Source of the DNA: Candidatus Poribacteria bacterium
GTDB lineage: Bacteria; Poribacteria; WGA-4E; WGA-3G
Reading direction: 5' to 3'
Length of the DNA: 64,000 bases
Assembly (NCBI GenBank): GCA_022827225.1
Contig: JAJDTJ010000128.1
Coordinates: forward strand, 1-64,000
Shown: positions 1 to 64,000 of the stretch, one piece after another
Numbering within the stretch: position 1 is the first letter of the stretch
How the letters are laid out: each line of letters begins with the position of its first letter
The notes under the pieces: model-generated
The model's input: the letters and a program-made list of their open reading frames with translations, nothing else
Told to the model about the DNA's origin: nothing
Databases searched by the model: none
Position numbers and translations under genes: made by a program

Positions 1-59
1 CCGATTGAGATTAAAAGATCGTCACAAATCGTATAAAGTGCTACAATAGTCAAGTCCAT
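1..59 (-). mobile_element. 5' end of a probable IS transposase gene, truncated by the window edge
   Basis: Reading leftwards from an ATG at 59, a frame stays open to the window edge and encodes MDLTIVALYTICDDLLISI. A strong ribosome site (AAAGGAG) lies just upstream at about 66-72. The short hydrophobic start with a CDDLL motif resembles the N-terminus of IS982/IS4-like transposases as I remember them. With 19 residues visible this is a family guess only. The 60-237 interval probably contains the end of the element and the promoter of the next gene, but I could not delimit an inverted repeat. Confidence 0.4.
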
Positions 60-237
60 GGGGTTCTCCTTTTGTTTTTGCGTTAAAAACACTATAAAGG
101 ATATCCCATGGATTTACAAGTGGCAACTTGGGTTATTATAATCATATAGGACTTATTTTTCAGAATTCGCATAGAAGCGTTTTCGCTTGTCTACGCATTA
201 TACACTGCATTCGCCTTTGGCGAATAAAGGACACAAA

Positions 238-1266
238 ATGCAAGTTTGGGGTATTCGTCTCTTTTTTATTATTGTGAGCACGGCGAGTTGCTACATTATC
301 TATCGTGACCCGTGGGTTACACTTATCGGGCTTATTGTAGCACTCATCCTTGTTGGTGCAGAGCTCTGTTTACAAGTATCTGCGATACGTGGTGTTATAG
401 CCAGTTTGATAGGGCTCTCCATAGGTTTATTAATTTCGTTCGGCATATTACATCTTTTTTCTCAGTCAAATGCTAACATTAGAGTCGTCATCGCCCTGGG
501 TATAGGTTACGCTGGTCTCGTGATCGGTTATCGGTTTTCTACAACGATGTCCTTTCCGTCGGTTCTTAAGTCAAATGGCTCTGGCGAACAGACCGAGGCA
601 TCCGCGGGCGATGTTAAAAATAACTTAAAAATTTTAGACACAAGTGTTATAATTGATGGTAGGATTCTCGAAATCTGCCAAACAAAGTTTATTGAAGGCA
701 CACTTGTTATCCCGCGTTTTGTACTCAACGAGTTGCAACACATCGCAGATTCTACGGAACCGCTTCGCCGAAATAAGGGACGGCGCGGTTTTGACATCCT
801 GCGTGCCCTTCAGAATAATCCAGCAATTGAGGTCGAGATCACAGAAGAAGAGGTGCCACATCTACCGGAAGTTGATGCGAAATTAGTACATCTCGCGCAA
901 AAACTTGATGCTACGATCATAACGAACGATCTAAATCTCAATAAAGTCGCTGAATTACAGAGCGTAAAGGTGCTTAATATCAATGAACTCTCAAATGCTG
1001 TTCGTCCGGTCGTAATTGCTGGCGAGGTGATTCAAGTACTCCTTCTTAAAGAAGGCAAGGAAACGAACCAGGGGGTCGGCTACCTTGATGATGGCACTAT
1101 GGTAATCGTTGAAGAAGGGAAGCCGTATATCGGGCAAACTCTTAACGTTGAGGTCACGCAGATGTTGCGAACAAGCGCGGGGCAGATGATCTTCACTCGG
1201 ATAAAAGAAGATGAAGTGGACATTGATGAGCAGCAAGATATGCGCCCTTATTCCCGCAGCTGGTAA
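238..1266 (+). CDS. PIN/TRAM-domain membrane protein (YacL-like)
   Basis: About 342 residues. The N-terminal ~110 residues form several hydrophobic membrane segments. A PIN nuclease domain follows, starting at KILDTSVIIDGRI, with the conserved acidic positions visible (DTS, the E of VLNELQHIAD, and TNDLNLNKVA). The last ~60 residues form a TRAM-type nucleic-acid-binding domain (GVGYLDDGTMVIVEEG). This order matches the YacL/PilT-like family, which commonly sits just before ispD. The start chosen is ATG 238 because AAAGGA at 225-230 is well spaced. An upstream TTG at 187 would add 17 residues without a ribosome site. The gene overlaps ispD, suggesting translational coupling. The RNA target is unknown. 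Confidence 0.85.
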   Translation: MQVWGIRLFFIIVSTASCYIIYRDPWVTLIGLIVALILVGAELCLQVSAIRGVIASLIGLSIGLLISFGILHLFSQSNANIRVVIALGIGYAGLVIGYRFSTTMSFPSVLKSNGSGEQTEASAGDVKNNLKILDTSVIIDGRILEICQTKFIEGTLVIPRFVLNELQHIADSTEPLRRNKGRRGFDILRALQNNPAIEVEITEEEVPHLPEVDAKLVHLAQKLDATIITNDLNLNKVAELQSVKVLNINELSNAVRPVVIAGEVIQVLLLKEGKETNQGVGYLDDGTMVIVEEGKPYIGQTLNVEVTQMLRTSAGQMIFTRIKEDEVDIDEQQDMRPYSRSW

Positions 1267-1924
1267 AGGAAGCCGAATGGCGAATTCGGTTAAAAAGCCG
1301 TACCTAAGACTGGCACAGAAACCGATTTTAGCCCATACGATTCAACGGCTTGAACAAAATACGGCTGTGGACGCGATTTTCGTCATTGTTGACAAAGATG
1401 ATTTCAGCGATTGCCGGACGAATGTGCTGCAACCGTACGCCTTTACAAAGGTCCAAGAACTTGTCGCAGGTGGCGAGACGCGACAGATGTCTGTCTATAA
1501 CGGGGTACGCGCCCTGTCGACAGATGTCGATTTTGTTGTCGTGCACGATGGGGTGCGTCCGTTTGTAACTGACGAGACAATTTCTGCTTGTCTGACTGCA
1601 GCTGACGAGTGCGGTGCCGCTGTCGCCGCTGTCCCCGTCAAAGATACAATCAAGATTTCTGACGAGAACGCTTTCATTGTGGAAACACCTGTTCGCGAAC
1701 GGCTCTGGGCAGTACAGACACCGCAGGTCTTTCGGAAATCTCTGTTAGAGGAGGCACATCAGACAGCGCGCGAGCAACAACTCACAGCGACCGATGATGC
1801 TGCGCTTGTTGAACAACTCGGATTTCCCGTGAAGTTAGTCATGGGCAATTACGCGAATTTGAAAATAACGACACCGGAGGATTTACGAGTCGCTGAGGCT
1901 CTACTCTCGGATTCAACACATTAG
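1226..1924 (+). CDS. ispD: 2-C-methyl-D-erythritol 4-phosphate cytidylyltransferase
   Basis: Cytosolic enzyme of the MEP isoprenoid pathway; it joins CTP and methylerythritol phosphate to give CDP-ME. The N-terminal nucleotide-binding loop PAAGKGSRM, then VHDGVRPFV, VPVKDTIK, QTPQVF and TDDAALVE are all present, and the length (232 residues) is normal. The start is uncertain between ATG 1211 and ATG 1226, both inside the end of the preceding gene. 1226 gives the more usual N-terminus (MSSKICALIPAAGKG). It is followed after a repeat-filled spacer by ispF, the next-but-one enzyme of the same pathway. Confidence 0.93.
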   Translation: MSSKICALIPAAGKGSRMANSVKKPYLRLAQKPILAHTIQRLEQNTAVDAIFVIVDKDDFSDCRTNVLQPYAFTKVQELVAGGETRQMSVYNGVRALSTDVDFVVVHDGVRPFVTDETISACLTAADECGAAVAAVPVKDTIKISDENAFIVETPVRERLWAVQTPQVFRKSLLEEAHQTAREQQLTATDDAALVEQLGFPVKLVMGNYANLKITTPEDLRVAEALLSDSTH

Positions 1925-1950
1925 TGCTACATCCATTTCAAATTTTATGG

Positions 1951-2121
1951 GTTGTAGGAGCGAGTGTTTTTGCTTAAGAAATCCGCAGAAATACCCAAAC
2001 AATCCGCAGAAACACCCAAGCAAAAACACCCCCAGCAAAAACGGTGTTTCTTGTCGCTCGCGATCTTTGAACACATAAAATAATGAGTTGTAGGAGCGAG
2101 CTGCGCTCGCGATCTTTGAAC
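1951..2121. repeat. Two copies of a palindromic intergenic repeat, the first interrupted by a nested element
   Basis: Between ispD and ispF. Copy 2 (2087-2121) is a short hairpin, GTTGTAGGAGCGAG-CTG-CGCTCGCGATC, ending TTTGAAC. Copy 1 has the same left arm at 1951-1964 and the same right arm at about 2055-2072. Roughly 90 nt are inserted between the arms. The insert has perfect 12-nt inverted ends (GTGTTTTTGCTT at 1964-1975, AAGCAAAAACAC at 2018-2029) and two internal AATCCGCAGAAA-type repeats. Related sequence occurs at 11801-11823 and 30222-30258. Probably a non-autonomous mobile or REP-like element. Confidence 0.75.
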
Positions 2122-2156
2122 TCTAGTGCCGTTTTACGTTTGCGAAATGAGTATCT

Positions 2157-2639
2157 ATGCAAAAAATGCGAGTCGGTATCGGGTACGACGTTCATCGGTT
2201 GGTCGAAAATAGAAAATTGATTTTGGGCGGCGTTGAGATTCCATATCATTTGGGATTGTTAGGGCATTCAGATGCTGATGTCCTTACCCACGCAATCGTA
2301 GACGCAATTTTAGGCGCAGCCGCACTCGGCGATATCGGCACACATTTTCCTGATACGGATGCCCGATATAACGGAATGGATAGTTTCGTTTTTCTACGCG
2401 ATACGGCATTGAAAGTTACGGCGTGCGGCTATCGAATCGAAAATATAGATAGCACAGTCATCGCAGAACGCCCGAAATTGGCACCTTACATCTCACAGAT
2501 GCGCCAAAAGCTCGCCACAACACTTGAAATCGCCGTGGCACAAGTAAACGTTAAAGCCACTACGGCAGAAGAATTAGGTGTCGTGGGAGAGGGTAAAGCG
2601 ATTGTCGCGCACGCTATCGCTGCGCTTTCCGCAATGTAG
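2157..2639 (+). CDS. ispF: 2-C-methyl-D-erythritol 2,4-cyclodiphosphate synthase
   Basis: Converts CDP-ME 2-phosphate to MEcPP in the MEP pathway; family members are zinc-dependent homotrimers. The signature metal site GYDVHRL is at the N-terminus. It is followed by [11 protein letters not shown], the [10 protein letters not shown] motif, and the C-terminal [20 protein letters not shown]. At 160 residues the length is typical. ATG 2157 is taken as start, though ATG 2166 ([10 protein letters not shown]) is equally good, as neither has a strong ribosome site. It lies just upstream of cysS, a very common ispD-ispF-cysS arrangement. Confidence 0.95.
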
Positions 2640-2682
2640 GCGTTTTTTTTACGTAATGTCAAGAGGAGTCAAAACCAGAAAA

Positions 2683-4116
2683 ATGGGTATGAAAATCTAT
2701 AACTCGCTGAACCGGCGATTGGAGGATTTTGAACCGCTGAACCCTGAGCAGGTGACGATTTATAGCTGCGGCCCCACTGTTTACGATTACATTCACATGG
2801 GCAACGCTCGCACCGCTCTGGTAACCGATATTATCCGACGCTATCTTCTATATAAAGGCTATAACGTCAAACTGGTTCAAAATCTGACAGATATCGACGA
2901 CAAGATTATCAGGCGCGCAGCTGAGTTAGGTATCAGTGTCAAACAGCTCGCACACCAGAACGGTGAAGCCTACTTTGAGGATTCCCAACGGCTCGGTATT
3001 CAACCCGCAGATGTCCACCCGAAAGCGACTGAACACATTCGAGAGATGATAGACCTAATTCAAATCCTGATTGACAAGGGGGCAGCTTATGTCGTTGATG
3101 GAAGCGTCTATTATAGAGTGGATCAGTTTGCCGAATACGGCAAACTTTCCAATCGAAAGCCGGAGGACTTACTTGCTGGCGCGCGCGTCGAAATTAATGA
3201 GGAGAAAGAAGACCCTCGAGACTTTGATATGTGGAAAGCCGCGAAACCGGGGGAACCTTCTTGGGATAGCCCGTGGGGGAAAGGTAGACCGGGATGGCAT
3301 ATCGAGTGCTCCGCTATGGCGATGAAGCACCTCGGTGAAACGATTGACATCCACGCGGGCGGCGAAGACCTACTCTTCCCACACCATGAAAACGAAATCG
3401 CACAGAGTGAATTGGCGACCGGTGTTACCTTCGCACGATACTGGATGCACGTCGCTTTCCTAAAAATTGATGGTAAACGGATGGGGAAATCAGAGAAGAA
3501 TTTTATTTTGCTCCGAGATGCCCTCGATCACTATCCTACCGAAGTCATCCGACACTTTCTGATTTCCGCACACTACCGACACCCACTCGACTATAATCAA
3601 GAGAGCTTGACAAAATCGGAAGGCGCACTCAGACGTTTAAACAATTGTTTGGACACTCTAAAACAATACGATGGCGAAGTCGGTCTGAATGAGAAAACCG
3701 ATGTCCCGCTACAGCACGCTGTACAGGAGATGAAGGCACGATTTACGCAGGCAATGGATACCGACTTCAATACAGCACAAGCACTCGGGGCCATTTTTAG
3801 CCTCGTCAGTGAGGTTAACAAAGCATTCAATACCCTTGATGAAATGGCGGCGCCTGTTCTGGCTGAAGCCTATCAGGCGTTGGCTGAGACCTGTCAAGTC
3901 CTCGGCATCTATAATAATGTAGAGACTCAGGAGGAGACGGGCGACAACGTGGAACAACGTGATGAACTTGTTAAACTCCTTTTGGAGATAAGACAGGAAG
4001 CACGCAACCGAAAGGATTGGGAAACATCCGATAAAATTCGGGACAGACTCAAAGAACTCAATATTCAAATACAAGATACCCATCACAGCACAACTTGGAA
4101 ATTTACAACCAAGTAG
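2683..4116 (+). CDS. cysS: Cysteinyl-tRNA synthetase
   Basis: Class I aminoacyl-tRNA synthetase charging tRNA-Cys in the cytosol. The zinc/HIGH region [17 protein letters not shown] is near the N-terminus, with the other zinc ligands in WHIECSAMA and [12 protein letters not shown]. The KMSKS loop is the variant [11 protein letters not shown]-terminal DALR-type helical anticodon domain follows. The start at ATG 2683 ([12 protein letters not shown]) follows AGGAG at 2664-2668. A longer in-frame reading overlaps ispF but is unlike the family N-terminus. About 477 residues, normal for CysS. Confidence 0.95.
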
Positions 4117-4139
4117 ACTAACAACAAGGAACCTATGTT

Positions 4140-4940
4140 ATGAAATCTGTGAAATTCATAAAATTACTTCTCTGCGGCGCACTTGTACTTGTACTCGCCG
4201 GATGCGGGACCGATACACTTGAGGAAGATGATGATGAGACAATCCTAACCCCTACGACTGAAAGAAGGGTACCCGATTATTATCCGAATGCCATCGGTAA
4301 TAGATGGGTTTATCAGCATTCCGACGGTTCCCAATGGACACGCGAGGTCACACGAGAACGTGTCCTGGCAGGCAGAATTTATCGCGTCTTTGACTACACG
4401 CCACCGATTGAAGACCCTCAATTCGATTATCTGAGAGTCCCTTCCTATCGTATTACCCCACACCGCGTGTTATTCTTTGTCGGCGATGAAATTAATCGCT
4501 ATTTTGAAACCGACCTCAGATCCCAACTCGAGGCTATATTTGCAGAAGATAACACGAAAATCAGCGTCAATGCTGTATCAGGAAATGAACTCATCTTCTT
4601 TCGTATCCCACCAACAGGTAGGTGGGATGTCTTAGATTTGAAGATTAAAGGGAACATTAATTTTGTGGACTTTAACGCGAGCACTCCGTTTGAAATACAT
4701 TTTCTCATCAAAGGGGCAGTCGTCGGCAGTGAGACTATACAAACGCCCGCCGGCACTTTTGAAAAGACCTCTAAAATTGTATATGATCTGAAAATCACGA
4801 CAATCGTTAATGAGGAAGAAGACACCACTACAACGCAAACCGATACAATTTGGTTAGCCCCCGATGTCGGAATGGTCAAGATCGAAAATGACAACGGAAC
4901 AACCGAATTAATCGAATACGAACTACAGGAGGATCCGTAA
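4140..4940 (+). CDS. Lipoprotein of unknown function
   Basis: 266 residues with a classic lipoprotein signal (short basic start, hydrophobic core, lipobox LAGC at about residue 22) followed by an acidic linker. The rest is predicted to be soluble and beta-rich, beginning with DYYPNAIGNRWVYQHSDG, which resembles small secreted proteins that share the phrase 'yPl..Gn.Wvy'. It probably sits on a membrane facing the periplasm. A ribosome site AAGGAA at 4126-4131 supports the start. The stop codon overlaps the next start (TAATG), so it is the first gene of a lipoprotein operon. No catalytic motif was recognised. Confidence 0.75.
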   Translation: MKSVKFIKLLLCGALVLVLAGCGTDTLEEDDDETILTPTTERRVPDYYPNAIGNRWVYQHSDGSQWTREVTRERVLAGRIYRVFDYTPPIEDPQFDYLRVPSYRITPHRVLFFVGDEINRYFETDLRSQLEAIFAEDNTKISVNAVSGNELIFFRIPPTGRWDVLDLKIKGNINFVDFNASTPFEIHFLIKGAVVGSETIQTPAGTFEKTSKIVYDLKITTIVNEEEDTTTTQTDTIWLAPDVGMVKIENDNGTTELIEYELQEDP

Positions 4941-5824
4941 TGCACAATAAGTACGTTGCGCTAACATGCGTTATCGGATGCTTATTTATCTTCGCGCTCA
5001 GTGGATGCGGCTCTGATACTGAGGAGCTATCCGAGGAACCGGCTAATAGTCTACCAATGGTTCGTAAACTAACCATCCCTGAGGAATTCGAGCCAGGTGA
5101 GACAATCGAACTTCAAGTTACCGCACACGACCCAGATGGAGACACACTGAGTTATACATGGCGTGTATCCGCAGGAAAACTGGATTCCACGACAGGATCC
5201 ACAGTCAAATGGACGGCACCTTCCGATACCCGATCGGTTACTATCACCGTCCAAGTCAAAGATGGTCCTGATAGTGGCATCACGCGTTCCAGAACAGTGA
5301 CCTATGTGACAGAACGCCCTCCGGAGGTGCCAAAACTAATTATCATCCCCGGAAAACGAGCCGCAGGGATTACCTTAGGCGACCCTTTCAATACAGTCAT
5401 AGCACTTTACGGGAAGCTAGACGACCCGATTGGTCAGGACGATCACTTTGCATATTGGGACATCGGCATCTCCGGTTTCGTTGATAATAGCAACAACGTT
5501 ACAGCTATATTTATACGCAGACCCAATAAATCCAAAACACCTGGCGGAATCGGTATCGGAAGCACCCTTAAGCAGGTAGAGGACGAATTCGGACCCGCTG
5601 AAGAAATTGGTAAACCTGATGGCCCACACTGGCATAGGAACAGGGGCATTTCGTTTAGTTATGACGCTGATTCTCGGGTCGAAAAGATTCACATTTTCAC
5701 ACCAACACGTGCGGCTCCTGCAAAAGCAGCGCCTTTGTTAGAACAAGCGCAGCGGCAACAAGCAGCGAAGGAATTCTCTTTATACCAGAGACGACACCGT
5801 TATGAACTACAGGAGGAACCATAA
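4940..5824 (+). CDS. Lipoprotein with Ig/PKD-like domain, first tandem copy
   Basis: 294 residues. Signal peptide with lipobox LSGC, then a cadherin/PKD-like beta-sandwich (about residues 40-125; HDPDGDTLSYTWRVSAG, SVTITVQVKDGPD). A second domain of ~130 residues starts at RAAGITLGDPFNTVIALYG and contains GGIGIGSTLKQVEDEFGPAEE, a repeated G-s-t-l-x-x-v-x-x-x-f-G-x-p pattern like that of small secreted ligand-binding domains. It starts on TAATG with the preceding stop; AGGAGGA in the previous gene's last codons is its ribosome site. The downstream gene is a near-identical duplicate. The C-terminus (QAAKEFSLYQRR) differs from the duplicate. Confidence 0.8.
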   Translation: MHNKYVALTCVIGCLFIFALSGCGSDTEELSEEPANSLPMVRKLTIPEEFEPGETIELQVTAHDPDGDTLSYTWRVSAGKLDSTTGSTVKWTAPSDTRSVTITVQVKDGPDSGITRSRTVTYVTERPPEVPKLIIIPGKRAAGITLGDPFNTVIALYGKLDDPIGQDDHFAYWDIGISGFVDNSNNVTAIFIRRPNKSKTPGGIGIGSTLKQVEDEFGPAEEIGKPDGPHWHRNRGISFSYDADSRVEKIHIFTPTRAAPAKAAPLLEQAQRQQAAKEFSLYQRRHRYELQEEP

Positions 5825-6705
5825 TGCACAATAAGTACGTTATTCTAACATGCGTTATCGGATGCTTGTTTATCTTCGCGCTCAGTGGATGCGGCTCTGA
5901 TACTGAGGAGCTATCCGAGGAACCGGCTAATAGTCTACCAATGGTTCGTAAACTAACCATCCCTGAGGAATTCGAGCCAGGTGAAACAATCGAACTTCAA
6001 GTTACCGCACACGACCCAGATGGGGACACACTGAGTTATACATGGCGTGTATCCGCAGGAAAACTGGATGCTACGACAGGATCCACAGTAAAATGGACGG
6101 CACCCTCCGATACCCGATCGGTTACTATCACCGTCCGAGTTAGTGATGGTCCTGATAGTGGCATCACGCGTTCCAGAACAGTGACCTATGTGACAGAACG
6201 CCCTCCGGAGGTGCCACAGGGCAATATCATCCCCGGAAATCGAGCCGCAGGGATTCACTTAGGCGACCCTTTCAATAAAGTCATAGCACTTTACGGGAAA
6301 CCAGACGACCCGATTGGTCGGGACGATCACTTTACATATAGGGACATCGGCATCTCCGGTTTCGTTGATAATGGCAACAACGTTACAGATATATTTATAC
6401 GGAGACCCAATAAATCCAAGACACCTGGCGGAATTGGTGTCGGAAGCACCCTTAAGCAGGTAGAGGATGAATTCGGACCTGCTGAAGAAATTAAAGACCG
6501 TAATAAATCACATTGGTACTGGGCAAGAGGCATTGAGTTTGACTATGATGACGAATTCAAAGTCGAAAGGATCTTCATCTTTGAACGTATAAAAGGTCTA
6601 CGCGCAGCACCAGCCCTAAATCCAGAGCAAATGCAAAAAATCAAGGCAATGGACTTAGAACGTAAACGACGTTATAAAACGATTACAGACTCACAGGAAA
6701 ACTGA
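5824..6705 (+). CDS. Lipoprotein with Ig/PKD-like domain, second tandem copy
   Basis: 293 residues, nearly identical to the preceding gene through the signal peptide, the Ig/PKD-like domain and most of the second domain. It diverges after about residue 225. The same TAATG start overlap and AGGAGGA ribosome site are repeated, showing that the duplicated unit (about 884 bp) includes the junction. Changes between copies are scattered and mostly conservative in the N-terminal half, but several fall in the second domain (for example KLDDPIGQ versus KPDDPIGR), so the copies may be specialising. Surface-anchored; function unknown. Confidence 0.8.
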   Translation: MHNKYVILTCVIGCLFIFALSGCGSDTEELSEEPANSLPMVRKLTIPEEFEPGETIELQVTAHDPDGDTLSYTWRVSAGKLDATTGSTVKWTAPSDTRSVTITVRVSDGPDSGITRSRTVTYVTERPPEVPQGNIIPGNRAAGIHLGDPFNKVIALYGKPDDPIGRDDHFTYRDIGISGFVDNGNNVTDIFIRRPNKSKTPGGIGVGSTLKQVEDEFGPAEEIKDRNKSHWYWARGIEFDYDDEFKVERIFIFERIKGLRAAPALNPEQMQKIKAMDLERKRRYKTITDSQEN

Positions 6706-6753
6706 CAGCAACCTAACATCGCACCGAATAGAATCGGCTGCAGGGAGAAGATC

Positions 6754-7788
6754 ATGCCCATACACACATATATCCTAAACAACCGAGTAAAAATGTCTGC
6801 CTTTCCACGCCTGCTAACACATCTGCTGCCAATTTTTATTATTGGCTGTCTCTGCTTCAGCGGATGCACCGCCATGAAAGAAGCGCAGCAACGCAGGGAA
6901 GCCCGGATAAAAAAACAGCGGGATGAGCAGTATCTACTGCTAACGCCCGCTAAAGATGATAGCTTTCAAATCGGAGAGGGAGCACAAACAGCGGAAAGTA
7001 CGCACTACACCATTACTTTCGCTGAAGATTTAAAAGAAGATGAGAATTTTGATGAAATCTCAGAGCGGAGCGTCTATGCCGAAAGTGCTCTCGCCTATAT
7101 GGAAAGTCTTTACAACGAAATGAATGCTGTTTTCGGATTCCAACCTGAGCATAAAATTCATGTAACGCTCCATAAAATTTATAGGGGTACAACAAATGTG
7201 GCTACCACCACCACGCAATATAATTATCGGAGCCAGGGGAACACCACTCTGAAAACGGTGACCGGCATCAAGATGGATTTTCCCATACCCATGTATGAAA
7301 AACCGACGACCCGAGTGCATGAACTTACGCACGCTTTTACAAACATCTATTTCCTACCGACGTGGTTCAACGAAGGTATCGCCGTGCTCATGGAAACAGA
7401 ATGGGCGAAAGGCGGCTTGCCCCCGAAATTTGACAATCTTGAGACACATCTAAAGCGGAATATGGATGGTATCAACGATCTTGAAGATTGGGCATCCCAC
7501 GGCGGGAGCTCAAGGCTCACCCAATGGCGATACAGTTACGCCTATACCATCGTTTCAGAACTTCGGAAAAGGTACGGACCGGATTATTATATCAAAGTCT
7601 TCCGGCTGATGGATGCTGACCAGCTCCACAACAAATTACCGAGCAAAATGTCGACGAGTTTCCTCGTCTATTATCTCAGCCAAGCTGCAGGCGTCGACTT
7701 AGTACCGTTCTTTACGAAATACGCTTTTAAGGTCCAGAAGTTAACAAAATCGGATATCCTGATGAATATCAACCAGATGAACCGATAA
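6754..7788 (+). CDS. Lipoprotein metallopeptidase, peptidase-MA-like (gluzincin)
   Basis: 344 residues. A hydrophobic signal and lipobox (FSGC) follow an unusually long N-terminal extension. The zinc site is RVHELTHAFTN (HExxH) followed about 20 residues later by WFNEGIAVLME, whose glutamate is the expected third zinc ligand, as in the peptidase MA and M1 families. The protein is therefore likely an exported, membrane-anchored protease. GGGAGAAG just before ATG 6754 supports that start; an internal ATG at 6793 gives a more ordinary signal peptide. It belongs to the six-gene lipoprotein cluster. The substrate is unknown. Confidence 0.75.
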   Translation: MPIHTYILNNRVKMSAFPRLLTHLLPIFIIGCLCFSGCTAMKEAQQRREARIKKQRDEQYLLLTPAKDDSFQIGEGAQTAESTHYTITFAEDLKEDENFDEISERSVYAESALAYMESLYNEMNAVFGFQPEHKIHVTLHKIYRGTTNVATTTTQYNYRSQGNTTLKTVTGIKMDFPIPMYEKPTTRVHELTHAFTNIYFLPTWFNEGIAVLMETEWAKGGLPPKFDNLETHLKRNMDGINDLEDWASHGGSSRLTQWRYSYAYTIVSELRKRYGPDYYIKVFRLMDADQLHNKLPSKMSTSFLVYYLSQAAGVDLVPFFTKYAFKVQKLTKSDILMNINQMNR

Positions 7789-7811
7789 CACACGAAAAAA
7801 GGAGTTTAAAA

Positions 7812-8453
7812 ATGATGTATCGAGTCACTATGATCCTTTCACTTCTCTGTTGTTCTATCCTTATCGCAGGATGCAGCGCCCTCTTTTCGGAGCAGGAATG
7901 GAGCGAAAACTACGCGCTCATGGAAGGCGTACAGGCTACCAGCCCGCAAATGATTGATGGCAGCCAAAACACAGTCGGTGAGACAACTTTTCCGGCAGGC
8001 TCGGAAATGTTTATAGGATCAAGTCCACCCTCCGAAGTCGTTATCACGCTGCCAGAAAAGAAAATTATTCGACGGATTGTCATTCACGCGAATAATTTAA
8101 AAACCTTTGATGTCTATGCGGATAAAGGAGGTATCGTTTCTGACGGAGATTGGCAGATGATTGCTGACGTGAAAAGTGTTAAAACCAACCCAATTAAAAT
8201 TTCAGTCCTGGTGCCGTTTCCTACGGACCGCATCCGGTTACGAGTACTGAGCACCGAGGATGATGCCATGCTGAGACGACGGAACAGCGCACGATACGCA
8301 GGCAGAGTCCGCGTACTCGGTGAAAATCAACGAGCACCCGGCAAAATCCGAGAAATTGAACTCTACGGCTACAAAACCGCCGAACAGGTAGCAGCCGAAG
8401 ACGCTTCGGATAAACGGGAGAAAGAACTTGATGATTTACTCGAATTGGAGTAA
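7812..8453 (+). CDS. Lipoprotein with discoidin-like beta-sandwich
   Basis: 213 residues with signal peptide and lipobox IAGC. The mature part begins with WSENYALMEGVQATSPQMIDG and continues through RRIVIHANNLKTFDVYAD to EIELYGYK. This order resembles the F5/8-type-C (discoidin) fold, a carbohydrate- or surface-binding sandwich. An AAGGAG ribosome site is well placed. The next gene is a diverged paralogue with the same layout (WSKNIALDA near the lipobox, QEIELYYA near the end). No enzyme motif seen. Confidence 0.65.
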   Translation: MMYRVTMILSLLCCSILIAGCSALFSEQEWSENYALMEGVQATSPQMIDGSQNTVGETTFPAGSEMFIGSSPPSEVVITLPEKKIIRRIVIHANNLKTFDVYADKGGIVSDGDWQMIADVKSVKTNPIKISVLVPFPTDRIRLRVLSTEDDAMLRRRNSARYAGRVRVLGENQRAPGKIREIELYGYKTAEQVAAEDASDKREKELDDLLELE

Positions 8454-8469
8454 AATGGAACACAGAATC

Positions 8470-8495
8470 GAGACGGTTGTTGTCAACACCGTCTC
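8470..8495 (+). terminator. Perfect hairpin between two lipoprotein genes
   Basis: GAGACGGT at 8470-8477 pairs perfectly with ACCGTCTC at 8488-8495 around a 10-nt loop that can itself pair (GTTG/CAAC). It is followed by AATTTCATAATA rather than a T tract, so it is more likely a weak terminator, processing site or mRNA stabiliser than a strong intrinsic terminator. Confidence 0.4.
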
Positions 8496-8555
8496 AATTT
8501 CATAATACGATCGCCGACCGGATCTTTTCCGTTCTAAGCGATAAGGAGGCAATTT

Positions 8556-9164
8556 ATGCGTTTTGTATTATTCGTGATGGCTCTCTGTGTAGTCATCGGA
8601 TTGTCAGGGTGTATCCTCGCGTCAAATCCGTCATATAACTGGAGCAAAAATATTGCTCTTGACGCGACGAGCGAGGATGCGAAATACCATGACGATAATA
8701 TGTACTCGGTTGGAGAGACAGGCCCCATTCTCGAAGATGAGAAGGATGAGGCATCACAACAGGAGTCTGACGACTACACTGAAGCAGTCCTCAAATGGCG
8801 ACAACCGCAAACCATTCAACAGGTGGTCGTGAAAGCCGAACCGGGACAAATGGAATTCTTCGCAGCGCAGTATATAGATGAAGATGGCACATGGATCACA
8901 ATAAAAGAGGTCCGGGACAACATGCGTCCGGTTTATCGGTTCACCTTGAGAGATCCGATCATGACGACCAAGTTCCGTCTGAAAGTGCCACGGCGTTCGG
9001 ATTCTCGTCGCGTAGGCGGACAGAAACGCTCAACACGTGGCGAAACTGGGGCACCGAGTGCAGGCGAATACAAGAAAATCCAAGAAATTGAACTCTATTA
9101 CGCGCTTCCACCCCCCGAAACAACGGAAGCCGAAACAACCGAAGCCGGAACAGCGGAACAATAG
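8556..9164 (+). CDS. Lipoprotein with discoidin-like domain, paralogue of the preceding gene
   Basis: 202 residues. Signal peptide with lipobox LSGC, mature start SNPSYNWSKNIALDATS, and the ending IQEIELYYALPPPE, which parallels the preceding lipoprotein, so the two are likely old duplicates. The C-terminus is a low-complexity tail of repeated TTEAET/TTEAGT units. A strong ribosome site (AAGGAGG) precedes the ATG. Predicted function: surface-anchored ligand binding. It is last in the lipoprotein run before dprA. Confidence 0.65.
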   Translation: MRFVLFVMALCVVIGLSGCILASNPSYNWSKNIALDATSEDAKYHDDNMYSVGETGPILEDEKDEASQQESDDYTEAVLKWRQPQTIQQVVVKAEPGQMEFFAAQYIDEDGTWITIKEVRDNMRPVYRFTLRDPIMTTKFRLKVPRRSDSRRVGGQKRSTRGETGAPSAGEYKKIQEIELYYALPPPETTEAETTEAGTAEQ

Positions 9165-9209
9165 CACCTTCACAGGTCATCCTATCTATAACATCGCGCA
9201 AGGTGAACT

Positions 9210-10430
9210 ATGCTCTCTAATGAGACGATCAGCCTCATTCATCTCAATATGATTCAAGGCATTGGACTGAAAACCATTCAAGTCTTGCGAGATGTTTTTG
9301 GGAGTGCAGAGCGCGCCCTTCAGGCGACAGCTGGTGAACTCAATAAGATAGATGCGCTGCCCACTGCTATGCGCGATCTCTTGCGGCGTAAACCGGTTCA
9401 ATATCCGATAGAACGTGAACTGGAATTAATACAGGAATACGGTTGTCAGGTGTTGACGCTTTATGATGCCGCATATCCTGCGTCTTTGAAGGAAATTGAT
9501 ACACCGCCGATTGTACTATACATTAAAGGTGAACTAACACCGGAAGATGCGCTGAGCCTCTCGCTCGTCGGTTCCCGTGATGCGAAGGATTACGGGCGGA
9601 AGGCGAGTTATCGGCTGAGTTATCAACTTGCGCAGCGCGGATTGACAATCGTTAGCGGGTTAGCGCGCGGTATTGATACCGCAGCACACCGCGGCGCTCT
9701 GGAAGCCGGTGGCAGAACCATCGCCGTCATGGGAAGCGGATTGAGTTTCATCTATCCGGCGACGAATACCGACCTCGCCGAGAAAATCACGGAATCCGGA
9801 GCACTTATTTCCGAATTTCCGATGGAAACCACGCCGAAACCGAAAAATTTTCCACGGCGTAACCGTATCATTAGTGGGTTGACCCTCGGGACGGTCGTCG
9901 TGGAAGCGTCGAACCGTAGCGGTGCGCTTATTACCGCACGCCTCGCTGGCGAGCAGGGTAGGGAAGTGTTCGCTGTACCGGGTGAGATTTTTTCCGAACT
10001 CTCAACCGGCACCCACAGATTAATCAATAACGGTGCGAAACTTGTCAATACTGTCGATGATCTCTTCAATGAGTTACCGCGGCACGCATTAAGCCAGATA
10101 CAGTCCGGCGCATCCGCATCACCGATGCCGGAAGCAGAGACCGAACCTTCTCCACAAGAGCAGCCTGTTGAGAAGCGCGCCCCTGAACGCGCCGCCGCAC
10201 AACCTCCTGTAGAAACGGAACATCCTCCCCAGATCACGCCTCCGCCAGATTTAACGCCGGATGAGAGGACAGTCTTTGATGCTATTGAAGCCCCCTCATC
10301 ACATATTGATACCATCGTTCGCACAACGCAACTCCCGATTGGTAAGGTTTCGAGCGTGCTACTGATGTTGGAACTCAAGGGTGTCGTCCAGCAACTCCCG
10401 GGGAAACAGTTTGCTAAAAATAGTTCGTAA
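9210..10430 (+). CDS. dprA: DNA-processing protein DprA
   Basis: 406 residues. DprA binds incoming single-stranded DNA and loads RecA during natural transformation. An N-terminal helix-hairpin/SAM-like region (MIQGIGLKTIQVLRDVFG) is followed by the Rossmann core: SLVGSRDAKDYGRK, GLARGIDTAAHRGAL, VMGSGLSFIYP, NFPRRNRIISGL and EASNRSGALITARLA. A proline- and glutamate-rich linker (about residues 300-350) joins the core to a C-terminal winged-helix domain typical of longer DprA proteins. AAGGTGA precedes the ATG. Confidence 0.95.
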   Translation: MLSNETISLIHLNMIQGIGLKTIQVLRDVFGSAERALQATAGELNKIDALPTAMRDLLRRKPVQYPIERELELIQEYGCQVLTLYDAAYPASLKEIDTPPIVLYIKGELTPEDALSLSLVGSRDAKDYGRKASYRLSYQLAQRGLTIVSGLARGIDTAAHRGALEAGGRTIAVMGSGLSFIYPATNTDLAEKITESGALISEFPMETTPKPKNFPRRNRIISGLTLGTVVVEASNRSGALITARLAGEQGREVFAVPGEIFSELSTGTHRLINNGAKLVNTVDDLFNELPRHALSQIQSGASASPMPEAETEPSPQEQPVEKRAPERAAAQPPVETEHPPQITPPPDLTPDERTVFDAIEAPSSHIDTIVRTTQLPIGKVSSVLLMLELKGVVQQLPGKQFAKNSS

Positions 10431-10464
10431 ATTGTCTCACAGCAGAAAGAAAACGAGATGTTAA

Positions 10465-10704
10465 ATGGGAACGAATTTGACTTTCCAGTACGACAGAAAG
10501 GCGGATATTTTGTACGTAAACACTTGTCCGCCGTATCCAGAGCAAGAGAGCGAAGAACTTGCTGATGAGATTATTGCACGTTTCAATCCAGACACGGGTG
10601 ACATTGAGAATCTTGAAGTCTTGTTCTTCTCCACGCGCTTATTGCGTGAAGAACTGTTTCACCTACCTATTTCCGCCCGTTTGCAGTTAAACGAAGAATT
10701 ATGA
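10465..10704 (+). CDS. DUF2283 family small protein
   Basis: 79 residues. The pattern FQYDRKADILYVNT near the start and a central DEIIARFNPDTGDIENLEVL strand-turn-strand match the DUF2283 family, whose members are small beta-rich proteins of unknown function, often next to unrelated genes or toxin-like genes. The stop overlaps the tsaD start (ATGA), so tsaD translation is probably coupled to it. No binding or catalytic residue can be assigned. Confidence 0.75.
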   Translation: MGTNLTFQYDRKADILYVNTCPPYPEQESEELADEIIARFNPDTGDIENLEVLFFSTRLLREELFHLPISARLQLNEEL

Positions 10705-11759
10705 GAATACTCGGCATTGATACTTCATGTGATGAAACAGCTGCTGCAGTCGTTGCTGACGGTAGAGAAGTGCTTTCCAATATCGTCGCTTCACAGATCG
10801 AAGTGCACCAAGAATACGGCGGTGTTGTACCGGAACTCGCCTCGCGCAAACACATTGAGGCGATCAACTACATCGTCCATAAAGCATTGGCGGAAGCAGA
10901 TGTTACATTCAAAGACCTCGAAGCGATCGCGGTAACGAATCGTCCCGGATTAATCGGTGCTCTGCTCGTCGGTGTCGCAGCAGCAAAGAGCCTCGCCTAT
11001 TGCCACAATCTGCCCTTGCTCGGCATTAACCATATTGAGGGACATATCTACGCCAATTACATGATACATGATGCCTTAACATTTCCACATGTCTGTCTCA
11101 CGGTTTCTGGTGGGCATACTTTGCTTGTAGAGGTCCATGAAGGGTGGAAATACAAGGTTTTGGGCAGCACACAGGACGATGCCGCCGGTGAGGTCTACGA
11201 TAAAGTCGCGAAGTATCTCGGACTCGGCTTTCCGGGCGGTAAGATCATTGACGATCTCGCACAGAAAGGGGACCCTTCAGCGATAGATTTTCCGAGACCG
11301 ATGCGGAATAGTGGGGACTATCAGTTCAGTTTTAGCGGGATTAAAACCTCCGTCCGCTATTTTGTGGAGAAGGCACGCCGCGCAGGCATACTCATTGAGA
11401 ATGGACAAGCGGCTGCTAAAGATACGACCCCTGATTTAGTAACCGTTGAAGATATTGCTGCCAGTTTCCAAGCCGCTGTTGTTGATGTCCTCACTTACAA
11501 GTCAGTCGCTGCTGCGAAATCCACGGGTGCCAAAACGATAACGTTGACGGGTGGGGTCGCCGCGAATAGTGCGCTTCGCGCTTCCCTGAAAACCGCCGCT
11601 GCGGAAATCGGTGCCGAAGTCTACTATCCACCGATGAACTTGTGTACAGATAACGGCGCGATGATCGCAGGGATCGCTTACCAGAAATATCAGCAGGGAC
11701 TCCGAGATGAACTCTCTCTGAATGCTACTCCGAACGGTACAATTGAACAAAAAAATTAA
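10701..11759 (+). CDS. tsaD: tRNA threonylcarbamoyladenosine biosynthesis protein TsaD
   Basis: 352 residues. TsaD transfers the threonylcarbamoyl group from TC-AMP to A37 of ANN-decoding tRNAs together with TsaB and TsaE. Seen are the N-terminal ATPase-fold loop GIDTSCDETAAAV, NRPGLIGALLVG, the metal-binding HIEGH, SGGHTLL, GSTQDDAAGEVYDKVAK, FSFSGIKTSV and LTGGVAANSALR. Length is normal. The gene starts on ATGA with the preceding DUF2283 gene. A second enzyme of the same pathway (Sua5/TsaC-type) lies directly downstream. Confidence 0.96.
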   Translation: MRILGIDTSCDETAAAVVADGREVLSNIVASQIEVHQEYGGVVPELASRKHIEAINYIVHKALAEADVTFKDLEAIAVTNRPGLIGALLVGVAAAKSLAYCHNLPLLGINHIEGHIYANYMIHDALTFPHVCLTVSGGHTLLVEVHEGWKYKVLGSTQDDAAGEVYDKVAKYLGLGFPGGKIIDDLAQKGDPSAIDFPRPMRNSGDYQFSFSGIKTSVRYFVEKARRAGILIENGQAAAKDTTPDLVTVEDIAASFQAAVVDVLTYKSVAAAKSTGAKTITLTGGVAANSALRASLKTAAAEIGAEVYYPPMNLCTDNGAMIAGIAYQKYQQGLRDELSLNATPNGTIEQKN

Positions 11760-11800
11760 AAACCGGCATTCAAAAACGTAAGCCCGTAATGTAATGGAGG

Positions 11801-11823
11801 GGTGTTTTTGCTTGGGTGTTTCT
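11801..11823 (-). repeat. Copy of the nested intergenic element end, next to the sua5-type start
   Basis: A 23-nt exact inverted match to 2008-2030, one end of the element between ispD and ispF. It lies between tsaD and the Sua5-type gene and contains the GTG proposed as that gene's start, so the element may have supplied the start region. Confidence 0.7.
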
Positions 11824-12496
11824 TCAGATTAAAAAAACGCACTTGATAACCGAGAGATGCGTTATTTACCCGCAAGGAAAAATTAAAAAATTTGATATGT
11901 GTGTTGCAGCCGTGGAAACCTTGAAATCAGGCGGTATTATCGCTATTCCTACCGATACAGTTTACGGAATTGGAGCGGATCCTTTTAACCCGGATGCTGT
12001 CCAAAAACTCTATACTTTTAAGGGACGACCAGACGGTAAACCGATACCGCTTGTTCTAAGTTCGGTCTCCGATGTTTACCGCGTCGCCCAAAATTTACCC
12101 GACTACTTTTTTCATCTCACAGATCGGTTTTGGCCCGGCGGGTTGACAATCATCGTTGAGGCAAAGAACCTACTTCCGGTACTGACAGCCGGTGGTAATA
12201 CCGTCGGTGTCCGCATCCCAGATAACCCGCTCCTCCTGCAGATCCTTCAAGCCTTTGGTGGACCCGCAGCGATAACGAGTGCAAATCTATCAGGCGAACC
12301 GCCAGCCACTTCTCCACAAGAAATCAGTGAAGAACTTGCCTCGCGAATTGATCTGATCGTCGATGGTGGCAAAACACCAGGACCTATCCCGTCTACAGTG
12401 TACGACATCTCCGTCTCACCGCCGGTTATTAGACGACACGGCGTGATCTCAGAAGAGACCCTCGCTAAGGAGTTTAAGTGCTACAACAAGCCTTAA
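11816..12496 (+). CDS. L-threonylcarbamoyladenylate synthase (Sua5/YrdC/TsaC type)
   Basis: 226 residues. Makes threonylcarbamoyl-AMP from threonine, bicarbonate and ATP, the substrate of TsaD encoded just upstream. The YrdC fold is clear: GGIIAIPTDTVYGIGADPF, FKGRPDGKPIPLVLS, FWPGGLTIIV, VGVRIPDNPLLLQIL, TSANLSGEP and STVYDISVSPPVIRRHG. It lacks the ~120-residue C-terminal Sua5 domain. The start is uncertain. GTG 11816 lies inside a dispersed repeat with GGAGGGG at 11796-11802; ATG 11897 would leave the fold slightly short. It overlaps the next gene by 19 nt. Confidence 0.88.
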   Translation: MFLQIKKTHLITERCVIYPQGKIKKFDMCVAAVETLKSGGIIAIPTDTVYGIGADPFNPDAVQKLYTFKGRPDGKPIPLVLSSVSDVYRVAQNLPDYFFHLTDRFWPGGLTIIVEAKNLLPVLTAGGNTVGVRIPDNPLLLQILQAFGGPAAITSANLSGEPPATSPQEISEELASRIDLIVDGGKTPGPIPSTVYDISVSPPVIRRHGVISEETLAKEFKCYNKP

Positions 12497-13062
12497 AGCA
12501 ACTGCTGCAATTCTTAGCCACTCCGACCGGCAATTGGGTCGCCCTCGGCGTGATCGCTTTCATCGTATTGGCAGTTATCTATCACAAAAAACGCCAGATT
12601 CCCGGACTCACAGTAGAGGTGATTCCAGAGGAGACATGGTTCATCAACCGCGACGATAACCACCGTCTCGCTATCGTCGTCTCGCTACATCTGATTAACA
12701 AATCAAGTACACCGATCCGGATTCGGAACTGTAAATTGAGCGGGTATTCACCGAAGCCACCGCCTGAAAAATTGGTCTTAGAGGGACACGATACAAGCGT
12801 TGAACTTACTTATCCAAAATATGATCTCTTCGCTGGCGCAGGTGGACACCCTTCCGAACACACTTCAGAATATGTTCTCAACCCTTACACAGAACAACGG
12901 ATGTGGGTTTTCTACCATTCCGGCATTGTTACGATGACGAATATGCTCCGGGCACCGATTGTGATCAAAGATATGAACAGGAAACGCAAGTCTATCCAAG
13001 TCGCAGTACCTCGCAATATGGAGCAGATCCAACTCTATCGCGAGGCAGCGATGCGATGGTAG
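12478..13062 (+). CDS. Single-pass membrane protein of unknown function
   Basis: 194 residues. One transmembrane helix near the N-terminus (about residues 20-36, WVALGVIAFIVLAVIYHKK) is followed by a soluble, beta-rich domain of ~150 residues with a KSSTPIRIRNCKLSGYSP stretch. Topology by the positive-inside rule: N-terminus outside, soluble domain in the cytoplasm. The GTG start overlaps the preceding gene by 19 nt with AAGGAG five bases upstream, so it is probably translated from the tsaD/sua5 transcript. I do not recognise the family. It converges on the next gene with only one base between stops. Confidence 0.6.
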   Translation: MLQQALKQLLQFLATPTGNWVALGVIAFIVLAVIYHKKRQIPGLTVEVIPEETWFINRDDNHRLAIVVSLHLINKSSTPIRIRNCKLSGYSPKPPPEKLVLEGHDTSVELTYPKYDLFAGAGGHPSEHTSEYVLNPYTEQRMWVFYHSGIVTMTNMLRAPIVIKDMNRKRKSIQVAVPRNMEQIQLYREAAMRW

Positions 13063-13063
13063 T

Positions 13064-14107
13064 TTAAGCGAGTTCGGATAGTTTAACCGTTCTGCCATCC
13101 GCTTCTGCAGACATATCGGCGGCGAACACAACGCGATGCGTTTCAAACGCCGTATCGAAATCCGTCAACGGCATCGACTCACCGCGTCCGATACTGTCTA
13201 TAAATGCTTGGAACTGCGGTTCATACGGATGATCACTCACATCACCGGAATCAATGAGCGAAGTCTCAAGTGTGCTCCATCTACTCTTATCCATGCCTTT
13301 AATTTTCGCTGAATAGATGCGGTTATCAAGGAGGCTCCCTTCACTTCCGACGAGATGGATATGGAAGTAGTAGGGCTGCAAACAATCGACACAGGAGGTG
13401 ACCTTCCCAATCTTTCCGCCGCCTTCAAACTTAAGGAGACTCACACTTGTCGTCTTATATTCATAGGGTTGAAAATCGGCACCTGTGGATTGTGTGTGAT
13501 AACTGGTCACCTCTTCGACGTTTCCGTCCATAAAGAAGAGGAGCGCGTCAAGCGCATGGCATCCCGCCGTGAGTAGGGTGCTACCGCCGAAGTCTTTTTT
13601 GATGTTCCACTCGTATTGTCCATACCAGGGCCCGATACCGTGGTAATAGTCAACCTCAGCATAGTGAAGTTCACCGAGCAATCCGTTGTCAATGACCGAA
13701 CGGATCATTGTAAAATGCGCACTGTATCGGCATTCAAAACAGACGCACACCTTGACACCGTTACTTTTCACTGCGTCCCGAATCGCTTTCGCGTCCTCGT
13801 AGGTGAGGCAGATCGGTTTCTCAATAATGAGGTGTTTCCCGGCTTCTGCAGCGGCGATGGCTTGTTCCGCGTGAAAAGGGTGTGGCGTACAAATATCGAC
13901 AATATGTACGTCCGGGTCAGCAAGCATTTTGTCGTAATCTGTATAGGCTTTCAACGGTGTTCCATAAGTTTCTGCCAACACAGATTCGTCATGTTCGCGG
14001 CGTGAGCAGATAGCCGTGACATCTGAACCTGTAACGGCTTTAAAGGCTTCGATGTGAGCCCCTGCGACCCAACCGAGTCCAACAATTCCAACGTTTAAAT
14101 TATCCAT
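13064..14107 (-). CDS. Gfo/Idh/MocA family NAD(P)-dependent oxidoreductase
   Basis: 347 residues. N-terminal Rossmann fold ([18 protein letters not shown]), then [23 protein letters not shown] and the [11 protein letters not shown] motif whose lysine is catalytic in the family. A C-terminal alpha/beta domain contains [20 protein letters not shown]. Such enzymes oxidise or reduce sugars, inositols and other polyols with NAD(P); the substrate cannot be read here. ATG 14107 is chosen because AAAGGAGC lies seven bases upstream; a longer frame to 14176 has no ribosome site. It reads away from guaB, with divergent control in the 332-nt gap between them. Confidence 0.88.
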
Positions 14108-15939
<1,832 letters not shown>

Positions 15940-16115
15940 CTATTATTCTCACACGTCTTTCACTCCGCTGTCGGCGACTGAAGACTGACGGCTAACGTAA
16001 AAAAGATAGACGTGCAAGTTACGGAGACGGTTCAATTTCAACGGAAACCTGCCCGAAACGAAGTAGAGAGGTTTTACTTGGGCGTTCTTTAGCCAAGGAG
16101 GCGATAATTAAGGAT

Positions 16116-16664
16116 ATGAAACTCAACGAAGAGATGTCTTTTTGGGATAGACTTTATCTCCCAGCATTGATTAAAGGGATGTTGACCACGCTGAAGCACA
16201 TCCCGAAAAAGAAATTAACGTACCAGTACCCAGAAGACCCAAGAAGTGTGGATGAACGGAACGAACGGTACCGCGGTATCCACAAATTGACGACGACAGA
16301 AAAAGATGAAATTAAGTGTGTCGCATGCTTCTTATGCGCTACCGCTTGTCCTGCTGATTGCATCACAATTCAAGCGGCACCGGCACCGGAAGGGTGGCTC
16401 ACCAAAGAAGGTTATCAACGCGAAAAGTATCCCGATGTCTTTGAGATCAATATGCTCCGATGCATTTTTTGTGGATACTGCGTTGAGGCTTGCCCCGAGG
16501 ACGCTATACGCATGACAGGCTTAACGCTTCCACAATACTTCCGTGAACGCCAAGAAGAGGGTGAAAGCCTCGGGAGTTCACGCAGCGATTTCATCTTTGA
16601 CCGAGATAAACTCGTCGCTAACAATGATATCCCGCAAGAAGGGCTCAGCGTTGAAGCGCAGTAA
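16116..16664 (+). CDS. nuoI: NADH-quinone oxidoreductase subunit I-like ferredoxin protein
   Basis: 182 residues. Carries two [4Fe-4S] cluster motifs: CVACFLCATACPADC from about residue 68 and CIFCGYCVEACPEDA about 45 residues later, with the short amphipathic N-terminus of NuoI (LIKGMLTTLKHIP). In complex I this subunit relays electrons from the peripheral arm towards quinone. No other nuo gene is in the window, so it is either a separated complex I gene or part of an alternative oxidoreductase. An AGGAGG site lies 14 nt upstream of the ATG, and AAGGAT is closer. Confidence 0.85.
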   Translation: MKLNEEMSFWDRLYLPALIKGMLTTLKHIPKKKLTYQYPEDPRSVDERNERYRGIHKLTTTEKDEIKCVACFLCATACPADCITIQAAPAPEGWLTKEGYQREKYPDVFEINMLRCIFCGYCVEACPEDAIRMTGLTLPQYFRERQEEGESLGSSRSDFIFDRDKLVANNDIPQEGLSVEAQ

Positions 16665-16670
16665 GAATTG

Positions 16671-17222
16671 ATGGCATTATACGCGCCTTTACCGAATAAA
16701 AAGTACGGTATTATCTATGCGGATCCGCCGTGGGATTACAAAGGGCAACTCCAACATACCGGTGTTGGTGGTAAAGAGAGTGGCGGCGCAGTGCGGCACT
16801 ATCCGACTCTACCCGTTTCAGAAATGGAGACGTGGAATATTGCCGCGATTAGTGAAGAAGATTGCCTCCTGTTTATGTGGACATCGTCTCCGCACCTGGA
16901 TCAGGCGATTCGACTCGGCAAGGCTTGGGGCTTTAAATGGGCGACTGTCGCTTTCGTTTGGGACAAACAACGCGTGAACCCCGGATTCTATACGATGAGC
17001 CAATGTGAACTGTGTCTCGTTTTCAAACGCGGCAAAATTCCACAACCGAGAGGCGCAAGAAACATTAAGCAACTCGTTAAAACGAAACGGACACGCCATT
17101 CTGAAAAACCGGATGCCGTGCGCGAACGTATTGAGCAAATGTTCCCGCATCAGCCTAAAATCGAACTGTTTGCACGTAAACAGACACGCGGATGGGATAC
17201 ATGGGGACTTGAAGTTCAATAG
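16671..17222 (+). CDS. MT-A70 family adenine-N6 methyltransferase
   Basis: 183 residues. The S-adenosylmethionine/catalytic motif is IIYADPPWDYKG (DPPW at residues 18-21). The family pattern continues with LFMWTSSPHLDQAI, GFKWATVAFVWDK and ELFARKQTRGWDTWG at the end. Bacterial MT-A70 proteins methylate adenine in DNA and are often solitary or phage-derived. ATG 16671 is used, seven bases after the nuoI stop; a TTG just before it is also possible. No restriction enzyme is adjacent, so it looks like an orphan methyltransferase. Confidence 0.88.
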   Translation: MALYAPLPNKKYGIIYADPPWDYKGQLQHTGVGGKESGGAVRHYPTLPVSEMETWNIAAISEEDCLLFMWTSSPHLDQAIRLGKAWGFKWATVAFVWDKQRVNPGFYTMSQCELCLVFKRGKIPQPRGARNIKQLVKTKRTRHSEKPDAVRERIEQMFPHQPKIELFARKQTRGWDTWGLEVQ

Positions 17223-17429
17223 TCCCGCCAAAACCTGTTTTAATAGCACGCAGTTATCAGTTACAAGAGGTTTCTGACAATCCGAACGTCTCTTTCTAAC
17301 GGCTGACGACTGTTATGCAGCTCCCAGAATATCATATTCGCCGATAAGGCAGGAGCAAAGCATTTATTTATTTTTTTATTATTTCGGTTGATGTAAACAC
17401 ATTCATACAGAAAATATCTGTTTTCTGCT

Positions 17430-20366
17430 GTGTTCGCTTTCAACCAAAATTCATTTAACCGACCGGTCACAACGGTTTCCGTGAAGGACGTTGTGGATAT
17501 ACCGGTCATTCGCAAAAATATTTGCCTAAAATATTTGAAAGGCACACATCAGATCGACCCAATGCAAGGATTATCACTTAATTTTCGTTCAGAAACGCTT
17601 TTCACGTTGACTGATAAAATTAAATCCAGTATTGAGGGACGGATGAGTTGGGGAGATACCTTCGGCTTAGGACTCGGTGTCAAATCGGATAAACATCTGA
17701 TCATCTGGACACCGAAAGAGACTTCCGAAGGCGACATTCTGCCCGGGTTTGACTCAGAAGATGGTAAACTGACAGTGAAAATGCGACCGCGACCAGGAGC
17801 CTGGGTCTCTTGGATTGATGAAGCGAAGGTCGCTGCTGAAACAAACGACGACTACGATCGGGTCCACAGAAGCATACAGGAATTGGAGCGGAACGCCCGC
17901 CAAATCACAGACTTCGCCGATGGCATCGTCTCGGATATAACCATCCAAAACTTGGGAAAATCTCTGACGCTTTCCGAACTCACACTGGATGTTTTGAAAG
18001 CACGTTTAGCAATACCGAGTACCGTTAAAACCGGAGGGTATGTACTCGCTCAACTTGATGATAGGCTCGTTGAGAATATGCACTCGGCGACTGTCATTAT
18101 CCCAGAGCAGACCCACATACACCGTGTCCATCTCAATGAAGATGTTCTGTTTGACCGAATACTCGCGACGGATTATGATGTACTTCTCGTCGTGCTCCGG
18201 ACGCATATTAAGCAATATCCGGACCTCGCGGATTTGGAGTACAGTCTCACACTTAATACCCGATTGTCCAATATCTCGGTTTCCGATGAAGATATGGAGA
18301 GACCAGAGACAGTTGAAGCACCAGATTCTATCCAAGTGTTTGCTACAGCGGCGGTCTACGATCCGCTTGAACCTGACACACTCAAACTAAAACCTGTCAC
18401 GTTCAAAGCATCTGCTGAAGAAATTGAGACAGCGATCACTGAGAGTTCAAAGAAGATTGAAACGTACACCATAAAAGTCAACCAACACGCCCACCAGATC
18501 ATGGCACAATTCCAGCAAGGCGTGGAGACTCGGTTGCGCGCCCTCGTACTTGCACCTGGGCAACGCGTTCACAATAAAGTTTGGGACGACCTCGTGGTTC
18601 GAGAACTACGGAACACAATGTTCGCTTTCGTCGAATTCTATAGCGAATATCTCAACGAACATTTTCACGAGGATGTCGCAGCCGCGAAAACGGAGGCACT
18701 CAGCCAGAATATCGAACCCATGATAGAATTCTGGCAGTTACAAGATAATCAACAGCTAACACTCAATCACCTCATCCAATCTTCTTACAGATTGGCGAAT
18801 CAGGTGCTTGACAGAGCTGCAGGGTTGTTTCATGATTTAGTCTTTGAGCAGGATTTCATCGAAACAGGTCTTGTCAAGCAGGTTGAACTTCGGACTTTTG
18901 AAAATAACGAGCCGCTCGAGGCGCTCTATCTCCCGGAATGGACGCGCGGGACCGTGCGTGAAAAAATGGCAGGCATCGGACTCCGGTCAACCCACCATGC
19001 TGACCAAATCGAACGTTTGACGACTATTTGGTTGGAATTAATTGAACTCGCTAACTTTGTTAGCCAGCAGAAACAAGATTTTGAAACCGTTATTCAACCT
19101 TTAGCCGATCTTTTATTAGCAGCAAGCGTCGGACAGGTGCAGCGCCGATCACAAAAAGCACTACAGCGCGGAAATACGACCAACTTTCCAGGGTTCGAAA
19201 TTCCTGATGAGACCTTTCGTCGGTTGCTTGATCACGTGAAACTGCATCTATCAACCATAAAGCAGTGGTTGACGAATTTGCCCCCGAATACAGACGCACA
19301 ACAGCATTACGCAACCTTGTGGACGCTATTGTTAGACGGTAGGCTACGCGAACAACTCCTCGCCAATGTCCAGCCGACCTGTGATATTAACCTCAGCGTC
19401 CCCGATCAGACAAAGCGACTCATTAACCTTATGCTCGGAAGCGCGTTGATTATCCACGCCGAAAAGGATCGGAAGTTGATAGAACGCAATCTGAATCGGG
19501 CAATCAATTCAAAGACCGGGCACGAATTGGCAAATATCACCTCCGTGACTATGCTCGCTATCCACGGCGATACACTCCTCGAAGTACTCTACGAGGAATT
19601 GTCGGGGTACTACGATACTTTAACAAAGAGAGCAAATAGAATCACAAACACACCGCAGAAGGGGAAAAAGCGGAAACGTGGACGCTCGAATAACGGTAGC
19701 ACATCTGATGTTGAGACGATCACGGCTGAACAGCAAAAAGTCGAGGCGTTGATGACTTTCCTGAAGCCCTACCGACAGGAAGAGGTGATTGTCACTTTAG
19801 CGACTGCCGGGCTTAATCCACGCACTTCAAAACTTGAGGAGATACGGAAACAGCAGGTCCTCAGTTTCGATGTCAGCGACTTACCCGCAATAGGTGAAAC
19901 TTGGCTCAATGAGAGCAAAGGCGTTGAAGATTATCCGAATCTGCGGATGTTCCTCCTGCAAAATCAGATACCGATCTCCACAACCGGTCGGTTACTCATG
20001 GAGCTGCGACAACAATTTCCTGATGAACTTTTCAACCACGTCTTAGGGCTCATTCAAGAGGTGAAGGCACTTCAAAGTAATGATTATCAGGGCGATCTGA
20101 TCGACCAATTTGTCACCTACATCTCCGAAAAAGTATGGCGATGGGAATTAACCCAGATTACGGAAACTGAACTCCCACTCCTCTTGAAAGAGAAGGTCCT
20201 CGCTTCGGCAATCTGCTATGAGAAAGAGGTTGATACCTTGTTGGAATACGTCGAACGTTACGATGAACTGGTATCCACGAAACTATCAGCGGATCCCGAA
20301 ATAGACAATCATCGCCAATACATTGAGGAACAATTTCAAGCGATCGTTGAATCCCTTTTAGTGTAG
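17430..20366 (+). CDS. Large protein of unknown family (about 978 residues)
   Basis: No family was recognised. No signal peptide or membrane helix is evident, so it is probably cytoplasmic. The first ~220 residues look beta-rich (MSWGDTFGLGLGVKSDK, PGAWVSWIDE). Most of the rest is predicted helical, with long amphipathic stretches (AEEIETAITESSKKIETYT) and a basic linker near residue 745 (KGKKRKRGRS) that could bind nucleic acid or separate two domains. The GTG at 17430 lacks a ribosome site; ATG 17562 or ATG 17640 are possible true starts. It follows an MT-A70 methyltransferase after an AT-rich 207-nt gap that contains a CTGACGACTG repeat. The function is open. Confidence 0.6.
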   Translation: MFAFNQNSFNRPVTTVSVKDVVDIPVIRKNICLKYLKGTHQIDPMQGLSLNFRSETLFTLTDKIKSSIEGRMSWGDTFGLGLGVKSDKHLIIWTPKETSEGDILPGFDSEDGKLTVKMRPRPGAWVSWIDEAKVAAETNDDYDRVHRSIQELERNARQITDFADGIVSDITIQNLGKSLTLSELTLDVLKARLAIPSTVKTGGYVLAQLDDRLVENMHSATVIIPEQTHIHRVHLNEDVLFDRILATDYDVLLVVLRTHIKQYPDLADLEYSLTLNTRLSNISVSDEDMERPETVEAPDSIQVFATAAVYDPLEPDTLKLKPVTFKASAEEIETAITESSKKIETYTIKVNQHAHQIMAQFQQGVETRLRALVLAPGQRVHNKVWDDLVVRELRNTMFAFVEFYSEYLNEHFHEDVAAAKTEALSQNIEPMIEFWQLQDNQQLTLNHLIQSSYRLANQVLDRAAGLFHDLVFEQDFIETGLVKQVELRTFENNEPLEALYLPEWTRGTVREKMAGIGLRSTHHADQIERLTTIWLELIELANFVSQQKQDFETVIQPLADLLLAASVGQVQRRSQKALQRGNTTNFPGFEIPDETFRRLLDHVKLHLSTIKQWLTNLPPNTDAQQHYATLWTLLLDGRLREQLLANVQPTCDINLSVPDQTKRLINLMLGSALIIHAEKDRKLIERNLNRAINSKTGHELANITSVTMLAIHGDTLLEVLYEELSGYYDTLTKRANRITNTPQKGKKRKRGRSNNGSTSDVETITAEQQKVEALMTFLKPYRQEEVIVTLATAGLNPRTSKLEEIRKQQVLSFDVSDLPAIGETWLNESKGVEDYPNLRMFLLQNQIPISTTGRLLMELRQQFPDELFNHVLGLIQEVKALQSNDYQGDLIDQFVTYISEKVWRWELTQITETELPLLLKEKVLASAICYEKEVDTLLEYVERYDELVSTKLSADPEIDNHRQYIEEQFQAIVESLLV

Positions 20367-20401
20367 TGCTTTGTCCACCTTGAACTTTACGATACGTTAA
20401 C

Positions 20402-20580
20402 CAGTTGTCAGTCGTCAGTACGATTTTTCTGCGAAGAATCTTTCAGTGGTCAGTTAAGAGGTTCCTTATGGAAGACTGTGAAACGAAAAGTAACCGCCAC
20501 AAGGGGATGACTGATAACTGAAAGGGCGCAACCCGTACGGATTACTGATAACCAGTACGCTGACAACTGATAACCTTTTA
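20402..20580. repeat. Cluster of CTGACGACTG / CTGATAACTGA-type short repeats
   Basis: The gap before the malate-dehydrogenase-like gene has several degenerate copies of a 10-18 nt word, such as GTCAGTCGTCAGTA at 20407-20420 (reverse orientation), GACTGATAACTGAAAG and CTGACAACTGATAACC. The same word recurs in other gaps (15966-15996, 17297-17316, 40237-40256, 45302-45330, 51250-51266), usually beside gene ends. Confidence 0.6.
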
Positions 20581-20588
20581 GGTGATAA

Positions 20589-21503
20589 ATGAAAGTAGTT
20601 TTGTTGGGCAACAGTCAGTTCGCCGTTTCGACTGCCTGGGGTTTGTGTCAATCAGAGACGGAAACCAGCGAAATTGTCTTTGTGTCGGATGCGACATCGA
20701 CGAAAAATAGGTTTGTCCCGTCAAAAGAGGGTACACCAGAAAGTCTCCGCGATCTCGTAGAATCAAACGCACTGAGCGCAAGTGATACAACCATCTCATT
20801 TTCCGATTCGTTGGAGGAGTTGTCTGGTACAGACGTAATTATCCTACTCCCTCCGACCGGACAATCCGGTTTCCGATCACATCAAGCATCAAAGACGACG
20901 GGTCTCGCGCTTGTGAAGCGATTTGTACCCGAAATCCAGCAGCACGCATCTGATGCTACCGTCTTGGTAGCAATATCACCCGCGAATTTCATTGCTGCAT
21001 GGCTGTATCAGGCACTCGGCGGTGGAAAAATTATCGGGCTCGGAAACGGAATCGCAACGGCACACTTAACAGCTGAAATTGCGAAACGTGCCGAAGTCTC
21101 AGTAAAAGATGTGACAGCACTGACGATCGGGAGCGACGCAGAGACGTACCCACTTCCACAGTACTGTCGAGTGAACGGTATACCGCTGACACAACTCATC
21201 CCAGATGCTGATGTCGAAAGTCTCTGTGAAGTCGTATCGCAGCGTTACACCAACAATACACAATCGGAATATACACAGATAAGCCATATTTTACAAATCG
21301 TTTCAGCAATCGCGCTTGATAAAAAACGGGTGATGAGTGTTGGTACACATATATCCGCTGGTGAAACATCGGTTTACCTGAATGTACCTGCCCAAATCGG
21401 GAGTAACGGCGTGGAGGCTATTGTTCCGCTTGAATTGGATGCGGATCAGCGCGAGCGGTTCAAAAAGTTAGTCATCCAGAGCGCGGAAGACCAAGCTCCT
21501 TAA
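20589..21503 (+). CDS. Malate/lactate dehydrogenase-like protein lacking the catalytic residues
   Basis: 304 residues. The N-terminal Rossmann start (KVVLLGNSQFAVSTAWGL) and the C-terminal half (VNGIPLTQLI; NVPAQIGSNGVEAIVPLEL) follow the LDH/MDH fold closely. At the places where active enzymes carry the catalytic Asp-Arg pair (D-x-A-R-F-R) this protein has IATAHL. Where they carry the catalytic histidine (GGHGD) it has IGSDAE. The substrate-binding arginine loop is also changed. It is therefore probably not a dehydrogenase and may have become a binding or regulatory protein. It is followed by an XdhC-family gene. Confidence 0.7.
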   Translation: MKVVLLGNSQFAVSTAWGLCQSETETSEIVFVSDATSTKNRFVPSKEGTPESLRDLVESNALSASDTTISFSDSLEELSGTDVIILLPPTGQSGFRSHQASKTTGLALVKRFVPEIQQHASDATVLVAISPANFIAAWLYQALGGGKIIGLGNGIATAHLTAEIAKRAEVSVKDVTALTIGSDAETYPLPQYCRVNGIPLTQLIPDADVESLCEVVSQRYTNNTQSEYTQISHILQIVSAIALDKKRVMSVGTHISAGETSVYLNVPAQIGSNGVEAIVPLELDADQRERFKKLVIQSAEDQAP

Positions 21504-21591
21504 CATTTTCGACGTTTCGCTATCGTAGGTTGGGTTGAACACAGTGAAACTCAACGGCTTTTTGGACCTGACGATTGACTGCTAACAAAAA

Positions 21592-22713
21592 ATGCGAGAA
21601 ATATACCAAAAAATCCCTGAACTCATCGAATCCGATCAAGTCGGTGCCTACTGTACGGTTGTCGAAACGAAAGGTTCAACACCGCAAAAACCCGGCTCGA
21701 AGTTGCTCATCCTCCCAGATTTGCGGAACATCGGGACGCTCGGTGGCGGCTGCGTAGAAGCGGAAGCGCGCAGACAAGCGATAGGGTTGATGCAAGGTGG
21801 AGTACCGCGACTCCTCGAATTCCAATTGGATAGCGATTACGGATGGGACGATGGACTCATCTGTGGTGGGAATATGAAAATTTTCATTGACCTACCGAGA
21901 ACTGAAGCGGAAGCCGAGATGTTCGCACGTCTCCAAGCGCTGAACGCCGAAAAAACGCCTATCGTCTGCGCGACCGTCGTGACGAGCAGTAAACCGGGCG
22001 TTGATGTCGGTATGAAAATGATCTTCGCGACGACCGGTGAACGGATCGGCACATTGGGTGATTCGGAGCTGGAGACAGCCGTCGAAGCGGAAACTGCCGG
22101 AGTCCTCGAAGCCAACCGGGCGCGCCTGTTTCGTGAAAACGAGACAGCTGCAGTCTTTTTAGAACCGTTGCAACCCCGCCCGACGCTGCTCATCGCCGGG
22201 GCAGGTCACGTCGGTCAGGCACTCTGCCATCTCGCAAGTTGGTTAGATTTCGATGTCGTTATTGTTGACGATCGCGCCGATTTTGCCGCCGTTGAACGTT
22301 TGCCCGAAGCAGACAAGATCATCATCGGCGACATCGCTACCGAACTCCGAAATTACCCGATTACCCCGCTCACATACGTCGTGATTGTCACCCGTGGACA
22401 CCAGCACGATGAATCTGCGTTACATAGTGTTGTCGAATCAGATGCGCGTTATATCGGCTTAATAGGGAGCCGTCGTAAGATTAAGTTGATCTTTGACGAT
22501 TTAATGGAGGTCGGGATTTCTAAAGAGAGACTCCAGCAGGTTTATGCACCGATCGGGTTAGATATTAACTCGAAGACCGTGCCGGAGATTGCTGTCAGTA
22601 TCGCATCACAGTTGATCCAGGTCCGCAACGCCGCTGAAAATATCCAGACCTTTGACGCGCAACCCGCACGAATGCCGACCATTAAAGTGACAGGAGGCGA
22701 GAAAAATGTATGA
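21592..22713 (+). CDS. XdhC/CoxI family protein
   Basis: 373 residues. The N-terminal XdhC/CoxI domain (TVVETKGSTPQKPGSKL, GTLGGGCVEAEARRQA) is joined to a C-terminal Rossmann domain (LLIAGAGHVGQALCHLA, VDDRADFA, YIGLIGSRRK). XdhC proteins bind the molybdenum cofactor, favour its sulfuration and insert it into xanthine-dehydrogenase-type enzymes. No molybdenum hydroxylase gene is in the window. The start ATG lacks a clear ribosome site. It overlaps the next gene by 8 nt. Confidence 0.88.
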   Translation: MREIYQKIPELIESDQVGAYCTVVETKGSTPQKPGSKLLILPDLRNIGTLGGGCVEAEARRQAIGLMQGGVPRLLEFQLDSDYGWDDGLICGGNMKIFIDLPRTEAEAEMFARLQALNAEKTPIVCATVVTSSKPGVDVGMKMIFATTGERIGTLGDSELETAVEAETAGVLEANRARLFRENETAAVFLEPLQPRPTLLIAGAGHVGQALCHLASWLDFDVVIVDDRADFAAVERLPEADKIIIGDIATELRNYPITPLTYVVIVTRGHQHDESALHSVVESDARYIGLIGSRRKIKLIFDDLMEVGISKERLQQVYAPIGLDINSKTVPEIAVSIASQLIQVRNAAENIQTFDAQPARMPTIKVTGGEKNV

Positions 22714-23326
22714 TATTTACATGGAGGATATTGCCCACATCGATCAGCCAGACGAATTGGAAGATATCCAACTCAATTGGGGGCCATCAGTATTTGTTAA
22801 CACTCCCAATGGTCCCCGCGATCTCCGCACCGCCACTGCTACTCCGGAGTTTTGGGATATTTGGCACCGCAACAAGGAGGCTCTCAAAGCCGTGGGTATC
22901 TTTCCTTCACGCGAACCGGAAGGTTGGGAAGTGCAATGGTGGATCAATGTTTCTGACCTTACTGATGGGGAAAAAGAAAATAATATTTGTATACCTGAAA
23001 ACGAATTTTATACACTCAGCGAAGTCATTGACCTTGTTAAGCAGACGCTTGATGGTGTAAGTGAACGGTCAGCGCAGAATAAACTCCGATATTCGTCCAA
23101 GGATGTCTATTGGCTCCTGCATGATATGCTCCGGTATGTGAGTCAGAATGTCTCGGGTGTGTTTGTTCTCCGACAAACTCAAAAAGACACATACAAGGTG
23201 AAACACATGGCAGAAGATTTTGCGAAACGTCGGTCAACCCGTAAACTCAAAGCAGAAATTAACCGAACAGCAAAATATCTCGAAGAACTAACAGGCAGAC
23301 GCCCCTCATGGGGTGAAGAAGAGTAG
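22706..23326 (+). CDS. Protein of unknown function, coupled to the xdhC-like gene
   Basis: 206 residues, no family recognised. Acidic N-terminal half with aromatic-rich stretches (FWDIWHRNKEALKAVG; GWEVQWWINVSDL). A more basic helical C-terminus (KRRSTRKLKAEINRTAKYL) could bind nucleic acid or a partner protein. It starts eight bases before the xdhC-like stop, so the two are probably co-translated. No signal peptide. Confidence 0.6.
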   Translation: MYDIYMEDIAHIDQPDELEDIQLNWGPSVFVNTPNGPRDLRTATATPEFWDIWHRNKEALKAVGIFPSREPEGWEVQWWINVSDLTDGEKENNICIPENEFYTLSEVIDLVKQTLDGVSERSAQNKLRYSSKDVYWLLHDMLRYVSQNVSGVFVLRQTQKDTYKVKHMAEDFAKRRSTRKLKAEINRTAKYLEELTGRRPSWGEEE

Positions 23327-23371
23327 ATGTGCCGCAAATGCCAAAGTTTGACGAACCAAGGAGCATATTTC

Positions 23372-24268
23372 GTGAATCAAGAACCTAAAGTAACAGTTGA
23401 AAATATTGAGATGTCCGTAGATGCATTGGATGTTGAGAAAGCCGCTGACATCTTTGAGGAACACGGCTGTCTTGTCGTCCGCGGGCTGATGGCACCGTAT
23501 ATTGAAGCGATACACAAAGATATTGAAGCAGCCGCTGCGGAATCCATATCGCTACTCGACAAAGCAGAACGGATTGTTGAGGGGTGGCGCACGCCGAACG
23601 GTACGCTGTTCCTACCGGCACCCGACGGCTACGAACGCGACAAACAGATCATGGTGTTAGCCGTAAATTATCAGACGAGCGCGGCGTTTTTCCAATCCGC
23701 TTTTGATGAAAACACTGCCGATCTCGTCGAGGCGATATTAGGACCGAATGTCGAGATTTTCGGCAACGGACAGTGCCTTTATAAGGAACCGGTCGGTGGA
23801 CACCCGAAACATCTCCATCAGGATTCCGCGTACTTTGAACACCGCTATCAGGGACCTGTCGGTATTTTGAGTTATGTTGTAGACACTGACTTGGTAAACG
23901 GTGCGTTACATGTCGTGCCCGGTTCACACCGTCTCGGACAACTCAAGCATATTGATACATTTTCGCACCTCGGTCTGGCGGAGGATGAGTGGCCCTGGGA
24001 GAGCGCGCTCCCTGTCTCTGGCAACGCAGGCGATTCGATCTTCTTTAACGTCAAGACTGTACACGGTTCCAAACAGAATATGTCGGATAAACCACGTCCA
24101 ATTTTCATCAATCGCTACCGTCGAACAGATGACTTCGTAATCATCGGTGGGACAACAACAGCAAACCGCGCCGAAGCAGAAAAACGTGCCGCTGCAGCTG
24201 AAGAAGCAAAGAAATCCAATAGCGATCGGGGTTTGATGTTACGTGGGTTCCGACCGTTTGCTGTATAA
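23372..24268 (+). CDS. Phytanoyl-CoA dioxygenase (PhyH) family protein
   Basis: 298 residues. Predicted Fe(II)/2-oxoglutarate dioxygenase with the facial triad HLHQDSAYF (HxD) and a distal histidine in VHGSKQN, and the 2-oxoglutarate-binding arginine in INRYRR. PGSHRLG is the usual family turn. GTG 23372 is chosen because AAGGAG lies eight bases upstream; an ATG at 23327 directly after the preceding stop gives 15 extra residues without a ribosome site. The C-terminal 30 residues are charged (AEAEKRAAAAEEAKK). The substrate is unknown. Confidence 0.85.
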   Translation: MNQEPKVTVENIEMSVDALDVEKAADIFEEHGCLVVRGLMAPYIEAIHKDIEAAAAESISLLDKAERIVEGWRTPNGTLFLPAPDGYERDKQIMVLAVNYQTSAAFFQSAFDENTADLVEAILGPNVEIFGNGQCLYKEPVGGHPKHLHQDSAYFEHRYQGPVGILSYVVDTDLVNGALHVVPGSHRLGQLKHIDTFSHLGLAEDEWPWESALPVSGNAGDSIFFNVKTVHGSKQNMSDKPRPIFINRYRRTDDFVIIGGTTTANRAEAEKRAAAAEEAKKSNSDRGLMLRGFRPFAV

Positions 24269-24307
24269 GGACAACAATAGACAAATATAGGAATTATTAC
24301 TTTCGGA

Positions 24308-24328
24308 GGCGTGGTTTGGAACCGCGCC
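24308..24328. repeat. GGTTTCCAACC-type palindrome between convergent genes
   Basis: GGCGTGGTT-TGG-AACCGCGCC forms a nine-pair stem with one G-U pair, between the converging PhyH and WD40 genes. It may serve as a bidirectional terminator, though the T tract (TATTCTTTAA) is weak. Relatives occur at 30087-30108 and 56938-56957. Confidence 0.6.
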
Positions 24329-24360
24329 TATTCTTTAACTGCAACCCTCTTTTCTGAAAA

Positions 24361-26607
24361 TTACGGCTCTATTTCCCAAATCAGGATCGTCCCGTCCTCA
24401 CTTCCGCTTGCAAGTGTTTGTCCATTGGGACTAAACGCAACTGAATTGATCCAAGCCCCGTGTCGGCTGAAACTCTTTTTCACCTGCAAAGTTGACATGT
24501 CCAACAACGCAATTGTGCCGTTTCTTCCTGCACACGCCAGCGTTTTACCATCCGGACTAAAAGTGAGAGATGTAATACCAACGACATGAAAAATCGGATC
24601 CGGTGGTGTTTTGCTTTTAGTGGAGGTTACCGTAGGTTTGACCATGGATAGATACAATCGGTCATCCTCAGTAAGGGTGGCTTTGTGTTGCAGGGTATCA
24701 GGATTCCACATTAGCATGAGGGTTGCTTTATGTTGGGCAGTGATAGGGTCCCATAGTAGAATACCGCGCCCACCGCCACTTGCAAGTGTTTGACCATCCG
24801 GACTAAAGGCGATCGCGCTTACTTTACCGACATGTCCCTCAAGCGTTGCTTTCAGTTTTCGACGGCGCAAATCCCAAAGACGGACAGTTTTATCAGAACT
24901 TCCGCTTGCGATTGTTTCTCCATCCGGACTAAAAGCGACAGAAAGTACATGATCTGTATGCCCTTTGAATGTTGCCTTATGGTGCCCAAAGAGATCGCCG
25001 CGTAGACGATGGAAAAAGGAATCGCGGGCTGTAGTCTTAGCATCCCACAACCGAATCGTTCCGTCACTACTTCCAGTCGCGAGTATCTCGCCATTTGGAC
25101 TGAAAGCAAGACCGCTTTGATTTGGAATTCGATTGTCCGGTATTTTACCATGTCCTTTGAGTGTGACTTGGTATTCACCTGTAACCGCATCCCATAGGAA
25201 AATCTCACCTTTTGAATCCGATGTTGAAGTAAGACGTAAACTCGCGAGTGTTTTCCCATTCGGAGAAAACGCAACCGACTGAACCCTTGATAGATGAAAA
25301 GAATTGAGAACTTGGAACTGACCGTTTGTTGTATTCCACAAGCGGATTAAGTTTTCATATCCACTGGCGAGTTTCTGTGCATCCGGACTGAATGCTATAG
25401 AATTCACCTCTGAACTATAGCCGCTAATAGTATGCTGAAGTTCGGAATTATCAATATCTGTAGTGTTTATATGCCACAAATAGATTTCAGACCTATTCCG
25501 CGCTGCGAGGATGCGACCATCGGAGCTGAATAGAAGATTGTGGAAATCACCCTTTCCTGTTAGTGTTGCCTTATGTTTCCCGGTATCAGTGTCCCAAAAT
25601 ACAATCTCGCCATCACTTGAAATCGCGAGGGTGCGTCCATCTGGACTAAACGCAGTGGATTCAACATGCTTTATCGGATAATCCACCAGTTTAGGAATAT
25701 TATTGGAAATCATAATCATTTTAACATACTTTTGATCCCTTATAGGAAGCGAACGTTTCAAATTTCCTGTGTGTGGGTCCCATAACTGAACCGTATTGTC
25801 GTCACCCCAATTTGTGCTCGCAATTGTTTCTCCATTAGGCGAAAATACTGGACGCGGATAATAACTCGCAACACCCAATCTCATCTTGATTTTTCCGGTG
25901 TCAGAATCCCACAAGCGAAATTCCCCGCGACTTGTGCCCTTCTTTATACCGTAAAGGAGGGTTCCATCCGGATTGAAGTTAATGCTATCATTTAAGGTCG
26001 TATCCTCTAGTCGTGCCTTAAATTCACCAGTAGTAATGTTCCACAATCGGAAATCACTATTCCTCCGACTCATAATTGTCTGTCCATCTGGACTGAACAC
26101 CACTTTGCTCCGGTCTTCATGCGGTGTAACGATGTTTTTGTGTTCTCCTGACGCAATGTCCCATAACCAAATAGTACCTGTAGAATCACTGCTCGCCAGC
26201 ATCTTGCCATCAGGACTAAACACAACAGATCCGATCCGTGCCGCATGCCCCTCAAAAGTCGCTTTAAGTTTGACTGTGTGTAAGTCCCAAAGTTCAATTG
26301 TGTTTTCATCCTTACCCTTCTTCGCGAATGTTTGCCAATCAGGACTAAAGACAGCGTCAATATGCCCAGCCAGAAGCTTTAGGGGTTTACCTGTCCGGAC
26401 ATCGTATAGCCATACCCCGATTGAACTCATCACGACGAGTTGCGTGTTATCAGGCGAAAGTTGATAAGACTTTATCTGCCCCTTTCCGAAGCGCATCTTT
26501 GCATCTTCAGGCAATTTCCAGCGCATGTAATCTTCCGCGAAGGTAGATGGGAGAAAGAGCATGCTGATGAGCAGCATTGCAGAGATAACAGTAAGTGTCC
26601 ATTTCAT
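24361..26607 (-). CDS. Secreted WD40 repeat protein
   Basis: About 748 residues. A signal peptide (MKWTLTVISAMLLISML... ending SFAE-like at the TFAED cleavage region) is followed by about 14-15 WD40 units. Units have the FSPDGKTLASGS core and end in LWD/LWN, enough for two beta-propellers. The exact unit count is uncertain because a few are degenerate (for example LMWNPDTLQ). Exported WD40 proteins are usually protein-interaction scaffolds. GGGAG before ATG 26607 supports the start over a TTG six codons upstream. It is transcribed away from the DUF420 gene's 3' end. Confidence 0.85.
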   Translation of the reverse strand: MKWTLTVISAMLLISMLFLPSTFAEDYMRWKLPEDAKMRFGKGQIKSYQLSPDNTQLVVMSSIGVWLYDVRTGKPLKLLAGHIDAVFSPDWQTFAKKGKDENTIELWDLHTVKLKATFEGHAARIGSVVFSPDGKMLASSDSTGTIWLWDIASGEHKNIVTPHEDRSKVVFSPDGQTIMSRRNSDFRLWNITTGEFKARLEDTTLNDSINFNPDGTLLYGIKKGTSRGEFRLWDSDTGKIKMRLGVASYYPRPVFSPNGETIASTNWGDDNTVQLWDPHTGNLKRSLPIRDQKYVKMIMISNNIPKLVDYPIKHVESTAFSPDGRTLAISSDGEIVFWDTDTGKHKATLTGKGDFHNLLFSSDGRILAARNRSEIYLWHINTTDIDNSELQHTISGYSSEVNSIAFSPDAQKLASGYENLIRLWNTTNGQFQVLNSFHLSRVQSVAFSPNGKTLASLRLTSTSDSKGEIFLWDAVTGEYQVTLKGHGKIPDNRIPNQSGLAFSPNGEILATGSSDGTIRLWDAKTTARDSFFHRLRGDLFGHHKATFKGHTDHVLSVAFSPDGETIASGSSDKTVRLWDLRRRKLKATLEGHVGKVSAIAFSPDGQTLASGGGRGILLWDPITAQHKATLMLMWNPDTLQHKATLTEDDRLYLSMVKPTVTSTKSKTPPDPIFHVVGITSLTFSPDGKTLACAGRNGTIALLDMSTLQVKKSFSRHGAWINSVAFSPNGQTLASGSEDGTILIWEIEP

Positions 26608-26673
26608 AAATCGGATGCTCCCCAAGAAACACTTGTAGGATTATGTATTAAAATCCAATCGTCGTTATTGTGG

Positions 26674-27093
26674 TCAACCTAACTGATACAGCATCAAATA
26701 GATAATCACACCTGTTACCGAGACATACAGCCAGATTGGAAAGGTAATTTTTGCGATGCGACGGTGTGCATCAAACCGTTCGCGCCACGCCAAGTAGAGC
26801 GTACGCAACGCCAACGGCACGATGACAAACGCCAATAGGATATGCGAAATCAGGATGGTAAAATAGACGGGACGAATCCATCCCCGCTGTGTGAACGGTT
26901 TTGACCCAGCATTGGCGTGGTAGATAACGTAACTCACAAGGAAAAGCACAGACACACCAAAAGCCGCGAGCATACAGTTTTTATGTGCCGTAATTTTTCG
27001 TTGACGAATAAATACATACCCGATTGTTAGCAGGATGCCACTGATTGTGTTTAGTGTTGCGTTGACTGTTGGCAGATCCGAGATTTCAAGCAC
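26674..27093 (-). CDS. DUF420 family membrane protein
   Basis: 139 residues with four predicted transmembrane helices. The internal pattern RQRKITAHKNCMLAAFGVS, YHANAGSKPFT and ISHILLAFVIVPLALRTLY matches the DUF420 family, linked in the literature to cytochrome oxidase or haem-copper oxidase genes. The conserved histidines (AHKN, YHANAG, SHILLA) are candidate haem or metal ligands. GTG start with AGGAGGAA five bases upstream. No oxidase gene is adjacent, so its role here is not shown by context. Confidence 0.8.
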   Translation of the reverse strand: MLEISDLPTVNATLNTISGILLTIGYVFIRQRKITAHKNCMLAAFGVSVLFLVSYVIYHANAGSKPFTQRGWIRPVYFTILISHILLAFVIVPLALRTLYLAWRERFDAHRRIAKITFPIWLYVSVTGVIIYLMLYQLG

Positions 27094-27144
27094 GTCTTCC
27101 TCCTATGTCCTTACTTCGGCACAACAGAGTGCCCTTGCTACTTT

Positions 27145-28023
27145 CTATCGGGGCCACCGATACGCTTGCGCCCCTTTGGAATTCTCTAACGCAAATTCCC
27201 ACCGTTGACACCACGTTTCGTATTGCGTATTACCGGCTTCAGGACGCAGACGACTCCGCATCAGAAACGCTGGATAGAACGGACGACCCGTCGGCTGATA
27301 GACATCGTGATACCGCAGATCGAAGCTCCAGCGGACGCTTTCCGATTCGTTTGGTTTCGCGCTGTGGAGCGTGTAATTATGGAACAGAATAACACCGCCT
27401 GCACGGATCGGCAACGCTTGCGGTGTGAGGTTAGGGGGGCGATGTTCCGGTAGCACTGTCAACCCTGCCTCGTTCCAGTCGTGTCTGAAAAGCCCCATCT
27501 TATGACTCCCCGGCATCACCTGTAGACACCCATTTTCCAATGTCGCATCTACAATCGGAATCCAGACGGTTAGCATAAAATAGGGATCGGTATCGGGCCA
27601 GCAGACACCTGCATCCTGATGCCAAGGTGTGGGTGCCCGCTGCGATTTCTCTTTTGGTAGAACAGCACGGATATGTTGGATCGGATTGCAAATAATCTCG
27701 GAACCGACAAAGGACTCTGCGATGTCGAGAATCTTCGGGTTCTTGAGGAAGTTAAACGTCGCTTCACCGCGCGCCTGCATAATATCCAAATTCGCCGTTA
27801 CCTCTGGTGCCTCGTTCGCAAGATGGAGCAGCCGTTCCGTGAACGGTTTATCGGCGTGTTTATCACTAACTTTTCCCTCCACGTGCAATTTCTCAGCACG
27901 TTCCGCAACAATCCGCTCATACTCAGCAATCACAGGACCCAGATCGTTTTCATCAAGTACATCTTCGAGCAGTAGATATCCGTTGTCTTGAAAGAACGAG
28001 ACGTGAGATTCAGTCAAATGCAT
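27145..28023 (-). CDS. Phytanoyl-CoA dioxygenase (PhyH) family protein
   Basis: 292 residues. Facial triad: WHQDAG (HxD) and LHSAKPN (distal His), with the 2-oxoglutarate arginine in RWSFDLRY. PGSHKMG is the family turn. The 2-residue spacing of the HxD and the aromatic context are normal for active dioxygenases. AAGGAGG precedes the ATG. It lies downstream of a second PhyH gene on the same strand with 27 bases between, so the two are probably one operon. Confidence 0.88.
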   Translation of the reverse strand: MHLTESHVSFFQDNGYLLLEDVLDENDLGPVIAEYERIVAERAEKLHVEGKVSDKHADKPFTERLLHLANEAPEVTANLDIMQARGEATFNFLKNPKILDIAESFVGSEIICNPIQHIRAVLPKEKSQRAPTPWHQDAGVCWPDTDPYFMLTVWIPIVDATLENGCLQVMPGSHKMGLFRHDWNEAGLTVLPEHRPPNLTPQALPIRAGGVILFHNYTLHSAKPNESESVRWSFDLRYHDVYQPTGRPFYPAFLMRSRLRPEAGNTQYETWCQRWEFALENSKGAQAYRWPR

Positions 28024-28050
28024 AATTGCGTCCTCCTTGCGTTATAGACG

Positions 28051-28854
28051 CTATCCCCATCGCTGTTCGGGTGGATCAAAGACGAATCCGTGGAAAAACT
28101 TCCGCTGTTCTGGCGAGAGTTGTTTGTTGTAGAAATGTTTAGGGTACCCCCAATGCTCCTGCGAGGCGATCATCCATGGATGTTCATAGGCGTAGTAGAG
28201 CATCTCGCGCCGACCCTCCGGTTTCGTGAAGATGCCAGCGGAATGCCAGACGGCGTTGTGGAAGAGAATAGCGCTCCCCGGCGGCGCGCACACCTCAAGT
28301 GCACCCGGATATTGATATGGATAGCGTAGGTCTTCATGACTTGGATCGTACATCGCTGTGTGGCTGCCCGGTATGAGCCACAGATTCCCTTGTCCACCTT
28401 CTGTCATATCCGTGAGATAATAACCGATTTTCAGTTGCAGAAACGGAATCGGGCGGAGGTTGCGGTAGCCTTCATCGTGCCCATCAATGTGCCACCCCAT
28501 CGAACGTTCCATAAGATCCGAACCGTGCTCAACGATAGCATCCGAAGCATGATGGTGTGGCATCTTGTTGAGTAATCCTGTGACGTAAGATAGCATCGGC
28601 TGCCAATCCAAGAGTTCCAAGAACGCCGGATGGTCACCGAGGATATAGAAGATACGGGTACTCTTCTCGCCGTGAATATGTGTCATCCCAGTCTGGGGTA
28701 CCCCTTTTTCCTCGCGTTCCCGCCGTATCTCTACAGATTCAGCGAGAGCACTCCTGAGTATTTCAATGTGTGAAGGCGCGAGAAAATTTTCCAAAACGAG
28801 ATAGCCGTTGTTCTGAAAAAAGAACTTCTCAGCATCAGTCAATTCGTGTGGCAT
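28051..28854 (-). CDS. Phytanoyl-CoA dioxygenase (PhyH) family protein
   Basis: 267 residues. HxD motif in GWHIDGHDEG, distal histidine in VWHSAG, and arginine in GRREMLYYAY. The NLWLIPGSHTAM turn is conserved. Sequence similarity to the other PhyH genes of the window is low outside these motifs, so they act on different substrates or are old duplicates. It is first of the two-gene PhyH operon and follows an amidohydrolase gene after 120 nt on the same strand, suggesting a shared catabolic role. Confidence 0.87.
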   Translation of the reverse strand: MPHELTDAEKFFFQNNGYLVLENFLAPSHIEILRSALAESVEIRREREEKGVPQTGMTHIHGEKSTRIFYILGDHPAFLELLDWQPMLSYVTGLLNKMPHHHASDAIVEHGSDLMERSMGWHIDGHDEGYRNLRPIPFLQLKIGYYLTDMTEGGQGNLWLIPGSHTAMYDPSHEDLRYPYQYPGALEVCAPPGSAILFHNAVWHSAGIFTKPEGRREMLYYAYEHPWMIASQEHWGYPKHFYNKQLSPEQRKFFHGFVFDPPEQRWG

Positions 28855-28974
28855 GTCGTCAATCCTCTTTCCTTTACACGATGGGGCGTTGCGGAGACCG
28901 GGTTATCCGGTTTCCCCAACGAGCGTGTAATGTCAGGTCCCCATCACAGAGTCCTCACATATTTTCGGATTTTA

Positions 28975-29964
28975 CTATAAATCAAACAACTCTACAGCAT
29001 TTCCACCAAAAATGCGTGCTTTATCCAGTTCAGGAATGGGTAATTTCTCAATTAATCGGACAAATCGTGGCATATCCACCCACGGATGGTCTGTCCCGAA
29101 CAACAGCCGATCCGCTCCAGAAAACTCGTAGGCATATTGCAATGCTTGTGCCGATGGCGACACGGTATCGAAATAAATCTGTCGTAAATACGCGCTCGGC
29201 GGTTGTGTTATATGCTCCGTTGCTCTCCCCAACACTTCGGTCTGATGGTCGAGTCGTCCGCTCATATAAGGTAGAATCCCGCCAATGTGTGGCATCACGA
29301 GTTGAAGACGTGGATGCCGTTCAAGAATCCCGCTCAGAATCAGCCGTAACAGCGCGAAACTGTTATCCACCTGTAGCCCCATCATACCGATCATCCAGTA
29401 GTCTTTGATCGCTTCACCCCACGTCGGAACGGTGGGATGCATGACAATCGGCAGCTGTAACGTTTCGGCGTGTGTATAGACAGGTTCAAATTCTGGGGCA
29501 TCAACCGGTCTCCCTCCGATATGCGAATAGAGCATAATCCCGCGAAAACCGAGTTGTTTTACGCGATCCATCTCTGTGATCGCTTCATCTGGGTTTTGCC
29601 ACGGCAGGCACGCCAATCCTGCGAATCTATGTGGGTATGCCTCCACAAGTTCAGCGATGGCATTGTTAATCGCTTGCGCACCGTTGTTGCCCAATGCAGG
29701 TGTGAGCATACACGGCGGCGGTATATTCGTACTGAGCAGTGCCATATCAACACCTGCTTCATCCATGTCTTTGAGTTTACGTTTCGGGTCATAAACCTCA
29801 TCTTGTAGCCGAAAGGTTTGTACATCGCCGTACGTAACAACAGCCTCGCTGCCGTGACGGATTACCTGCGGCGGATGCGGGTTCTGCGCGAGGATGTCAA
29901 TATAAGTGTGTGGAAATATATGGCTCTGGCAATCAATTCGCATTTTTCGATCAAGAGGGCTCAT
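28975..29964 (-). CDS. Amidohydrolase-2 family protein (aminocarboxymuconate-semialdehyde-decarboxylase-like)
   Basis: 329 residues. TIM-barrel metal enzyme. The N-terminal metal motif reads RIDCQSHIFP, where the usual D-x-H-x-H has Gln in place of the first His. The other ligand regions are present: PIVMHPTVP, LVMPHIGGILPY and LLFGTDHPW. Members hydrolyse or decarboxylate ring-cleavage products and other acids. The ATG at 29964 has only weak upstream AAAGAC; ATG 29943 is possible. Co-directional with the PhyH pair. Confidence 0.85.
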   Translation of the reverse strand: MSPLDRKMRIDCQSHIFPHTYIDILAQNPHPPQVIRHGSEAVVTYGDVQTFRLQDEVYDPKRKLKDMDEAGVDMALLSTNIPPPCMLTPALGNNGAQAINNAIAELVEAYPHRFAGLACLPWQNPDEAITEMDRVKQLGFRGIMLYSHIGGRPVDAPEFEPVYTHAETLQLPIVMHPTVPTWGEAIKDYWMIGMMGLQVDNSFALLRLILSGILERHPRLQLVMPHIGGILPYMSGRLDHQTEVLGRATEHITQPPSAYLRQIYFDTVSPSAQALQYAYEFSGADRLLFGTDHPWVDMPRFVRLIEKLPIPELDKARIFGGNAVELFDL

Positions 29965-30086
29965 TTTTATATGTCTTTTAGTATGCCATGTCTACCGCTT
30001 TTTTATCAAGGAATCTTTTTGAAATATAAAGGCACTTCACTCTTCTGTAGGAGGGATCTCCGAATCCCGACTCTTCACTTCTTATT

Positions 30087-30108
30087 GGCGAGGTTTCCAA
30101 ACCGCGCC
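30087..30108. repeat. GGTTTCCAAACC-type palindrome
   Basis: GGCGAGGTTT-CC-AAACCGCGCC forms a ten-pair stem with one A-G mismatch. It is the same family as 24308-24328 and 56938-56957. It lies between the amidohydrolase start and the sorting-domain remnant. Confidence 0.6.
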
Positions 30109-30221
30109 ATTGCCTTTCGGAAAAAATTCTTGCATTTCGCGACACTTGTGCTATGATTTAAAATATGAAGACCAATCGCCAATTAACCACTTGATGCAAA
30201 GAGGAGAGAGCCAGAAATGTC

Positions 30222-30258
30222 TGCGGATTTCTTGTAAGCAAAAACACTCGCTCCTACA
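30222..30258 (-). repeat. Inverted copy of the ispD-ispF dispersed repeat
   Basis: The reverse complement reads TGTAGGAGCGAGTGTTTTTG and continues through CTT to AAATCCGC. It matches the left arm plus the insert end at 1954-1985. It shows that the nested combination, not just the simple hairpin, has been copied. Confidence 0.7.
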
Positions 30259-30310
30259 GTGGAGACTATACACAGATATGAAGTGAATGTGTAAAACTAA
30301 ATAGCCCTAG

Positions 30311-30484
30311 GTTCGCACTTTAGCGTTGGGACTAATGCCTGCCGGTATCTATCAAAGTCGTAGCCGCGCCGTCTACTGGAATGGCAAAAATAACGTTGGT
30401 GAACCCGTTGCGAGTGGTGTCTATTTTTATACGCTTACCGCAGGCGAGTTCACATCAACACGCAAAATGTTGATCCGCAAGTAG
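30311..30484 (+). pseudogene. Remnant of a C-terminal sorting-domain coding sequence
   Basis: An open 57-codon stretch starts at GTT 30311 without a start codon and ends at TAG 30482-30484. It encodes a C-terminal tail nearly identical to the last 57 residues of the large protein that follows (for example LGLMPAGIYQSRSRA, NNVGEPVASGVYFY, STRKMLIRK). Nothing upstream continues the frame into a gene. It is the 3' end of a lost or recombined homologue. Confidence 0.75.
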
Positions 30485-30516
30485 GTAAAAGTTGACGAAA
30501 GAAGGAGAAGCGAAAG

Positions 30517-33500
30517 ATGACCAAAAAAACAAAAAATGGGGCAGTCACTGCAGCGTTGTTTCTATTCCTGTTGCCGTTCGCGTCAGCGCAACTCACACCA
30601 AACATCTGGAAGAAATTCATCGGTGAACCGGTCCCCGCGGGCACGCCTGATCTGATTGACTATTCCTATGCTGGCTATAAAAACGGCGAGGAAGGGATAC
30701 CCGAAGATTTTGGGTATAAAGTGCATAATGTTACGGATTATGGGTCAATCCCTAATGATGGCAAGTCTGACAGTGCTGGTATTCGAGCAGCACTAAGTGC
30801 AGCTTCTTCAGGTAGGAGTATTGTGTTTTTTCCACCCGGACAATATGATGTTTTACTTGATGATGATGTAAAAGATCCGTTTATTGTCAGAGGACATCAT
30901 GTGATTGTTCGCGGTAGTGGAGCGCAAGGGGCCAGCAGCGGTGGAACAACTCTTAAGATGCACAATGAGCTTACTGAAGGTAGTGGAAGATTGTTTATTA
31001 CACCACCTGTTGATAATGGTTTTAGTAATAAACCAGGTGTTATTGGTTCATTTCCAAGTGGAATGAAATACTTTGATGTAAACAATGCAACTCCACTTAT
31101 AGGACACCGATTTATTACGGTAAGGGGAGATCATTTTTTTGGAGAGGATTTTAATAAATTTTCTTCACGTCCGTTAACGGATATGCCTGATTCATATACA
31201 AGAATTAGAGAAGGTCTTAAGGTTAGAGAACACCATGAAATTGATAGAATTGAAGGAAACCGTGTTTATCTAAAAGCCCCACTCGTAACGCCCCTAAAAC
31301 AGGGTATGAGTATTCTTTGGCAAGATTTAACAGTAGGTATCGGTTTTGAAGATTTACATATTGATGGCGGTTTTGACGAGATTTATGAGCATTTAGTTCA
31401 AACGGGGCGCGGTGGTATCACATTATCGAAAACTGCACATTCATGGATTCGCCGCTGTCGGATTTCTAATGTTATTGATGCATTTTCAATCAGTCAATCT
31501 TACTGTGGCTCGGCAGTTAACAATATAGTTGATGGTAGATTTGGACACAATTTAGGTGGTATTTTTGAATCGACATATAGCATGGTGGCTTTCTTACAAG
31601 ATCATACCGATAGAGGTATGATTCACGGTACAGCGGTGTCGCATTACTCAGCTGGAAGTGTTGTATGGCATGTTGCGGGGACTTTAGTAAATGGACCTGA
31701 TACACACGGGGCACAGTCGCGCCATTCGTTGTTCGATAATTACAACAGCATCAGCCATCATACAAGTGGTGGGGGACGAGATAGTTTGCCGCACCATTTA
31801 GATGGATACATACGCTGGAATAATACTATCCTTTCCGATAGGACTTTTAACCTGTGGGTACCCGACCACTCCACCTTCACTCAAGGCAGCTTGATCGGAT
31901 ATAAGACGTTGGGAGGTTCCGTCCCTCGCAACGCCTACTTTGAGGGATATGGCACACACGTCTCGCCACAATCACTTTACGAGGCACAACTGGAGTTGCG
32001 ATTAGGCACACTGCCTATATGGGTAGATGATGTCAAAGAAGCGCATCAAGCGTTTGTTGAAAGCATTGTCGTTGATCCAGGGCGCCCCGAAAGATATTCT
32101 GATGCTCAAGATGGCTACTTGGATCCGACACGAGGTGGTCTGAAAATAGTAGGTCCGTGGTTATGGGTGCTGGTGCCGGATGAAAGTCTTGACGAAACCA
32201 CGGATCTGCTTTCAAGAGCGAGTGGCGGTGCTGTTACTGAGCAACAGATCGCAACTAATGGTGTAGCACCAGGAGACAAAGTTGGAAACTATGAATGGAC
32301 ACCTCTCAAAATATCCGCCAGTGGTAATAATAACATCACCGCAATGACGAGACCTATCGGCTGGAACGGAAACAACCGTGTCATTTATGGATTCATCACT
32401 TTAAACTCACCTCAAGAACAAAATACAAGGATGTTTGTTGGCAGTGATGACAGTGTCAAGGTTTGGCTCAATGGTGCATTCGTTCACAAGGCAATCATTG
32501 CGAGGGGTGCTGGGGATTACCGGAGTTCTTTCTCTGTGTCCCTAAAACAAGGGAGAAATACCTTGTTAGTCGCTGTTGGTAACGTTACTGGAAATTGGAG
32601 TGGTTTTTTTGGTTTTCAAGCGGATGCGGAATATACGGTGCTATCTCCTAACGGAGAAGAAATTATACCTTCTGAAGAAAGCGGTCCAAAAATAGTAGGC
32701 CCGTGGTTATGGGTGTTGGTGCCGGATGAACGTCTTGACGAAACCACGGATCTGCTGTCAAAAGTGAGTGGCGGTGCTGTTACCGAGCAACAAATCGCAA
32801 CTGAAGTTCCGATACCAAGAGACAAAGTTGGTGACTATGAATGGACACCTCTCAAAATATCTGCTGGCGGCGAAAACAACATCACTAATATGACGAAGCG
32901 ACTGGGCTGGAACGGTAACAACCGTGTTATTTATGGTGTAGTTGGCTTAGATTCCCCACAAGAACAGAACACAAGGATGTATGTTGGGAGTGATGATGCT
33001 GTCAAGGTCTGGCTCAATGGTGAACTCATTCACGAAGAGATTGTTATAAGAGGTGCCACTGATTATCAAAGTTCTTTTCCAGTTACCCTAAGACAGGGCA
33101 AAAATATCTTGTTAATCGCTGTTGGCAACACGGGTGGAGGTTGGAGTGGTTTTTTTAGTTTTCAAGCGGATACGGAATATACGGTGCTATCTCCTAACGG
33201 AGAAGGCGGCCCGAAAATAGCTGGTCCGTGGTTATGGGTGTTATTGTCAGGACAACGTTTTGATGAAAACACAGACCTGCTGGCGAAAGTAAGTGATGAA
33301 ACTGTTACTGAACAAAAAGTCGCAACCACTGGGGTAGCTGCAGGAGAAAAAGTTGGTGACTACGTGTGGACCTCTGCAAAACTTTCTGAAAGCTACAGCC
33401 GCGGAAATAACATCAACAGTATGATAGATGCTCTCAATTGGGAAAAACCCAATCAAGACAATGTCATCTACGGTTCCATCGCATTGAATTCACCGCGGGA

Positions 33501-34776
33501 ACAGAATACAGGAATATTTTATGGAACCGATGATGGCGTAAAGATCTGGCTTAATGGCACCTTGGTCCGCGAGGATATCAATAAATGGAGTGCTTATGAT
33601 TACAGAAGTAATTTCCCTGTCACTTTAAAACAGGGCAAAAATGTCTTGTTGGTCGCTGTTGACACACAAGGTGGATTTTGGAGTGGGTATTTTGGCTTTC
33701 GATCGAATGCTGAATATACGTTGGAACCTTCTGCTGGTATCGGATATGCTATTTTCAATGATGAGATCAATAGTGGTGATGCGTTTACACTCGATATCTA
33801 CGCAGAAAATGTGGCAGATTTAGCAGCATGGCAGTTTGACCTCGTGTTTAATGCCGCACGTCTCAAAGCAATTGAGGTCCGCAAAGGCTATTTTCTGGAA
33901 TCGGAGGGTGGGGCAACCGACTTCGAGAAAGGCACAATTGATAATCAGTCGGGGAACATTACAGGTCTCAGTGAAGCAGCACTCAATGGAAACAGTGTCA
34001 GTGGTACAGGATTGCTGCTATCGGTGACCTTTGCAGCAAAAGCGGGTGGTGAGACACAATTGATGCTCAATAACTTTCAACTCACTTCTAACACAGGTCA
34101 ATCGACCCGTGTTGGTCCCCTTGAGGTCACTCTTGTTGTGAAGGAAAGACTGATCGCGGATGTCAATGGTGATGAGCGAGTAAACATTTTAGATCTCGTT
34201 CTCGTTTCACAAGACTTAGGGCAGCCTGCCTCCGTTAATTCGCGAAAGGATGTCAATGGTGATGGAACTATCAACATCTTAGATCTCGTCCTTGTTGCAC
34301 AACATCTCGGCGAATCAACGGAAGCCGCCGCGCCTTGGGCTGTCGCAATGGAAGACGTGAAAGGATTAGACCCTGCAACAGTTCAAGCATGGATAAAACA
34401 GGCACGCGCCGAAGACGACGGGTCGCTCACTTTCCAACAGGGCATCGCGAATCTCCAACGGCTTTTGGCTGCCCTTATCCCTGAAGAGACAGCACTGCTA
34501 CCGAACTATCCGAACCCGTTCAACCCAGAGACATGGATACCGTATCAACTCTCCGAACCCGCGGAGGTTACCTTGCATATCTATATTGTGAATGGTACAA
34601 AGGTTCGGACGTTACGGTTAGGACTAATGCCTGCTGGTATCTATCAAAGCCGCAGCCGCGCCGCCTATTGGGATGGCAGAAATAACGTCGGTGAACCCGT
34701 TGCAAGCGGTATCTATTTCTACTCACTTACCGCAGGCGAGTTCACATCAACACGCAAAATGTTGATTTTGAAGTAG
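30517..34776 (+). CDS. Secreted mosaic protein: pectate-lyase-like, three repeated domains, cohesin, dockerin, sorting domain
   Basis: 1,419 residues. A signal peptide ends near FASA. A pectate-lyase-like right-handed beta-helix runs over about residues 40-510 (VTDYGSIPNDGKSDSAGI; SIVFFPPGQY). Three tandem ~175-residue repeats follow, starting near 538, 722 and 897; each opens with GPWLWVL and contains GSDD-x-VK-VWLNG and LL-AVG. Next come a cohesin-like domain (about 1075-1210) and a dockerin-like pair of calcium loops (DVNGDERVNILDLVLVSQ; DVNGDGTINILDLVLVAQ). The C-terminal domain begins NYPNPFNPETWIPY. GAAGGAG precedes the ATG. It is likely exported and attached to the surface or a multiprotein complex. 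The catalytic residues of the lyase domain were not identified. Confidence 0.85.
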   Translation: MTKKTKNGAVTAALFLFLLPFASAQLTPNIWKKFIGEPVPAGTPDLIDYSYAGYKNGEEGIPEDFGYKVHNVTDYGSIPNDGKSDSAGIRAALSAASSGRSIVFFPPGQYDVLLDDDVKDPFIVRGHHVIVRGSGAQGASSGGTTLKMHNELTEGSGRLFITPPVDNGFSNKPGVIGSFPSGMKYFDVNNATPLIGHRFITVRGDHFFGEDFNKFSSRPLTDMPDSYTRIREGLKVREHHEIDRIEGNRVYLKAPLVTPLKQGMSILWQDLTVGIGFEDLHIDGGFDEIYEHLVQTGRGGITLSKTAHSWIRRCRISNVIDAFSISQSYCGSAVNNIVDGRFGHNLGGIFESTYSMVAFLQDHTDRGMIHGTAVSHYSAGSVVWHVAGTLVNGPDTHGAQSRHSLFDNYNSISHHTSGGGRDSLPHHLDGYIRWNNTILSDRTFNLWVPDHSTFTQGSLIGYKTLGGSVPRNAYFEGYGTHVSPQSLYEAQLELRLGTLPIWVDDVKEAHQAFVESIVVDPGRPERYSDAQDGYLDPTRGGLKIVGPWLWVLVPDESLDETTDLLSRASGGAVTEQQIATNGVAPGDKVGNYEWTPLKISASGNNNITAMTRPIGWNGNNRVIYGFITLNSPQEQNTRMFVGSDDSVKVWLNGAFVHKAIIARGAGDYRSSFSVSLKQGRNTLLVAVGNVTGNWSGFFGFQADAEYTVLSPNGEEIIPSEESGPKIVGPWLWVLVPDERLDETTDLLSKVSGGAVTEQQIATEVPIPRDKVGDYEWTPLKISAGGENNITNMTKRLGWNGNNRVIYGVVGLDSPQEQNTRMYVGSDDAVKVWLNGELIHEEIVIRGATDYQSSFPVTLRQGKNILLIAVGNTGGGWSGFFSFQADTEYTVLSPNGEGGPKIAGPWLWVLLSGQRFDENTDLLAKVSDETVTEQKVATTGVAAGEKVGDYVWTSAKLSESYSRGNNINSMIDALNWEKPNQDNVIYGSIALNSPREQNTGIFYGTDDGVKIWLNGTLVREDINKWSAYDYRSNFPVTLKQGKNVLLVAVDTQGGFWSGYFGFRSNAEYTLEPSAGIGYAIFNDEINSGDAFTLDIYAENVADLAAWQFDLVFNAARLKAIEVRKGYFLESEGGATDFEKGTIDNQSGNITGLSEAALNGNSVSGTGLLLSVTFAAKAGGETQLMLNNFQLTSNTGQSTRVGPLEVTLVVKERLIADVNGDERVNILDLVLVSQDLGQPASVNSRKDVNGDGTINILDLVLVAQHLGESTEAAAPWAVAMEDVKGLDPATVQAWIKQARAEDDGSLTFQQGIANLQRLLAALIPEETALLPNYPNPFNPETWIPYQLSEPAEVTLHIYIVNGTKVRTLRLGLMPAGIYQSRSRAAYWDGRNNVGEPVASGIYFYSLTAGEFTSTRKMLILK
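32131..33720 (+). repeat. Three tandem ~530-bp repeats inside the mosaic protein gene
   Basis: Units start near 32131, 32683 and 33210, each opening with codons for GPWLWVL. Units 1 and 2 are much closer to each other than to unit 3, which has extra residues around AKLSESYSRGNN. The pattern fits successive duplications of a carbohydrate-binding-like domain. Confidence 0.8.
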
Positions 34777-34862
34777 AAAGAATCAATTAACACTATGATA
34801 TGAATCAAGGTTGAAACAGAATTAGACATTTTCCGCCCGGGCATACACGAAAAATTTTTTCA

Positions 34863-34958
34863 ATCGCGTTTTCACCCGATGGTAAGACACTCGCCAGTTG
34901 GAGTGCTGGGGGCGCAATTCTGCTATCGGATTGGAATAAGATCCGTCCAGATCGATAA
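34863..34958 (+). pseudogene. Remnant of a WD40 gene 3' end
   Basis: A frame with no start codon reads IAFSPDGKTLASWSAGGAIL and ends LLSDWNKIRPDR at TAA 34956-34958. It has the exact core of a WD40 unit but nothing upstream continues it. A fragment of a deleted WD40 gene between the mosaic protein gene and the helicase. Confidence 0.65.
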
Positions 34959-34972
34959 TCACTGACGATTGT

Positions 34973-37900
34973 TTACCCACGCCGGGGCTGAGGCCACTTA
35001 ATCATATAGTTAGACGGCACCTCACGAACAAACATAGACGTGGATCGATCTCGGTCACTCGTGCGATAGGTCGTAGAGGATAGATAGAGTTGGTTTTGCG
35101 CACGGGTCATACCGACATAGAAGAGGCGACGCTCTTCTTCAATCTCTACTTCTGTGATGTTCTGCCGCCACATCGGAAAACTTCCTTCCTCCATGCCGAG
35201 AATAATAACGACCGGAAATTCTGTCCCTTTTGCTGCATGCAACGTCATCAACGTTAACTGCTCAGTTGTGTCGTCCATCTCATCAATATTGGTAAGTAAC
35301 TTCTGGTAATCCAAAAAGTCAGTCAGTCGATGTTCGCCACTCCCAGATGCAAAGTGGAGGACTGCATTCATGAAATGGATACGGCGTTGCCGCCATTCAA
35401 CGTCCTCTGGAAACTCTCGTACCGGACTCTCCTGGAGTTCCCCTATATACGTTTCTGCTTGTATCGCTTCTGATGCTTCAAGCGGAAATCGATCCGGCAA
35501 TTGCGTATTATGGCTCTGAACAAAACGTTTCGCAGCATTAAGAAACGCATCCGTCTCGGTTAAGGTGTCTTTTGTTTCCGCTGTAGGCGCGACTGCTGAT
35601 TGTGATGCCTCTGTTTTCGCAAGGATGCCAAGCCCTACAAGCGGTAGGAGTTCGGTTAAAGATTTTAACTCCCGTTTGTAAGCATCAATTTTGATGAGTT
35701 CTTTGAAGATTTCTCTATTGACGCCAACATCCTCTAAGGCGCCGTGTAAGCGATCATATTCAACGCCAAATTTCTCAGCAAGTGCCCCGAGGCTACACCG
35801 TTGTCGCGGGAAAAGCCGACGCGCCGTCGTAAGCGTGTCATAATGCGGAGCAGATAAATTCCGTTTCAAGTGTCTTCTGAGGTCCCTTGCAAGGATCAAG
35901 TTATCGTATTCCGCGACATTGTGCCCAATCAAGATCCGATCATGGATAAACCCGTAGAATTCCGGTAAGACGGCTTCAATCCCTGGTGCGTCCTTGACGG
36001 TCTCCATATCAATCCCGTGAACACGCGTGGCTGCACGCGGGATATATCCGCCAGGGGGTTTGACCAAGCAATAATAACGCTCGACCTCATCTCCAATTAG
36101 GCTCAGACGGTGCGCGGCGATCTCAACGATCTCTGCTGTCGTCGGATTGATGCCCGTGGTTTCCAAGTCATAAACAACCATATCCGCCATATTTGGACTC
36201 TCATAGCGATTGATGAGACCTTGGCAGAGTTTGAGTGCCGCGAGACTCCGAACACTTTCGGTTTCGAGATGGATGATCTCGCTATCTGCGGTACCTGCTG
36301 CGCCGATAAGGATTACCCGCGCGTCGCGTCCTTTTTCGCCAAGCTCTTCAAACTCACCAATAAGCAGATGCACGCCGTCGTCCAGTTGTGTCGGTTTATT
36401 GTCATCAGGCGATAGGAATTCGAGCTGCACGCTCTGGTTTAAATAGGTTTCAAGCGTCTGGTAAATGATGTGCGCCGCGCAATACTCGTCGATTCCGTGG
36501 CTGGCAATAATCTGAATCGGTTCACCCAGGTCAATCGCGCTATAAAGCACATCCTGTGCAGTTGCTAAGTTCGGTAAATCGGGTTGTTTTTCGATGACTT
36601 CAAGTTCTTCGGCGCGGTAGGGTGAACGCGCCCGTTCCAAAGTATCAAAGAGTCCTTGGATGATTTTATCAATCTTCTCGCCTTTGGTTTCATCTGACAG
36701 TTCCTCAAGTTGCGTCCAAAATTGGCGAACATTTCGGCGAGTCAAGGGACCGACATCTTCGGGATATGCCTCAATATTTCTCAGAAGTTCCATGAAATCG
36801 ATGTCTTCACGCGTCGCGATCCACTTGAGGCGTACCCATGTCAAGTCGTCGATATAGGTTTCAGGAAAATTGATTGCCTGTTCCAGGTCTTGTGGCAGTT
36901 GCCACTGGATGAAACGGAGGTAAGCGAGAATGCCCTTACTGTTTCCTTCAGCAAAAGAATTCGTCGGTAGAATCCGTTGGAATTTGATGTTTGCACGTAG
37001 CAACTGCTCCGCCAAAACGTCCGCGAGTTTATGTGTCCGGTAAAATACGGCAATATCGCGATAGGAGTAGTTCCGCCGCTTTACCAAATTCTCAATAACA
37101 CTAATGATGCCGAGGGCTTCCGCTACCGGTGTATCAAAGGTATAGTGAAAAATGTCGCGTCCCGCATCTTTGTGGGTTCTGAGGGTGTGCTGTTTCTGTC
37201 GCTCCGAATTTCTGGAGATAACCTCCTCCGCGGCGCGTAATATCTTCTCGCTACACCGATAATGGTCATCTAATTCGACAGTTTGCGGGTTGAAATCCGT
37301 TCTGAAGTCTTCAATATACTTTGGGTTCGATCCGCGCCAACTATAGATAGACTGGTCTTCGTCAGCGACAACCATCAGATTTCGTTGTGTCGGCGCGCAA
37401 AGCAGTTGGAGCAGATGGTACTGCACACTGTTCACATCGTGGAATTCGTCAACGAGGATATAGGAAATCTCTTGATGATAGGCTTCCTTTACTTCTTCTA
37501 TCCGTAGGAGTTCAACGGTTTTCACAAGAAGGTCGTCAAAATCAAGGGCATCATACTTGGCGAGTTTAGCTTGATAGGTTTGCAGCGCATTTCGGATATC
37601 CTCGACAGTCTCGGCATCGTAAATATCCGTGTCATCTATCGCGTTAACAGGATCCTGTAGTGTGCATTTGGCATCGCTGATGATATTTCTTAGCAACCAC
37701 GGCGGATAATCGTCAGGATTGAGGTTCAATTCACGGACGCTTTCCCTTAAAATATCGTCTTGGAGCTCCTGATCAAAGATAGTGAAGTTTTCACTCAATC
37801 CGATCTTCAACGCATGGTTCCTTAGCACTCTGACACAAAACGCATGGAATGTACAGGCTTTAACACTGGATCCGTGTGGTTCGCCAATTTCGGTGTTGAT

Positions 37901-38110
37901 GCGTTGCTGCATCTCTTCGGCAGCTTTATTGGTAAACGTAATCGCAAGGATTTTCTCAGGTCTGATATTCTGTTCGCGGATTAAGTGAGCGATACGGTGC
38001 GTAATGACTTTCGTTTTCCCGGTGCCGGGCCCCGCGATGACAAGAAGGGGACCGTCTTTATGCGTTACTGCTTCTATCTGTTTCTCGTTTAAACCGTGCA
38101 GAGTATTCAT
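34973..38110 (-). CDS. UvrD/Rep-type helicase with an inserted DEDDh exonuclease
   Basis: 1,045 residues. Superfamily 1A helicase motifs: Walker A AGPGTGKT (residues 26-33), FTNKAAEEM, VDEFHDVNSVQY, VVADEDQSIYSWRG, DDHYRCSEKI, TLHAAKGTEFPVVIILG and RRLFYVGMTRAQNQL. A complete proofreading-type exonuclease is inserted between the two helicase halves (about residues 643-812): VYDLETTGINPTTAEIVEIA, LIGHNVAEYDN and HGALEDVG give the D, E, D, D and H residues. The protein probably unwinds and trims DNA 3'-to-5' in repair or recombination. AGGAGGG precedes the ATG, and a -10/-35 pair lies 113 nt upstream. Confidence 0.9.
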   Translation of the reverse strand: MNTLHGLNEKQIEAVTHKDGPLLVIAGPGTGKTKVITHRIAHLIREQNIRPEKILAITFTNKAAEEMQQRINTEIGEPHGSSVKACTFHAFCVRVLRNHALKIGLSENFTIFDQELQDDILRESVRELNLNPDDYPPWLLRNIISDAKCTLQDPVNAIDDTDIYDAETVEDIRNALQTYQAKLAKYDALDFDDLLVKTVELLRIEEVKEAYHQEISYILVDEFHDVNSVQYHLLQLLCAPTQRNLMVVADEDQSIYSWRGSNPKYIEDFRTDFNPQTVELDDHYRCSEKILRAAEEVISRNSERQKQHTLRTHKDAGRDIFHYTFDTPVAEALGIISVIENLVKRRNYSYRDIAVFYRTHKLADVLAEQLLRANIKFQRILPTNSFAEGNSKGILAYLRFIQWQLPQDLEQAINFPETYIDDLTWVRLKWIATREDIDFMELLRNIEAYPEDVGPLTRRNVRQFWTQLEELSDETKGEKIDKIIQGLFDTLERARSPYRAEELEVIEKQPDLPNLATAQDVLYSAIDLGEPIQIIASHGIDEYCAAHIIYQTLETYLNQSVQLEFLSPDDNKPTQLDDGVHLLIGEFEELGEKGRDARVILIGAAGTADSEIIHLETESVRSLAALKLCQGLINRYESPNMADMVVYDLETTGINPTTAEIVEIAAHRLSLIGDEVERYYCLVKPPGGYIPRAATRVHGIDMETVKDAPGIEAVLPEFYGFIHDRILIGHNVAEYDNLILARDLRRHLKRNLSAPHYDTLTTARRLFPRQRCSLGALAEKFGVEYDRLHGALEDVGVNREIFKELIKIDAYKRELKSLTELLPLVGLGILAKTEASQSAVAPTAETKDTLTETDAFLNAAKRFVQSHNTQLPDRFPLEASEAIQAETYIGELQESPVREFPEDVEWRQRRIHFMNAVLHFASGSGEHRLTDFLDYQKLLTNIDEMDDTTEQLTLMTLHAAKGTEFPVVIILGMEEGSFPMWRQNITEVEIEEERRLFYVGMTRAQNQLYLSSTTYRTSDRDRSTSMFVREVPSNYMIKWPQPRRG

Positions 38111-38222
38111 TGAGTTCCCTCCTATCAGAAAGTTATGCGTTTTTATCGTCAGCCTGGTGTATTATTTATTTTAAAATTTATAACACGAGACAGTGATATT
38201 TATGCTGGATAATGCACGGTTA

Positions 38223-38251
38223 TTATACCTTACCTGGTGGAAAAAAACAAG
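38223..38251 (-). promoter_or_regulatory. Promoter of the helicase-exonuclease gene
   Basis: On the - strand, TTGTTT (38246-38251) and a perfect TATAAT (38223-38228) are separated by 17 nt, leaving a leader of about 110 nt. The intergenic region is shared with the divergent WD40 gene. Confidence 0.6.
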
Positions 38252-38385
38252 ATTTTTTGAACATACATCGTTGAAACTATTTTTATGAATTTTTTACGAT
38301 GAATTGGGTTAATATACGATTGAACAAAGAAGAACATCACAAAGATACTTGATACTGTCGCACGAATCAGCCGAAAAAATTCGCG

Positions 38386-40236
38386 GTGAAACGTATGAAC
38401 ACACAAAACTTACAACCCTACACACAATGGAATCTACCACCGGGTGCTCTGGCGCGCCTCGGCAAAGGCGCGATAACAGATATTCAGCATTCACCAGACG
38501 GAACCCGCCTCGCCGTTGCCACTTATATCGGCGTTTGGTTATATAATACACACACCTGCAGCGAAATCACACTCCTTAAACACGGACAAGATCAGGGGGC
38601 GACTTCGCTCACATTTTCGCACGATGGCGCGACCCTTGTAACCGGAAACTGGGATAACACCATTTCGCTATGGGATATCCAGACCGGACAGCGTCGCACC
38701 ACAATGAGGCTCGCGAATAATGAAGACGAGGTCTGGGCATTCGTCGTCACACCGGATGGTAACACACTTATCAGCGCGGGACTGGACGGGAAAATTCGGT
38801 TTTGGGATATTTACACGGGGCGTTTGCACTTTGAAATCGTCGGACACGCATATCCTATCACTACCTTGGCGTTATCGCCCGATGGCAAAGTCCTCGCGAG
38901 CGGCAGTAATGATTTCACCATCAAACTCTGGGATGCCCACACGGGGCAGCAGCTTTCCACCCTCACAGGACATACACATGGCGTTATGGCGTTGGCGTTC
39001 TCTCCTAACAGTATGAACTTCGTTAGCGGCAGTCGAGACCAAACGCTCTGTTTATGGGAGACCACTACTGCTAAAAAATTAGAAACTTTCGCCACGGATA
39101 TCGGTGTTGTGGGTAACTTGGCGTTTTCACCCGACGGGACGCTTCTCGCAAGTGGAAGTGGGGACCAGACCGTTCGACTCTGGAACGCGGATACAGGAAC
39201 CGAGCTGGCAACCCTCATAGGGCATAAGGATGCTATCTACGGTATCTCCTTTTCTCCAGATGGTAAGACCCTCGCCAGCGCGAGTGGTGATCATACCATT
39301 CGTTTTTGGGACCCAGCCAACGGCGTAGAGAAGACTATTATCGACGGACATATTGAATGGGTCAACGCTATAACATTCTCTCCTAACGGTAACCTTCTCG
39401 CCAGCGGCTGTGATGACGAAACGCTTCAGTTGTGGGATCTGTCCACCTACACTGAATCTCAAACTTTCAAGGGGCATGAATATCTGATTGATGATGTCGC
39501 TTTTTCACCGGATGGAACAATCCTTGCAAGCGCAAGTCAAGATGAGCGGATTTTCTTGTGGCATGTAAACACCGGCACGGAGACAGCGATATTGGATCAT
39601 ACGGATATGGTTACCGCATTGGCGTTTGCAACGAACGGCACCACACTCGCCAGCGGTGGCTACGATAACACTGTCCGATTATGGGATATTGATACTCAAA
39701 ACCAATTAGCGGTTTTAACTGGACACACTGAGGAAGTTAAGGCGGTCACATTTTCACCAGATGGGAGAACCCTCGCCAGTGGCAGCGAAGATAAGACAAT
39801 TCGGTTATGGAATGCTGCTACAGGTCATTATCTCGCCGTCCTTGCGGGACATACGGAGGCTGTTAAGGCGGTCGCTTTTTCACCGGATGGGAGCATCCTT
39901 GCCAGTGTGAGTTCGGACAATACCATACGATTTTGGGATATGAACAGTTGTCAGCATATTGCTACACTTACAGGGCATACCGACACTGTTGAGGCAGTCG
40001 CCTTTTCACCGGATGGACGCACGCTTATAAGCAGCGGTGATGCCGAGGACAGTACGATACGTTTATGGGATCCTGTTACCCACCAACAGCGTGCAATTAT
40101 TAAGAACTATAAGGTTCGCACGCTGGCATTCAGTCCTGATGGCAGAGAATTTGCTAGCGGCAGCTCAGATGGTACCATCCTTATCTGGGACCTCGCCACC
40201 GTTGAGGCTACTTATAACAGCAACCTCTTTAACTGA
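38386..40236 (+). CDS. Cytoplasmic WD40 repeat protein (14 units)
   Basis: 616 residues with no signal peptide. I count 14 WD40 units, each ending in LWD, FWD, LWN or a close variant (VWLYNTHT, ISLWDIQTGQ ... ILIWDLATVE), which fits two seven-bladed propellers. Units share FSPDGKTLASGS and GHT/GHK turns. WD40 arrays act as scaffolds; no kinase, protease or STAND domain is fused to it here. The GTG at 38386 has no clear ribosome site; ATG 38395 is an alternative. It is divergent from the helicase gene. Confidence 0.88.
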   Translation: MKRMNTQNLQPYTQWNLPPGALARLGKGAITDIQHSPDGTRLAVATYIGVWLYNTHTCSEITLLKHGQDQGATSLTFSHDGATLVTGNWDNTISLWDIQTGQRRTTMRLANNEDEVWAFVVTPDGNTLISAGLDGKIRFWDIYTGRLHFEIVGHAYPITTLALSPDGKVLASGSNDFTIKLWDAHTGQQLSTLTGHTHGVMALAFSPNSMNFVSGSRDQTLCLWETTTAKKLETFATDIGVVGNLAFSPDGTLLASGSGDQTVRLWNADTGTELATLIGHKDAIYGISFSPDGKTLASASGDHTIRFWDPANGVEKTIIDGHIEWVNAITFSPNGNLLASGCDDETLQLWDLSTYTESQTFKGHEYLIDDVAFSPDGTILASASQDERIFLWHVNTGTETAILDHTDMVTALAFATNGTTLASGGYDNTVRLWDIDTQNQLAVLTGHTEEVKAVTFSPDGRTLASGSEDKTIRLWNAATGHYLAVLAGHTEAVKAVAFSPDGSILASVSSDNTIRFWDMNSCQHIATLTGHTDTVEAVAFSPDGRTLISSGDAEDSTIRLWDPVTHQQRAIIKNYKVRTLAFSPDGREFASGSSDGTILIWDLATVEATYNSNLFN

Positions 40237-40260
40237 TAACTGACGACTGATAACGACATA

Positions 40261-41061
40261 TCACGGCTTGGTGTCCGTGTTAACAGGCGGCTCATCGTTG
40301 TTAAGAAACCGCTCAATGGTGTTAATCGTCGCTGGACTTGTACGGAAATCGGCGACCCACGGTTCGCGGAAATATGCCTGCTTTTCACGGGGTAAGGCGG
40401 AAAGCACTTCGGGTGGAACCCGGAGCCGGTGCCAATGTGTTGCCAGATGCGCATAGGCGTTTAGCACTGCCACTCGTGGGGTTTCGCGTTGCCAGACAGG
40501 CCCCGCATGACACAGGTTTTCCGTGAAGAAGATTGCACTCCCTGCCGGGCACTCATAGGTCATCAGGAACGGACTCCGTTTCCCATCCTCTAACGACATG
40601 TGATCCGGATGCATTGGAAAATTAGACTTATGGCTGCCCGCGATGAAGTGTGTCGCACCGTCATTCTTACTAATATCCGTCAGTTCAAAGACGACACGCA
40701 CCATCCCGGCATGAATCCGTCCGTTATTAACGCGATATCCAAAGATCGGATCGCCTTGTTGCGGACCGCCGCCGTGAAGTCCACCGTGCTCCTGTCCTTT
40801 TCTACGCCAGACAGAGAAACTGTTCTCTAACCGGACATCGGGACCAATAATTTGGTGTAATACCTCCAACACCTTCGGATGGTCAATCAAGACGCTTGCA
40901 GGACCGCCCGGCACAGCGCGGTGTTCCGGTGGCAAGGATTCAGGGTTATGGTGTATTCTCTCAATCTGTTCAACGATTGCGCCCACTTCGTCCTGTTCAA
41001 GGATCGCCGGACGCACGAGGAAACCGGTCAAGTCAAATCGAAATTTTTCTTCATCTGTCAT
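40261..41061 (-). CDS. PhyH-family protein with an HxG metal site
   Basis: 266 residues, PhyH family by VFELTDISKNDGATHFIAGS, the distal histidine in NLCHAGPVW, and an arginine in TPRVAVLNAY. Where the other PhyH proteins have HxD, this one has LHGGG (His96-Gly97-Gly98), so the carboxylate ligand is missing. Known Fe/2-oxoglutarate halogenases such as SyrB2 and WelO5 replace this Asp with Ala or Gly to make room for a halide. A subfamily of bacterial PhyH proteins with LHGGG exists as I recall, and its chemistry is not settled. AAGGAG precedes the ATG. Confidence 0.8.
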   Translation of the reverse strand: MTDEEKFRFDLTGFLVRPAILEQDEVGAIVEQIERIHHNPESLPPEHRAVPGGPASVLIDHPKVLEVLHQIIGPDVRLENSFSVWRRKGQEHGGLHGGGPQQGDPIFGYRVNNGRIHAGMVRVVFELTDISKNDGATHFIAGSHKSNFPMHPDHMSLEDGKRSPFLMTYECPAGSAIFFTENLCHAGPVWQRETPRVAVLNAYAHLATHWHRLRVPPEVLSALPREKQAYFREPWVADFRTSPATINTIERFLNNDEPPVNTDTKP

Positions 41062-41166
41062 CGGTTAATCTCCTTCCTTAACTCTATTGAGATAGTGAAT
41101 TACAATATGTGTCCCTTTACTCTGTGGGGTTTCTTTTTGAAAGGGTTCCGAAATTTTAGAATAAAT

Positions 41167-41682
41167 CTAACCTTTCAAGACTAAGGCGAGATTTTTTGCT
41201 TGTCCACATTTACTTCTCTTAATTGCTATGTTTTGACTAAGGAAACGAATTTTGGCACGTTCAAGTTTGTAGCGTTGCGACTTATCTATGCCTCTACCAT
41301 AAAACAGGACGGGAATGCATGTGATTTTGAGTGCTTTTAGTGCTTCTATCGCAGGCTCTGATAATTTCCTGAATACCTCCACGACAAAGTCAGCTGCACC
41401 TTGCAACTGGTCGGCTACTCCCGAGGTTTTGAAGGTACCACTCTTGAGTTCTATGAGAACAACAGATAAACTGTTTTGGGTGTCGCCCGCACAGAAGAGA
41501 ACATAGTCACACCGTTTCGTGTTTATTTTCTGTTGTTCAAATTCACATTCAAGGTTTACAATAGCGCTATCGGATGGAACATCAGTGAGGTGTACACGAC
41601 ATCCATCCCCACTACAAGAGTTGCTCAGGCATTCTTGATTGACTTGCTCCTTGATTTCTGCAAGAAGCTCCTTTAATCCCAC
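41167..41682 (-). CDS. Predicted PD-(D/E)XK nuclease, partner of the adjacent ATPase
   Basis: 171 residues. The sequence RCDYVLF (Asp59) followed by VVLIELKSG (Glu78-x-Lys80) and a QLQGA helix (Gln92/Gln94) is the layout of PD-(D/E)XK nucleases. The N-terminal region carries a cysteine cluster (CLSNSCSGDGC) that may bind metal. The start overlaps the upstream ATPase gene by 10 nt, so the two are translated together. No transmembrane segment. An ATPase coupled to a nuclease is the common plan of phage-defence pairs such as Gabija, Septu and PARIS, but this pair was not matched to one of them. Confidence 0.65.
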   Translation of the reverse strand: MGLKELLAEIKEQVNQECLSNSCSGDGCRVHLTDVPSDSAIVNLECEFEQQKINTKRCDYVLFCAGDTQNSLSVVLIELKSGTFKTSGVADQLQGAADFVVEVFRKLSEPAIEALKALKITCIPVLFYGRGIDKSQRYKLERAKIRFLSQNIAIKRSKCGQAKNLALVLKG

Positions 41683-43178
41683 TCCTTGCCCTCCCTGTTG
41701 ACTTCTTCGAGTAGATCTTGGAGGTTAACAGAACTGTCATAAAGTTTATCAGCCACATCTTCGTAATCTTTTGGTTCTATGCCTTCAGTGGGGTCAAATG
41801 GAATCTGTTTCACTATCCCATCTGTTTGGAACCACCATGTGCCTACTTCTTCTGGTAACAACCAATGTACTTGTGCCATCTTTTTCACTTTCTGGACACC
41901 TTTTCGCTTGAGTTCCCCTATCCGAATCAGGTTCGCTATTTCTTTAAGGAGCCAATCACTGTGGGTTGTTACAACGACACGCACGCCAGCGCGGACTAAG
42001 CCAGCAAGAGTTAGTGCTATATCAGTTTGTGCCCCGGGGTGCAAATGCGCCTCCGGTTCCTCAATGATGAGTGTATCGTTGAAGTGGATACCACTTCGGA
42101 GAAACAGAACTAAAGGAGCAAGTTCAGATACCATTGCGGAGACGCGAGTGAGTCGAACCTCATCTTCTATTTGTTTTGGATGATAAAGGAATTCCGGGTA
42201 TCCTCCGGGGACAGGTTTCATGAGAATTTGTCCTGCAAGTACATCTGATTCCAAGGTGTCAGCTAGGTAAGTTATTCTTTCGTCAGGTTCGGTAGTTTCA
42301 CTATGGAGTATGAGTTTTTGCATGAAGTCTGCGATCACGCCTGAAAAGGTTGGAACCGCTAAAGGGGTCAAACCCGCGCGGGTTGCCCCGCCAACAAGGG
42401 AACTCGCAATAACCCGGTGACTTTGCATGATACCACTCCGAGCGGCAGGCAAATAGTACCTTTCTCGTTGTGCTACGTTAAGTCCAGGGAAAATTTCAGG
42501 GCAAAGCACTAAGAGTTCTTCAAGGTCAAGACTTTCTGCTGCCAACCACTTATTCTCGGTGAGAAGTATCATGTCTTCGTTGAGATACCCGTCTCCAATC
42601 GCCTCCGATTTGTCAGTCTTTATATTAAAGTTCCAGAGAGCTTGACTTTCTTCATAGACTTTCAACGCAACTTTCATCTCGTCAGTTTGACTGTCCGTTT
42701 TTTGAATTATCTCGGACACTGAACCAATATCAAAGCAACGTCCAAGTTCAACTTCTAAAGCGCGCCCAGAAAAGATTGAATCCTTAAAATTGGACATTGC
42801 TAATTTACGAATTTCCTGTGGCAGATCAGAGAATGTGAAAGGTCTGTTACTCGCTGCTAGCTTGGAAACTATATGCTGAGCTTCCTCTTCGGAGGAGAAA
42901 AAGGCAGCAGATAAACCCTTTTGAGAACCATGGTCAGTTTTTGAAAGACTTCTAAAGATCGCTGGCAGAGGTATTCGTGAAAAACCGTCAAAAATACCGT
43001 GTAACGCATAGATAAGCGTAGAAAAATAAGTTTTCCCAGTGTTACTCGGACCTACGAACACTGTCAATGGACGGAGGTCAATTGTCGCTTCTGCTATCGG
43101 ACCGAAGTTCTTGACAGCAATTTCGACATTCGGGTACTTTGGCACCTCTGAGGTTTCAGGCTTTTTTGTTTCACTCAT
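41673..43178 (-). CDS. AAA/OLD-like ATPase
   Basis: 501 residues. ABC-type ATPase of the AAA_15/AAA_21 group. Walker A FVGPSNTGKTYF lies at about residues 42-53; the long middle region is helical; Walker B is TLIIEEPEAHLHPGAQ; the H-loop is VVTTHSDWLLKEI. The ATPase site therefore looks intact. It overlaps the PD-(D/E)XK gene downstream by 10 nt and the DUF1611 gene upstream by 8 nt, so all three form one operon. Likely a nucleotide-driven sensor controlling the nuclease. Confidence 0.85.
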   Translation of the reverse strand: MSETKKPETSEVPKYPNVEIAVKNFGPIAEATIDLRPLTVFVGPSNTGKTYFSTLIYALHGIFDGFSRIPLPAIFRSLSKTDHGSQKGLSAAFFSSEEEAQHIVSKLAASNRPFTFSDLPQEIRKLAMSNFKDSIFSGRALEVELGRCFDIGSVSEIIQKTDSQTDEMKVALKVYEESQALWNFNIKTDKSEAIGDGYLNEDMILLTENKWLAAESLDLEELLVLCPEIFPGLNVAQRERYYLPAARSGIMQSHRVIASSLVGGATRAGLTPLAVPTFSGVIADFMQKLILHSETTEPDERITYLADTLESDVLAGQILMKPVPGGYPEFLYHPKQIEDEVRLTRVSAMVSELAPLVLFLRSGIHFNDTLIIEEPEAHLHPGAQTDIALTLAGLVRAGVRVVVTTHSDWLLKEIANLIRIGELKRKGVQKVKKMAQVHWLLPEEVGTWWFQTDGIVKQIPFDPTEGIEPKDYEDVADKLYDSSVNLQDLLEEVNREGKEWD

Positions 43179-44250
43179 TGGAGTCTCTCCCTATTTTTTC
43201 GTGTATCTTTTGCACAGCATCAACCAGTTTATCTGCGCCGAACCGTACGACATCCGTTGCTGGCAGCCCCGTTTCCACCTCTGCTGCTTTTATCGCTTCA
43301 TGTGCCTCATTTTCAGAGAGATCGAAGCAATTCAACGCTAATCCAATCACTTTCGCAGGTTTTATCGGTGCTGCTAACGTCTCATAGTGTGCGATCATCT
43401 CAGTTAACGACGGCAACGGCACTGTATACCGCGCAACCGTGTCCCGCGAGGGTTGATGACAGAAGATCATCGCATCGGGTAGGCTGCCGTGCAGCAGGCT
43501 TAACGTTACGCCTGAATAACCCGGATGCACTAACGAACCTTGTCCTTCAACGATAAGCAGTTCGTGATTTTTTGCACCATTAAGCACGATCTGCTCTGCT
43601 GCACCGGCAGTAAAATCGGAGACGACAGCGTCAATCGCAATGCCCCACCCCCAGACCATAATCCCGTTCTGTCCGGTTGGACAAAATTCGGCATTCACGC
43701 CACGTTCCCGTGCGGCGCGCGTTACCTCTATCCCAGAGAGCATCTTCCCGACACGGCAATCGGAACCGACTGTCAGGATAACCGTGGCATCGACATCGGC
43801 GGCTTTGCACGTCGCGACAGGTAAATCATCAGGCGGTTTCCGGGCATCCCATAGAACCACATTGTGTGCCGCTGCGAGTTCGGACAATTCCGAATCTTCG
43901 CCCAGGAATCGGTGGAGTCCGCTCATAACGTGTAAACCGTTGTGTATTGCCTCGCGAAGGATTGCGCGCCAAGGATGTGGCAATTCGCCGCCGGGTGGCG
44001 CAATGCCGATAGCAAGCATCGTCGGATTGAACCGCATCGCTTCAGCGAGGTCCCGGACAACTGGAATTCCCTCCCCGATCTCAATGACTTCGCTAACATC
44101 TCGACCCGCCTTCGTGCTATCAATGACAGCAACGACGTTATCCGGGAGGTAACGAACTAACACCGTGGCGGTTTTCGATTCAAGGACACCGAATGAACCT
44201 TCGGCAAGGATCGCTATTCTGTGTGATTTCGGTTGTAACTGCTGTTCCAT
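43171..44250 (-). CDS. DUF1611 family protein (DgcN-like)
   Basis: 359 residues. The N-terminal Rossmann-like domain (RIAILAEGSFGVLESKTA) and a P-loop-like region (ILTVGSDCRVGKMLSGIEV) with FCPTGQNGIMVWGWGIAIDAV and VEGQGSLVHPGYSGVTLSLLHG match DUF1611. Family members were recently linked to D-glutamate metabolism (DgcN), often paired with an enolase-like DgcA; no such gene is next to it here. Being the first gene of an operon with an ATPase and nuclease is unexpected and may be only co-transcription. Start ATG 44250 with a weak ribosome site and a promoter at 44289-44317. Confidence 0.85.
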   Translation of the reverse strand: MEQQLQPKSHRIAILAEGSFGVLESKTATVLVRYLPDNVVAVIDSTKAGRDVSEVIEIGEGIPVVRDLAEAMRFNPTMLAIGIAPPGGELPHPWRAILREAIHNGLHVMSGLHRFLGEDSELSELAAAHNVVLWDARKPPDDLPVATCKAADVDATVILTVGSDCRVGKMLSGIEVTRAARERGVNAEFCPTGQNGIMVWGWGIAIDAVVSDFTAGAAEQIVLNGAKNHELLIVEGQGSLVHPGYSGVTLSLLHGSLPDAMIFCHQPSRDTVARYTVPLPSLTEMIAHYETLAAPIKPAKVIGLALNCFDLSENEAHEAIKAAEVETGLPATDVVRFGADKLVDAVQKIHEKIGRDSNE

Positions 44251-44288
44251 TTTTTCTGCGTCTTTTCAGTCAGGATAAATATATCTGT

Positions 44289-44317
44289 AGATTACCACAA
44301 ATCTCAATCAATTTCAA
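44289..44317 (-). promoter_or_regulatory. Promoter for the DUF1611-ATPase-nuclease operon
   Basis: On the - strand, TTGAAA (44312-44317) and TAATCT (44289-44294) with a 17-nt spacer, about 40 nt upstream of the DUF1611 start. The next gene's promoter lies back-to-back with it. Confidence 0.5.
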
Positions 44318-44363
44318 GTTTTAAGAAGATTGACCCGAGGCTATTTAGTTTTCGGTCTTTGTG

Positions 44364-44393
44364 TTGACAAACACCCTTATCTTATAGTATTAT
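44364..44393 (+). promoter_or_regulatory. Promoter of the secreted jelly-roll-like gene
   Basis: TTGACA at 44364-44369 and TATTAT at 44388-44393 with an 18-nt spacer, in an AT-rich divergent region. It gives a leader of about 100 nt to the ATG at 44502. Confidence 0.55.
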
Positions 44394-44501
44394 TGTTACG
44401 ATAAACGCAGTGAAGAACGATTATGTTGTAAACGACTCAAACGCACAATGTCCAACTAATTTCAGTTGAAACAACTTTTCAGAAATATAAGGAGGTAGAA
44501 A

Positions 44502-45191
44502 ATGAAGAACGTTTTTCACCTTATGTTCTGCGCTGTTCTTGTCGTTCTGTTTGTTTCGCCTATTAATCTTGTATTTGCACGTGCATTCAACAACGATTTT
44601 GAAACGGGCGATCTCACAGATTGGGAGAAAACAGGAACAGCTTTTGATTTTCAGCCGACTTGGGGCGATAACCCAACAGCTCGAAACCGTGGACAGCCTT
44701 CTGAACATCAAGGCGATTGGTGGCTCGGACTGGCTGAGAAATACCAGGGGCCCGTTAAAGGCAAGGCACTCGGACAGAATCCCGGCGACCTCGCGGATGG
44801 CGTAGATGCCCCGCAAGGTACATTGACTTCAATGAAGTTCACAATTATCGGGAGCACAATGAATTTCCTTATTGGAGGCGGCAATCGCGCTTGGGGCACT
44901 GCTGAACCCTGCTGTGTGAACCTTGTCATCGATGAAAAGGTTGAACGCACAATGACCGGGAATAATACCGAAACCATGGCCCGACAGGAATGGGATGTGT
45001 CCGACCTCCACGGTAAACTCGCGCAGCTTGTGGTTATTGATAATAGCAGCGGCGGTTGGGGGCATCCCAACTTTGACGATGTCCATCAAGCTGACAGAAA
45101 CGGCAATAACATACCTTGGTCACAGGTTGCTGCTGTTGACGCTCGCGGTAAACTGGCTGTCACCTGGGCACAAATGAAAAAGTACTACTAA
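44502..45191 (+). CDS. Secreted protein with jelly-roll-like domain
   Basis: 229 residues with a signal peptide ending near VFARA. The mature part starts DFETGDLTDWEKTG and includes QGDWWLGLAEKY, GTLTSMKFTIIGSTMNFLIGG and VIDNSSGGWGHPNFDDV. This order resembles the C-terminal beta-sandwich of glycoside hydrolase family 32 and related carbohydrate-binding domains. No catalytic domain is fused. AAGGAGG precedes the ATG. The gene is flanked by a promoter and a perfect intrinsic terminator, so it is a single-gene unit. Confidence 0.75.
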   Translation: MKNVFHLMFCAVLVVLFVSPINLVFARAFNNDFETGDLTDWEKTGTAFDFQPTWGDNPTARNRGQPSEHQGDWWLGLAEKYQGPVKGKALGQNPGDLADGVDAPQGTLTSMKFTIIGSTMNFLIGGGNRAWGTAEPCCVNLVIDEKVERTMTGNNTETMARQEWDVSDLHGKLAQLVVIDNSSGGWGHPNFDDVHQADRNGNNIPWSQVAAVDARGKLAVTWAQMKKYY

Positions 45192-45231
45192 TCCGGCAAC
45201 ACACAACATAATCATTCTTCCATCCCGCTAT

Positions 45232-45261
45232 AAAAAAAGATACCAGATGGTATCTTTTTTT
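45232..45261 (+). terminator. Strong intrinsic terminator
   Basis: A perfect 13-pair stem, AAAAAAAGATACC (45232-45244) with GGTATCTTTTTTT (45249-45261) and loop AGAT, whose 3' arm ends in a T tract. It lies 40 nt after the secreted protein stop and can act in both directions because the 5' arm is A-rich. Confidence 0.9.
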
Positions 45262-45330
45262 ATGGATTTTACGTAGCACAGGTTTCAAAATCCGAACTTC
45301 TGATGGCTGATGGCTGACGACTGACAACCA

Positions 45331-46209
45331 TTACAGAAATTGCCGGAGATATCTACCACCGAGTGCGAAACCGTCTAACCCTGGCGCGCCTCGGTCCTCG
45401 TTTTCGACACACAGCACATAGTCGTAACCAGATTCCTGTAGCGCACCAATGATGGTTCCCCAATTCAGTTGCCCGCGTCCGGGGACACGGTATTGCCACC
45501 ACCAGTTTCCTATAATCCCTTGACGGAACTTCATGTGCGGACTGATTTCGCAATCTTTTACATCCGCATAATACCATTTGCCGTTGAACATACGGATAGC
45601 GTCCTCAGCCGGTAAAATACCCATCCATAACCAGTGCGATGGATCGCAAGAGAGTCCGAGTGCGTTTGACGGAATTGCCTCGAGGATCCGTTCCCACATT
45701 TCGGGGTTACAGGCGATATTGCCCATCCGAACGGCGCAATCCAGTGCCATCTGCACGCCTCTCTCTTCGGCGAAACGGACAACCGGTGTCCACATCTCCT
45801 TGAATCGTCCGACAAGTTCAACCGATCGGTCGCCCGGGTTTCCAGGTTCCGAAGAGAATTGTCCATAAAAGTGCCAACTGACAGGACTCCCGGCATACGT
45901 CACGACGACTGGCGCGTCGAGGATGTGTGCTGCTTCAATCGCCTGCATTAATGTCTCGCGCGCCTTCTCTCGTGTTCCCGGATCGTCGTCAAGAAGGTTA
46001 CAGTGTGATGTTAAAGCAGCGAGATAGACCCCGTGCGTTTCCAGAATTTCCTTGACCGCCTCGCCACCAGATTGTATAATGACACTCGGTTCAAAGGCAC
46101 CGGTGGCATTAGGACGGATTGCGTCAAACCCGTTCGCCTTTGCCCACGCTGCACAGTCAGCGAGGCTCCAACCGCCGTCGCCCGCGCTTGTACTGAAACT
46201 TAAATCCAT
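45331..46209 (-). CDS. Sugar phosphate isomerase/epimerase (xylose-isomerase-like TIM barrel)
   Basis: About 292 residues. The pattern DLSFSTSAGDGGWSLADCAA, NGFDAIRPN, APVVVTYAGSP, LGLSCDPSHWLWMGI, YYADVKDCEI and VLCVENEDRG places it in the AP-endonuclease-2/xylose-isomerase-like superfamily, with metal-binding Glu/Asp/His in the usual strand-end positions. It probably isomerises or epimerises a sugar or sugar acid; the substrate is unknown. ATG 46209 with GAGAG upstream is preferred to a longer frame starting at 46254, which would overlap the divergent gene. Confidence 0.83.
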   Translation of the reverse strand: MDLSFSTSAGDGGWSLADCAAWAKANGFDAIRPNATGAFEPSVIIQSGGEAVKEILETHGVYLAALTSHCNLLDDDPGTREKARETLMQAIEAAHILDAPVVVTYAGSPVSWHFYGQFSSEPGNPGDRSVELVGRFKEMWTPVVRFAEERGVQMALDCAVRMGNIACNPEMWERILEAIPSNALGLSCDPSHWLWMGILPAEDAIRMFNGKWYYADVKDCEISPHMKFRQGIIGNWWWQYRVPGRGQLNWGTIIGALQESGYDYVLCVENEDRGAPGLDGFALGGRYLRQFL

Positions 46210-46248
46210 AATTTTCTCTCTTTTTACAATATTGAGGACTTTTAACGT

Positions 46249-46935
46249 ATGCAAATTCTATGTCATGAAAACGTCACCGAAAAACTATATACGCTCTACA
46301 ACCAACTCCTTGCGCAACACGGAGACCGTAAATGGTGGCCCGCGGATACACCATTTGAAGTCGCACTCGGCGCCATTTTAACACAAGCGACATCGTGGCG
46401 CAATGTCGAAAAAGCGATGGACAATCTCAGAAACGCCGGTGCGTTTACACCCGAACAGATCGCCTCCATCAGCCAAGCTGCATTGGAACGATTGATCCGA
46501 CCGTCGCGTTATTTCCGCATGAAGGCAAAGAAAGTCCGCGCCTTTGTAGAATATATTGAGAAGCGTCCGATGCACGTGATGTTTGCGCAGGATGTCGCCG
46601 AATTGCGTGAAGAACTGCTCTCTATCTACGGTGTCGGCCCCGAAACAGCGGATACCATTATCCTTTACGCTGCCGGTAAACCGAGTTTTGTTGTCGATAG
46701 TTATACCTATAGACTCTTTTCACGATTAGGATGGGTTGAAGGGAAGTATAACTATGCGAAACTTCGCGCCCTATTTATGGACAACCTCCCGCACGATGCG
46801 GAATTGTTCAATGAATACCACGCCTTGATCGTCCGGCACGGCGCAAGGGTCTGTCTAAAGAAAACGCCAATATGCCAAGAGTGTCGTCTACATGCATCGT
46901 GTGCCTATTACAATGCGTCTGAGCAGGAATCTTAG
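46249..46935 (+). CDS. Endonuclease III-related DNA glycosylase (MagIII-like)
   Basis: 228 residues. HhH-GPD fold: LGAILTQATSWRNVEKA, then the hairpin LLSIYGVGPETADTI and the catalytic Asp150 in FVVDSYTYR. The C-terminal [4Fe-4S] loop is CLKKTPICQECRLHASC. The lysine that gives Nth its lyase activity is Glu in GPETAD, as in the 3-methyladenine glycosylase MagIII (COG2231 group). So it is probably a monofunctional glycosylase that removes damaged bases without cutting the backbone. Start ATG 46249 with GAGG upstream; it is divergent from the isomerase gene. Confidence 0.85.
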   Translation: MQILCHENVTEKLYTLYNQLLAQHGDRKWWPADTPFEVALGAILTQATSWRNVEKAMDNLRNAGAFTPEQIASISQAALERLIRPSRYFRMKAKKVRAFVEYIEKRPMHVMFAQDVAELREELLSIYGVGPETADTIILYAAGKPSFVVDSYTYRLFSRLGWVEGKYNYAKLRALFMDNLPHDAELFNEYHALIVRHGARVCLKKTPICQECRLHASCAYYNASEQES

Positions 46936-46993
46936 AGATACTGAAATAGATGGTTCACGGATACAGAAATGTTGAAGACTGTAGAGGGTCGGT

Positions 46994-49021
<2,028 letters not shown>

Positions 49022-49081
49022 TTATCCAGTTTTAGAAAGATTTTAAGCAACCTGGACCGGTCGCGAATCAATCTACTTGCG

Positions 49082-50509
49082 TCACTGTGTATGTGCTGAC
49101 AGATCGCTTGCGATCGTTAATCGCCGCTGGCGTGTAAAGGTGCGGGGACGCGTATACCCTTCGCCCGTCGGTCCAGCGATGGTCATCGCTAAAAAGCCTT
49201 CGCCTTCCAGTCCGCATGACGCGTAAGAGGGGGCATTGATAACCACGACGCTGCAATCCATTGCTTTGTTGAATTGCGTAATGCGTTTGGTATTGTTCGT
49301 GTGGAGCACCGCGGTATGTCCACGTCCACCTTCTGCTCTGAGCGCGCCTGCTAACGCTTCATCAAAATCGCGACACCGAACGACCGGAAGGATCGGCATC
49401 AGGTATTCATTAATAACAAAATTGTGGTCTGCCGGAACTTCTACGACAATCGCCACCGTCCCTGCAAGCGCAGTGATACCGGCAGCACTTAAAATAGTCG
49501 TCGCGTCTTTACCGATGTATTCCTTGTTTGATTCCCCTTTTTCACTGACAACCGCCTCTAAATCCTGAAGCTGACTTGCACTCAACAGATGACCGTTGTT
49601 CCGAGTAAGTTCCTGAACCGTCTCGTTCGCAACGGATTCGATGACAAAAAGTGCTTTCTCACCGATGCAGAGGAGATTGTTATCAAAACTGGTACCCGCG
49701 ATGACGTGTTTCGCTGCCTGCTGGATGTCGGCGGTTTCGTCAACAATCGCGGGTGGGTTACCGGGTCCAGCGGCGATTGTCTTTTTACCGCTCGATAAGG
49801 CTGTCCTCACGACAGATGCACCACCAGTGGCAACGAGCATCGCAATGTCAGGATGCTCCATGATCTCTTTCGCTGTTCGTAGGCTCGCATTCGTAACGGA
49901 GGTAAGCAGATTAGGCGGAGCCCCCGCCTTAACCATCGCCTCATTGATGACGTGCATCGTCTCTTCGGTGCAGTCACGCGCATTTGGATGCGGACTGAAG
50001 ACGACAGCGTTCCCCGCCGATAGCATTATAATCGCGTGGTTAATTACCGTCGATGTCGGGTTCGTGGTAGGTGTGATCGAATTAATAACACCAAAAGGGA
50101 CGTACTCAATGAGGAGCGTCCCGGCATCCCCAGAAATCGATTCCGAGATAAGATCGTCTACGTCCGGAGAAAGCGTTACGGCACCTTCATTCTTCATTAC
50201 CTTGTGTGCCGCATTGCCCATATTCGTGTCTTGTACTGCCAAGTCGGCAAGACGTTTCGCATTCGCAAGCGAGACCTCTTTGATCGCTTCAATAATCTCA
50301 CGTCTTTTGGCAAATCCGAGCTTAACAAACGCTTCCTGTGCCGTCTTCGCAGCTGCGATAGCCTCTGCTGCTGTTGCGAAAACGCCAGCCCGAGAAGAAT
50401 TTGTACCGACGGAAGTTGTCGGTTCTGCCGCCGTCGAACCGTCTTGCTGCAGTGTTTTTAAAACCTGAGAAACAATTTCTTCAATCTGTTTTTCGTCAAT
50501 TTGTGCCAT
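49082..50509 (-). CDS. CoA-acylating aldehyde dehydrogenase of a bacterial microcompartment (EutE/PduP-like)
   Basis: 475 residues. An amphipathic N-terminal helix (residues 1-20, MAQIDEKQIEEIVSQVLKTL) and a ~25-residue linker form a typical encapsulation peptide. Then come the cofactor region SITPTTNPTSTVINHAI, ATGGASVVRTALSSGKKTI and the catalytic Cys281 in FDNNLLCIGEK. The enzyme would oxidise an aldehyde to acyl-CoA with NAD and CoA inside the shell encoded just upstream. The GAGGGCTGA ribosome region lies nine bases before the ATG. It is second in the operon after the BMC-H gene, with a hairpin between. Confidence 0.9.
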   Translation of the reverse strand: MAQIDEKQIEEIVSQVLKTLQQDGSTAAEPTTSVGTNSSRAGVFATAAEAIAAAKTAQEAFVKLGFAKRREIIEAIKEVSLANAKRLADLAVQDTNMGNAAHKVMKNEGAVTLSPDVDDLISESISGDAGTLLIEYVPFGVINSITPTTNPTSTVINHAIIMLSAGNAVVFSPHPNARDCTEETMHVINEAMVKAGAPPNLLTSVTNASLRTAKEIMEHPDIAMLVATGGASVVRTALSSGKKTIAAGPGNPPAIVDETADIQQAAKHVIAGTSFDNNLLCIGEKALFVIESVANETVQELTRNNGHLLSASQLQDLEAVVSEKGESNKEYIGKDATTILSAAGITALAGTVAIVVEVPADHNFVINEYLMPILPVVRCRDFDEALAGALRAEGGRGHTAVLHTNNTKRITQFNKAMDCSVVVINAPSYASCGLEGEGFLAMTIAGPTGEGYTRPRTFTRQRRLTIASDLSAHTQ

Positions 50510-50639
50510 TCAGCCCTCCAGTATACCTTATTGCGTCCGACGCACCTAAGGCGCAGCTAACAAAACCACTGGGCGGCACCGTAGATACAAAACCCGTGGT
50601 CAGCTAACACATTCTCTGGTAAAGAAAAAAGAAAGCGAA

Positions 50640-50675
50640 GTAGGGCAAAGGTACGAAAGCCATCCCTCGCCCTAC
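50640..50675. repeat. GTAGGGC palindrome between the shell and dehydrogenase genes
   Basis: GTAGGGC (50640-50646) pairs with GCCCTAC (50669-50675) around a 22-nt loop. It is an inverted repeat between the microcompartment shell stop and the aldehyde dehydrogenase start. It could lower downstream expression, giving more shell than enzyme, but there is no T tract to make it a clear terminator. Confidence 0.5.
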
Positions 50676-50683
50676 ACTCCGAT

Positions 50684-51016
50684 TTATTTGCTGGAACTCT
50701 TCGCTTCCGCCGAACTTCCGGAACTCTTCGCTTCCGCCGAATTTCCGCCGCCAAGAATGGTCTCCACATCTGCATGTGGGCGAGGGATGACATGCACCGA
50801 CACCAATTCACCGACCGCTTTCGCTGCTTCGGCACCCGCATCTGTCGCTGCTTGCACCGCACCGACATCACCGCGAACCATCACTGTGACAAAACCGCCA
50901 CCGACCTGCTCTTTTCCGACCAATTTAACGTTCGCGGCTTTCACCATGGTGTCGGCAGCTTCAACCGCTCCGATAAGTCCGCGTGTTTCAACCATTCCTA
51001 ATGCTTCATTGCGCAT
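50684..51016 (-). CDS. Bacterial microcompartment hexameric shell protein (BMC-H)
   Basis: 110 residues. The Pfam BMC core is obvious: [61 protein letters not shown] and [11 protein letters not shown]. It forms hexamers tiling the shell face. The last ~20 residues are a low-complexity tail built from two direct repeats ([18 protein letters not shown]). ATG 51016 with AAGGAG nine bases upstream is the start; a longer frame to 51133 has no BMC-like sequence. No pentamer or second hexamer gene is in the window. Confidence 0.95.
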
Positions 51017-51148
51017 GTAGTTAAACTCCTTATCTGTAGAAAAAAATAGAATGCAAGATACCCCGCAACGCACCCCTGATATCTGTTTGTATTTTTGCTG
51101 TTGTATGGGTACGTACATAGGTATCTCAATCAAATACGCTCGTTAATA

Positions 51149-51177
51149 ATGATACTACAAAATCGGTATTTCTGCAA
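51149..51177 (-). promoter_or_regulatory. Promoter candidate for the BMC operon
   Basis: On the - strand, TTGCAG (51172-51177) and TATCAT (51149-51154) with a 17-nt spacer, about 130 nt before the BMC-H start. Both hexamers are one or two bases from consensus. Confidence 0.4.
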
Positions 51178-51282
51178 GTCAAATTTTAACTTTGAGCGCG
51201 ACGTCTATATTTAACCTTTTCTGCCGAATGCAATCACTGAAAACCGATGGTTGACGACTGATAATCATTTTCCAATTTTGTC

Positions 51283-51311
51283 TTGACTTTTAATCGGAAT
51301 TCTGATAAAAT
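51283..51311 (+). promoter_or_regulatory. Promoter for the citrate synthase-isocitrate dehydrogenase operon
   Basis: TTGACT (51283-51288) and TAAAAT (51306-51311) with a 17-nt spacer, in an AT-rich stretch just after a short dispersed repeat. Confidence 0.65.
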
Positions 51312-51480
51312 ATTATAGACTATGAATATGAATGATTAGAACTTTTTTAAACGGAAGTTGGAGCACCTCACCTCTCCTCATGTGACAGGTGGTTCTGTGG
51401 ATCCGGACGAATCAAAATTTCGGTGAAGTTCGCAAGATGGAACGTATTATCTAAAAACAGCCAACGAAGGAGATGTCATT

Positions 51481-53031
51481 TTGAACAAGAATTTGGAGGT
51501 AAAGCAGGAAGCCGCACTCCGAAAGATCCTGTCAGAGGTGCCAGAAACCTCGACGTATACACCCGTAACAGACGCTTTAAATAGGGCAGCTGAATTAAGC
51601 GAGGATAAAATCGCAGCAGTCCTCAACGGTTTCAGTTCGATGCCCCAATCCACAACTGTTTTCGCGAATCCGGTACTACACAAAACCGCAGTTGATTGTG
51701 ACGGCACACAGATAACCTTGAATATCCGTAGTTTTGCTATCCGTGGTATCGTTTCCGAAAGCGAAATCGTCGCTGACAAACTCAGTCCCGCATTCGTTAT
51801 CTTCACAGGACTTTTCGGTAGGCGACCCGAAACAGATGACAGTGGACTTGATGAAGAGAAACTACTGTCAGACCTAATAGATACGAAATTTTATGAATTC
51901 ATTACAACTCGCCGAGCAAGTCTAACCGGTGAACAACGCCTCGTTAATCAGGTCGCAGAATTTTCTAAAGCCTTCCCCGAAGCCGGACCCGAGGCTGCTA
52001 TTCAACACTTCTCAACACTCCGTAAACTCGGTGTTCCGAATCAGAAAGGGATTACCGGCACACGGGAACCCGATTCACTCCTCCTCGAATTGATTGAAAC
52101 GCACATGGAAAATGTCGCTGTTGGCACAGTTTCGGCGTATATGCGACATCAACTCCGTGAGAACCCCGCATTACACCCGCAAGTTCTCGCAATGCGCGCG
52201 ACCGATCTCATCACTGAGTATCAAAAGGGCGGAAAGACTGCCTTTCAGACTTGCTATAGTCTCCTCTTAGGACGCGACGCTTCTGCTGTTGAAGCCGATA
52301 TTTTAGAACGGATGGGGGTCATACAGATACACCACGGGTCCGCGGGGTCCAATGTCGTCGCACGTTATCTCGCGACTTTACACACCGGTGCTGTATCCGA
52401 CTTCTTCGTTGCAGCGCAGATGGCTTTAGACGGTAATCGACATTTCGGTGCGATTCACGATATGACGACGTTTATTAATCAGATCGAATCCCTCGATGCG
52501 GATGCGCTTGAAGCCGCTATCCATGAACGGATGCAAGCCGCGCTACCGACCTTCGGACACCCAGAGATCGCCGCCGCCGGACGCGCCGATGAAATTCAGC
52601 AAGACCCGCGACCCGCGATCTACTTCAATCCGTTCCTTGAGGCTATTGATAACGGCGATATTCAACTCAACGACCAGCAGAAAAAACGGTTAACGATTAT
52701 CCAACGCATCTATCAACTCGCCTTCGTTGAAGGATTCGTCCGTCCAGGACGTGAAAACGATCCACCGCTCCGCTTAACGCCGAATACCGATTTCGGCGGA
52801 TGGGCTGTCCAAGAAGGATTGGACATCTATGAACACGATAGAACCCTATTGACATATATCTTCCGAGGCTTCGGGTGGATGATGGATGCCCGCGAACAAC
52901 TCCCGTTGAAGATTATCCGACCCGTTATCCCACCACACCCAGATGTCATTCCGAAACCGATCGATGATATGACAATAGCGAACGAAGTCGTAGCATTACA
53001 CAAACGGATGGCAGGTCCAAACGCCTTTTAG
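51481..53031 (+). CDS. Citrate synthase family protein (divergent)
   Basis: 516 residues, longer than typical bacterial citrate synthase (about 430). The family core is visible: LRENPALHPQVLAMRATDLI, IQIHHGSAGSNVVARYLATL with the first catalytic His, and AALPTFGHPEI with the second. The third catalytic residue, usually an Asp near GR/DP, is probably in the QDPRPAIYFNP region. The N-terminal ~130 residues are unlike ordinary citrate synthases. Condenses acetyl-CoA (or a related acyl-CoA) with oxaloacetate; the substrate is not certain. TTG start with AAGGAGAT eight bases upstream. It is followed by isocitrate dehydrogenase 12 bases later. Confidence 0.78.
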   Translation: MNKNLEVKQEAALRKILSEVPETSTYTPVTDALNRAAELSEDKIAAVLNGFSSMPQSTTVFANPVLHKTAVDCDGTQITLNIRSFAIRGIVSESEIVADKLSPAFVIFTGLFGRRPETDDSGLDEEKLLSDLIDTKFYEFITTRRASLTGEQRLVNQVAEFSKAFPEAGPEAAIQHFSTLRKLGVPNQKGITGTREPDSLLLELIETHMENVAVGTVSAYMRHQLRENPALHPQVLAMRATDLITEYQKGGKTAFQTCYSLLLGRDASAVEADILERMGVIQIHHGSAGSNVVARYLATLHTGAVSDFFVAAQMALDGNRHFGAIHDMTTFINQIESLDADALEAAIHERMQAALPTFGHPEIAAAGRADEIQQDPRPAIYFNPFLEAIDNGDIQLNDQQKKRLTIIQRIYQLAFVEGFVRPGRENDPPLRLTPNTDFGGWAVQEGLDIYEHDRTLLTYIFRGFGWMMDAREQLPLKIIRPVIPPHPDVIPKPIDDMTIANEVVALHKRMAGPNAF

Positions 53032-53043
53032 AGAGGAATACAC

Positions 53044-54288
53044 GTGATAGAACTATCGCAATTAACAGTGCCAACAGAGGGTGAAAGAATAGGATTCACC
53101 GATGGGCAGCTCGTCGTACCGAATAAACCGATTATCCCTGTTATTGAAGGCGACGGCATCGGACGAGATATTATGAAGACGACGCGACGTGTTGTGGATA
53201 CAGCCGTTAAAACCGCATACAACGGCGAAAAACAGATCGTCTGGTTTGATGTCTACGCCGGCGAAAACGCCATGGCAAAATACAACGAATGGCTGCCACA
53301 AGATACGTTTGACGCAATCGAATACTTCCGCGTCGCCTTAAAGGGGCCGCTGACGACCCCCGTCGGGGGTGGGTTTCGGAGTTTAAACGTGACGTTGCGT
53401 CAGGTGCTTGAACTCTACGCATGTGTCCGTCCCGTCCGCTATTTCCAAGGTGTCCCTGCTCCTGTCACACATCCCGAAAAGATGGATGTCGTTATCTTCC
53501 GTGAGAATACGGAGGATGTCTATGCCGGTATCGAATGGGAACAAGGTACCCCGGAAGTCAAAAAGGTTATTGAGCTGCTCCGCTCCGAAATGGGTGTAGA
53601 GATCCGCGAAGATTCGGGGGTCGGTATAAAACCGATCAGTATTTTCGCGACGAAACGCTTGGCACGCATGGCGATCCAATACGCAATCGATCACGGCAGA
53701 CGCAGCGTTACCTTTGTCCACAAGGGTAACATCATGAAATTTACCGAAGGCGCGTTCTCCGCTTGGGGATACGAACTCGCTAAAGAGGAATTCGCCGAAC
53801 AAACCATCACGGAAGACGAACTTTATAGTGACTACGACGGTGAGTGTCCCGAAGGTAAGATTATCGTCAATGACCGGATCGCCGACAGTATGCTTCAGCA
53901 GATTCTCACACGTACCGATGAGTACGATGTGATTGTCACGCCGAACCTCAACGGCGACTATCTTTCGGACGCTGCAGCGGCACAAGTCGGCGGCATCGGC
54001 ATGGCACCCGGTGGTAACCTCAGCGACGAAGTCGCACTCTTTGAAGCCACCCACGGCACCGCACCGAAGTACACCGATCAAGATGTTGTCAACCCCGGTT
54101 CACTCATCCTCTCTGCGGTGATGATGCTGGAGCATCTCGGCTGGCAGGAAGCCGCTGACCTAATCATCGCTGGACTTGAGAAGACCATCCTCCAAAAACG
54201 CGTGACCTACGATCTGGAGCGTCTCATGGAAGGCGCGACAAAGGTCCGTACCTCCGAATTCGGCGCAGCGATTATCGAAAACTTCTAA
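53044..54288 (+). CDS. icd: Isocitrate dehydrogenase (NADP-type)
   Basis: 414 residues. Oxidatively decarboxylates isocitrate to 2-oxoglutarate. Seen are the N-terminal [33 protein letters not shown] (the phosphorylatable-serine loop), [14 protein letters not shown], the metal-binding region [17 protein letters not shown] and [15 protein letters not shown] start with GAGAGGA upstream. It is in one operon with the preceding citrate synthase, giving two consecutive TCA-cycle steps (citrate made, then used after aconitase). Confidence 0.95.
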
Positions 54289-54325
54289 CAGAGCACTTCC
54301 ACCGCGCACAACAGAGGAGCAGCAC

Positions 54326-54463
54326 ATGTCCTTAAAAACGAAACTTATTATCGGAGCGGGTGTGTTGGCTGCCATCGGCATCGGGATAGGTCTTGAATTA
54401 CATCGTCTTCATAGGCGCATTCTCGAAGAGTTGGTCGCAATTCGCCAACAGGGTGAACAGTAA
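54326..54463 (+). CDS. 45-residue single-pass membrane protein
   Basis: ATG 54326 with AGAGGAGC just upstream and stop TAA at 54461-54463. It encodes MSLKTKLIIGAGVLAAIGIG, continuing to a charged C-terminal tail rich in His, Arg, Glu and Gln. One hydrophobic helix (about residues 7-22) then an amphipathic helix. It lies between icd and the ATPase gene. The strong ribosome site and regular codons make it likely to be real; function unknown. Confidence 0.65.
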   Translation: MSLKTKLIIGAGVLAAIGIGIGLELHRLHRRILEELVAIRQQGEQ

Positions 54464-54511
54464 ATACTGTTTCCAACTTCTGTGTTAGAGACAGCGAGCG
54501 AGGTAGACATC

Positions 54512-55765
54512 ATGATTACCGAACTCAGCGTGCAAAATTTCAAATCATGGAAAGATACGAATAAGTTGCAGATAGCACCTTTAACCGGTTTCTTCGGCGC
54601 GAACAGTTCCGGCAAAACGAGCCTTCTGCAAACGCTACTTATGCTTAAGCAGACTGTGGAACGTCCATCGGATTGGAAAGGCGTAATTGATTTCGGTGAT
54701 GATAACTCCCTCGTTAACTTAGGCAGTTTTGACGAAACCATTCACCAACACAATGTAGATTTAAATCTTGATGTTGCGGTCTCATGGGAGCTGCCTGAAA
54801 AACAGAATTTGGGTTCGGTTGAGACTAATTTTCTGTCTTTCTCAATGTCTATTGGAAAAAAATATGAACACTCGGTGCAATTAGATAATTTTCACTATTC
54901 AAATGGTGAAAGTGAGTTTGAGATAGTTTGGGGATCGTCAGGGTACAAATACAAATTAGGATCTCATTGGGAAAGGGCGGATCTGTTTCGATGCTATGGT
55001 GTTGCTAATCCCTTTGGACCCCTGGAATCTTTCAAGCCTCTTAAAGATGCCTTTGAGAATCTATTCCACCGAATTTGCTACCTCGCTTCACTTCGTGAAT
55101 TCCCTTACTCGCGTTACACATGGCAAGGCAACCATCCGAAAGATACCGGACTGCGCGGGGAGGAGATGATTTCCGCTATCCTTTCAAAGAGAGTAAAACT
55201 TCAAAACATTGATAAACAGATAATGGAATGGTTACAGAGGCTGGATTTAATCCACTCCTATCGCCTCAATCCTATCTCTGACTCAGAAAAAAATTACGAA
55301 TTCCTTGTCCGAAAGTACAAGGGCGGACCCGAAGTCAGACTCACAGATGTCGGTTTCGGTGTTTCGCAGGTACTACCGGTACTGGTGCTTTGTTATTACG
55401 TTCCCGAGGGAAGCATTCTTATTCTTGAACAGCCCGAAGCGCACCTCCACCCGAAAGTCCAGTCGGAATTAGCGGATCTGCTCATTGAGGTTGTAAAAGA
55501 GCGACAGTTACAGATTATCCTTGAAAGCCATAGTGAGCATCTGCTGATACGGTTAATGCGGCGCATCGCTGAAGAACAAATTTCGGCAGACGACACCGTC
55601 TTCTATTTTTGCGAAATGAAAGAGGGTGTCTCTGAAATTGAGCGGCTCAATGTAGATGACTACGGAAACATCACGAATTGGCCACAAAACTTCTTCGGCG
55701 ATGAGATGGGCGACTTGGCAGCAAAAACTAAAGCGGAGATGAAACGTAAGAAAGCAAATAAATAA
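54512..55765 (+). CDS. DUF3696-type AAA ATPase
   Basis: 417 residues from ATG 54512 (GAGGTAG upstream; an upstream GTG at 54482 is less likely). Walker A FGANSSGKTSLL is near residues 27-38. The long middle insert has a CYLASLREFPYSRY patch. Signature LTDVGFGVSQVLPVLV, Walker B ILILEQPEAHLHPKVQ and the ESHSEHLLIRL H-loop follow, with a C-terminal DUF3696 segment (FYFCEMKEGVSEIERL). It overlaps the next gene by one base (TAATG). It probably controls the PIN nuclease encoded there. Confidence 0.87.
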   Translation: MITELSVQNFKSWKDTNKLQIAPLTGFFGANSSGKTSLLQTLLMLKQTVERPSDWKGVIDFGDDNSLVNLGSFDETIHQHNVDLNLDVAVSWELPEKQNLGSVETNFLSFSMSIGKKYEHSVQLDNFHYSNGESEFEIVWGSSGYKYKLGSHWERADLFRCYGVANPFGPLESFKPLKDAFENLFHRICYLASLREFPYSRYTWQGNHPKDTGLRGEEMISAILSKRVKLQNIDKQIMEWLQRLDLIHSYRLNPISDSEKNYEFLVRKYKGGPEVRLTDVGFGVSQVLPVLVLCYYVPEGSILILEQPEAHLHPKVQSELADLLIEVVKERQLQIILESHSEHLLIRLMRRIAEEQISADDTVFYFCEMKEGVSEIERLNVDDYGNITNWPQNFFGDEMGDLAAKTKAEMKRKKANK

Positions 55766-56268
55766 TGAAAGTTATTGTAGATACAAACGTCCCACTGGTT
55801 GCCAATGGAAGAGCAGAACAAGCCTCTGAAGATTGCGTGGAAACCTGTATTGATGAACTGTTGAAGATTACCGAAGGGAACGTAAAATTAGTGTTGGATG
55901 ATCAACGGCGAATCATCTCGGAATACCGGAATAAGTTGAATCCGGGGGGTTTTCCAGGTGTTGGAGACGCTTTCCTCAAATGGGCAGAAATCAATTGGGC
56001 AAACCCGCAAAAATGCGATTTGGTTTCTATTACGCCTGTTGATGATTCAGAAACTAATTTCCAAAAGTTTCCAACAGACCCAGCGTTAGCGGATTTTGAT
56101 GAGGATGATAGAAAATTCATCGCTGTAGCACTCGCTCACTCCGAGAACCCTCCCATCCTGCAAGCGGTAGATAGTGCCTGGTGGACCTACCGCGACACAC
56201 TCCATCAAAACGGTGTCACAGTTGATTTCATCTGTGAAGATGATATTCATTCGATGCTAAGTGAGTAA
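55765..56268 (+). CDS. PIN-domain nuclease, partner of the DUF3696 ATPase
   Basis: 167 residues. The PIN fold is supported by VIVDTNVPLVANG (Asp6), Glu53 in RRIISEYRN, Asp112/Asp115 in FDEDDRKFIAVALAH and Asp136 in AVDSAWW, all in the normal order. It is cytosolic. Unlike VapC toxins it has no adjacent antitoxin gene; instead it is coupled to an AAA ATPase. That matches the ATPase-nuclease logic of known defence pairs, but I know of no named system with this exact combination. Confidence 0.75.
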   Translation: MKVIVDTNVPLVANGRAEQASEDCVETCIDELLKITEGNVKLVLDDQRRIISEYRNKLNPGGFPGVGDAFLKWAEINWANPQKCDLVSITPVDDSETNFQKFPTDPALADFDEDDRKFIAVALAHSENPPILQAVDSAWWTYRDTLHQNGVTVDFICEDDIHSMLSE

Positions 56269-56293
56269 AGCCTCAAAATATAGGAGAGATAGC

Positions 56294-56914
56294 GTGATCT
56301 ACGAGATAAGAACCTATAACCTGAAACTCGGTCAACTTAACGAATACTGGAAACGTTTCAGCGAAAAGTTACCCGGTCGGCAGGAACTCTCAAAACTCGG
56401 TGGACACTGGTACACCGAAGTGGGACCGTTGAATCAGATGGTCGCCGTTTGGCCCTACGAAAGTCTTGAACAACGGGCAGAAATTCGACGCGCCGCGGAA
56501 GCCGAACCAAATCCGGTATGGCCCCCCGATACGAGTGATCTTATTGTATCAATGGTCTCCGAGATTTATTTGCCTGCCCCCTTTATGGAACCGTTAGGTG
56601 AAAAAGACATCGGACCCTTGTATGAGATGCGTCTGTATACCTATCCTTCTGAAGGTATGCCGCAAGTGTTGGAGGCGTGGGGTGCTGCTATCCCTGAACG
56701 CGTGAAGTTCTCACCGTTAGCAGGCTGCTGGTATTCGGAATACGGTGGTGTCAACAACTTCATCCATCTGTGGGCATACAAGAGCTTTGAGGAACGCCAA
56801 CGGATCCGAGCAGAGACGCGAGAGAAAGGTGTCTGGCCCCCCAAAGGCTCTGTCCGACCTATCACACAAGAGAGTAAACTTCTACTCCCCGCCCCGTTTT
56901 CACCGATGCAGTAA
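56294..56914 (+). CDS. NIPSNAP family protein
   Basis: 206 residues. Two NIPSNAP (ferredoxin-like alpha/beta) repeats: IYEIRTYNLKLGQLNEYWK, then YEMRLYTYPSEGMPQVLEAW, each followed by GGHWYTEVG or GCWYSEYGG. The family is common in bacteria and mitochondria; its biochemical role is not established. GTG 56294 is chosen because AGGAGAG is six bases upstream; an earlier GTG at 56261 overlaps the PIN gene stop. Probably co-transcribed with the ATPase-PIN pair but not obviously related to it. Confidence 0.82.
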   Translation: MIYEIRTYNLKLGQLNEYWKRFSEKLPGRQELSKLGGHWYTEVGPLNQMVAVWPYESLEQRAEIRRAAEAEPNPVWPPDTSDLIVSMVSEIYLPAPFMEPLGEKDIGPLYEMRLYTYPSEGMPQVLEAWGAAIPERVKFSPLAGCWYSEYGGVNNFIHLWAYKSFEERQRIRAETREKGVWPPKGSVRPITQESKLLLPAPFSPMQ

Positions 56915-56937
56915 AAGACTTATCTTAAATCTGGTAG

Positions 56938-56957
56938 GTGCGGTTTCCTAACCGCAC
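56938..56957. repeat. Perfect GTGCGGTT-TCCT-AACCGCAC palindrome
   Basis: An eight-pair perfect stem with a four-base loop, between the NIPSNAP gene and the YaaA-like gene. It shares the GGTTTCC(T/A)AACC core with 24308-24328 and 30087-30108, and loosely with 14372-14388. Confidence 0.7.
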
Positions 56958-57029
56958 TGGATCTGCACCAAAATTTTTGAAGATCATAAAACGTATTGTA
57001 GGAACAAGTTTTTTCTTCAAAGAGATACT

Positions 57030-57491
57030 ATGAAAAATAAAAAACGGTTACTTATTCTATCGTGTTCACAGCGCAAATCCGATTCTCCGGAACCTCTACC
57101 TGCGATAGAGAGATACAACGGTCCCTTATTCTTTGTCTTACGTCGCTTTATTCGTGAATGTCCACGTCAGGCAAGGCACCTAGATGTGTATATCTTGTCC
57201 GCTGCCTATGGGCTTATCCCGGGGAATTTCCCTACTCCATTGTACAATCGAAAGATGAACACATCACGGGCTGTAGAGTTGCAGCCACAAGTTAATACCA
57301 AGTTCTCAAATATTCTACAGAACAAATATGCCTCAATCTGTTTTGTGCTTGGGAAAACTTATCTCAAGGCATTTAAGGATTGGCAACAATTAATTCCGGC
57401 GTTTACAGAATCAATTGTCGCTTACGGCACGATAGGAAAAAAACAGGTCCAACTGAAAAAATGGCTGTGGAAACCTTCGTTGGTTGATTGA
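57030..57491 (+). CDS. YaaA/DUF6884-like protein
   Basis: 153 residues. LLILSCSQRKSD, ERYNGPLFFVLRRFIRE and LDVYILSAAYGLIPGNFP give the layout of the DUF6884/YaaA-related fold. Relatives occur near nucleic-acid 7-deazaguanine enzymes; I recall DpdC, the nitrile-hydrolysing enzyme of the Dpd DNA-modification system, being placed in a YaaA-related group. AAAGAG precedes the ATG. It is convergent with the TGT-like gene, whose stop lies 48 bases beyond its own. I infer that the two may act on the same base, but nothing in the sequence proves it. Confidence 0.65.
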   Translation: MKNKKRLLILSCSQRKSDSPEPLPAIERYNGPLFFVLRRFIRECPRQARHLDVYILSAAYGLIPGNFPTPLYNRKMNTSRAVELQPQVNTKFSNILQNKYASICFVLGKTYLKAFKDWQQLIPAFTESIVAYGTIGKKQVQLKKWLWKPSLVD

Positions 57492-57539
57492 GGTAACTAT
57501 GGCAACTGTCCCTACGCGCTTGTGTTGAACGCATGTTCT

Positions 57540-58736
57540 TTAGGACTTAGAATTAACCTTCTCAATAGCATACGCAAAAGCTTTCCGATAGACAGGACTT
57601 TTCATACGTCCCTCAATAAACGTTTCAAATGCTCTTATGCCTTTCTCCTTTTCTTCGCGTACACGTTTCGCCTCAAAGTTGAATGCGTATAAATTATGGC
57701 AAGCTCGGCGATGAATATGTTTTTCTCCGTCCCGATGCTCAAGATAGTTTAGGTAAGCAAGCGCGTCTTGTTTATCGCTGATTAACCAATTTTCTTCTTT
57801 ATCCCAGTCTTTGACAGCAAATTCCTCTTCTTCTATTAATTCCAATAAACGATCAGCAAATGCATTACGCTTCTCTTCATATTTGTCAGTATCTTTGTCC
57901 CTCTCACGAGAAGAAAAGCGCGTCCAAGGAAAACCGGGCAATTGCACATTTTTGAAAGCAGCACTGATAATCCAACTTTGTGAATCAACTGTGTCAGCAC
58001 CACAATAAAAAGCGAATAGCATTAACAACGCGGATCCCAATGAAAAACAGTGAATGTGAGCATTTGGGAGAAGTTGTCTGACTGTCGAGATGATATTAAT
58101 CACTGTGCGTTTACTACCATTGAGTGCCAGCGGTGCCAAACTCCCTATCCCAACTATCCGAGGTTCCTTTCCCCAAATTTCAATAATACGATCAAGAGAC
58201 TGCCTGAGGGTCTCCGGATCATAACCATGAAGTACCGGCATCAACTCGAAGTAATCTGGTAAGTCCGCATCTTTTAGTTTTTCAAACATTTCCTCGGTGT
58301 TTGTTACGGTACTTTCCCAACGATCTTCCATTTCCTCAGGTGTGGAGGTAGGCAGGAACGGATGATCAAGAACGACAGAGACATCTACCTCAAACTCAAT
58401 TCCCATCTCAAGAACATCAAGCGAGGCAATACTAATTTCATCTAGTTTTTGAAAATTAAAGCCGCCGGAATCAAGCATCAATGGACCATCAAAGTGGATG
58501 TACTCGCGAAGTGTACCTTCCATTTCTCTGATTTCTGAAGTAAATCTGCGAGTTCGGTAATTTTCTAACATATCAAAAGCGTTAACCAATACCGCCTGGG
58601 TCCCAGTCATTTCCCATGGAGGATGCCGCAATCCTGCGTGTGGGTAATCACCTATGCGGTAGCCAGCAAACAGATTGGGAGTCTCCAAAGGAACTCTTGA
58701 AAAGACGGAGGAGTATGTTACATCTTGATTCATCAA
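57540..58736 (-). CDS. tRNA-guanine transglycosylase-like (TGT/DpdA-like) protein
   Basis: 398 residues. The TGT TIM-barrel motifs are present: LMLDSGGFNFQK (Asp89), VVLDHPFLP (Asp124), PVLHG, IVGIGSLAPL, and HCFSLGSALLMLFAFYCGAD followed by TVDSQSW, where Asp251 matches the nucleophile of TGT. The C-terminal RRACHNLYAFNFEAKRVRE matches the HNLxxY of TGT, but the Cys-x-Cys-x2-Cys zinc ligands of ordinary TGT are missing. Such enzymes swap guanine for a 7-deazaguanine in tRNA or, for DpdA, in DNA. It overlaps the ATPase gene by 4 nt (ATGA) as the last gene of a five-gene operon. Confidence 0.78.
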   Translation of the reverse strand: MMNQDVTYSSVFSRVPLETPNLFAGYRIGDYPHAGLRHPPWEMTGTQAVLVNAFDMLENYRTRRFTSEIREMEGTLREYIHFDGPLMLDSGGFNFQKLDEISIASLDVLEMGIEFEVDVSVVLDHPFLPTSTPEEMEDRWESTVTNTEEMFEKLKDADLPDYFELMPVLHGYDPETLRQSLDRIIEIWGKEPRIVGIGSLAPLALNGSKRTVINIISTVRQLLPNAHIHCFSLGSALLMLFAFYCGADTVDSQSWIISAAFKNVQLPGFPWTRFSSRERDKDTDKYEEKRNAFADRLLELIEEEEFAVKDWDKEENWLISDKQDALAYLNYLEHRDGEKHIHRRACHNLYAFNFEAKRVREEKEKGIRAFETFIEGRMKSPVYRKAFAYAIEKVNSKS

Positions 58737-59899
58737 TCGCCACTTTCCACAATTTGTCTCATCCGATCGCGCATCTTCGGTAAAAAGTGCCCTGGCAAAA
58801 CAGCAAGTTCAGTTTTCTCAAGTTCTTCTTTTACAGAAAAGTATTCGTTCTTGACATCATCCGTCGTCAAAGGTTTTAACCCGTTGGGACGGCTACGCTC
58901 ACTTCGTTTTCCGTATTCTTTAAGATAAGTTTCATACTTGTTGCGCCCACTGTTTAGGTAATCCGACACATAATTAATTGCAAGTTCAGGGCTATCTATG
59001 GGTTGGAGTATAACTGGATCACCTAAGCGTCGCTCAATTGCGGGATATTGTGCAAGATCATTCGGCTCTGGAACGGTTGCGGTTACAAAGAAAACAGATT
59101 CCTTCAAAATGTCGAAAAGATGGCGCAAGTCTTGAGCATATTGGGATTGACGAGAACGAGTCAATGTTTCAAAAATTTCCTCAAATTCGTCAAACAATAA
59201 GATGATGCCATCACATAAGTCGAGTTCCTTTAGCACAACAAGCAATCCATATAAGAAACGCATAGCGAGTGCGGAACTTGAAATATCGGTGGGAAGGGTT
59301 CCTTGGTACTTTAATAGGTGTTTGTCGGCTGCGGTGAGTTTTTGACCCTTCATCCAACGTATGAAGGCATCTTTCTCGCGTTCTTCCTGATCAGGATAAG
59401 AAGTGAGCGTGGGTTGGGCGATCGCTTTTATCCCCCGCACAAGTTCGGCCGCTGGTTTAACTCCTGATAAAAGTGTTTCAATTGGGGTTTGTTTCGACTG
59501 TAGCGTTCTGATTAAATCACTTAAGAAGAAGCCTGCAAGTCTATCAACGATTTGTCCGTGAATGTTGAAGTAACTATCTTCGGGGGAGTTGACATAGATC
59601 GGATAAAGTTTTTTGATAAGTTTACTCCGTCTCGCTTCATCCGTCAAACGTTCAAAGTACCGCAAGATATTTGTTTTCCCTGCACCGTTTTTGCCATCAA
59701 TACGCAACCGCTTCGCATCTGCAGAAAAATTTTGTAGTTGATAGACAAATTCCTTTTTTACAATGTCCTGGTCGGTACAAACATCAAAACCTGTTTCACC
59801 ACGGCCCGGAAACGGATTTCCAAAGAGAAAATGCTTTTCATAAGGATTGAGTTCTTCAGGCTTTGCCTTAAATAGATCAAGGTCTTTTGTAAGTGTCAT
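58733..59899 (-). CDS. AAA/STAND-like ATPase of the TGT operon
   Basis: 388 residues from ATG 59899 with GGGAGGG upstream. The N-terminus NPFPGRGETGFDVCTDQD leads into Walker A DGKNGAGKTNIL (residues 69-76). A large helical insert follows, then Walker B GIILLFDEFEEIFE (about 231-241) and a sensor-like VFFVTATVPEPNDLAQ. The arrangement is that of P-loop ATPases related to BrxD/ORC-like or STAND proteins. It overlaps the upstream gene by 4 nt and the TGT gene by 4 nt. The protein probably drives recruitment or remodelling on the nucleic-acid target. Confidence 0.78.
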   Translation of the reverse strand: MTLTKDLDLFKAKPEELNPYEKHFLFGNPFPGRGETGFDVCTDQDIVKKEFVYQLQNFSADAKRLRIDGKNGAGKTNILRYFERLTDEARRSKLIKKLYPIYVNSPEDSYFNIHGQIVDRLAGFFLSDLIRTLQSKQTPIETLLSGVKPAAELVRGIKAIAQPTLTSYPDQEEREKDAFIRWMKGQKLTAADKHLLKYQGTLPTDISSSALAMRFLYGLLVVLKELDLCDGIILLFDEFEEIFETLTRSRQSQYAQDLRHLFDILKESVFFVTATVPEPNDLAQYPAIERRLGDPVILQPIDSPELAINYVSDYLNSGRNKYETYLKEYGKRSERSRPNGLKPLTTDDVKNEYFSVKEELEKTELAVLPGHFLPKMRDRMRQIVESGD

Positions 59900-60852
59900 T
59901 TTGGTCCCTCCCATCGAACGAGTTTAACCAATTTACCATTGATACGCATTCCATCTTCTATATAGCGGTGTTCTATCCACTTTAGTTCTTGTTTCCTATA
60001 GCGCGTTTTTTGGGGTCGTTTTTCACCCAGTAATCTGGTAGAAAGTCGCTCTCTAAGAACCTCATTTCTTGGGCGTATTGAGACAATCTGGAAATTCCCA
60101 GAAACTTCCCGCCGGATCGTCGCAGGCGCAAGTGTGATTTCGCCACGGCATGCCTCAACAAATTGATTCATCTTCATCTCAAACGCCTGGAAGGAAATAC
60201 TGAGTTTCTGACAAACGCGATGTGCTAAACGACCAAGATTCGCGTAACCAGACGTTTTATCTTCACAATTATAACTCTCCCAACAAGATGCTTTGAAAGA
60301 TTCTAATGACGGTTGCTCCGCATCCCACTCTCCACCCCAATAGAGGATTGCTTTAAAAGGGGACCGATAAGCGTGACCTACAGACACCGCCCATGTTTGA
60401 AATGTATCAAAAGCAACAAAGGTTATGTTATATTTTTCTTTTAAGTTACTACCCAATTCCCTTCGCGCTTCTTTATCCTCGCGCCGTGGAATTTCAATCG
60501 TTTGTTCCTGTTTCAGGCACTTAAGGAAACGTGCGTAAGGCGGATAATTTGCTAAACCTTCATTCATTGGCAACAGATAGTCCCCGGAATTCCAAGCGTG
60601 AATAAAATTATCGTATTTTTCCGTTAAGCATAGCATATTCCGATCTTGATCAGCGCGCGCAATCCATTGCGATGCTTCAAAGATTCGCAAAATGTCCTGA
60701 ACCCGTCGGTTAAGGCGTTTTACTGTTCCCTGACTCTCAACAACTTTGTAGAACGCATCCAGCGAGAGTTGATTCTTGTCACGATCAGTCTCACGATGGG
60801 TCTCAATCCCATCGGCGACAGACAATAGTTTGTTCATAGTAATTGGATCCAC
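59896..60852 (-). CDS. Protein of unknown function with a possible winged-helix region
   Basis: 318 residues, no family recognised. Residues 40-75 (RRVQDILRIFEASQWIARAD...) look like a winged helix, so DNA binding is possible. The middle part is alpha/beta (YNITFVAFDTFQTWAVSVGH), and the C-terminus is basic (KRPQKTRYRKQELKWIEHR). GTG start after GGAGGG; ATG 60837 is an alternative. Its stop overlaps the ATPase start, placing it third in the five-gene operon. Confidence 0.6.
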   Translation of the reverse strand: MDPITMNKLLSVADGIETHRETDRDKNQLSLDAFYKVVESQGTVKRLNRRVQDILRIFEASQWIARADQDRNMLCLTEKYDNFIHAWNSGDYLLPMNEGLANYPPYARFLKCLKQEQTIEIPRREDKEARRELGSNLKEKYNITFVAFDTFQTWAVSVGHAYRSPFKAILYWGGEWDAEQPSLESFKASCWESYNCEDKTSGYANLGRLAHRVCQKLSISFQAFEMKMNQFVEACRGEITLAPATIRREVSGNFQIVSIRPRNEVLRERLSTRLLGEKRPQKTRYRKQELKWIEHRYIEDGMRINGKLVKLVRWEGPK

Positions 60853-60855
60853 CTA

Positions 60856-62022
60856 TCATCCCTCCTGGATTTCCATTACGTCGTTAGCAAAAAATCCTCC
60901 ACTTGCTTCTGAGTAGTAAGCCAGTTCGTAGGTTCGACAAAGCTCTTTGTTTTTAAGGCGAATTGTACTGAAAACCTGTGCCAAATCCCACAATAGATAG
61001 TGAACAGGTGTCAGCACCAGTTTCTCATTGTGAGAGTCGTAATTAACAGAACTAATTTTTGAAGGGATATGATCTGGAACCCCAATATGGAGGCTTCCTT
61101 GATTCTCCAAAGTGGCAAGAGAGGCCATATCTTTATCCCCAGTGATAAGATAGACCCCTTGGTGAAGTCCCCGTTCTCGCTTGAGATTTTTCATACTCTC
61201 GATAATCAACCGATCAATTTTTGAAATACCATTGAACTGTCCTAAGTGTTCAGGAAGAGTTGTTAGCATTTCTAAAGGTCTCCACTGGCGAATGTGATTC
61301 AATTCTCGACTGATGACTGAGACTTGTGGACGCATCCCTAACACTTTACAGTTTTTAAGGTCAGTCTTGCTTTTGTTGCTAAACCAGATTTTCTTTAATT
61401 CGTGTGCCTGACGCTGGATTTCGGTCATCACAAAAACAGGAACAACCGTCCAAATCGGAACTTCAGACAAAGTTTTGTGCAAGAAAGAGATAGTTGCCCG
61501 GCGCAAAGCACTAGTATCAACTACAAATGTTAGGTAAACATGTTTTGAAAGTTTCCTCATCACCTCAAGGAATTCCATTTTAATGATTTGCTCTTCCATC
61601 AACCAAAATTCTGGTCGTAGAAGACCTGTCCGGACCATGCTGTCGGCGAGCTGATCACCTATAACTTTTTTCGCTTGCTTCTTGAGTGTATCCGCTTGTC
61701 GATTGAGGGCATTCACTCGCTCCTTTTGTTTTTTGGTTGCATCCGGTTGATTTGCTTTCTCCTGTTCTTTTGATAATTCAAAGAGGAGTTCAATTAACTC
61801 AGAAAAACGGCATTCTACCTCTTGGTCAGTCGTGGGCAGAAATAGAAAAGGAAGAATTGGGTAGTTTTGTGCAGTTTCCTTGGAGGCATCAATTATGATC
61901 TTGCCCAGCTTAACATATTCATCCTCAGGAAGATGAGTTCCATCTGTGTACGAAACTTCCCATTCACCCCAGAATCGGTATTCAGTAATGAATTCATCCA
62001 ATTTGACAGATTTACTATCCAT
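60856..62022 (-). CDS. PIN-domain protein with N-terminal helical region
   Basis: 388 residues. The N-terminal ~150 residues include a coiled-coil-like segment (KKQKERVNALNRQADTLKKQ). The C-terminal half is a PIN-type nuclease: Asp169 in TFVVDTSALRR, Glu201 in VMTEIQRQAHE, Asp270 in ISKIDRLIIES and Asp296/298 in LITGDKDMASLATL. All four acidic positions are present. It may be the effector nuclease of the operon or a processing RNase. It overlaps the upstream small gene by 8 nt. Confidence 0.75.
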   Translation of the reverse strand: MDSKSVKLDEFITEYRFWGEWEVSYTDGTHLPEDEYVKLGKIIIDASKETAQNYPILPFLFLPTTDQEVECRFSELIELLFELSKEQEKANQPDATKKQKERVNALNRQADTLKKQAKKVIGDQLADSMVRTGLLRPEFWLMEEQIIKMEFLEVMRKLSKHVYLTFVVDTSALRRATISFLHKTLSEVPIWTVVPVFVMTEIQRQAHELKKIWFSNKSKTDLKNCKVLGMRPQVSVISRELNHIRQWRPLEMLTTLPEHLGQFNGISKIDRLIIESMKNLKRERGLHQGVYLITGDKDMASLATLENQGSLHIGVPDHIPSKISSVNYDSHNEKLVLTPVHYLLWDLAQVFSTIRLKNKELCRTYELAYYSEASGGFFANDVMEIQEG

Positions 62023-62437
62023 CAGAAATTCTCACTTTGTAGTCAGAGTGCGGTTGATGGTTTTGTAGGATTTCTGTTGCCACAGCGGATAAAATTGTAT
62101 TTGATTTCAACTTTGGCATAGAAACACGCTCAGCAACCTCGTTATGAATCTGATCTTCGGATCCTTCTGTGTCCATTTGCGACTTTGCTAATTGAGACAG
62201 GACCCGATTTTTTATTGGATCCGGAAGATAGAAGTCAACCTCCTGTAGATTTGATATAGGCTCATTGGTTTCCGGATCCTTTGAATCCAGTTTTGCAATG
62301 GCAACTGATAACTGATCCAAGTCAATTACAACTTCGTTTAGTACCTGCCATTCCTGAAATTCAAACATAGGTAAATTTGATACAGAATAGGTTTCGATTA
62401 TCTCCTGTTTTTCGGAATTAATAACTTCTATTTTCAT
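62015..62437 (-). CDS. Small protein of unknown function, first gene of the TGT operon
   Basis: 140 residues, acidic, no signal peptide and no family recognised. It has a conserved-looking aromatic patch (LPMFEFQEWQVLNEVVI) and a possible C-terminal helix. AAAGAG is six bases before the ATG. It leads the operon and overlaps the PIN gene, so it could be an antitoxin-like partner or a regulator, but this is inference only. Confidence 0.55.
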   Translation of the reverse strand: MKIEVINSEKQEIIETYSVSNLPMFEFQEWQVLNEVVIDLDQLSVAIAKLDSKDPETNEPISNLQEVDFYLPDPIKNRVLSQLAKSQMDTEGSEDQIHNEVAERVSMPKLKSNTILSAVATEILQNHQPHSDYKVRISDG

Positions 62438-62550
62438 GAAGATCTCTTTTCAGTCAATTTGTTCGCATACCCCGTTATATCGCTTTTGGACATCGGATTG
62501 CAAAGGATAATTATTTCAACGTTTTTGCAAGTTCTTTAAAGTTTATCACA

Positions 62551-62576
62551 AAATTGCTTCAGAAAGCAAGCAATTT
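62551..62576. terminator. Hairpin in the divergent region before the methyltransferase
   Basis: AAATTGCTT (62551-62559) pairs perfectly with AAGCAATTT (62568-62576) and is followed by three more T. It lies upstream of the methyltransferase promoter and inside the leader of the opposite-strand operon if that starts nearby. It may block read-through or act in regulation. Confidence 0.4.
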
Positions 62577-62618
62577 TTTGCAAAGTGAATCTGTTTTAAT
62601 CTTCCACAAAAAATTGCG

Positions 62619-62647
62619 TTGACACCAACTTGTTTCCGTAGTATAAT
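62619..62647 (+). promoter_or_regulatory. Perfect sigma-70 promoter of the DNA methyltransferase gene
   Basis: TTGACA at 62619-62624 and TATAAT at 62642-62647 with an exact 17-nt spacer. The start codon at 62677 is 30 nt downstream with AAGGAGG before it, so expression should be strong. Confidence 0.85.
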
Positions 62648-62676
62648 CATCTATAACCAAATAAGGAGGACACGTA

Positions 62677-64000
62677 ATGGCGAGAAAGAAACGCACCACG
62701 AAACAAAAAGAAGTCCAAGACTACCGACACGACACTGCGACCCGAAAAAACAACCCACCCGCAGGCATCGCCGCACAAGGGAAAATCAAAGAAACACCGA
62801 AACAGGAATACGCATACAACCCACACCTACCCCCGTTCTCCGATTCGACCCAAACGGAGACGCGGATAAACTCCCCGAACTGCTCCAAAAAGCGCAGCGG
62901 CAAGCACTCACCGCCGAGGAAGCGAAAACCATCGCCGATGCCCTCCGACACTACGACGGACCGTGGCTCGAATGGGCAAGCAAACAGGAGGCGAAATCCT
63001 TCACCATCGATCCGGTTGCATTGCATATCCACGAACGCGTCAGTGCCAAAGCCATCTTGAAAGTCGCAGAACGTCAAAACGTCCAACGCGAACTCTTCGC
63101 CGACCCACAGCAGGATTACAGCAAAGCAGTCGATTTTTACCAGCATGACGTAGATTGGGCAAACCGCCTCATCCTCGGCGACAGCCTCACCGTGATGAGT
63201 TCCTTCGCACATCGAGAAGACCTCGCTGGTAAAGTGCAAATGATCTACATCGACCCACCCTACGGCATCAAGTTCGCCTCCAACTTCCAACCCACCGTCT
63301 TTCAGCGCGATGTAAAAGACAGAGCACAAGATTTGACCCGCGAACAGGAACAAATCAAAGCCTACCGCGATACATGGACACTCGGTGTGCATACCTACCT
63401 CGCCTACCTCCGCGACCGACTGATTGTGGCAAAAGATTTGTTGATGGACAGTGGGAGTATTTTTGTGCAGATAAGTGATGAGAATGTGCATCGTGTGCGG
63501 TCTATTATGGATGAGGTTTTTGGAGTTGAAAATTGTGTTAGCTTAATTACCTACAGAACTACCACAGGTATGAGCCAAAAAAGTGCTCCAGTTAGAGTGA
63601 ACGATTATCTGATTTGGTACGCAAAAAATAAGGAAACAATAAAATTCAGACGATTATTCATGGAATCAGAAATAGATATAAAAAATTTTAACAGACTTGA
63701 AGAAATTAACGGCGAACACCGGACAATGACTGAATTTGAACGCTTGAAACCCGGAAATATAGATCGAAATTTACGTGCATTTCAGACCGCACCAGTTCAT
63801 TCAAAGGGCGAGGGGGATAAAACAGCACGTGAATTTGAAGGGAAAAAGTGGACAATTCCAGCTGGTAGTTGGCGTTATTCGCTGGATGGATTTCAACGCT
63901 TAGGTAAAGTTGGAAGAATTAGTCAGGAAAAAACAGTCATCCGAGCGATAAGGTATTTTGATGATTTTCCTTTGCAAGAGTTAACATCTAACTGGACAGA
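62677..64000 (+). CDS. Type III-like DNA adenine methyltransferase, frameshifted and cut by the window edge
   Basis: The ATG at 62677 has AAGGAGG upstream. The frame reads MARKKRTTKQKEVQDYRHDT up to QEYAYNPHLPP at about 62834. It then continues in another frame from GTT 62835 (VLRFDPNGDADKLPELL...) without a stop to the window end. The second part carries IYIDPPYGIKFASN (adenine-MTase DPPY), GDSLTVMSSFAH and SIFVQISDENVHRVRSIMDEV, typical of Mod/COG2189 methylases. One base appears to be missing in the C-run around 62830-62834. It could be an assembly error, a broken gene or phase variation. Target sequence and any restriction partner lie outside. Confidence 0.8.

Follow-up and report, generated by a model that had tools for sequence, protein, structure and literature searches.

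A divergent poribacterial ATPase-nuclease pair of the PD-T4-4/PDC-M47/WonAB type whose ATPase middle region is exchanged between species

Two overlapping genes of a Candidatus Poribacteria bacterium encode an ABC-type ATPase, named A here, and a small protein, named B. They lie in a 64,000-nucleotide stretch (the window) of a 5.6-Mb draft genome. A sequence-only reading had described A as an OLD/AAA ATPase and B as a predicted PD-(D/E)XK nuclease, and had left the pair without a match among named defence systems. Is B indeed such a nuclease, do the two genes belong together, and to which kind of system do they belong? These questions were addressed by comparison with homologues, using draft metagenome-assembled genomes in which ORFs were called by a simple method. 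The features of the locus are collected in Table 1.

Table 1. Features of the A-B locus, in window coordinates
Feature	Position	Strand	Description or basis
ATPase A gene	41673-43178	-	501 aa, ATG start; OLD-type ABC ATPase, AAA_15; putative sensor/regulator component
A Walker A, GPSNTGKT, residues 43-50 (K49)	43029-43052	-	conserved, 63 homologues
A exchangeable middle, residues ~56-245	42444-43013	-	putative trigger sensor; identity contrast, segment dS, AU tests
A ABC signature-like MVSELA, residues 349-354	42117-42134	-	near-invariant, 63 homologues
A Walker B, LIIEEPE, residues 370-376	42051-42071	-	near-invariant, 63 homologues
A H-loop, TTHS, residues 404-407 (H406)	41958-41969	-	near-invariant, 63 homologues
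A stop/B start overlap	41673-41682	-	10 nt, read from the sequence
Nuclease B gene	41167-41682	-	171 aa, GTG start; PD-(D/E)XK fold; putative effector component
B Cys23...Cys28 (CSGDGC), part of four-cysteine signature	41599-41616	-	C23 in 52/57 homologues, C28 in 57/57
B Glu45, first acidic position	41548-41550	-	E/D in 56/57 homologues
B Cys58	41509-41511	-	52/57 homologues
B Asp59	41506-41508	-	homologue conservation and hhalign
B Glu78-Leu-Lys80 (ExK)	41443-41451	-	homologue conservation and hhalign
B Cys159	41206-41208	-	57/57 homologues
DUF1611 gene	43171-44250	-	conserved gene on the upstream side of the cassette site; outside the system
PhyH-family dioxygenase gene	40261-41061	-	conserved downstream flank of the site; outside the system

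The two proteins and the fold of the nuclease

The ATPase motifs noticed at first sight (Walker A, Walker B and H-loop) turned out to be near-invariant over 63 distinct homologues. Pfam assigns A to AAA_15 (2.7e-21) and finds no Toprim domain on either protein. The OLD label is therefore right as to the ABC ATPase lineage but not as to the Toprim domain that goes with it. The structure model of A, with a pLDDT of 70.7, is too weak for detailed reading; in Foldseek it matches Septu PtuA and SMC heads.

For B, the catalytic residues proposed earlier are kept by almost all of 57 distinct homologues: E78 in 56, K80 in 55 and D59 in 54, the other three having a glutamate there. This conservation shows that the D/E/K motif is not a chance one. 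Together with the homologues of A and the dN/dS values given below, it also disposes of the idea of a chance ORF. The AlphaFold2 model of B, obtained from shallow alignments (24 window and locus sequences as input), has a pLDDT of 93.4 and a pTM of 0.90. It displays a strand (39-43), a helix (44-51), two strands (60-65 and 71-80), a second helix (86-105) and a further strand (119-128). This is the alpha-beta-beta-beta-alpha-beta order of the PD-(D/E)XK core, with D59 and E78-x-K80 at strand ends. When the B family is compared with the PDC-M47B family by hhalign, the two match with 97.4% probability (E 9.8e-12), the D, the ExK and the next helix being in register. The leading Foldseek matches of B are mostly PD-(D/E)XK enzymes (EcoO109I, HamA, Avs3, Cdn1, Bse634I, Can2, FokI), at low TM scores and with no PDB match below E 1e-3. 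No significant match among PDB sequences came from a profile search with B, and Pfam returned only a sub-threshold match to HSDR_N (E 0.024). On the grounds of residue conservation, predicted topology, hhalign and the Foldseek list, B is a PD-(D/E)XK protein, as had been predicted.

Of the two other features pointed out in B, the QLQ helix holds in part: L93 is conserved (55/57) but the glutamines are often replaced by K or E. The cysteine cluster is well founded (Table 1). Homologues that lose C23 differ from those that lose C58, and among the 57 both are never lost jointly, so that no simple four-ligand rule applies. Covarying loss, which would have favoured one metal site, is ruled out by these independent losses. 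A structural metal site formed by the cysteines of B is nevertheless possible.

Relation to known defence pairs

Which known systems resemble the pair? A shares an ABC ATPase domain with Septu (PtuAB), Gabija, PARIS and OLD, and the sequence-only reading was correct in setting the pair apart from these four. The partner differs: B is a PD-(D/E)XK protein and neither the HNH protein PtuB nor the UvrD-like helicase GajB, which rules out Septu and Gabija. The Toprim domain of Old and AriB is found by Pfam on neither A nor B, which rules out OLD and PARIS. That reading had missed that both genes find their best match in an existing two-gene defence type, PD-T4-4/PDC-M47. In PADLOC, the three best models for A are two models of PD-T4-4_A (9.5e-37) and PDC-M47A (2.6e-27); they beat the models of other ATPase defence systems, AriA, Old and GajA being among the many weaker matches. 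The adjacent downstream gene, B, matches PDC-M47B (1.1e-7) and PD-T4-4_B (3e-4), and 18 of 22 diverse B members match these B models.

Membership of PDC-M47 or PD-T4-4 proper can be discarded in view of low scores and of a separate ATPase clade. On the models of the two families, the window proteins score 94-125 bits (A) and 19-30 bits (B), to be compared with 486-601 and at least 191 bits for true members. Textbook PDC-M47 pairs, which served as a positive control, do occur in other Poribacteria (e.g. L069 and L071). There the scores reach 601 bits for A and 191 bits for B, against 94 and 30 for the window pair on PDC-M47. PDC-M47A is present in 39 of 85 Poribacteria genomes and is absent from that of the window. 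In a tree of ATPases that took in PDC-M47, PD-T4-4 and an outgroup, the window family forms its own clade (98%) beside PDC-M47 and PD-T4-4 (98%); the branch of the outgroup is very long and the root uncertain. The textbook pairs L068-L073 (genomes G059, G049, G039, G046, G060 and G071) have an A of ~460 aa and a B of ~195 aa, and several of them adjoin PhyH-like dioxygenase genes.

The likeness to each relative is of its own kind. PDC-M47 has the same A-B order, overlapping genes and an AAA_15 ABC ATPase. Its nuclease aligns with B over 76 columns of the PD-(D/E)XK core (D, ExK and following helix) but not outside the core, where B has the four-cysteine signature instead. With ~30 bits shared with PDC-M47B, B stands far from the experimentally tested systems. 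PD-T4-4, which comes from a functional anti-phage screen in E. coli (PMC9519451), has the same two-gene plan and is the family that PADLOC ranks first for A of the window. Its nuclease motif, KSCD...DQK, aligns with B by hhalign (67%). However, PD-T4-4_B is longer (~190-210 aa, against 171), its match to B is weak and the ATPases belong to separate clades. The four conserved cysteines are found in B of the window clade and lacking in the PD-T4-4 and PDC-M47 nucleases.

The best-studied relative is WonAB, from the V. cholerae WASA-1 prophage, described as similar to PD-T4-4 (PMC12137116). Like the window pair, WonAB combines in one operon an OLD-type ABC ATPase and a small PD-(D/E)xK nuclease. 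Its defence requires both genes, ATPase residues and K71 of WonB (PMC12137116). By motif and spacing only, K34, R182, E300 and H333 of WonA correspond to K49, R247, E374 (or E373) and H406 of A, and K71 of WonB to K80 of B; all these residues of A and B are conserved. The window pair looks functional and represents the PD-T4-4/PDC-M47/WonAB type in a divergent, poribacterial form; it is not a new kind of system.

How would such a pair act? WonAB aborts infection: translation stops while chromosomal DNA stays intact, and WonB is toxic only alongside active WonA (PMC12137116). By homology, A and B would form a complex, under the control of ATP and with an anti-phage role. We consider it probable that the pair is an ATPase-sensor/nuclease-effector system of this type, from a divergent poribacterial clade and working by abortive infection. 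The same sensor-nuclease machine could instead destroy incoming DNA directly, in a restriction-like manner and with neither arrest nor killing of the cell. The faint resemblance to HSDR_N, a type I restriction subunit, would suit this idea, as would EcoO109I, Bse634I and the Hachiman nuclease HamA at the top of the Foldseek list. It is at odds with the behaviour of WonAB (PMC12137116), and at the window site the pair is not accompanied by a methylase or any other gene for self-marking. Restriction-like action is accordingly judged unlikely, though it is the foremost of the alternatives weighed here.

Pairing and chromosomal site

The 10-nt overlap had suggested obligate pairing, and the distribution of the genes agrees with this. 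Of 85 Poribacteria genomes, 63 contain B and 62 contain A. Once fragments are merged there are 141 A loci, and in 132 of these B lies directly downstream on the same strand, in most cases with a gap of -28 to +33 nt (typically -10 to +30 nt). Copy number varies from 0 to 7 per genome, and the window genome carries two more, diverged copies of the pair (contigs C21 and C149). Matches to B lacking a partner correspond to contig ends (G019, G051, G058), a truncated copy (G038) and a short fragment (G028). Seven further ones are weak and belong to true PDC-M47 pairs. Across the 85 genomes no intact, contiguous B was seen without A. Unpaired copies of A do occur. In G070 (L063, G070:C158), a deletion has cut B to its first 15 codons and A is still open at the same site. 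The pairing of A and B thus looks obligate.

This asymmetry and the tight gene overlap are reminiscent of a toxin-antitoxin pair, in which B would be the toxin and A, able to persist alone, its neutraliser. However, a B useless without A would leave the same asymmetry, and the WonAB nuclease is toxic only in company with an active ATPase (PMC12137116). We regard this as the least probable of the readings considered.

A genome-wide scan with the peptide NSCSG[ED]GC and a second short stretch retrieved Poribacteria only. The nearest public relatives of the window genome are all Candidatus Poribacteria. In the plasmids, phages and viral contigs searched, no relatives of B were found and A gave only generic matches. 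A comparison of 99 neighbours of pairs with 99 controls gave no clear enrichment near defence genes: some methylases and HEC-01 pairs lie close to copies, as against isolated matches in the controls, and the independent loci are few. Two kinds of neighbours without PADLOC match may be mentioned. A protein of 216-227 aa adjoins the C21-type copy (L002:621-1304 in G000:C21, L062:5057-5749, L067:5868-6542); it may have a nuclease core (AECK), after which come a transmembrane segment and an end rich in Cys and His. Genes of equal length (456 aa) adjoin some pair copies in different genomes (L090:11353-12720, L095:12038-13405, L084:222-1589).

The window pair is embedded in a conserved block, EndoIII-TIM-DUF1611-[A-B]-PhyH-(WD40)-UvrD, in which the DUF1611 gene overlaps the start of A by 8 nt. 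This gene belongs to the core set, occurring in 54 of the 59 genomes of the family. The UvrD-like helicase of the window (34973-38110, minus strand, 1045 aa) has, by eye, an apparent DnaQ-type exonuclease domain in the middle of the protein (VYDLETTG...). Of 30 such loci in related genomes, 11 contain A at this place, 2 are otherwise arranged and 17 have an empty site, where DUF1611 and PhyH are immediate neighbours, 27-334 bp apart. The window pair is therefore a cassette whose presence at this one chromosomal site is optional. The empty sites with 330 bp (L112, L118, L123, L128) do not hold a remnant of the pair, as the gap is occupied by an unrelated small ORF of ~86 aa (MTTRQWSVETE...). 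The same ORF occurs in G082 (L078), beside the pair.

Values of dN/dS are 0.16-0.23 for A, 0.11-0.16 for B and 0.03-0.10 for flanking genes. Both genes are under purifying selection, looser than that on the flanks. It may be asked whether the pair is rather a housekeeping complex for DNA or RNA repair or quality control, unrelated to phages and kept at fixed chromosomal sites. The copies at stable syntenic sites across species, outside any mobile-element or clear defence-island context, would agree with such a function. However, the variable copy number, the empty sites, an evolution faster than that of the neighbours and the exchanged middle region described below better suit an accessory immune gene, and the relatives PD-T4-4 and WonAB were discovered through their anti-phage activity. 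A housekeeping role is thus improbable, somewhat more so than restriction-like action.

An exchanged middle region in the ATPase

At the DUF1611/PhyH site, residues 1-50 and 331-501 of A are mostly 75-95% identical between species. In between, residues ~56-245 fall into distinct types that share 28-45% identity. Trees of 11 genomes were built from the middle region, from the C-terminus with B, and from the flanks. Each of these partitions rejects the topologies of the other two in AU tests (p 5e-6 or smaller, log-likelihood differences of 155-508). Synonymous divergence points in the same direction. Between G082 and G076, dS is 0.17 in the middle region, 1.04 in B and 0.60-0.68 in the flanks. 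The reverse is seen between G083 and G077, with 0.03 in B, 1.06 in the middle region and 0.28-0.35 in the flanks. Between the window genome and G082, the values are 0.40 in B, 2.18 in the middle region and 0.80-0.87 in the flanks. This reciprocal pattern does not arise from fast drift alone; it is what exchange by recombination within the conserved cores produces. At this site, the middle of A has been exchanged between species independently of the C-terminus of A and of B.

Its independent exchange makes the middle of A a natural candidate for the sensor, and residues ~56-245 are likely to be the part that senses the phage. In the model of WonAB, the nuclease docks on C-terminal extensions of the ATPase; this fits the part of A that moves with B, which may have the same function. 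In the abortive-infection mechanism that we favour, A would dimerise as an ABC ATPase and its middle would recognise either a product of the phage or some change that accompanies infection. An ATP-dependent rearrangement would then be relayed through the conserved C-terminal region of A to bound B, and the PD-(D/E)XK site of B would cut nucleic acid, so that the infected cell is stopped.

A broader proposal, to which we give about even weight, is that an immune pair at a fixed site diversifies by homologous exchange of the A middle and, separately, of the C-terminus with B. Interchangeable sensors for phage triggers would thereby be placed on a constant signalling core, and the nuclease clade would have a four-cysteine site of its own, for a metal or for redox purposes.

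New here are the optional cassette at one site and, at that site, the exchange of the ATPase middle between species. The exchange has produced natural chimaeras among sister species, in which a near-identical nuclease and ATPase core carry different middles, and the reverse. These chimaeras point to one segment of ~190 residues as the probable sensor in the recently described PD-T4-4/WonAB type, which is a testable idea. They also belong to a defence type that is hereby extended to an uncultured phylum, with up to seven copies per genome.
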